Virus record (IMG/VR): IMGVR_UViG_3300029990_000058
Location: 1 to 22,570 of that record
DNA length: 22,570 nucleotides
From: a virus
Strand: one strand, 5' to 3'
How positions within the stretch are numbered: the stretch's first letter is position 1; each line of letters begins with the position of its first letter. The notes beneath the pieces are model-generated. The model did no database searches. It was given only the letters and a program-made list of their open reading frames with translations, and was not told the origin of the DNA. Positions 1 through 22,570 of this stretch are shown here, piece by piece. The position numbers were made by a program, and so were the translations under genes.

Positions 1-92
1 CTAAATATAGCAGTTCCTATAAGTGCAATCACAAATACAACCATTGCAAATCCAGATAATACTAGTTCTATTAAATTCTTATCAACTTTCAT
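1..92 (-). CDS. Small membrane protein, C-terminus cut by window edge
   Basis: Thirty codons are visible before the left window edge, starting at an ATG at 92-90. After a short charged N-terminus (MKVDKNLIELV) comes a continuous hydrophobic stretch from about residue 11 to 30, rich in V, I, A and F, which should be a membrane helix. The ATG lies 11 bases inside the end of the upstream gene, the close coupling seen throughout this part of the window. The remainder of the protein is outside the window, so neither length nor family can be judged. A small one-helix phage membrane protein is the simplest reading. Confidence 0.6.
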   Translation of the reverse strand, partial: MKVDKNLIELVLSGFAMVVFVIALIGTAIF

Positions 93-267
93 CGCAATAC
101 CTCCATTTGTATCCAGCAACAACTTGTAACTTGCCTCTGCATGCTTTCGAAATACTACCACCATCAGCATAACACGCTATTGCTGCAAGGGTAATACTAT
201 CATATCTTTCTAACACTTGACCGGATATAGCAGTCAATCTTTCCACTGGTCTTCTAATTTTACTCAT
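82..267 (-). CDS. Stand-alone NUMOD1-like DNA-binding module
   Basis: A 61-residue protein. The second half contains SISKACRGK followed by GYKWRY, which closely matches the NUMOD1 helix-turn-helix module (pattern: SI-x-KACRGK...aGGYxWRY). NUMOD1 is normally appended to HNH or GIY-YIG homing endonucleases and contacts DNA. Preceding residues (VLERYDSITLAAIACYADGG) fit the upstream half of that module in degenerate form. No nuclease domain is attached and there is no room for one. I chose the ATG at 267 over the in-frame TTG at 276 because the TTG lies inside the end of the upstream gene and between the GGAG and GAGG ribosome-binding bases. The start overlaps the upstream stop by 8 bases. It could be a small transcription factor or a remnant of a homing endonuclease. 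Confidence 0.72.
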   Translation of the reverse strand: MSKIRRPVERLTAISGQVLERYDSITLAAIACYADGGSISKACRGKLQVVAGYKWRYCDES

Positions 268-454
268 TATCCTCAATCTCCTTTTTAAAGACTAGTTTAT
301 CAGTTTTAGGATTAAAATACATTCCCCAACCACTAGGATGCTTCACTTTAAGGATTTTATTAGCTGCATCTTCTTGGTTCTCTCCTGGCATTGAAATAGC
401 ACCACTAAAGCCACCATTATCTTTATTAATTATATGAAAGAAATATTTCTTCAT
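260..454 (-). CDS. Small hypothetical protein, 64 aa
   Basis: A 64-residue protein of no family I recognise. It opens MKKYFFHIINKDNGG and has a mid-section with AANKILKVKHPSGWGMYF, then a Lys/Glu-rich tail. The pattern of short beta-like strands suggests a small alpha/beta fold, perhaps resembling other phage proteins that begin MKxYFFxI, but I cannot name one. The start is the ATG at 454, which sits 6 bases after an AAAGGGGAG ribosome binding site. An in-frame TTG at 472 lies within that site and is not credible. The end overlaps the start of the NUMOD1-like gene, implying translational coupling. Confidence 0.7.
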   Translation of the reverse strand: MKKYFFHIINKDNGGFSGAISMPGENQEDAANKILKVKHPSGWGMYFNPKTDKLVFKKEIEDNE

Positions 455-480
455 TTCACTCTCCCCTTTCAATGTTGTAA

Positions 481-672
481 TTAAACTCTTTTATAATCAT
501 CCATTGATTTCATCCAATCAAAAGCTTCTTTCCCCATTAATATTAGAGATATATCTTTTTCACAGTCAACACATCTGTAAAGAACTCGAACACTATCAAA
601 TGATATAATTGTCCAGGATATAAGTATTGCTTGCCAATGTTTACAAGTTAATTGTTTTAACCATTTAAACAT
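481..672 (-). CDS. Small zinc-ribbon-like protein, 63 aa
   Basis: A 63-residue protein with CKH near the N-terminus (C10, H12) and YRCVDC around residues 32-36, i.e. a potential C/H plus CxxC metal site of the small zinc-ribbon kind common among phage accessory proteins. The segment between the two half-sites is hydrophobic and beta-like (AILISWTIISFDSVRVLYR). The ATG overlaps the stop of the upstream gene by 8 bases (ATGTTTAA), so translation is probably coupled; the nearest purine-rich motif, GAGGGCG, is rather far upstream. The function is unknown. Confidence 0.66.
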   Translation of the reverse strand: MFKWLKQLTCKHWQAILISWTIISFDSVRVLYRCVDCEKDISLILMGKEAFDWMKSMDDYKRV

Positions 673-841
673 TTTCTTTCGCCCTCTTACAATGAACTGT
701 TACCCAACACTGCTGTTGTCCGCATAAATAGAAAGTATCATAACCCTTATTCTCAGGGCAATCTTTACACTTACCTTGGTTATCTGGATTATACATAAAC
801 TTTTCATAGTCTTTTTCTTTTTTTAAATCCGCTTTCTTCAT
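665..841 (-). CDS. Cys-rich mini-protein, 58 aa
   Basis: A 58-residue open frame with a very strong ribosome binding site (GGGGGAGAG, 4 bases before the ATG at 841). Translation gives a Lys-rich N-terminus (MKKADLKKEKDYEKF) and then CKDC, a central LCGQQQCW and a final HC. That is five cysteines between residues 25 and 51, a likely zinc or disulfide knot. The end overlaps the next gene by 8 bases. The family is unknown. The start signal, cysteine pattern and snug fit between neighbours argue that it is real. Confidence 0.68.
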   Translation of the reverse strand: MKKADLKKEKDYEKFMYNPDNQGKCKDCPENKGYDTFYLCGQQQCWVTVHCKRAKENV

Positions 842-866
842 TTATCTCTCCCCCTTCATACTATTT

Positions 867-1106
867 TTACTTGGTCTTATATCCTATACTTGATATATCA
901 ACACCATTAATAGCTATTGCAGTATACTCATCTTTCGGAAATACCAAATCTAATGATGTCCATTTTTGTTCATTGAGTTGAGTGGGTAGTAATCGTATTA
1001 TTAAAGCATCTAAAGTATTTGCTTCATGCCATACAAAGTATTCTTTTCCATTTTTCATTACTAATAGCCATTTATACATTGGTTTTTTGTTATTCATTTG
1101 GTCCAT
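867..1106 (-). CDS. Small hypothetical protein, 79 aa
   Basis: A 79-residue protein with no family I recognise. The N-terminal third (YKWLLVMKNGKEYFVWHEANTLDALI) looks like a small beta-hairpin followed by a helix, resembling short phage proteins in which a strand ending KNGKEY is followed by an acidic helix. The C-terminal half contains TAIAINGVDISSIGY, typical of a second beta sheet. The chosen ATG has an AAAGGGGCGAG site 5 bases upstream. It overlaps the stop of the preceding zinc-ribbon gene by 17 bases. Confidence 0.66.
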   Translation of the reverse strand: MDQMNNKKPMYKWLLVMKNGKEYFVWHEANTLDALIIRLLPTQLNEQKWTSLDLVFPKDEYTAIAINGVDISSIGYKTK

Positions 1107-1338
1107 TTAACTCGCCCCTTTCGTTGATTCGGTGCTTATATTTATTTAATTTATCTTCCCAGTCATCGAAACCTGCCCACTTAAGAACCAGTTCATTTAA
1201 TTCGAAATCACACTTTAGACACACTGGTCTGTACTGATTACTGTCTGAGCAAATCTGCCATTGGGCGGCTGCTTTCTCACCACATTTAAAACATTTCATA
1301 CGTTTTATTCCGATATTGGTATATGGCTTTATTCTCAT
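1090..1338 (-). CDS. Phage zinc-ribbon protein with CFKCGE and WQIC motifs
   Basis: An 82-residue protein. Two metal half-sites are clear: CFKCGE at about residues 16-21 and PVCLKCD at about 38-44, separated by QWQIC and a YRPVC loop, and followed by an amphipathic helix ending in KWAGFDDWEDKLNKY. This layout (CxxCG...HQWQxC...YRPxCxxCDxxLN) recurs in many small phage proteins of unknown function, so the fold is a zinc ribbon with a C-terminal helix. The ATG at 1338 follows a GAGGGAATAAAT site. An internal ATG immediately before CFKC is possible but has a weaker site. DNA or protein binding is plausible but unproven. Confidence 0.72.
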   Translation of the reverse strand: MRIKPYTNIGIKRMKCFKCGEKAAAQWQICSDSNQYRPVCLKCDFELNELVLKWAGFDDWEDKLNKYKHRINERGELNGPNE

Positions 1339-1340
1339 AT

Positions 1341-1550
1341 TTATTCCCTCACTATAAATGCAATTAGTTTTCCATTCCTATCTGAAATTTTTTCGCATTT
1401 TATTCCTTTGGATTCAACTTCTCTTATAGCATGTATAATATTATAACCCTTGTACTCGGAAAGTTCGCTACGATTATATACAACAGTTCCAGAATATTTG
1501 ACTGCCATAAGTATACTGTTAACCAATTCGAGTTCTTTACTTGTTAGCAT
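1341..1550 (-). CDS. Small hypothetical protein, 69 aa, possibly winged-helix-like
   Basis: A 69-residue protein starting at an ATG preceded by AGAGGGGAGAG. A predicted helix (KELELVNSILMAV) is followed by a short strand (TVVYNRSEL), a second helix containing YNIIHAIREVESKG and a beta-hairpin (KCEKISDRNGKLIAFIVRE). Helix-helix followed by a hairpin resembles a small winged-helix fold, but I see no clear sequence family. It lies 2 bases upstream of the zinc-ribbon gene in transcription order and directly abuts the NADAR gene, so these three are probably one translation-coupled group. Confidence 0.64.
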   Translation of the reverse strand: MLTSKELELVNSILMAVKYSGTVVYNRSELSEYKGYNIIHAIREVESKGIKCEKISDRNGKLIAFIVRE

Positions 1551-1970
1551 TTAACTCTCCCCTCTCAATTCATGTCTTATAAGCATAAGAGTTACGCCTA
1601 ACACGTTAAATCCTTTACCTTGACATATGCCCCAATATGTATCATTCCAAGTGTTACCTTCAACTAACATTTGATTTTCGGTTGCTAATAGTTTTTCTTT
1701 TAAGTCAACATTCTGTTCGAACTTTGCTTTAACAACTTGATACATAATGTCATCTTTAACTTGCTCCCAATCACTTCTAAGACTTACACGTCTGCCCTTT
1801 CTTTTGGCCATTAAAGGAAATATATCAACAAATTCAGATTGCCTACTAATATCTTTAAAAGAATGAAATGCTGCTTCACCACTATCGAATATGAATCCGT
1901 TTAGTTCTATTTTTGAGTAACTAAAGTTGCTTAGAAAGTAATATTCTCCTATAAACTCGTCGATCATCAT
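1551..1970 (-). CDS. NADAR-domain protein (YbiA-like N-glycosidase fold)
   Basis: A 139-residue protein spanning one complete NADAR domain, the usual single-domain length. Visible motifs in order: FLSNF at 12-16, GEAAFHSFK at 31-39, GRRVSLRSDWEQVKDDIM at 59-76, a KFEQN segment and LLATENQMLVEGN around 83-106, WNDTYWGI at 108-115 and GFNVLGVTLMLIRHEL at 120-135. NADAR proteins act on ADP-ribose-linked substrates; characterised members remove ADP-ribose from guanine in DNA, reversing DarT-type modification. In a phage this would suit a counter to host DarTG defence, though YbiA/RibX-like metabolic activity on riboflavin intermediates cannot be excluded. The start has an AAAGGGGCGAG site. The gene sits in the run of small accessory genes, away from nucleotide metabolism. 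Confidence 0.9.
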   Translation of the reverse strand: MMIDEFIGEYYFLSNFSYSKIELNGFIFDSGEAAFHSFKDISRQSEFVDIFPLMAKRKGRRVSLRSDWEQVKDDIMYQVVKAKFEQNVDLKEKLLATENQMLVEGNTWNDTYWGICQGKGFNVLGVTLMLIRHELRGES

Positions 1971-1989
1971 AATAACTCGCCCCTTTCAA

Positions 1990-2142
1990 CTAACTGTGTA
2001 TAGATTCACAACTCTTTCCTAAAACTTTAAATATAGTATTCAAGTTTTCTTTTGTTATTGTAGCCATTCTCCTATCCTCGACTGCTATTTTATCAACACT
2101 TATTAATTTTTTACAAAATGGACAATAATGTTTAACTATCAT
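1990..2142 (-). CDS. Mini-protein with CPFC motif, 50 aa
   Basis: A 50-residue open frame with a strong GGAAGGAG ribosome binding site 7 bases before its ATG. The N-terminus reads MIVKHYCPFCKK, a CxxC half-site like that of zinc ribbons, followed by a mostly helical, charged segment (VDKIAVEDRRMATITKENLNTIFKVLGKS) and a lone Cys near the end. With a single CxxC it would have to bind metal as a dimer or with another protein, or act as a redox pair. The stop is 20 bases upstream of the NADAR start, whose ribosome binding site fills the gap. No family recognised. Confidence 0.62.
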   Translation of the reverse strand: MIVKHYCPFCKKLISVDKIAVEDRRMATITKENLNTIFKVLGKSCESIHS

Positions 2143-2159
2143 GAAATTACTCCTTCCCT

Positions 2160-2330
2160 TTACTTATCAGAAATAAGGAATCCTGATGTAGTGAATTTAT
2201 CAGGTGTGAGTTCATAAAATTCGACTACTGTCATTTTATCATCGATTACAATAGACATCAAGTTTTCCTCGTTTTCAGCAACTATGATATGTCTTTTATT
2301 TAATGAGTCAAGTACAAAGTAATATTTCAT
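2160..2330 (-). CDS. Small hypothetical protein, 56 aa
   Basis: A 56-residue protein with an excellent start: GGAGG, 7 bases, then ATG at 2330. The sequence (MKYYFVLDSLNKRHIIVAENEENLMSIV, then a VVEFYEL strand) looks like a small alpha/beta unit and begins like the 64-residue protein at 260-454 (MKKYFFHI...). The two may be distant relatives sharing a beta-strand followed by an acidic helix. Its stop is 17 bases before the next start, leaving just enough room for that gene's ribosome binding site. Function unknown. Confidence 0.64.
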   Translation of the reverse strand: MKYYFVLDSLNKRHIIVAENEENLMSIVIDDKMTVVEFYELTPDKFTTSGFLISDK

Positions 2331-2344
2331 TTTTATTCCTCCAT

Positions 2345-2392
2345 TTAGTTCATAATACGAAAAAGATAAAAGAGAATGCTATGATTTCTCAT
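2345..2392 (-). CDS. Possible 15-residue peptide or leader
   Basis: A tiny frame, MRNHSILFYLFRIMN, begins at an ATG with a good AAAGGGGAGTGTT site upstream and ends just ahead of the GGAGG of the next gene. It may be a leader peptide whose translation couples expression of the next gene. The same bases form a weak hairpin followed by a T-rich stretch, so the ATG context may be incidental. The clear ribosome binding site is the only reason to list it. Confidence 0.28.
   Translation of the reverse strand: MRNHSILFYLFRIMN
2359..2390 (-). terminator. Possible weak terminator or attenuator
   Basis: On the minus strand a 5-bp stem (GAGAA/TTCTC) with a 9-base loop is followed by a T-rich tract (TTTTATCTTTTT). 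The stem is short and AT-rich, so termination would be inefficient. It lies after the small membrane protein gene driven by the last copy of the repeated promoter, where a terminator would be expected by analogy with the other units. Confidence 0.3.
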
Positions 2393-2409
2393 AACACTCC
2401 CCTTTGAAA

Positions 2410-2607
2410 TTATTCTTGTTCTGTTGGTGCATCTACATAATTAACATCTACTGGCTCATCAAACGTCACTTCAAAATTGTCAATTTCGTCTTCATCTTTG
2501 TGCAGCACTTTATATAACACTCCTGCTATTAAAACTACTACTCCTCCGATTGCAACTCTTTTAAGTCCTTTCTTGTGTTCGTTTACGAATCCTTTAATAT
2601 TTTTCAT
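2410..2607 (-). CDS. Small membrane protein, MKNIK family copy 1
   Basis: A 65-residue protein: basic N-terminus (MKNIKGFVNEHKKGLKR), one membrane helix at about residues 18-33 (VAIGGVVVLIAGVLYKVL), then a strongly acidic tail (DEDEIDNFEVTFDEPVDV). This predicts a one-pass protein with the acidic part outside if the positive-inside rule holds. I chose the ATG at 2607, which follows AAAGGATGG. The in-frame ATG at 2643 is formed by the -10 box of the promoter itself and cannot be in the mRNA. The N-terminus matches the protein at 3259-3564 (MKNIK-x-F-x3-HKK), suggesting paralogy. It is transcribed by its own copy of the repeated promoter. Confidence 0.74.
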   Translation of the reverse strand: MKNIKGFVNEHKKGLKRVAIGGVVVLIAGVLYKVLHKDEDEIDNFEVTFDEPVDVNYVDAPTEQE

Positions 2608-2641
2608 GTTTATCCATCCTTTCATATTTAAGTTTTCTTTC

Positions 2642-2671
2642 ATTATACACTGTGTTTTTTTCGCGAGCTAT
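2642..2671 (-). promoter_or_regulatory. Repeated promoter, copy 1
   Basis: Minus strand: TATAAT at 2647-2642, an 18-base spacer containing CGCG, an A-run and ACACAG, and ATAGCT at the -35 position. The -35 hexamer is poor because it carries the TAG stop of the upstream gene (2668-2670). The CGCG and ACACAG blocks are perfectly kept. It drives the membrane protein at 2410-2607. Confidence 0.8.
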
Positions 2672-2946
2672 TTAGTCAACTCACATAACTCATAAGTCTT
2701 TTCAAAAATGTCAGGCTTGCATGGATAAAATTCTCCATTAACTCCTTGTATTATATAATCCATTGAATCTGCGCGCATCTCTCCTTCTAAAGTTTGGATA
2801 TATATAAATGGGTTCTCACCTCTAGCTTGTCCATTGTTTTTTAAAATCCACCAAACAACTTCTGTAGCATTACTATCACCTTGAGCATTATAAACTACAA
2901 ATTGTTTAGCATCTACTACTATTGGTTTTTTCCTATATTTGACCAT
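2668..2946 (-). CDS. Phage protein with PGDYG-like motif
   Basis: A 92-residue protein. It starts MVKYRKKPIVVDAKQF and ends with DYIIQGVNGEFYPCKPDIFEKTYE. This beginning and end are the signature of a very common phage family of unknown function, in which YRKKP-V-x-VEA is followed by an EG-x-M strand and then DWIIxGVxGExYPxKPDIFxxTYE (PGDYG-type). Here the usual G before DY is replaced by M (SMDYII). The middle carries VVWWILKNN and an IYIQTLEGEM strand. The ribosome binding site is GGGAGGGATTACA. Last gene of the group read from promoter copy 2; its stop codon lies inside promoter copy 1. Confidence 0.82.
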   Translation of the reverse strand: MVKYRKKPIVVDAKQFVVYNAQGDSNATEVVWWILKNNGQARGENPFIYIQTLEGEMRADSMDYIIQGVNGEFYPCKPDIFEKTYELCELTK

Positions 2947-2962
2947 TGTAATCCCTCCCTAT

Positions 2963-3235
2963 CTATCGATACAACCATTTATTAACTTCTTGATCAGTAA
3001 TCTTTCTAACAAGATCTCTTGATTTAAATGGATGCCACATAATATTATCACTATCGGCTACTACTATATCTATAACTCGATGAGATAATTCTCGTACAAC
3101 TTCTACATCATCAGTATATATACGTATTCGCTTTTCTATTTGAAACATCAAAGGAACTACGACTATTACAGCCGCAGTATGTCCCACTACATAACCAATT
3201 GCATATCCTATTTTTTCACCGATTTGTCTTAACAT
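2963..3235 (-). CDS. Small membrane-associated protein, 90 aa
   Basis: A 90-residue protein with a hydrophobic N-terminal half (about residues 9-31, IGYAIGYVVGHTAAVIVVVPLM) able to form one membrane helix. A basic/charged C-terminal domain follows (QIEKRIRIYTDDVEVVRELSHRVIDIVVADSDNIMWHPFK). The ATG follows GGAGGGATAACC. It lies between another small membrane protein and the PGDYG-like protein in the same transcription unit. No recognisable family. The helix-plus-cytosolic-domain design matches several neighbours. Confidence 0.68.
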   Translation of the reverse strand: MLRQIGEKIGYAIGYVVGHTAAVIVVVPLMFQIEKRIRIYTDDVEVVRELSHRVIDIVVADSDNIMWHPFKSRDLVRKITDQEVNKWLYR

Positions 3236-3258
3236 GGTTATCCCTCCTATTTCATTAG

Positions 3259-3564
3259 TTATACTTGAACTATTTTGTCATTAAACAATATAGAGACATA
3301 AGCATCTGGATCTGGTCCTTCTTTAAATATCGCAAATGGCTCACCATTCCCAGCATTCGCATCTAGGAATTTCTTAACATACTCTAGGTTTGCAGTACCC
3401 TTTGGTGTTTTCCAAGTGAGAACATTGAGTCCTTTAGCATTAACTAATCCTCTTGTACATATCCTTTTAGTTACAAAGGAGGTTGCTATAACCCCTCCAA
3501 TAACTAACCCGGTAACTACGATTTCCTTCTTGTGATCCTTACAGAATGTTTTAATGTTTTTCAT
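3259..3564 (-). CDS. Small membrane protein, MKNIK family copy 2
   Basis: A 101-residue protein beginning MKNIKTFCKDHKKEIVVTGLVIGGVIATSFV. A basic N-terminus is followed by one hydrophobic helix at about residues 14-30, then a soluble C-terminal domain (LNVLTWKTPKGTANLEYV, then FAIFKEGPDPDAYVSILFND). The first 30 residues parallel the protein at 2410-2607, including IGGV inside the helix, while the C-terminal parts are unrelated. The ATG at 3564 has an AAAGGGG site 8 bases upstream; an in-frame TTG at 3582 is part of that site. It follows the 258-residue membrane protein gene by 21 bases, so they are co-transcribed. Confidence 0.72.
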   Translation of the reverse strand: MKNIKTFCKDHKKEIVVTGLVIGGVIATSFVTKRICTRGLVNAKGLNVLTWKTPKGTANLEYVKKFLDANAGNGEPFAIFKEGPDPDAYVSILFNDKIVQV

Positions 3565-3585
3565 TTTTATTACCCCTTTCAAATT

Positions 3586-4362
3586 TTATTTCATAGTCCT
3601 TGGCATCATAGTAAAGTCAAGTACTAAACATGGAATATCATTCTCTGTCAACTGGGAACTGAACTCTGGCTCTATCAAACCATCATCTATATTCCATCCA
3701 ACCAGACCGCCTAATCCATTACTTGGTAAATCTAATTCGCTGTAAACATCGTTCACTGACATAAACATTTCGGTCATTAACTTCCTACTTGCCTCATTAA
3801 GTGATCTACGAATATGCTCAATATCACTTCTGAAATATCGTCCAGCTAAGACATCATAACATAAGGTGTCACCATGTCCAGTGTTGATTATCTCAGTATC
3901 TCTAACTGGATTCTTGAGTATACGGTCCTTAGCAATTCCATCTTTAATCTCTTGTCCTTTTTTTTCACCTATTATTTCTACTACTTTGTTCTTATACTCT
4001 TTTAGAGCATTCTCAGACAAAGAATATAAACCAATCAGTGCAGCATTCCTACGCTGGTTTACTGAGTTAGCAGACACAATTGCTGTAATGGTTACTGCAC
4101 CAGAGATAAAAGTAGGAATATAACATTTCCAAACCTCTTTAAACATCTCCCATTTAGTGAAGTCGCTAAACTCCTCATTGGCATCTAGTTCCTCTGCACG
4201 TCGTTCTTCTAAGATCTGCATAGCTTTAGGTGTAGCATCCACTGCTGCATATACAGTAGTAAATACTCCCAGCACTCCCATACCTGTTAATATGGCAGGT
4301 GAATTTTTAATGACCGTTCTTCTTGTTGTCAATGCTAATTGATTAATACTCTCTTTGTTCAT
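3586..4362 (-). CDS. Phage membrane protein, DUF6353-like
   Basis: A 258-residue protein. After a basic N-terminus (about 1-20, ending TRRTVIKN) come two hydrophobic segments: SPAILTGMGVLGVFTTVYAAVDATPKA (21-47) and YIPTFISGAVTITAIVSANSV (about 81-101). Between them is a charged loop (EERRAEELDANEEFSDFTKWE). The rest is a soluble domain with YDVLAGRYFRSDIEHIRRSLNEA. The SP-x-ILTG-x-GV...T..A..ATPKA start followed by a second helix is what I recall for the DUF6353 family of Clostridia phages; I have not verified this. The ribosome binding site is AAAGGGGATTATAA. It is first in its transcription unit, 100 bases below promoter copy 2, with a highly structured leader between, so leader-based control is plausible. 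Confidence 0.72.
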   Translation of the reverse strand: MNKESINQLALTTRRTVIKNSPAILTGMGVLGVFTTVYAAVDATPKAMQILEERRAEELDANEEFSDFTKWEMFKEVWKCYIPTFISGAVTITAIVSANSVNQRRNAALIGLYSLSENALKEYKNKVVEIIGEKKGQEIKDGIAKDRILKNPVRDTEIINTGHGDTLCYDVLAGRYFRSDIEHIRRSLNEASRKLMTEMFMSVNDVYSELDLPSNGLGGLVGWNIDDGLIEPEFSSQLTENDIPCLVLDFTMMPRTMK

Positions 4363-4379
4363 TTTTATAATCCCCTTTC

Positions 4380-4467
4380 AAAAATAAAAGTAAAAGAATA
4401 TGGTGACCTCCAGAGCAATCTACTCTAGTTTGATATACTATTTAAAGTACAAAGTCCCATATTCTTT
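4380..4467 (-). ncRNA. Structured leader or small RNA closed by a 14-bp stem
   Basis: The RNA predicted to start from promoter copy 2 folds almost completely. An 11-bp stem pairs 4457-4467 with 4393-4403 (AAAGAATATGG with CCATATTCTTT), extended by GAC/GTC past one bulged base. Inside are two hairpins: TTTGTACT with AGTA-CAAA (3-base bulge, loop TTAAAT) at 4453-4429, and CTAGAG with CTCTGG (7-base loop) at 4428-4410. The 3' side of the closing stem runs into a T-rich tract (TTTTACTTTTATTTTT), so it may end as a free small RNA of about 90 bases or act as a conditional terminator in the leader of the membrane protein gene at 3586-4362. I recognise no known riboswitch or RNA family. Confidence 0.6.
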
Positions 4468-4468
4468 C

Positions 4469-4498
4469 ATTATAACCTGTGTTTTTTTCGCGAGGCAA
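4469..4498 (-). promoter_or_regulatory. Repeated promoter, copy 2
   Basis: Minus strand TTGCCT, 18-base spacer with CGCG, A-run and AACACAG, then TATAAT at 4474-4469 followed by GAAAG. It is upstream of the structured leader and the four-gene unit 3586-2668. Confidence 0.85.
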
Positions 4499-4501
4499 AA
4501 G

Positions 4502-4552
4502 AAAAAGAATATGATTTAGCCTTTTTGCTACGACGTCCTATCTATCATATCC
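4502..4552 (-). ncRNA. Small structured RNA, about 50 bases, with own promoter
   Basis: Between promoter copies 3 and 2 lies no open frame but a foldable RNA. GGATATGAT (4552-4544) pairs over 9 bp with ATCATATTC (4515-4507), enclosing a TAGC/GCTA hairpin with loop AAAAAG (4530-4517) and a GACGTC palindrome. The 3' side of the long stem is followed by CTTTTTC, so the closing stem doubles as a Rho-independent terminator. The expected transcription start falls at or just before the first paired base, giving an RNA that is almost nothing but this fold. Not a known family to me. Confidence 0.58.
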
Positions 4553-4556
4553 TTTC

Positions 4557-4586
4557 ATTATATAGTGTGTAAACCCCGCGAGGCAA
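4557..4586 (-). promoter_or_regulatory. Repeated promoter, copy 3
   Basis: Minus strand TTGCCT, 18-base spacer beginning CGCGGGG and containing ACACAC, then TATAAT at 4562-4557 and GAAAG. It drives the small RNA at 4502-4552; the preceding tRNA-like gene ends in TTATTTTTGCC, so its U-tract merges with the -35. Confidence 0.82.
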
Positions 4587-4591
4587 AAATA

Positions 4592-4672
4592 AGAAGATGT
4601 GTCAGATTCGAACTGACGACCTCTGAGTAACTCTATCAGCGCTCTTACCTTACTGAGCTAACCATCTCCTTC
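4592..4672 (-). tRNA. Aberrant tRNA or tRNA-like RNA, identity undetermined
   Basis: The minus strand forms a near-complete cloverleaf. Acceptor GGAGATG (4669-4663) pairs with CATCTTC (4599-4593) and extends outward by two A-T pairs; D-arm GCTC/GAGC (4658-4655, 4644-4641); anticodon arm CTGAT/CTCAG; variable AGGTC; T-arm GTCAG-TTCGAAT-CTGAC (4617-4601), with the canonical TTCGAAT loop. Three features are odd. One extra G interrupts the acceptor at 4662. The anticodon loop reads AGAGTTA, so the invariant U33 is G, and the fifth anticodon-stem pair is T-C; the formal anticodon would be AGT. No CCA is encoded; CTTATTTTT follows. It is immediately below promoter copy 4, with the start of transcription predicted at about the first acceptor base. 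A degenerate tRNA or a tRNA mimic are both possible. Confidence 0.6.
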
Positions 4673-4673
4673 T

Positions 4674-4703
4674 ATTATAGGCTGTGTAATCCTTGCGAGC
4701 TAA
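4674..4703 (-). promoter_or_regulatory. Repeated promoter, copy 4
   Basis: Minus strand TTAGCT, 18-base spacer beginning CGCAAGG and containing TTACACAG, then TATAAT at 4679-4674 followed by AGAAG. The -35 hexamer carries the TAG stop of the MazZ-like gene. The predicted start is within a base or two of the tRNA-like acceptor 5' end. Confidence 0.8.
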
Positions 4704-5047
4704 AACTTGATATGTTCTAGATCCCAAATATGATCATTGCATTCTGGATGTCTACGCATCATTGTAATAGCCGCTGCTGCATTCCACATAACCGCAGCCA
4801 AATGATCTTCATCAGTCCAACCATTGCTAGCCTTGAGTGAATGACGAATCATACGATTAATGCAATCCTTAACACTAATCCCTTTTTCCCAATTCCTATC
4901 TTCATATTTTTTAGCACCTTCCTCATACCATTTAGCAAGTGCCTCCATGGCTTCGTACGGAAGTAAGTCAAATCTACCTCGCCCGTCATTTGATTCCCTC
5001 ATTGCTCCAAACTCTGTTTTTTCCATTTCCCCTTGACCTTTTAACAT
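4700..5047 (-). CDS. MazZ-like dATP/dGTP pyrophosphohydrolase domain protein
   Basis: A 115-residue protein matching the all-alpha MazG-superfamily domain first catalogued as DUF5664 and now named dATP/dGTP diphosphohydrolase. Motifs in order: GAMRESNDGRGRFDLLP (14-30), WYEEGAKKYEDRNWEKG (40-56), RMIRHSLK (65-72), and TDEDHLAAVMWNAAA (78-92). The EExxKK and DEDH acidic residues are the expected metal ligands. The characterised MazZ enzyme removes pyrophosphate from dATP and dGTP to support 2-aminoadenine genomes, but most phage relatives occur without that pathway, and no PurZ is in this window. The start is the ATG after AAAGGTGG. A terminator precedes it and I see no copy of the repeated promoter directly upstream, so it may rely on read-through. 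Confidence 0.82.
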   Translation of the reverse strand: MLKGQGEMEKTEFGAMRESNDGRGRFDLLPYEAMEALAKWYEEGAKKYEDRNWEKGISVKDCINRMIRHSLKASNGWTDEDHLAAVMWNAAAAITMMRRHPECNDHIWDLEHIKF

Positions 5048-5065
5048 ATTAATATACCACCTTTC

Positions 5066-5093
5066 AAAAATTAAAAAGTAAGCCTAAGCTTAC
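5066..5093 (-). terminator. Rho-independent terminator after the 55-aa gene
   Basis: Minus-strand 6-bp stem GTAAGC/GCTTAC with loop TTAG (5093-5078), followed by TTTTTAATTTTT. The stem starts at the TAA stop of the upstream gene. The core GC-TTAG-GC also appears in the terminators at 5314-5337 and 5895-5917. Confidence 0.72.
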
Positions 5094-5257
5094 CTTCTGT
5101 TAAGTATGTCTAAAAGTTTTATTTTTCTTTCAATAGCCTTCTCGATTGAGTTTGCTTTTGCATCGTCTAAGTTTCTCCATGTGATGACGTCTCTTTCGTC
5201 ACGCTGAATCTCTTTGACTAGCCTTTCAATCTCTTTCGTTAAAGTATTATCTTCCAT
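5090..5257 (-). CDS. Small coiled-coil protein, 55 aa
   Basis: A 55-residue, highly charged, entirely helical protein (KEIERLVKEIQRDERDVITW, then SIEKAIERKIKLLDIL) with heptad-like spacing of L, I and V, so probably a coiled coil. No Cys, no membrane segment. The start is the ATG at 5257 after AAAGGGGGATATT; an in-frame ATG at 5287 belongs to the promoter -10 box and should not be transcribed. It forms a single-gene unit bounded by promoter copy 5 and its own terminator. Function unknown. Confidence 0.72.
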   Translation of the reverse strand: MEDNTLTKEIERLVKEIQRDERDVITWRNLDDAKANSIEKAIERKIKLLDILNRR

Positions 5258-5285
5258 TATAATATCCCCCTTTATATTTACTTTC

Positions 5286-5315
5286 ATTATACACTATGTT
5301 TTTTATGCGAGGCAA
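5286..5315 (-). promoter_or_regulatory. Repeated promoter, copy 5
   Basis: Minus strand TTGCCT, 18-base spacer beginning CGCAT and containing AACATAG, then TATAAT at 5291-5286 and GAAAG. It drives the 55-residue coiled-coil gene. Confidence 0.83.
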
Positions 5316-5337
5316 AAGAAGAAGCCTAAGCCTCCTC
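5314..5337 (-). terminator. Rho-independent terminator overlapping next promoter
   Basis: Minus-strand 8-bp stem GAGGAGGC/GCTTCTTC (two G-T pairs), loop TTAG, followed by TTTTGCC. The stem includes the last codons and TAG stop of the 70-residue gene, and the short T-tract is the start of the -35 element of promoter copy 5. Confidence 0.66.
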
Positions 5338-5538
5338 AATATCAGATACCTCTACTTCAAAGTATTCTCCATCGATTTTAACTATGCTTCCATCTTTTAA
5401 ACCTTTTCTAATTTTGTGTTTATATACCACTTGATTAACGCCTTTTGCAGTTAGACCCACGAGTGCCATTGTTCCATTCCATACGACTGGTGCCAATATT
5501 ACACATGCTACTAACCTTACTAGTGTTTTATCATTCAT
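5326..5538 (-). CDS. Small membrane protein, 70 aa
   Basis: A 70-residue protein with one N-terminal membrane helix at about residues 8-28 (RLVACVILAPVVWNGTMALVG), a basic linker (VVYKHKIRKGLKDG) and an acidic C-terminal strand pair (VKIDGEYFEVEVSDIEEA). The basic linker after the helix suggests the C-terminus is cytoplasmic. The ribosome binding site is AGGGGG, 9 bases before the ATG. Single-gene unit between promoter copy 6 and the terminator formed by its own last codons. No recognisable family. Confidence 0.73.
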   Translation of the reverse strand: MNDKTLVRLVACVILAPVVWNGTMALVGLTAKGVNQVVYKHKIRKGLKDGSIVKIDGEYFEVEVSDIEEA

Positions 5539-5570
5539 GATTAAATCCCCCTAAAATTTATTTTGGTTTC

Positions 5571-5600
5571 ATTATAAACTGTGTTATTCCCGCGAGGCAA
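5571..5600 (-). promoter_or_regulatory. Repeated promoter, copy 6
   Basis: Minus strand TTGCCT, 18-base spacer beginning CGCGGG and containing AACACAG, then TATAAT at 5576-5571 followed by GAAAC. It drives the 70-residue membrane protein. Confidence 0.83.
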
Positions 5601-5628
5601 AAAGAAAGGCTGTCTTTTATAGACAACC
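5599..5628 (-). terminator. Rho-independent terminator overlapping next promoter
   Basis: Minus-strand 8-bp stem GGTTGTCT/AGACAGCC with a 5-base loop containing the TAA stop of the 73-residue gene, followed by TTTCTTTTT. The T-tract continues into the TTGCCT of promoter copy 6. The best formed of the terminators here together with 6188-6218. Confidence 0.8.
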
Positions 5629-5838
5629 CATCTCCTTCATTTTCGCTCTAAGGATCTTATTTTCAGTTTGAGCTTTCTTTGCTATGCTTATCAATTCTTT
5701 AGATTGGTCTAATGATCTTGATAATAATATTTCAGCTTCTGTATGCTGTTTATTTAACCTACATCTGTTAATTATATTACCAATTACCATTCCTCCAATT
5801 CCAACTAATCCTAAACATAATAATTCATTTCTCTCCAT
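5617..5838 (-). CDS. Small membrane protein with coiled-coil tail, 73 aa
   Basis: A 73-residue protein: hydrophobic, glycine-rich N-terminal helix at about residues 5-24 (ELLCLGLVGIGGMVIGNII), then an amphipathic, probably coiled-coil region (EAEILLSRSLDQSKELISIAKKAQTENKILRAKMKEM). The design, a membrane anchor with a cytoplasmic coiled coil, suggests oligomerisation at the membrane. The start is the ATG at 5838 after AAAGGGGATTATAA; the in-frame ATG at 5868 is part of the promoter. Single-gene unit between promoter copy 7 and its terminator. Family unknown. Confidence 0.74.
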   Translation of the reverse strand: MERNELLCLGLVGIGGMVIGNIINRCRLNKQHTEAEILLSRSLDQSKELISIAKKAQTENKILRAKMKEMGCL

Positions 5839-5866
5839 TTTATAATCCCCTTTCAAGTTTACTTTC

Positions 5867-5896
5867 ATTATACAATAAGTTATTTCTGCGAGGCAA
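5867..5896 (-). promoter_or_regulatory. Repeated promoter, copy 7
   Basis: Minus strand TTGCCT, 18-base spacer beginning CGCAGAAATAAC, then TATAAT at 5872-5867 and GAAAG. ACACAG is degraded to ACTTAT here, the most divergent spacer of the set. It drives the 73-residue membrane protein. Confidence 0.78.
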
Positions 5897-5917
5897 AAAG
5901 AAAGCCTAAGCTCTCTT
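5895..5917 (-). terminator. Rho-independent terminator overlapping next promoter
   Basis: Minus-strand 8-bp stem AAGAGAGC/GCTTTCTT (one G-T pair), loop TTAG, followed by TTTTT that continues into TTGCCT of promoter copy 7. The loop contains the TAG stop of the 40-residue gene. Confidence 0.72.
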
Positions 5918-6028
5918 TACTCGTTCGTTTATTTTTTTTCCTATTTTATACATGGCATAAATAGTCCATCCTGTAATAGTTATTACCCCTATGGCATTTC
6001 CCAATACTTCTCCTAAACTTTTATTCAT
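5906..6028 (-). CDS. Very small membrane protein, 40 aa
   Basis: A 40-residue protein starting MNKSLGEVLGNAIGVITITG and ending in a basic tail (YKIGKKINERVKRA). One membrane helix is predicted at about residues 7-28; the positive tail places the C-terminus in the cytoplasm. The start is secure: AAGGGGGA lies 7 bases before the ATG, and the gene has its own promoter (copy 8) and a terminator overlapping its stop. Holin-like or toxin-like behaviour is possible for such a peptide, but nothing in the sequence singles that out. Confidence 0.72.
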   Translation of the reverse strand: MNKSLGEVLGNAIGVITITGWTIYAMYKIGKKINERVKRA

Positions 6029-6061
6029 GATAAAATCCCCCTTAAAATAAATTTTACTTCT

Positions 6062-6091
6062 ATTATAGTATGTGTTAATTGTGCGAAAAAC
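6062..6091 (-). promoter_or_regulatory. Repeated promoter, copy 8
   Basis: Minus strand GTTTTT at the -35 position, 18-base spacer beginning CGCAC and containing TTAACACAT, then TATAAT at 6067-6062 followed by AGAAG. The -35 hexamer is replaced by the T-rich tail of the preceding small RNA, yet CGC and ACACA remain, which argues that those blocks matter more than the hexamer. Confidence 0.74.
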
Positions 6092-6092
6092 A

Positions 6093-6154
6093 AAAAAATA
6101 AGCTTGGGATTCGAACCCAAGTAAAGTCCCCCTCTTTCGAGTTACGACACTTTT
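6093..6154 (-). ncRNA. Small RNA with tRNA T-arm, about 60 bases
   Basis: Between promoter copies 9 and 8 there is no open frame. The predicted transcript has a D-arm-like hairpin CTC-GAAA-GAG preceded by TAA (6141-6132), a possible enclosing AAAGT/ACTTT pairing, and then a perfect T-arm, CTTGGG-TTCGAAT-CCCAAG (6121-6103), followed by CTTATTTTTTT. The T-loop sequence TTCGAAT is the tRNA consensus and equals that of the tRNA-like gene at 4592-4672. There is no room for an anticodon arm. The 5' end (AAAGAAAAG) can pair with CTTATTTTT with one mismatch, giving an acceptor-like stem. The T-arm followed by the T-tract is also a good terminator. A deleted tRNA or a minimal tRNA mimic are both possible. 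Confidence 0.55.
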
Positions 6155-6159
6155 CTTTC

Positions 6160-6189
6160 ATTATAGTATGTGTTTTTTTCGCGAGGCAA
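6160..6189 (-). promoter_or_regulatory. Repeated promoter, copy 9
   Basis: Minus strand TTGCCT, 18-base spacer with CGCG, A-run and AACACAT, then TATAAT at 6165-6160 and GAAAG. It drives the T-arm small RNA at 6093-6154. Confidence 0.83.
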
Positions 6190-6218
6190 AAAGAGAAGGA
6201 CATGTATTACACACGTCC
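6188..6218 (-). terminator. Rho-independent terminator overlapping next promoter
   Basis: Minus-strand 8-bp stem GGACGTGT/ACATGTCC (one G-T pair) with a 5-base loop, followed by TTCTCTTTTT that continues into TTGCCT of promoter copy 9. The TAA stop of the 96-residue gene is in the loop. Confidence 0.8.
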
Positions 6219-6497
6219 CTTTAAAACAAATCCAAGTGCTTTGCTGGTGATGATATGACCTTCCTCATACCCCACTATGATTGCAATTCCAATAAGATTA
6301 CCTAATACTATTGCAAGCGTGTTCGCGTCAATTCGTGCTGGGTCTTTATATATCGACTTTGCCTTTATCAACAACTCCAAGTTTGCTGCTAGTTTTTTGT
6401 ATTCCTCAGAACCTCTATCAGTGTGTGACATAATTTCAATTATCTCATCTACCTCCTTAGTAATTGGGTTTCTTTTATCTTTTCTGTATTTCTTCAT
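6207..6497 (-). CDS. Small protein with C-terminal membrane helix, 96 aa
   Basis: A 96-residue protein. The first two thirds are soluble and charged (basic MKKYRKDKRNPITKEVDEIIEIM, then helices EYKKLAANLELLIKAKSIY), and the last third is a membrane segment (about residues 63-80, NTLAIVLGNLIGIAIIVGYE) followed by a short tail ending GFVLKGRV. This is the reverse of its neighbours, which have N-terminal anchors. The ATG at 6497 follows AAAGGGGAGAAGG; an in-frame TTG at 6515 lies in that site. Single-gene unit with promoter copy 10 and a strong terminator. Family unknown. Confidence 0.73.
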   Translation of the reverse strand: MKKYRKDKRNPITKEVDEIIEIMSHTDRGSEEYKKLAANLELLIKAKSIYKDPARIDANTLAIVLGNLIGIAIIVGYEEGHIITSKALGFVLKGRV

Positions 6498-6532
6498 TTC
6501 CTTCTCCCCTTTCAAGAGTTTTTAATTCCTTC

Positions 6533-6562
6533 ATTATAACCTGTGTTTTATTCGCGATTATA
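6533..6562 (-). promoter_or_regulatory. Repeated promoter, copy 10
   Basis: Minus strand spacer beginning CGCGAAT and containing AACACAGGT, then TATAAT at 6538-6533 followed by GAAGG. The -35 position reads TATAAT because it holds the TAA stop of the holin-like gene. First copy in transcription order and the boundary between the lysis genes and the cassette region. Confidence 0.78.
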
Positions 6563-6773
6563 ATACCTCTTTAGGGGCATAAGCAGCGTCCGTCCAAGCC
6601 TCAGCTAATATGTACGCAATTATTGCTCCTCCTGCCATTATGATTGCTACAACCTGTTCGATAGAGCCAGGATTCATTCCTCTAGCTGTCATTAACAATG
6701 TTATAAATCCACAAACCATTGTCCAGAACTTCCTACTGGTCAACTTCCTTACTAATTCCGCATTTAAGTTCAT
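6558..6773 (-). CDS. Putative holin, 71 aa
   Basis: A 71-residue protein: MNLNAELVRKLTSRKFW, then a hydrophobic helix (TMVCGFITLLMTARG), a short turn (MNPGSIEQ) and a second helix (VVAIIMAGGAIIAYILAEAW) ending in DAAYAPKEVL. Two helices, the KLTSRKFW-x-x-x-x-GF start and the AYILAEAWxDA end are typical of small class II phage holins of Gram-positive phages. Holins oligomerise in the membrane to release the endolysin. I chose the ATG at 6773 (GGAG 11 bases upstream); an in-frame GTG at 6785 overlaps the ribosome binding site. It overlaps the upstream membrane protein gene by 41 bases, downstream of the endolysin. Confidence 0.8.
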   Translation of the reverse strand: MNLNAELVRKLTSRKFWTMVCGFITLLMTARGMNPGSIEQVVAIIMAGGAIIAYILAEAWTDAAYAPKEVL

Positions 6774-7002
6774 TATACACTTCACTCCTTTTTTCTTTAA
6801 CTACTTTAGTTTTCTTAATACTAGCCATTAACCATAACTCACCGGTAGTAAAGCCGAAGAACGCTGCTACCAATGCCACCGGTTCTGCTCCAGTAATTGC
6901 AAATACTCTTAGTACTGCTACTGTAAACCATATATTCATTATGATTATTAATAATACCATTACCTTAGAGAACTGTCCAGTTTCCTTTACTTCTTCGTCC
7001 AT
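6733..7002 (-). CDS. Two-helix membrane protein of the lysis cassette
   Basis: An 89-residue protein with a short acidic N-terminus (MDEEVKETGQF), a first helix at about residues 12-33 (SKVMVLLIIIMNIWFTVAVLRV), a second at about 37-61 (TGAEPVALVAAFFGFTTGELWLM) and a basic tail (SIKKTKVVKEKRSE). The segment AAFFGFTTGELWLMASIKK is familiar from small proteins next to phage endolysins. A second holin, antiholin or pinholin-like partner of the following gene is the likely role, inferred from context. The ATG follows TAGGAG, begins just after the endolysin stop, and the gene ends within the next one. Confidence 0.72.
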   Translation of the reverse strand: MDEEVKETGQFSKVMVLLIIIMNIWFTVAVLRVFAITGAEPVALVAAFFGFTTGELWLMASIKKTKVVKEKRSEVYNELKCGISKEVDQ

Positions 7003-7003
7003 A

Positions 7004-7957
7004 CTATGCTCCTATCAAAGCATTCCAGGTATCATATCCTACAATACCGTCAGCTTTAAAACCTTTACTTGTTTGGTAACTTCTTACATGAGCAGCAGTA
7101 TCAGTTCCAAATACACCATCTCTTGTAATGCCCATTCTCCACTGAATATACTTTGCTGCATTACGATTAACTACTCCAAAACGCATTAATGGTTTGAGTA
7201 AAATATCGTTCATGGCATTTAACGTTACATTACCCGGTATACCATCAACCGTTATGTTCACTATGTCCTGAAACTTCTTAATAGCTTGTTTGGTTCTAGC
7301 TCCTGGTACACCATCCTCAACCAATGACTGACCAGAATCATCAGTAATTTTAAGTCGATTAAGATTACGTTGGATTCTTAATACCATAGCATCCACATTA
7401 GAATTAACTGGTGCTACGGGTTTGGAGGGTGTATATACCATTGTTGCAATGCCAAGATAGTCAAGAATACCATCAACTATAGCCTGAGCAATAGCATCTA
7501 GGTTAGCGTTGTAGAATTTAACATCTTCTGCATTGTCATGAAAGAAACATTCAATAAGTCCGGCAATAGCGTGAGTTTGATTAAGAGCACCTAGATCAGT
7601 TCTAAGTGATAACCCTCTATCAGCTGAAGGTGTTAATGCTGAAACACGATTGTAAATGCAAGTTATAAACTTCTTTCCATTGTCCGATTTATAAAGTCCA
7701 GTACATCCTCGTCCTCCACCTGCATCCGAATGAATATCAAGATGAAGTGTAGCCCCTACTGCATTACTCTCAGCAATAGCCTGTGATAATGTCAATCCTT
7801 CTGTTAATACTACTTTCTTGAGAATACCTTTAGCATCTAGTTTACCTTTAACAACTTTGGCAACTCTCATCATATTGTCTGCTTCAGTTCCATATCCGTT
7901 AACACCAAGGTTGTCATGCTGTCTACTTGGATTGAGATATAAAATCTCATTAGTCAT
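7004..7957 (-). CDS. Endolysin: N-acetylmuramoyl-L-alanine amidase with two peptidoglycan-binding domains
   Basis: A 317-residue lysin. Residues 1-172 form a zinc-dependent Amidase_3 domain cutting the bond between N-acetylmuramic acid and L-alanine. Zinc ligands are visible as H14 (PSRQHDN), E26 (YGTEADN) and H76 (LHLDIHSDA), and the catalytic glutamate as E136 (GLIECFFHDN). A proline-rich linker (TPSKPVAPVN) leads to two peptidoglycan-binding repeats: 190-250 (IQRNLNRL...DGVPGARTKQAIKKFQ...DGIPG) and 260-315 (YIQWRMG...DGVFGTDTAAHVRSYQ...ADGIVGYDTWNALIG). No signal peptide, so export depends on the holin. It is preceded by GGGGGGAGAG and sits centrally in the lysis cassette. The catalytic set is complete, so it should be active. 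Confidence 0.95.
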   Translation of the reverse strand: MTNEILYLNPSRQHDNLGVNGYGTEADNMMRVAKVVKGKLDAKGILKKVVLTEGLTLSQAIAESNAVGATLHLDIHSDAGGGRGCTGLYKSDNGKKFITCIYNRVSALTPSADRGLSLRTDLGALNQTHAIAGLIECFFHDNAEDVKFYNANLDAIAQAIVDGILDYLGIATMVYTPSKPVAPVNSNVDAMVLRIQRNLNRLKITDDSGQSLVEDGVPGARTKQAIKKFQDIVNITVDGIPGNVTLNAMNDILLKPLMRFGVVNRNAAKYIQWRMGITRDGVFGTDTAAHVRSYQTSKGFKADGIVGYDTWNALIGA

Positions 7958-7975
7958 ATTACTCTCCCCCCTTTT

Positions 7976-8437
7976 TTAAAATACGTTTAATTTCATTATA
8001 ATTCCAAAAATGGCTGCCATGGCTGCTACTGATCCAAATATCTTTCCCCAGGTAATATCATTACCTTTTGCTGCGCCTTGTTGAGCATTAATAAATTCGG
8101 TTAAGGGCTTTAGCGCCTTCTCCATTTTATCAACGACAGCTGCCAGGTCTGCATTTGTAGCATATATACCGGATGCAGCAAGGTTTTTCTCCCGCATGAT
8201 ATCGGCCTGTTGATCTTTATAGACCTGACTTTCTCGTGCTAGACTTAAAGCTGCCAAGTCTGCTGTCTCCTTAATTTTCAGGGCCTTTTCCTTTTCGACA
8301 TTAACTTCAGCGTATCTACGGTCTCTTTCATCATTGAATCTTTGAGAGGCTGCCCTCATCGCTTCATTATGTATGATATATGCCTGGACCGACCAGATTT
8401 CGCTTTTATCTTTTAGATTTTCTACTATACCATCCAT
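7976..8437 (-). CDS. Coiled-coil protein with C-terminal membrane anchor (holin-associated)
   Basis: A 153-residue protein. Residues about 10-115 are almost entirely helical and charged, with IHNEAMRAASQRFNDERDRRYAEVNVEKEKALKIKETADLAAL-type composition, ending in a conserved-looking VVDKMEKALKPLTEFINAQQGAAKG. The last 25 residues (TWGKIFGSVAAMAAIFGIIMKLNVF) form one membrane helix. This long coiled coil plus C-terminal anchor recurs immediately upstream of endolysins in actinobacterial and Gram-positive phages and in XhlA-like proteins, and likely assists membrane disruption or localises the lysin. Clear start after CTAGGGGG. Family assignment is by architecture and phrase similarity only. 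Confidence 0.72.
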   Translation of the reverse strand: MDGIVENLKDKSEIWSVQAYIIHNEAMRAASQRFNDERDRRYAEVNVEKEKALKIKETADLAALSLARESQVYKDQQADIMREKNLAASGIYATNADLAAVVDKMEKALKPLTEFINAQQGAAKGNDITWGKIFGSVAAMAAIFGIIMKLNVF

Positions 8438-8463
8438 TTTTAACCCCCTAGTATGTATTTTGT

Positions 8464-8694
8464 CTAAGGTAGTTTGTGAATATTAATTAGATACCAGGCC
8501 TTAGACTTACCTAGTACGTTGTGATAATAATCATAGCTGCCATCATTAACTGGAGCCACGACAACTCGTTCAACATGATGTCTTGAAAACCAATGATGCC
8601 TGGGATGGTGATTATTTCTACCACAAGCCATAGTTACAGATGCGGGAAAGGCTAGTATAATTACCAATGTCAATATCATTATCATTTTTTTCAT
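8464..8694 (-). CDS. Exported histidine-rich peptide, 76 aa
   Basis: A 76-residue protein with a textbook Sec signal peptide: MKKMIMILTLVIILAFPASVTMA, cleavage likely after the A at about residue 23. The mature part begins CGRNNHHPRHHWFSRHHVERV, with seven histidines and one Cys in about 20 residues, followed by DGSYDYYHNVLGKSKAWYLINIHKL. The Cys right after the predicted cleavage site might be lipidated, but VTMAC lacks the Leu usual at -3 of a lipobox. The His cluster could bind zinc or other metals, or interact with anionic wall polymers. It sits between a Cys-rich gene and the holin-associated gene, with an AGGGGG site before the ATG. An exported protein in a lysis cassette might act on the wall or as a spanin-like factor; this is inference. 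Confidence 0.7.
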   Translation of the reverse strand: MKKMIMILTLVIILAFPASVTMACGRNNHHPRHHWFSRHHVERVVVAPVNDGSYDYYHNVLGKSKAWYLINIHKLP

Positions 8695-8704
8695 ATGACG
8701 CCCC

Positions 8705-8989
8705 CTAAGTTAATATTATTCGTATAAGCCTCTGTCGCTCATCTGATAATTTTGCGTCGTCGCATTTGCCAATAAAGTTATCAGAACAATATTTCTTATA
8801 CCGTCCGTAGAAGCATGTGGTGTCTTTGCAGTCATCGCATACAGAATATAGCGCTATGGCTCTACGTTCCTTAGGTGTCTTACCTTGATGGATCATATTT
8901 AAAGATTGTGTCATCCGTGAAGTCTCCTTTAATGGTTCAAATTTTACATGAACTTTTTTGATGTTGCCTGTTCTGTCGTAAAATTCCAT
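8705..8989 (-). CDS. Cys-rich small protein, 94 aa
   Basis: A 94-residue protein with a soluble N-terminal part (MEFYDRTGNIKKVHVKFEPL), a basic middle (KTPKERRAIALY) and a cysteine cluster: SVCDDCKDTTCFYGRYKKYCSD followed by GKC, i.e. five cysteines within about 30 residues, suited to a zinc site. The start is the ATG at 8989 after GGGGGTG, overlapping the TAA of the 27-residue peptide gene as TAATG, a classic reinitiation arrangement. No signal peptide, so the cysteines are probably metal ligands rather than disulfides. Family not recognised; its place between tail and lysis genes suggests co-expression with both. Confidence 0.68.
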   Translation of the reverse strand: MEFYDRTGNIKKVHVKFEPLKETSRMTQSLNMIHQGKTPKERRAIALYSVCDDCKDTTCFYGRYKKYCSDNFIGKCDDAKLSDERQRLIRIILT

Positions 8990-9072
8990 TAATATATCAC
9001 CCCCGCATAGGTCCATATGACCAAAATATAGACTATCCAGAGTATCATTGCGGTTGCTACCATTTTGACCAT
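8989..9072 (-). CDS. 27-residue membrane peptide
   Basis: A 27-codon gene with a near-perfect ribosome binding site (AAGGAGG, 7 bases, ATG). It reads MVKMVATAMILWIVYILVIW followed by TYAGVIY, i.e. essentially one membrane helix. The ribosome binding site overlaps the stop of the upstream gene and the stop overlaps the next start as TAATG, so the reading frame fits its neighbours exactly. Such single-helix peptides in lysis regions can act as pinholins, antiholins or toxins; which of these is unknown. Confidence 0.66.
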   Translation of the reverse strand: MVKMVATAMILWIVYILVIWTYAGVIY

Positions 9073-9084
9073 ATGTAAACCTCC

Positions 9085-9357
9085 TTAGATATTGTATATT
9101 GAATTAACTAGTTCCCGTGCAGTCTTGCCTTTTAACTTTCTTCTTGGTTCTGTTACTCCTACAAAATAAACAATACCAGCACTTTCGACATATTTGATTT
9201 CAGTGCCATCATCAGTGGAGAGGGTGACAGCATCGCCACCACCCCTTAATCTCTTCTCACCTTTGACTTTGAACTTTTTTGCTTTGCCTTTTACTTTTTT
9301 ACCATCTTTGTCTTTTGTGTCTTTGTCTTTGAACTTATCTAACTTTATCTTACCCAT
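9085..9357 (-). CDS. Lysine-rich small protein, 90 aa
   Basis: A 90-residue protein with a strikingly basic first 38 residues: KLDKFKDKDTKDKDGKKVKG and then KAKKFKVKGEKRLRGG, an alternation of K, D and G that is presumably disordered. The second half is an ordinary small beta domain (AVTLSTDDGTEIKYVESAGIVYFVGV) with a C-terminal helix (KTARELVNSIYNI). The basic tail could bind nucleic acid, teichoic acids or membrane phospholipids. The start follows GAGGAAT and begins one base after the fibre gene stop, so it is translated with the tail genes. No family recognised; a small virion or tail-tip component is possible from position. Confidence 0.66.
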   Translation of the reverse strand: MGKIKLDKFKDKDTKDKDGKKVKGKAKKFKVKGEKRLRGGGDAVTLSTDDGTEIKYVESAGIVYFVGVTEPRRKLKGKTARELVNSIYNI

Positions 9358-9358
9358 A

Positions 9359-12300
9359 TTATTCCTCCACTCTTACAGTAGCATCTATTGTAGCCTTTAC
9401 TACTGGTGTACAGTCTGTTTCTATGATAGTTGTCGGATGATAAGTTGGTAACGGTGTAGGAGTTCCAAAGTCGGATATTACTGGTGTTGAAAGTTGATAA
9501 AGCATCTTATATGGAGTATATCCAGTTGCTAAAGTTGTCGGTAATACTGCTGTCTGTCCTGTTCCGTCTACTATGTTCTTCCAGTTCTTAACACACAAAC
9601 CATTGAATGGATATTTTATTGCTAACTGGTCTGCTGTTAAGGTGGTAAAGTCTGTTTCTATTTGTGATCCTACTGGAAGTTCAAATATACGGATGTCTTT
9701 GAATTTTACTAATTGTCCAGAGGCTACTGCTCCAGTATAGAATCGGATTCCAGTAACAGAAACCGAAGGAGAGTACACAATACATTTCCTATTTCCAGTT
9801 GAACCCACTAAAATAAGTGGACTTGTAGTTGAAGCAGGAGATCCTAAAATTTGTGCATTTACTTGTCTTGTAGTTAGAGTATTATCCGAACAATTCGCTA
9901 ATACTCCATAATTTGTTGAAGGTTTTGGGAGTATTGTAGATATAGTTATTGAAGCATCTACACCATCAGATGTCAGTGTTATTCCTGTAGAATCTCCAAC
10001 TGCATTTACTTTTGCCCATTCTGTCCAAGTTGCAGGAGTATATGGAACTTCTGACTTGTAATAAGGTGAACTGCCATCTGCATTACACATTTTGTAACCT
10101 TTAAAATAAGCTTGCCATTCTGCACTACTCATTATTAAAGCATCTGAAAAACCTGTTTTATCGTTGGACACCCACATAGGAATTATGTTATTAGACATTC
10201 CATGCAAACCTGCCTTATCTGCTGAATTTGCTCCATATGGAATATCTAAAGTAGTATAGTCTAGCATCTTTAATCCTGAATTTGAGCAGTTATGTGTAGG
10301 TAGCAAATTTACTAAACTACACCGTTTAAAGTTGATGAATGGATTAGTTGCATCTGCATTTACCGCTACATCGCTCAGATTCAACCAATCACTTATCCTC
10401 TTTGTTAACTTTGCAGTCTTAGGATTGAATTCATCTACTATTGTTCCTATTTTTCTTAGTGGTGGGAGGGTGACTTGTGTTGGCGTTTTGTAAGGTTCGA
10501 ATGTTGTTGCAACTGCTCCATCTTCTAATTGTACTTTGATGGTTTCGTTATATGTCAAACCATTATTTGTGCTTGCATACAATAATTGTAAATAATCCAA
10601 TGGTCCACTTATAGTTGGTGTAAATGTTATTTTATTAGAACTTGAAGTGTATGCAACTCCAACTTTTGAGCCACTCAAGGCAATTTTACATAGGGTATTT
10701 CCTATTATACTAAACGTATAAGTTTTTCCGGCAACAACATTTAGACTATCAGTAGTTAAACTGAATCCTTGATTACTTGGCATACCCGTCTGAAGTCCAG
10801 TTAAAACTATGCTATTATAATCATCAAATGTTCCAGATATACCATAACTAGTTGTAACTTTGTTAGTTATGTGAAGCTTATTCTTCCCTCTACTTATCAC
10901 CTTATGCGTATTAGGACTACTTACACTCCACATATCTGAAGGATAATCCAGTGAAGGTGTTGCAGTAAGGAAAGCCATTGGTACTTCTACTTTTGCTGAA
11001 CTTGCTACTTTAGTGAAGGTTAAAGGAACTCTTGTCCTTGTTAATAAATCATAATAAACTGTCAAAGGTGTTCCTTGAGCATTTTGTGATACAAGCCATA
11101 CTTTAAAATTAGCAATTGTATCTTCAGTACCCCATCTAATTCTAATATATCCAGCACCTATTGCTAGAATACCATTAATTGTATTTGCACCATAAACTAA
11201 TCCCATTGGATAGTGACTGCTTAAAGTAACAATCTGATTACTGACAGACGAAGACTGAACTTGATAATGCCAATTTGCAGTTCCTGCATTCACCAAAGTC
11301 CATGTTTCTGTACCATTAAATATTTGTTTAGCTATCCTTCTCTCCAAATATCCTCTATGGCTTACTCTGTCAAACACTACTTTATCAAGTGCAGTATTTA
11401 TTCCCCTTAGTTCTTCTGGGAGAGTAAATTCATAAATTCCATCGGTTGAAGTATATTTGTAATCTCCTGCACTTAAATTTGTGTAACAGTTAGCAGGATG
11501 CAAAGGGTCTGGGGTGGTTGTTAAAAATGCCATAGGAACTTCTGTGTAAGGTGAAGTAGTTACCTTTGTAAAGGTTATAGGAGTTGAGGTTATTATAGGT
11601 AATTGATAACAAACGGTAGGAAGATTTGATGATAACCATGCTTTAAATCCATTAGTATCTACTGTCGATAATCGTGAATTATCTATTACAAATTGTAAAG
11701 CATATCCGTTAGTTAAACCTGTTGCAATTCCTTCCTTATTCAAGGCATTACCTTGCGTAGTTGTTATTTGTGTAAATTTATCACACAAAATTGCATTGTT
11801 TGTCACATCACCTTTACAAGGGAAATCTGATTTTTGAAATTTAGTATAAAATGAATTAGTAGCGTTTAAGGCAAATCCATAATTAGTTCCATCTAAAATT
11901 ACTTTACCTATTCTTCTCTCTACAAACCCTCTCTTGCTTACCTTATCAAATACTACTTTATCGACTGCACTTCCTATTCCTCGTAATTCTTCTGGTAAAG
12001 TAAACTCATATATGTCTGTTCCATCTGTGAACTTGTAAGTTTTTGCAGGAAGATTGCTGACTACTGGTGAAGCATCGGTAGGTGAAGGAACATTCAAGTT
12101 AACTCCTGCGAAGTAGTTTTGTGCGACTTCTGATGCTGAAAGTTCTTTATTGTTATAAACTCTTGAAGCATACATTATTCCACTAAACTGCCATTGGTCA
12201 CTTCTTCCTATACCTATTGGATAAATGTTCGCTTTATAACTGCACCCTGCTTGAGTAGCATTTGTATCTACAAGAACTCCATTTAAATATAACTTAACTA

Positions 12301-14149
12301 CTCCATTATTTATAACCGCAACAGCATGATATACTGTATTTGCTAAAATTACTGCGGATGTCGCATTAACCTGTGCTGGTACAGTATTAGTTATAGTTGA
12401 AGTAATCCTGTTTGTACTTTGCATTAATAAACCAATATTCCATCCAAGTTTTCCAAGTATGACTTGCTGAACTGAGGGTAATACCGGATATTTAAACCAC
12501 GCTTCAAATGAAATAGGTGTAGATTCTGTTCCAGTGGTCAACATACCTGCTGTATTAGCAATAGATATACTATCATCTATTCCATCAAACTTTATACCAC
12601 CACTTCCATCACTACCAGAAGCAGGTTTGAAATTCATAGTTAATTTTACATAGTCTGTATATATTGTACTTGGAGTTACCCCATCGGATGCATCGGTGTA
12701 CGCTAAGAAATGAACAAATCCGTTTACATCAATTTTGTTGTCTATAACTCCCGAATTCATTTCCTTTAATGTTGGGGAAGAAGAAGTATTACTATAGGTG
12801 TCTTGTGTTCCTGCATTTTTAAATGCCCATACTGAAGAAATAACATTCCAATAATCAATATAAGCTTTATTACCCGAAGGACAACTACCATATCCAGTCC
12901 AGTCAAATATAAAAGACTTTAAGTTCGATTTCAACCATGCTATCTTTCCTGCTAAAGTCTGGTCGGCAGAAGGAACTGCTCCATAGGCTTTTTCAAACTC
13001 TGCTACTATGTTGAAGGAGAAAACTTGTTGAGGAACTACTCCGTTCACTGATGTAGCAGTTGCCCTTGTTTGTCCATCACTTGTAGTTTGTATCTGCAAG
13101 TATCCTTGCTCTGCGAATCCTGTAAACGGTGGAACTACTAATGCAGATAAAGCACCATTTCTTGCTAAATGTGGATTTTCTACCACACTTCCTGCTATCT
13201 TCCCTACAAAATCTGCTATTCTATCTGCATATTCAGTAGTACGATAGTTAAAACCAGAAGCAGTTCCTACATTACCATGTCCACTCCTATCTTGAAGTAC
13301 TGTAGTAGCAGGAAAGTTATTGAAGTTTCTACCACTTAACTCCATTACTAAGCCATTTTTAACTGTGTCTTTGTAGGGTTCGAAGGCTGACATAGTGGCA
13401 CTTTTTTCTACCATGAATGTCTGTTTGTAAGCTTTTATTTTTAAAGGAATACCAGTTAGAGCATTCCAACCATTGGTTATTTTGAAGCGTAATACATCCC
13501 CTACTGAATAATTATCAACAGTGAGTGTTACTGATATATACAGTCTTCTTTGCCCCTCACTTAACATTGAACTATCTGGACTTGACCCTGCATTATGTCC
13601 CGATGCTATAAATATACCTTTAGTAGCATTGTATATTCTAATAGTACAAGAATCTCCATCTGATTCTAAAACCTCACAATTAGCTGAAAAAGTAATAGAA
13701 TCACCAACTACAAAAGTATTATATGGAACGTTTACATACATTCCACCGGTATTAGCATTGGTTGCTATTATTATATAGTCTGTTGTTTCTTCTACAAGAA
13801 CTACCCCAGAACTCGTTTCTACAGTTTTACTCATATTTTCAGGATTTATCAAATTCTTTCCCATTACTTTTGTATCTGTATACTGACTACTTGCTCCATC
13901 TTTTGCATAGTAGTTACTTGATTGAGTTAGCAAGCCATCTTTTGCATAATAGTCTGAAGCCTGAACAGTGTTTCCTTTAACTACTACATCTGCTGTGTCT
14001 TTATAAGTAATACCATTGACTAATATCGCATCACTTGAATTGAACTGTTCTACATATCCTGCTAATTTCTGTGTACCCTTATAAAAACTATAAGGGGCAT
14101 AATCGCCCTTATAAACTTTTGCTGTTTGTCCATTTCTGATTATGGGCAT
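9359..14149 (-). CDS. Long tail fibre / receptor-binding protein with LamG and adhesion modules
   Basis: A 1596-residue structural protein. Residues 1-95 are an N-terminal attachment region with two copies of SDYYAKDG/SNYYAKDG. A jelly-roll-like module spans about 97-263, ending in SATMSAFEPYKD, and a second copy spans about 1088-1224, ending in VATTFEPYKT (carbohydrate-binding-like ends of the type LEDG-x-x-AT-x-FEPY). A LamG/concanavalin-like domain starts at 264 (NGLVMELSGRN...DRSGHGNVGTASG), is interrupted at about 304-508, and resumes at 509 with GSDGSGGIKFDGIDDSISI to about 690. Two homologous modules (about 699-885 and 893-1068) each open with IYEFTLPEELRGI and close with EVPMAFLT. A third partial copy begins at 1226 (TLPPLRKIGTIVDEF). 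It probably binds cell-surface glycans and sets host range. AAAGGAGGGG precedes the start. Confidence 0.88.
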   Translation of the reverse strand: MPIIRNGQTAKVYKGDYAPYSFYKGTQKLAGYVEQFNSSDAILVNGITYKDTADVVVKGNTVQASDYYAKDGLLTQSSNYYAKDGASSQYTDTKVMGKNLINPENMSKTVETSSGVVLVEETTDYIIIATNANTGGMYVNVPYNTFVVGDSITFSANCEVLESDGDSCTIRIYNATKGIFIASGHNAGSSPDSSMLSEGQRRLYISVTLTVDNYSVGDVLRFKITNGWNALTGIPLKIKAYKQTFMVEKSATMSAFEPYKDTVKNGLVMELSGRNFNNFPATTVLQDRSGHGNVGTASGFNYRTTEYADRIADFVGKIAGSVVENPHLARNGALSALVVPPFTGFAEQGYLQIQTTSDGQTRATATSVNGVVPQQVFSFNIVAEFEKAYGAVPSADQTLAGKIAWLKSNLKSFIFDWTGYGSCPSGNKAYIDYWNVISSVWAFKNAGTQDTYSNTSSSPTLKEMNSGVIDNKIDVNGFVHFLAYTDASDGVTPSTIYTDYVKLTMNFKPASGSDGSGGIKFDGIDDSISIANTAGMLTTGTESTPISFEAWFKYPVLPSVQQVILGKLGWNIGLLMQSTNRITSTITNTVPAQVNATSAVILANTVYHAVAVINNGVVKLYLNGVLVDTNATQAGCSYKANIYPIGIGRSDQWQFSGIMYASRVYNNKELSASEVAQNYFAGVNLNVPSPTDASPVVSNLPAKTYKFTDGTDIYEFTLPEELRGIGSAVDKVVFDKVSKRGFVERRIGKVILDGTNYGFALNATNSFYTKFQKSDFPCKGDVTNNAILCDKFTQITTTQGNALNKEGIATGLTNGYALQFVIDNSRLSTVDTNGFKAWLSSNLPTVCYQLPIITSTPITFTKVTTSPYTEVPMAFLTTTPDPLHPANCYTNLSAGDYKYTSTDGIYEFTLPEELRGINTALDKVVFDRVSHRGYLERRIAKQIFNGTETWTLVNAGTANWHYQVQSSSVSNQIVTLSSHYPMGLVYGANTINGILAIGAGYIRIRWGTEDTIANFKVWLVSQNAQGTPLTVYYDLLTRTRVPLTFTKVASSAKVEVPMAFLTATPSLDYPSDMWSVSSPNTHKVISRGKNKLHITNKVTTSYGISGTFDDYNSIVLTGLQTGMPSNQGFSLTTDSLNVVAGKTYTFSIIGNTLCKIALSGSKVGVAYTSSSNKITFTPTISGPLDYLQLLYASTNNGLTYNETIKVQLEDGAVATTFEPYKTPTQVTLPPLRKIGTIVDEFNPKTAKLTKRISDWLNLSDVAVNADATNPFINFKRCSLVNLLPTHNCSNSGLKMLDYTTLDIPYGANSADKAGLHGMSNNIIPMWVSNDKTGFSDALIMSSAEWQAYFKGYKMCNADGSSPYYKSEVPYTPATWTEWAKVNAVGDSTGITLTSDGVDASITISTILPKPSTNYGVLANCSDNTLTTRQVNAQILGSPASTTSPLILVGSTGNRKCIVYSPSVSVTGIRFYTGAVASGQLVKFKDIRIFELPVGSQIETDFTTLTADQLAIKYPFNGLCVKNWKNIVDGTGQTAVLPTTLATGYTPYKMLYQLSTPVISDFGTPTPLPTYHPTTIIETDCTPVVKATIDATVRVEE
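10946..12055 (-). repeat. Two tandem homologous modules within the fibre gene
   Basis: Residues 699-885 and 893-1068 of the fibre align. Both start with YEFTLPEELRGI, continue D-KVVFD-VS-RG-ERRI, and end with TFTKV and EVPMAFLT. Between these conserved edges the modules differ greatly, as in receptor-contacting cores that diversify while the scaffold is kept. Confidence 0.78.
12626..13240 (-). other. Module inserted inside the fibre LamG domain
   Basis: This stretch encodes about 205 residues between the first LamG strand (ending VGTASGFNY) and the resumption at SGSDGSGGIKFDG. In uninterrupted LamG domains of phage fibres the two segments are normally contiguous. The insert has its own character: a helical part (EFEKAYGAVPSADQTLAGKIAWLKSNLK) and a beta part ending STIYTDYVKLTMNF. 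Confidence 0.65.
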
Positions 14150-14163
14150 ATTATACCCCTCCT

Positions 14164-15501
14164 TTAAATTGGCGTTACTACATAATAAGTATCTGGATCT
14201 TTTACTGCTGCATCATATTGTGCTTGTGTCATGGCTACAAATCGTTTACCATTTATCATAGTTGAATCATTAGCATATGTTGCATTAGTAGCATTACCTG
14301 CTTGGACTGCATAGGAAGTACCCCATACAATCCAATTAGCTAACACCGCTGGATTACCAGTACCTAATAGTTGGTATGTTTTAACTATTGTCTGTACAGA
14401 GTCAACTGTTTGAACTACCTCAGCTAAATCCCCTTTTTGTGCAATTAGGTTAATTAATTCTGACTCTAATGATATTTGATAAATTTCTTGAGTAGAAGTA
14501 GCAGGTATCTGACTAATAGGAATCTTGCCATTACCATCTAAAGTAGCTACATCTTCGCCTAACATAGCAAGGAAATCCTGCATGGTTTGGGTTACTGTAA
14601 GTTGATCAGCTTCCGATAGTGTTTCAGAGTTCTTAGAGTTAGTTTCACTTGTCTTGGAATTATTCTCAGAGGTCTTGGAATTATTCTCAGAGGTCTTTGA
14701 GTTTAACTCCGATACTTTAGCAGCATCTTCAGATATCTTAGCCGCATTTTCTGATGCTAGAGCATTCTGCTCAGATAAGAGCGCACCGGCTTCAGATATA
14801 TCAGCATTTGACTCGGATACCAACGCATGTTGTTCAGATAATAGAGCATTATCTTCAGATGTCTTGGAGTTAATTTCACTATTATAGGCATTAGATTCAC
14901 TCGTTGCTGCATAATCCCTACTTCTACCAGCATCACCTTGACTAAGATCTGCCATTTGTGCTGAATACTCTGATGCATCCTCACTCGCTTTAGCAGCATC
15001 TTCTGAGCCTTTTGAAGCAACTTCGGAATCTTTAGCATTCTCTTCTGATACTCTAGCTAATTCTGCATACTGAGATAAATTAATGATAGCATTTTCAACT
15101 CTTGATATGTATATTTCACTTATGGTTGTTGAACCTAATATAGTGCCTTCTACATACATAGTAAAACATCTAGTAGTTAAATCCTGTCCACCTTCTGATC
15201 TGTGAATCTCACACAATACTTTTCCTTTAAGAGCAAGTACTTGAGAATTCAATACACACTCAACAACTCCAGCATCAGCATGTAATATAGTTACGCCTGA
15301 GTTTATATCTTGTTCAACTACTGTGTTATCTGGTTTTAGAAACCTAAAGAATATGGTTTCGCCTGTAATGTCTATAGAACTTGTATCATCAAGCAATTTA
15401 ACTTCTAATACAGCAGACTCTATATCCCCCTGACTATAAACTAGGGAGGACACTAGTGGACCTTTTATATCATAGTATACTTTGTATCGCTTCTGTGCCA
15501 T
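14164..15501 (-). CDS. BppU-like baseplate upper protein with 21-heptad coiled coil
   Basis: A 445-residue protein in three parts. Residues 1-140 resemble the BppU N-terminal domain, which docks to the tail tip (YYDIKGPLV, then VLEVKLLDDT, GETIFFRFLKPDNTVVE, GVVECVLNSQVLALKGKVLCEI). Residues 152-298 are an uninterrupted run of 21 heptads, each starting with Ser (mostly SE-x-x-A/S-x-x), a long polar coiled-coil stalk, probably trimeric. Residues 299-445 form the distal part, with DGNGKIPISQIPA and a C-terminal NGKRFVAMTQAQYDAAVKDPDTYYVV, phrases usual at the ends of phage fibre subunits. Strong AAGGAGG start signal. It lies between a small baseplate gene and the large fibre, so it likely links them to the tail tip. 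Confidence 0.85.
   Translation of the reverse strand: MAQKRYKVYYDIKGPLVSSLVYSQGDIESAVLEVKLLDDTSSIDITGETIFFRFLKPDNTVVEQDINSGVTILHADAGVVECVLNSQVLALKGKVLCEIHRSEGGQDLTTRCFTMYVEGTILGSTTISEIYISRVENAIINLSQYAELARVSEENAKDSEVASKGSEDAAKASEDASEYSAQMADLSQGDAGRSRDYAATSESNAYNSEINSKTSEDNALLSEQHALVSESNADISEAGALLSEQNALASENAAKISEDAAKVSELNSKTSENNSKTSENNSKTSETNSKNSETLSEADQLTVTQTMQDFLAMLGEDVATLDGNGKIPISQIPATSTQEIYQISLESELINLIAQKGDLAEVVQTVDSVQTIVKTYQLLGTGNPAVLANWIVWGTSYAVQAGNATNATYANDSTMINGKRFVAMTQAQYDAAVKDPDTYYVVTPI
14608..15048 (-). repeat. 21 heptad repeats in the BppU-like gene
   Basis: Twenty-one consecutive 7-codon units, each with Ser first and mostly Glu second. Within it, two perfect 21-bp direct copies at 14651-14671 and 14672-14692 encode two identical heptads (SENNSKT), followed by near-copies, a sign of recent slippage expansion. 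Confidence 0.88.
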
Positions 15502-15503
15502 AT

Positions 15504-15845
15504 TTATACCTCCTTAGTGATAGTCTCGATTGGCTGTGCTGAAAACATTTCTTGTCCTGAAACCATTTCTTGCATGGCTGTGATTGATTTAACCTGGAAT
15601 TTAGATACCGTTTCTTCTCGTCGTCGGATTTCTTTAGTAACTACATCTACAAAGAAATTCTTAGGAGTTCTCATTACTTCTCTAGAATCGGCGTCTAATG
15701 GAACGGTTACATAATCATATATCAATTCCATATCAGGTTGTTCCTCACCATAATATGACATATCAGTTGTTCCAGTGGTATATATCTTTATTATCCCAAG
15801 TCTTTTATTAAAGAAAAAGGTAACAAATTCCTGATTGTCTGTCAT
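15504..15845 (-). CDS. Small baseplate-region protein, 113 aa
   Basis: A 113-residue protein of no family I recognise. The N-terminal two thirds are beta-rich (FVTFFFNKRLGIIKIYTTG, then MELIYDYVTVPLDADSRE and KNFFVDVVTKEI). The C-terminal third is charged and helical (RRREETVSKFQVKSITAMQEMVSGQEM). It is preceded by TAGGAGGAAT and lies tightly between the tail endopeptidase and the BppU-like gene, so a structural or assembly role at the tail tip is likely from position alone. Confidence 0.7.
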   Translation of the reverse strand: MTDNQEFVTFFFNKRLGIIKIYTTGTTDMSYYGEEQPDMELIYDYVTVPLDADSREVMRTPKNFFVDVVTKEIRRREETVSKFQVKSITAMQEMVSGQEMFSAQPIETITKEV

Positions 15846-15855
15846 TTTATTCCTC

Positions 15856-18657
15856 CTATCCTATAGCGGTCCATGCTAGTCTTAATCCTGAAATATAAGA
15901 ACGATCTACGGCATTTCCTGCATGTTGATCAGCAAAGAACTGTCTACCATCATACCAAGTACCCCAACCATATACCTCGACTGTACCATTGGCATAGTCA
16001 TAGGTTGCCTCATCTACATATGAGGTATATCCAACCATAGTTTCACCAATATAAGGAGTTGGGTTCTCTGTATCCATAACTGATACCGTAACTACAAACT
16101 TTTTACCTTTAAATGCAGGATCAACTGTAACTAATACACTATTGGCATCGCTGGTTAATTTCTCACCAGTATCTATAAGGTAATGATAGTCTCTATTTGT
16201 GGAACCAGCATGTCTCATAAGTCCAGATGCTTGTGCTATTGTATAATCACTTGCTCCGTGCATCCATTTGGAATATGCATCTGTATGTTTTGATACATCG
16301 CCAGTACCACCACCAATAGTGAATGCCCCATTAGCAAGGTTAATTGATAGTGATCCGTCAGTTGATGTAATCGTACCAGTCTTTAATAAACTACCATTTA
16401 ATATACCTGATGTTATGAATGTAGCCACTATACTACCATCTTGTGTAATTGCTGTTGTATATGGGCCATTAACTCCTGTTGTAGAGTATCCTAAACCACC
16501 AATATTCCATCTCCAGACCTTCTGGGCAGTCATTATGTTTGTAGTATCCATTATGAGCATCTCATACGGTTTGCCGGCTTCATCTTGTCGTATTACTAAG
16601 TTACCACCAAGTGCTCCAGTTATCTGTTGAGTAGCATTTGCTACTGCAATCTCGAAGTCTGATGTGGTCTTAACAAGTTCGAGTCTAATTGCCTGAATTG
16701 CTTTGTTAATATTATTGGCTATATTTGGCTTGAATGCTCCTAGTTCTATCTTATCAATTCTATCAGTAAGTAAGTTCTTCTCGATTTTAATTACTCTGGC
16801 TTTAAGATTAAGACCTAGTTTACTATGTTTTACAGTTACAGTATCACCCATATATACAGTTTCAAGTATAGCGTAATCTTTATATTCTTCAGTCTTAGTT
16901 AGCTCCACAAAGTCAACCTTATAGTTGAACTGAGGGATATCACATCCACTATTGAGAATATAGTCATTACCGGCTATAGCAAGGTCTGTGACGTTGTCAA
17001 TATCTGAGAAGTCAATTTGTACCACTTTTGGATGAGGATAATTGTCTATATAAGGACTATCAATGTATCCTATAGGAGCCGTACCTATTTGAGTTGTGAG
17101 TTTTAATCCATCCTTACCAACCGGTAGTATTCTGGTCACTATACCGCTAGTATCCAGGGTTTCTTCTATACCAGTTATATTCTTACGATAAGCTACTAAA
17201 ACACCTCTATCAGCACCTCTATTGTTATGTAGGTTGATTGTGAAGTTATCCCTCTCAATCTCTCCTCCTATTTGCTCAATTATACCATCTGTCCCCATTA
17301 TGGCTTCTACTGGGTTCTTATATTTGATTGCCCAAGTACCAAGGTTTGGAACATCAGATACCGAACGGAATCCATGAGGATAATTTGCTATATCGTGTGT
17401 ATGAGTTAGCATCCAATCAAGTGCTGCTGCTCCATTCATTGATGTAAGAGTCATATCTTCTAGGAAGTAGTCAATTAAGTCATAGAATATATGTCTTGCT
17501 TTGACATTAACACTACCTAGAATTCGTTTCTTGTAATATATTCTAAATAACTGATTGTCTGCTTTGATAATATGATCCTCTACAAGATTAAGATATTTGC
17601 CATAATCATCCATAGGATGTTCAAGTTCTACCTCATATGAACCATTGAGTTCTTCTATTAACCTAGCAACTGTACACTGTGACAATATACCTAATCCATT
17701 TTTTGTGAAAGAGGTCTCGTTGGCATCATATAATTTAATTCGCTTAGAGAACTCTCCACCAATTTGGATAGTGTAAATATAAACACTACTTGTATTGCCT
17801 GTTATAACAATAGCTTTTTTCGATATCTTCTTTTTGCTTATAGTTACTGCATTAGTAGCCGTTATAGCAAAAGTATTAGATACTTTCTTCTTAGCCGTAA
17901 TTGATACTGAACTTGCATTAGTTAGTGCAAATGACAGTGCTCTATTATGTCCTGCCACTACAACACTACTTGCATGAGTTATGGCAAATGTTTTAGATGT
18001 TTTCTTCTTAGCAGTAGTTACAATCGAACTTGCATTAGTCATAGCAAATGATCTTGATACTTTCTTCTGACCAGTTACTGCTACACTACTTACATCTTCA
18101 CTCATATTAAATGATAATACTCCACCTACTGTATATGTTATTACTAGTTTGGGAGCATTAGCTGAACCATTTTCGTATCCGTTAGCTGTTATATTACAGT
18201 TTGGAGTAGTCGCTCTTCTATTTTTATGAAGAATTAGTATTGCATTACCGCTAGCCCATGATGCTTGGTTCACAATCTCTTGAATTATACTGGTGAGTTC
18301 TGGAGAATCGTACCAAGTACCTGCTACCCATGCGCCAGGAGCATCCCAATTTACAGAGGCAGTGGTCAAAGCTTTTGCAGTAAATGTAGCATCACTTGTT
18401 GGAGACGTTGGCGCTACAACATTGTTAGCATATATAGTCGTTTGTACACTTGCAAGAGCTAATGAGGACATAGCCTTATATTGGAGGTGTGCACCTGTGA
18501 TTATTGCATTCTTAGGTATGGTTACATTTAAAAATCTAGCGAAGACATGATTATAACCACCATCATATCCTATACCTACATCAGCAATACTAAAGCCATC
18601 AGGCCATACCTGACCATCATCTGCATTTGCTGTAACTTGTCCTGTAAAAGTTGCCAT
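15856..18657 (-). CDS. Tail-associated endopeptidase-type baseplate protein with N-terminal DNRLRE-like domain
   Basis: A 933-residue protein. Residues 1-177 resemble a DNRLRE/CBM96-type beta-sandwich (RFLNVTIPKNAIITGAHLQY, LTSIIQEIVNQASWASGNAI, APKLVITYT). Residues 181-295 are six degenerate units of about 20 residues (SFA-x-TNASS-x-x-x-TAKKK). From about 297 the Prophage_tail/tail endopeptidase family begins: FSKRIKLYDANE, LNGSYEVELEHPMDDYGKY, LFRIYYKKR, the GTWAIKYKNPVEAIMGTDGIIEQIGGEIERDNFTINLHNNRG segment and GIVTRILPVGKDG. This family forms the central tail-tip hub, like gp27. The distal region after 650 adds a helix with VKTTSDFEIAVANATQQITGALGG and a terminal beta domain. The N-terminal addition and linker are unusual. 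The ATG follows AAAGGTGGTGAG. Confidence 0.85.
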   Translation of the reverse strand: MATFTGQVTANADDGQVWPDGFSIADVGIGYDGGYNHVFARFLNVTIPKNAIITGAHLQYKAMSSLALASVQTTIYANNVVAPTSPTSDATFTAKALTTASVNWDAPGAWVAGTWYDSPELTSIIQEIVNQASWASGNAILILHKNRRATTPNCNITANGYENGSANAPKLVITYTVGGVLSFNMSEDVSSVAVTGQKKVSRSFAMTNASSIVTTAKKKTSKTFAITHASSVVVAGHNRALSFALTNASSVSITAKKKVSNTFAITATNAVTISKKKISKKAIVITGNTSSVYIYTIQIGGEFSKRIKLYDANETSFTKNGLGILSQCTVARLIEELNGSYEVELEHPMDDYGKYLNLVEDHIIKADNQLFRIYYKKRILGSVNVKARHIFYDLIDYFLEDMTLTSMNGAAALDWMLTHTHDIANYPHGFRSVSDVPNLGTWAIKYKNPVEAIMGTDGIIEQIGGEIERDNFTINLHNNRGADRGVLVAYRKNITGIEETLDTSGIVTRILPVGKDGLKLTTQIGTAPIGYIDSPYIDNYPHPKVVQIDFSDIDNVTDLAIAGNDYILNSGCDIPQFNYKVDFVELTKTEEYKDYAILETVYMGDTVTVKHSKLGLNLKARVIKIEKNLLTDRIDKIELGAFKPNIANNINKAIQAIRLELVKTTSDFEIAVANATQQITGALGGNLVIRQDEAGKPYEMLIMDTTNIMTAQKVWRWNIGGLGYSTTGVNGPYTTAITQDGSIVATFITSGILNGSLLKTGTITSTDGSLSINLANGAFTIGGGTGDVSKHTDAYSKWMHGASDYTIAQASGLMRHAGSTNRDYHYLIDTGEKLTSDANSVLVTVDPAFKGKKFVVTVSVMDTENPTPYIGETMVGYTSYVDEATYDYANGTVEVYGWGTWYDGRQFFADQHAGNAVDRSYISGLRLAWTAIG
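17773..18117 (-). repeat. Six degenerate ~20-residue repeats in the tail hub protein
   Basis: Residues 181-295 contain repeated blocks: SFAMTNASS-x-x-x-TAKKK, TFAITHASS, LSFALTNASS-x-x-x-TAKKK, TFAITATNA-x-x-x-SKKK and a last KAIVITGNTSS. Units are about 18-23 residues and beta-strand-like, each alternating a hydrophobic strand with a Lys-rich turn. Confidence 0.78.
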
Positions 18658-18691
18658 TGATTCTCACCACCTTTGTATATCGGAATATAAA

Positions 18692-19048
18692 TTACGTAAT
18701 TGTGATTGATCCTGCGGTTATACTATATACACCCTGACCAGCAAACACTTCATCTGGAGTTACATTATACATAGCATACTGAGTTCCTGCGGTTAATGCG
18801 TCATAGAATGCTATTGCTTTAACAGTACACGCTGGCACATCAAAGTTAGGAAGAGTACCATTAAGTTGTATCTTACCTGCTCCACCAGTACCTGCGGTAT
18901 CAAAAGTTACTGCTTTCCTTGCATATGCCGGTGAACCACCTGACACCTCTGTAGTTGCAGCATCGTCCGTAAACAATGCCATGTACGCGAATTTTGCTAC
19001 TTTAATTGCATCTAGTGCTGCATTTAGTCCTGCTGCGTTTATTGCCAT
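18692..19048 (-). CDS. Small phage tail-fibre-like protein, 118 aa
   Basis: A 118-residue protein of the short beta-rich family found among tail genes. It starts MAINAAGLNAALDAIKVAKFAYMALFTDD, continues TTEVSGGSPAYARKAVTFDTAGTGGAGKIQLNG and ends with a beta segment (KAIAFYDALTAGTQYAM...). The layout N/T-AAG-NA-LDA, then LFTDDAxTTEVSGGxxxYARKAVTF, recurs in many phage structural proteins annotated only as tail fibre or minor tail protein. It lies between Dit and the tail hub protein, so it is likely a small baseplate component. Clear AGGAGG site. Confidence 0.75.
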   Translation of the reverse strand: MAINAAGLNAALDAIKVAKFAYMALFTDDAATTEVSGGSPAYARKAVTFDTAGTGGAGKIQLNGTLPNFDVPACTVKAIAFYDALTAGTQYAMYNVTPDEVFAGQGVYSITAGSITIT

Positions 19049-19060
19049 AAGTTATGCCTC

Positions 19061-19744
19061 CTAATATCTAAAATTTGGTGTTACCTCGATTTTACTAACG
19101 GTTCCAGTCCAGGATATGTTGTTAACTCCTGGTATTAGTTCTTGGAACTCTCCAGTCATATTATTATTCATATTTCCTGCACCACTAAAAGCATCTCCAA
19201 TATCGGAATCGAGAGTTACTGAACCGATTATACTATTTATTAGTATTGCTCGACCATTAATGGTTAACACTACAGATCCAGTACCATAAATCTTAAATAT
19301 AGGTAGACTGTTGATGGTTCCTATATTGTTAATGGTTGTTGGACTTGTAGTTAGGGTTATTACATCGTTTGCATCAACATACTTATGAGGTTGACACTCC
19401 AATAAAATTATAAAACTATGAAAGGTTCCTAATACTTTAGCAAACTCTATTTGATTCTTAATTACTGCTTTGTATACTTTATCGGGTTCATTACTAAATA
19501 TAACATCACCCTTACCTGATAACCAGTTGCATATATAATCTAATTGTGATAAGTCATTGATGGAGCATTCAACTGATTTAATTACACTTCTGTAACTACC
19601 TAAGTCATTAGTCACATATCCATCTCGTCCTTGTACTGGTACTAACTCCATGTCTCGTTCTGCACTAAAGATTGAAGGTAGTTTATTAACAGTTAGAACA
19701 CCAGTACTGTCTATGTCTTTAAATATGAAATACGGCATTCCCAT
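19061..19744 (-). CDS. Distal tail protein (Dit), phage tail family
   Basis: A 227-residue protein with the features of Siphovirus distal tail (Dit) proteins. The N-terminal beta-barrel half contains KDIDSTGVLTVNKLPSIFSAERDMELVPVQGRDGYVTNDLGSY, close to the usual PxRdmexxxVpGRdG signature, followed by ECSINDLSQLDYICNWLSGKGDVIFSNEPDKVYKAVI and FHSFIILLECQPHKY. The C-terminal part (about 125-227) is a galectin/CBM-like beta domain (GTINSLPIFKIYGTGSVVLTING). Dit forms the hexameric ring joining tail tube and baseplate. Its ATG comes right after the tape-measure stop, with GGGGGTAGG as ribosome binding site; a second ATG two codons later is possible. Confidence 0.9.
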   Translation of the reverse strand: MGMPYFIFKDIDSTGVLTVNKLPSIFSAERDMELVPVQGRDGYVTNDLGSYRSVIKSVECSINDLSQLDYICNWLSGKGDVIFSNEPDKVYKAVIKNQIEFAKVLGTFHSFIILLECQPHKYVDANDVITLTTSPTTINNIGTINSLPIFKIYGTGSVVLTINGRAILINSIIGSVTLDSDIGDAFSGAGNMNNNMTGEFQELIPGVNNISWTGTVSKIEVTPNFRY

Positions 19745-22570
19745 TTAGCCTACCCCCAATCCTAAATTCTTTTGTCTCATGTAGAATGATAGTTCTTCCG
19801 CTAATGCTTGTACATCCTGCCCTCTAGCATTATTAAAGTTCTCTATTACAACAGTTAAACCACCATTTGCTTGTGAACCTGGTGTTGAAGATGAATTTGT
19901 TTTCTCAGAATTTCCTCCACGGGATTTTTGGGATGCACTTATTGATCCTGCTATTGATAATCCATTGACTCCAGCCATCATACCATTCATCTGTTTACTA
20001 CCATTTTGAATGTTTGTAAGGTCAAGTACTGGAGTGATAGTTGGTTGTAGATCCATGTTACCATCAACAGCGTCAGAGATACCTGCTATGGCTCCTGATA
20101 GACCATCTAAGGCATTAGTAGCAACTTCGGCACCTGCTTTAGCCGCTTTATCATTGTAACTGTTCAGTCCTATTACAAGACCCTCTCCAGCGTAAGCACC
20201 AACCTGCATGAATGCTCTGGATGGAGACTTCTCAACTAAGGCTGCCTTTGCTGCTACTAATGCTGCTCTACCCATCTCTGCGGCGGCTGCTGCTGCTCCT
20301 GCTATGGCCCCTGTTATACCTCTAATAAACCCAGCAACAACATTCTTACCAGCTTCTTCAAAGTCTTTAATAGAATCAGTAACTGCTAGTTTTCCTGCAC
20401 CCATCATCGCTAATACAAGATTCTGTACTGCGTCTACAAAGGCTTGTTTATTATTGTTTATGGAGTTGGTAACACCATTTAAGAATGAAATGATCAACTG
20501 AAATCCAGCCTCTACTATTTTGTTCATGTTGGCCTGTATTCCTTGTAGGAACGCAAGTACTAGATTGACACCAGCATCTACTATCTTTGGCATGTTATCA
20601 GTTAAGACCTGCACAATTTCTAGTATAATCGTGATGACTTGAAGTATGATAATCGGAGCATTAAGTATCAATGCATTTAATAATGTTGTAATCAAGTTAA
20701 GTCCAAAGTTTACGATCTCTGGTATTATAAGATAGAAGGTATCTAATATAGTTGCTACTAGTGTAAGTACTGTTAAGGCTATTGTATCAGCACTATCAGT
20801 TAATGTTTGACAGAATAACACAATACCTTCACCTAGCTTTTGGATTATTATTGGGATCATACCAACAATAGCATTAATTATTATTACGATACCTGCTGCT
20901 ATGACTACTGCTCCTGTTGACAGGGCTAAAGCCAATGCTGTTACCCCTACACTCATTAACACTAATCCTGCTCCGGCTAATGCTACACCTACTCCAATCA
21001 AGGCAATTGATCCGGCTAAGGCATATATAACTGGTACCAATGGTCCGAGTATTACGCCAGCAAAGCCTAAGACTACGAATACACCAGCTAAAGAAGTTAA
21101 TCCTTTAACTATTGCATCCCAACTCATGTTACCTAATAATATCAATACTGGTACTAGTAGATTAAATGCTATTGCTGCTACTAATAATGCGGCTGAACCA
21201 GATAAGGTTCCTTCCATTGCTTTTAAACCTATTGCCATGAATGCTAAGGCTGTTCCCATAGCCATGAAACCCTTCATCAATTCATTTGGTGACATTGTCC
21301 CAAAGTTTCGAAGTGCCGTTGCTAATAGATTTAAAGCCACAGATATAAGTATTAATGATGCTCCTGTAGCCATAACCTGTTTTGACTCACCTGTCAATCT
21401 TGAAAATATACCTATCTCGGTAAGTAGTATACCTACACTGATCATTCCTTTGCTTATCATAGTCCAGTCCATAGTACCAAAATTTCTACACGCAGTTGCA
21501 AGTACATTCATAGCCACTGATAGAATAAGAATACCTGTAGCATTAGCTATTGCCTTCTCACTGAATGTTGTAAAGTTTAAGAATAAGGCTATTTCAGCAC
21601 ATAATACACCTACAGACACAAGACCTTTAACGATCATATCCCAATCCATAGTGCCAAAGTTTCTACATGCAGTTGCTAACAAATTCATTGCTGCTGCAAA
21701 TATAACTAAACTTCCTGCTCCTTGAATCATAGATCCTTTGTTAGCTGCTAAAGCCTTAGATGTCAATACTAATATAGTTGTTAATGCTGCTATGCTAGTT
21801 ATACCCTTTGCTACTTCATCCCATTTAAGTTTTCCAAAGTTGAGCATTGCAAATGATAGGATAAGAACCGCGGTAGATATGGTAGTCATAGCTACACCTA
21901 GTTTTATAAGTTGTCCTATACCTGCTCCGGCTGTAAGTTTACTTAATATACCCATTGCGGCAACTAATTCTATAAATACTCCTGTCATAGCCCCTAATGC
22001 TGAGGATAGTCGCTTATCATCTATCAATGACAATATCACTAAAGATGCTGCTAATATAGCAATAGCAATAGCGATGTTCATTAATGTCTTGGCTTTAAGT
22101 GAGTTCTGGAATGATTCTAAACTACCTCTAACTCCATCTAGAATACCTTTGATTCTATCTAAGAAATTAGTATCCTCTACCATATTCTTTAATGCGCCTA
22201 TAAGTTTCTTAATTCCTAATAATATACCAGCTATTAATCCACCATTGACTACATCAAATACTCTTTTGGTAGTAATTCCAGAAAAGGCTTTCATCATACC
22301 TTCTGACAATTTATCGAACGCTTTACCTACTACTCCAATAATAACTAGTACTGGTTCAAATCCGAGTTTAACTTTATCAGAGATAGTAGTAAGTCCACTG
22401 AAATCAAGTTTGCCAAATGTCGCAAAAGTTTCCTGTATTTTAGTTACTATGTTCGTAACACCACTACCTAGGAATTTAAGAGCATTAACTACTCCCGTTA
22501 CAGCATTGACGAAGAACCCAGATGTCTTTATAGATTGATCTAGTCCTACAAAGAAATTACCTATTTGTCC
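19745..22570 (-). CDS. Tail tape measure protein, N-terminal part beyond window
   Basis: The frame stays open to the right edge, giving at least 941 codons; a TTG at 22309 looks like a start only because upstream codons continue in the same frame (readable as GQIGNFFVGLDQS at the edge). The visible part is dominated by hydrophobic helices, in keeping with tape measure proteins that line the tail tube and enter the host membrane. Five repeats with a spacing of 56-60 residues carry NFG-TM-W...KG (encoded at about 21862-21050). The C-terminus shows KSPSRAFMQVGAYAGEGLVIGL, then a Ser/Gly/Asn-rich linker and TVVIENFNNARGQDVQALAEEL, both typical of tape measure ends. Directly upstream of Dit, as expected. 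No lysozyme or peptidase domain appears in the part seen. Confidence 0.93.
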   Translation of the reverse strand, partial: GQIGNFFVGLDQSIKTSGFFVNAVTGVVNALKFLGSGVTNIVTKIQETFATFGKLDFSGLTTISDKVKLGFEPVLVIIGVVGKAFDKLSEGMMKAFSGITTKRVFDVVNGGLIAGILLGIKKLIGALKNMVEDTNFLDRIKGILDGVRGSLESFQNSLKAKTLMNIAIAIAILAASLVILSLIDDKRLSSALGAMTGVFIELVAAMGILSKLTAGAGIGQLIKLGVAMTTISTAVLILSFAMLNFGKLKWDEVAKGITSIAALTTILVLTSKALAANKGSMIQGAGSLVIFAAAMNLLATACRNFGTMDWDMIVKGLVSVGVLCAEIALFLNFTTFSEKAIANATGILILSVAMNVLATACRNFGTMDWTMISKGMISVGILLTEIGIFSRLTGESKQVMATGASLILISVALNLLATALRNFGTMSPNELMKGFMAMGTALAFMAIGLKAMEGTLSGSAALLVAAIAFNLLVPVLILLGNMSWDAIVKGLTSLAGVFVVLGFAGVILGPLVPVIYALAGSIALIGVGVALAGAGLVLMSVGVTALALALSTGAVVIAAGIVIIINAIVGMIPIIIQKLGEGIVLFCQTLTDSADTIALTVLTLVATILDTFYLIIPEIVNFGLNLITTLLNALILNAPIIILQVITIILEIVQVLTDNMPKIVDAGVNLVLAFLQGIQANMNKIVEAGFQLIISFLNGVTNSINNNKQAFVDAVQNLVLAMMGAGKLAVTDSIKDFEEAGKNVVAGFIRGITGAIAGAAAAAAEMGRAALVAAKAALVEKSPSRAFMQVGAYAGEGLVIGLNSYNDKAAKAGAEVATNALDGLSGAIAGISDAVDGNMDLQPTITPVLDLTNIQNGSKQMNGMMAGVNGLSIAGSISASQKSRGGNSEKTNSSSTPGSQANGGLTVVIENFNNARGQDVQALAEELSFYMRQKNLGLGVG
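21050..21862 (-). repeat. Five ~59-residue repeats in the tape measure gene
   Basis: The motif N/R-NFG followed by M-W and a KG seven to ten residues later occurs five times with spacings of 60, 59, 59 and 56 residues. Two copies share LATACRNFGTMDW exactly. At the DNA level the copies around 21293, 21471 and 21649 are clearly similar, suggesting tandem duplication. Confidence 0.85.

Follow-up and report, generated by a model that had tools for sequence, protein, structure and literature searches.

Ten TCGC/ACA/TATAAT sites as candidate promoters of a phage-encoded two-barrel RNA polymerase

The window analysed here, i.e. the whole of a 22,570-nt stretch of viral DNA (IMG/VR record IMGVR_UViG_3300029990_000058), contains on its minus strand ten copies of a motif whose conserved unit is TCGC-N7-ACA-N5-TATAAT-GARA. 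These sites are probably (we put the probability at about 0.76) promoters read by a single-chain, two-barrel, DNA-dependent RNA polymerase that the phage itself encodes, phrog_4291. This reading was adopted because of the conservation and geometry of the motif, the lack of a -35 element, the position of the RNA end helices, the co-occurrence of motif and polymerase and the predicted fold of the latter. Hundreds of relatives of this virus, infecting bacteria of widely differing kinds, carry what look like versions of the same promoter-like switch. The sites and their surroundings are as follows:

6533-6557, minus: candidate promoter 1 (TCGC-N7-ACA-N5-TATAAT), upstream of gene 6207-6497; inferred start 6532
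6207-6497, minus: protein of 96 aa (phrog_5818); motif phages have relatives of it
6160-6184, minus: candidate promoter 2, ahead of a tRNA-like stretch
6090-6159, minus: tRNA-like RNA that has a hairpin resembling a T-arm and ends in a T-run; no ARAGORN call; fold no better than shuffles (z -0.59)
6062-6086, minus: candidate promoter 3, ahead of reading frame 5906-6028 (40 aa)
5867-5891, minus: candidate promoter 4, with ACT in place of ACA, upstream of gene 5617-5838
5571-5595, minus: candidate promoter 5, upstream of gene 5326-5538
5286-5310, minus: candidate promoter 6, upstream of gene 5090-5257
4674-4698, minus: candidate promoter 7, directly 5' of tRNA-Thr
4592-4669, minus: tRNA-Thr (AGT), an ARAGORN call whose 5' end is the fifth base after TATAAT; fold z -1.5
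4557-4581, minus: candidate promoter 8, directly 5' of RNA B
4503-4556, minus: RNA B, a 54-nt closed structure with a 13-pair end helix from the first base after TATAAT
4469-4493, minus: candidate promoter 9, directly 5' of RNA C
4386-4468, minus: RNA C, a closed structure beginning at the first base after TATAAT
3586-4362, minus: DUF6353 protein (phrog_2152), present across the lineage; no motif directly ahead
2642-2666, minus: candidate promoter 10, upstream of gene 2410-2607

A first-pass annotation had placed ten promoter copies on this strand, and the TATAAT ends were recovered exactly at all ten positions (the lower coordinate of each site above). The relaxed motif was counted ten times in the window and not at all in the reversed window, and there were six full TTGCCTCGC...TATAAT sites against none in 100 shuffles. 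The shorter pattern CGC-N15-TATAAT occurs 11 times, always on the minus strand, and once when written backwards; its eleventh occurrence (2750-2773) lies within a reading frame and has no ACA. The CGC ascribed to every copy is there in 10/10 sites, each time as TCGC, and so is TATAAT, the host sigma-A -10 hexamer. The ACACA block, or a close variant of it, had been described in nine copies, 5-6 bases before TATAAT: it is exact in eight, with ACATA at 5286 and ACTTA at 5867, but the distance has to be corrected, since the block starts 8 bases and ends 3 bases ahead of the box. GAAAG, which had been said to follow most copies, is found after six, AGAAG after two, and GAAAC and GAAGG after the others. 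Six sites stand ahead of small protein genes and four directly 5' of apparent small RNAs (one ARAGORN tRNA-Thr, two closed RNAs and one tRNA-like stretch).

The '-35' hexamer is no element. It reads TTGCCT in six sites, which with their 18-base spacing score 10/12 in a sigma-70 scan, and ATAGCT, TTAGCT, GTTTTT or TATAAT in the remaining four, the same hexamers as those first listed. Among 338 sites from other fetched contigs, six matched TTGACA at 4/6 and none did better (5 being the highest possible match, since the way the sites are defined fixes the last letter as T); with the comparison shifted one base upstream, 18/338 sites matched at 4/6. An extended -10 (TGn) was present in 4.7% of the 338 sites. 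Lacking a -35 element, the motif is not best framed as a sigma-A promoter with an 18-base spacer, and an ordinary sigma-A promoter was rejected on account of the missing -35 and extended -10 and of RNA end helices lying too near the box. The proposal that CGC and ACACA matter more than the hexamer holds: the -35 is not conserved, and the two blocks are conserved in relatives, where they have not been lost from around a retained TATAAT.

In these relatives the motif was found 11 times in G055, 15 in G024, twice in Moozy, 14 times in ReqiPoco6 (30-78 kb) and eight times in Circum (20-58 kb); the reversed controls, that of the window included, gave 0 each. Within any one genome scanned, all sites point the same way, and several have terminator-like stretches just upstream. 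The Lactococcus 1706-type phages P1046 and P092 have the same geometry with changed letters: in P1046 neither a position weight matrix nor word pairs revealed a motif, which came to light when the intergenic spaces were read. The box is TATAGT in 10/11 plus-strand sites of P1046 and in 4/4 of JoyLin, and TATAAT in 10/10 of P092. A strict co-variation of the box letters with the polymerase lineage was considered and came down to a preference. The argument that TATAGT boxes are decisive against sigma-A was likewise dropped, because TATAGT is still a 5/6 match and both boxes are mixed within some contigs.

Judging from purines and end helices, transcription appears to begin at the base right after TATAAT and not about 7 bases on. 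In 54 sites found regardless of the bases after TATAAT, positions 1 to 4 were purines in 53, 54, 51 and 52 cases, respectively; the purine content was 39-46% at positions 5-9 (about 552 sites) and 43% at positions 7 and 8 (551 sites). Of 541 sites, 30 have a closing helix of at least 8 pairs that lies beside a T-run and begins at base 1-3; swapping the tails between sites gave a mean of 2.35 and a maximum of 9 in 100 trials. A closing helix of at least 7 pairs is limited to 56 of 544 sites. RNA B (-13.4 kcal/mol, z -3.86) loses most of its fold when cut to start at base 7 (-5.5, z -0.53), and RNA C (-30.2 kcal/mol, z -6.27) still folds well after the same cut (-21.1, z -3.85). The 6160 RNA and the tRNA-Thr fold little better than shuffles. 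The Rfam tRNA model did not report the latter at E up to 1, and Rfam reported no small RNAs, one tRNA excepted, in the window or in the ten loci searched. The 5' ends of three tRNA genes fall at bases 5, 1 and 2 after TATAAT; the ReqiPoco6 tRNA starts at base 8 (ARAGORN) and a second tRNA of contig L032 at base 6 (Rfam), positions nearly compatible with a sigma-A start.

The candidate reader, phrog_4291, is predicted to be a two-barrel RNA polymerase of the QDE-1 kind, with a helix-turn-helix at either end. The family includes gp75 of Lactococcus phage 1706 and gp106 of Rhodococcus phage ReqiPoco6, both annotated as structural in the deposited records, and the polymerases of P1046 and P092 are 36-39% identical to that of ReqiPoco6. 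The sequence LSGADFDGD, which holds the DxDGD catalytic motif as DFDGD, is invariant in 16/16 aligned proteins. The structure model is of middling quality (pLDDT 73.3, pTM 0.46). Its best alignment was with QDE-1 (Z 11.4 over 369 residues), followed by RDR2 and by 8f72 (Z 10.1 over 354 residues; titled Phage P32 gp64, which we take to be the P23-45 polymerase), and it also matched 8f5m (P74 gp62); single-barrel p97 domains reached Z 9.9 over some 80 residues, level with the gp64 match. Foldseek with this model returned nothing at E 1e-3 (the value obtained was 2.7e-3), and a sequence search of solved structures turned up no polymerase, its matches being weak ones to helix-turn-helix proteins and designed repeats. 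The helix-turn-helix is above the Pfam cut-off at the C-terminal end and was assigned by PHROGs at the N-terminal one. No relative of the polymerase was found on plasmids. A variant of the motif lies directly ahead of the nuclease-exonuclease-polymerase genes in 4 of the 8 genomes looked at, suggesting self-amplification, the polymerase gene block carrying its own promoter variant in several phages.

Motif and polymerase tend to occur together. In GenBank, where they were compared as genus tallies, the motif was found in 227 records and the polymerase in 250, with equal numbers for Arthrobacter (95), Gordonia (55), Streptomyces (54), Siphovirus (12) and Rhodococcus (4); as the motif search was cut at E up to 10, its weakest hits (E 4, over 21-36 letters) mean little alone. 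For IMG/VR records of at least 20 kb, the polymerase was present in 27/35 of those with AC in place versus 1/13 of those without (p 1.9e-5, by an AC-only criterion chosen after the version with an added purine rule had been seen); the latter, which put sites such as TATAATGACA among the controls, gave p 3.8e-4 at 20 kb. Fifty further motif records had the polymerase in 30 cases, i.e. 26/36 of those of at least 20 kb and 20/21 of those of at least 40 kb, and G055, a 36.8-kb record with the same ten sites as the window, encodes phrog_4291. At 20 kb or more, the polymerase was missing from 8/35 motif records (L011, L019, L020, L025, L039, L044, L059 and L076) and from 10/36 of the further ones, and many motif records without it may be fragments. 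A strict genome scan gave a single stretch, in a record with no polymerase. Co-occurrence alone does not single out the polymerase, because motif phages also have other proteins in common.

The host RNA polymerase, carrying its main sigma factor, might still read TATAAT, provided that a phage activator or sigma-like co-factor bound to TCGC/ACA replaces the -35 contact. TATAAT is the host -10 consensus, GARA resembles the discriminator favoured by sigma-A, and both the six TTGCCT sites with their sigma-70 scores and the ReqiPoco6 tRNA placed at base 8 fit this scheme. It is nevertheless unlikely, given 338 sites with no preference for a -35 or TGn, no purine preference at the expected sigma-A start, end helices that begin at base 1-3, and ten scanned Moozy proteins, mostly shared by the lineage, with no sigma or DNA-binding domain. 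The dedicated factor acting on one regulon that the first-pass annotation had put forward survives in part: a phage-specific transcription factor is likely, but the evidence favours a phage RNA polymerase over an activator, operator or sigma co-factor. It appears very improbable that the sites serve as operators, or as a repeated element for packaging or recombination, and not as promoters. Actinophages are reported to have repeated intergenic motifs to which no function is assigned (PMC7302621, on Microbacterium phages), yet the sites studied here stand before genes and RNAs, in one orientation per genome scanned, at a fixed distance from RNA end helices and with terminator-like stretches just upstream of several.

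Within the phage-polymerase reading itself, the enzyme could make the RNA while another lineage protein recognises the promoter. One candidate is a 78-80-aa protein that is encoded beside the polymerase gene and is present in all five genomes compared with Moozy (ReqiPoco6, Circum, P1046, G055 and G024). We regard this division of labour as rather doubtful: the small protein has no Pfam match, whereas the polymerase has helix-turn-helix matches at both ends.

Under the reading that we prefer, the polymerase itself, and not a partner, would bind the motif: aided by its terminal helix-turn-helix domains, it would recognise TCGC and ACA, which lie one turn of DNA from each other, and open the DNA a further turn on, at TATAAT. 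RNA would begin at the purine directly after the box (TATAAT|GARA), with no need of a -35 element. The output of the window would be small proteins and small RNAs (the apparent tRNA, the tRNA-like RNA and the two closed RNAs), the closed RNAs reaching from their transcription start to a T-run terminator with no need of 5' trimming. The polymerase may enter with the virion, and the genes of the ten sites may be early genes.

The closest precedent is Thermus phage P23-45 with its virion (gp96) and non-virion (gp64) two-barrel polymerases: each has its own motif, and relatives without the virion polymerase lack that motif (PMC10770324). As there, the phage encodes what is predicted to be a two-barrel polymerase and carries repeats of a motif that would be its promoter; the present system differs in its hosts, in the motif (TCGC/ACA/TATAAT), in starts that are deduced, and in an enzyme that is a separate gene with helix-turn-helix matches and is not fused to the tape measure. 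YonO of SPbeta is likewise a phage polymerase made of a single chain, and has the DxDGD motif in the form DNDGD (DFDGD here). It reads the late genes as one operon, and according to the paper that characterised it, its promoter sequence had still to be established (PMC5467207). Comparison of phrog_4291 with YonO by hhalign detected no similarity (probability 3.4), a method by which distant homologues can be missed, and the motif is absent from a 49-kb SPbeta stretch carrying yonO. T7-type promoters are short and compact, are read by one protein and have a TATA-like box at the start followed by purine-rich first bases. The sites share this compactness, the box right at the start and the purine-rich first bases; unlike them, T7 polymerase has an unrelated fold and its promoter another sequence. 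With host sigma-A promoters the sites share the TATAAT box, unlike which they have no -35, no extended -10 and an inferred start too near the box. The repeated intergenic motifs of Microbacterium phages and the SAS/ESAS are likewise short and repeated upstream of phage genes, but those of their printed sequences that were compared (PMC7302621) do not resemble TCGC/ACA/TATAAT. Among the matches listed in the open-licence literature, there was no published account of the motif.

To our knowledge, few promoter codes have been described for single-chain two-barrel polymerases. Here, one enzyme clade (250 GenBank phage records) is paired with a candidate promoter code, and cultured phages with the pair exist for Arthrobacter, Gordonia, Streptomyces, Rhodococcus and Lactococcus. 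We would give slightly better than even odds to the fuller picture, namely that of a stand-alone, sigma-free two-barrel polymerase using its own helix-turn-helix arms on a three-block promoter, starting at the edge of the TATA box and making, in phages whose hosts range from Actinobacteria to Lactococcus, a large undescribed class of small RNAs with ends set by start and stop alone. If the promoter reading is true, the regulon of such a polymerase would be marked by sequence alone, and polymerase and promoter might serve as an orthogonal pair in high-GC bacteria.

The ten minus-strand elements that the first-pass annotation had read as promoters (window positions 2642-6562) were all found at their proposed places, both by reading the minus strand and by a pattern check on both strands. 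Their computed geometry is TCGC, 7 bases, ACA, 5 bases, TATAAT in all ten, with ACT replacing ACA in one of them. Scanning the entire window with a relaxed pattern returned exactly these ten sites, and the same scan of the reversed window sequence returned none. TTGCCT does occupy the -35 place in six sites, as claimed, and GAAAG follows TATAAT in 6/10; the ACACA block, proposed for nine sites exactly or in a close variant, is an exact copy in eight.

The -35 hexamer itself did not hold up as a promoter element and is not part of the motif. At 338 sites from loci fetched with a core pattern leaving the -35 place unspecified, a match to TTGACA reached 4/6 positions at six sites and was never better; with the match shifted one base upstream the count was 18/338, and TGn preceded TATAAT in 4.7%. 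In the Rhodococcus phage ReqiPoco6 and the Arthrobacter phage Circum the hexamer is free to vary, and TCGC, ACA and TATAAT are mostly constant. In the window, TTGCCT probably arises where the end of the terminator before the site (a T-run, then GCC) meets TCGC.

The motif is real and widespread. A 15-base core, TTGCCTCGC-N15-TATAAT, was present in 73 stretches of IMG/VR; among the 71 distinct sites, AC stands at the same place in 54 and is absent in 17, and the 54 AC sites mostly have the T-rich upstream and GARA downstream sequences as well. At an E cut-off of 10, a 52-letter consensus derived from the AC sites matched 1172 places in 227 phage records of GenBank, the weakest matches (E 4) having little meaning on their own: Arthrobacter 95, Gordonia 55, Streptomyces 54, Siphovirus 12, Rhodococcus 4, Curtobacterium 4, Microbacterium 2 and Caudovirus 1. 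The core pattern without the -35 place gave at least 119 stretches, and the pooled fetched loci hold 552 distinct sites in 165 loci (near-identical sites counted once).

ReqiPoco6, an early motif match, has a protein annotated as an RNA-dependent RNA polymerase, which belongs to family phrog_4291. The GenBank phage records with relatives of this protein number 250 (Arthrobacter 95, Gordonia 55, Streptomyces 54, Lactococcus 13, Siphovirus 12, Curtobacterium 7, Rhodococcus 4, Microbacterium 4, Caudovirus 2, Faecalibacterium 2 and two more names); compared by group totals only, the motif and polymerase tallies are equal in five groups and the polymerase tally is larger in the others. Computed co-occurrence in IMG/VR is as follows. 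The polymerase was found in 30/71 viral records with the exact core and, for records of at least 20 kb, in 27/35 with AC versus 1/13 without (p 1.9e-5). A further sample of 50 motif records, taken from the at least 119 stretches, had it in 30, including 26/36 of those of at least 20 kb (one only a broken fragment) and 20/21 of those of at least 40 kb. No polymerase gene was seen in the window, itself a fragment; a 36.8-kb viral record, G055, has all ten window sites in unchanged order, with one spacer base changed and one extra site, and the gene:

G055 5768-8560, polymerase gene

Some records stand apart. At L122 1522-4416 the polymerase reading frame is broken by one in-frame TAG, which could be either stop-codon recoding or a broken gene. 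Two viral records, L011 (86 kb) and L076 (57 kb), have one motif-like site each and no polymerase match; these sites would be due to chance or to a different reader. The sole strict match in the genome_contigs scan (L082 5301-5332) is on a contig of an uncultured bacterium, and the polymerase was not found in that record.

When the phage Moozy was compared with ReqiPoco6, Circum, G055, a second viral record (G024) and the Lactococcus phage P1046, the polymerase and a 78-80-aa neighbour were common to all, as were two nucleases, a helicase, an annealing protein, a DNA polymerase, DUF6353 and a 227-aa protein. Proteins of 179 aa and 232 aa and phrog_5818 went unmatched in the P1046 stretch compared. 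A scan of ten Moozy proteins, the majority of them shared, showed no sigma or DNA-binding domain; the polymerase is therefore the best candidate reader of the motif, possibly with a partner protein.

In this polymerase, DFDGD is invariant (16/16 aligned proteins). A C-terminal helix-turn-helix is above the Pfam cut-off and an N-terminal one is detected by PHROGs; a Pfam sigma-70 region 4 match at the N-terminus is below the cut-off. One member, modelled with AlphaFold2 (pLDDT 73.3, pTM 0.46), aligned best with QDE-1 (Z 11.4, 369 residues), RDR2 of plants, and two phage polymerases, 8f72 (gp64, Z 10.1) and 8f5m (gp62, Z 9.8). These two-barrel alignments cover roughly model residues 214-734; single-barrel p97 domains rank next, with Z up to 9.9 over ~80 residues. 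With Foldseek alone the best E was just 2.7e-3 (to RDR2), and a comparison by hhalign detected no similarity in sequence to YonO. The GenBank records of ReqiPoco6 and of the Lactococcus phage 1706, as deposited, label the polymerase a structural protein, which hints at a location in the virion.

A sigma-A start lies at about position 7 after the -10 box, where purines are expected. The search that gave the 54 AC sites ignored positions 1-4 after TATAAT, and purines occupy these positions in 53, 54, 51 and 52 of them; at positions 5-9 their share is only 39-46% (~552 sites). In a number of phages a small RNA comes after the site. We searched for closing helices with the 3' arm abutting a T-run and the 5' arm just after TATAAT, the control being 3' tails redistributed among sites in 100 trials. 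Computed helices of at least 8 pairs were present at 35/541 sites and 30 of these begin at base 1, 2 or 3, versus a mean of 2.35 (maximum 9) with swapped tails. For helices beginning there, the values were 43 versus 6.58 with 7 pairs and 18 versus 0.84 with 9 pairs. Any closing helix of at least 7 pairs was found at 56/544 sites tested; most of the remaining sites appear to precede protein genes.

Two window RNAs directly following a site, at 4503-4556 (-) and 4386-4468 (-), have closed folds from the first base after TATAAT (z -3.86 and -6.27). When trimmed to base 7, the former keeps -5.5 of its -13.4 kcal/mol (z -0.53) and the latter -21.1 of its -30.2 kcal/mol, still well folded (z -3.85). 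The window RNA 6090-6159 folds no better than shuffles. For the window tRNA-Thr (4592-4669), ARAGORN starts at the fifth base after TATAAT; its anticodon, AGT, is unusual in bacteria, its fold has a z of only -1.5 and it had no Rfam match up to E 1. The tRNA-like genes of L059 and L032 start at bases 1 and 2 by ARAGORN. A second L032 tRNA (Rfam start at base 6) and the ReqiPoco6 tRNA-Ala AGC behind the same promoter as the window tRNA-Thr (ARAGORN start at base 8, helix extending to base 3) fit less well with a start directly after TATAAT, as do the weak folds of the tRNA-Thr and of the RNA at 6090-6159. A recurring small RNA in L132, L207 and L224, with a closing helix from base 1 and a core shared by eye, CAGTAATGT... 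CGCGTC ... TATAAG...GAGCTA...CCAGT, has no Rfam match at these loci and may be a new RNA family. A small protein at window 4700-5047 matches the dATP/dGTP diphosphohydrolase N-terminal domain (PF18909).

The P1046 polymerase is 38.8% identical to that of ReqiPoco6. First scans did not find the motif in P1046. Between its genes lies a repeat with the motif's geometry, in most copies TCAC-N7-ACA-N5-TATAGT-AGAA; T-runs precede it and, judged by eye, RNAs begin right after the box. P092, from the same host species, has ten copies of a T-rich block, mostly with ACA-TACCC and TATAAT-GARA, and in the Curtobacterium phage JoyLin TCGC goes with TATAGT in 4/4. Since TATAAT and TATAGT coexist within single contigs, the box letters are a lineage preference only. 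In G055, G024, ReqiPoco6 and Circum a variant motif, whose first transcribed stretch is AGAGGGATAG- or GAGGGAGAG-like, stands directly before the nuclease-exonuclease-polymerase genes, and the polymerase may read its own gene block. The polymerase genes of P1046 and P092 have a site ~5.7 kb upstream; in P1046 it precedes the genes for the annealing protein and the helicase. Only a degenerate form is present in Moozy and JoyLin.

L230 9300-9520 (-), variant promoter before the nuclease-exonuclease-polymerase genes
G024 29712 (in L233), variant promoter before the same genes
L083 43858, variant promoter before the same genes
L117 34090-34510, variant promoter before the same genes
L119 34158, motif site farther upstream of the polymerase block
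L235 34439, motif site farther upstream of the polymerase block

A direct precedent is P23-45, whose two-barrel phage polymerases each have their own motif, the motif of the virion enzyme being missing from relatives where that enzyme is missing, according to the accessible part of the paper (PMC10770324). The YonO paper, in its accessible part, leaves the YonO promoter open (PMC5467207). The accessible text of open-licence papers on Rhodococcus, Arthrobacter, Gordonia, Microbacterium and Streptomyces phages does not mention the motif, which is weak evidence of novelty. The motif most likely serves as the promoter for a single-chain polymerase encoded by the phage, and we infer that this enzyme recognizes it, is delivered with the virion and acts early.
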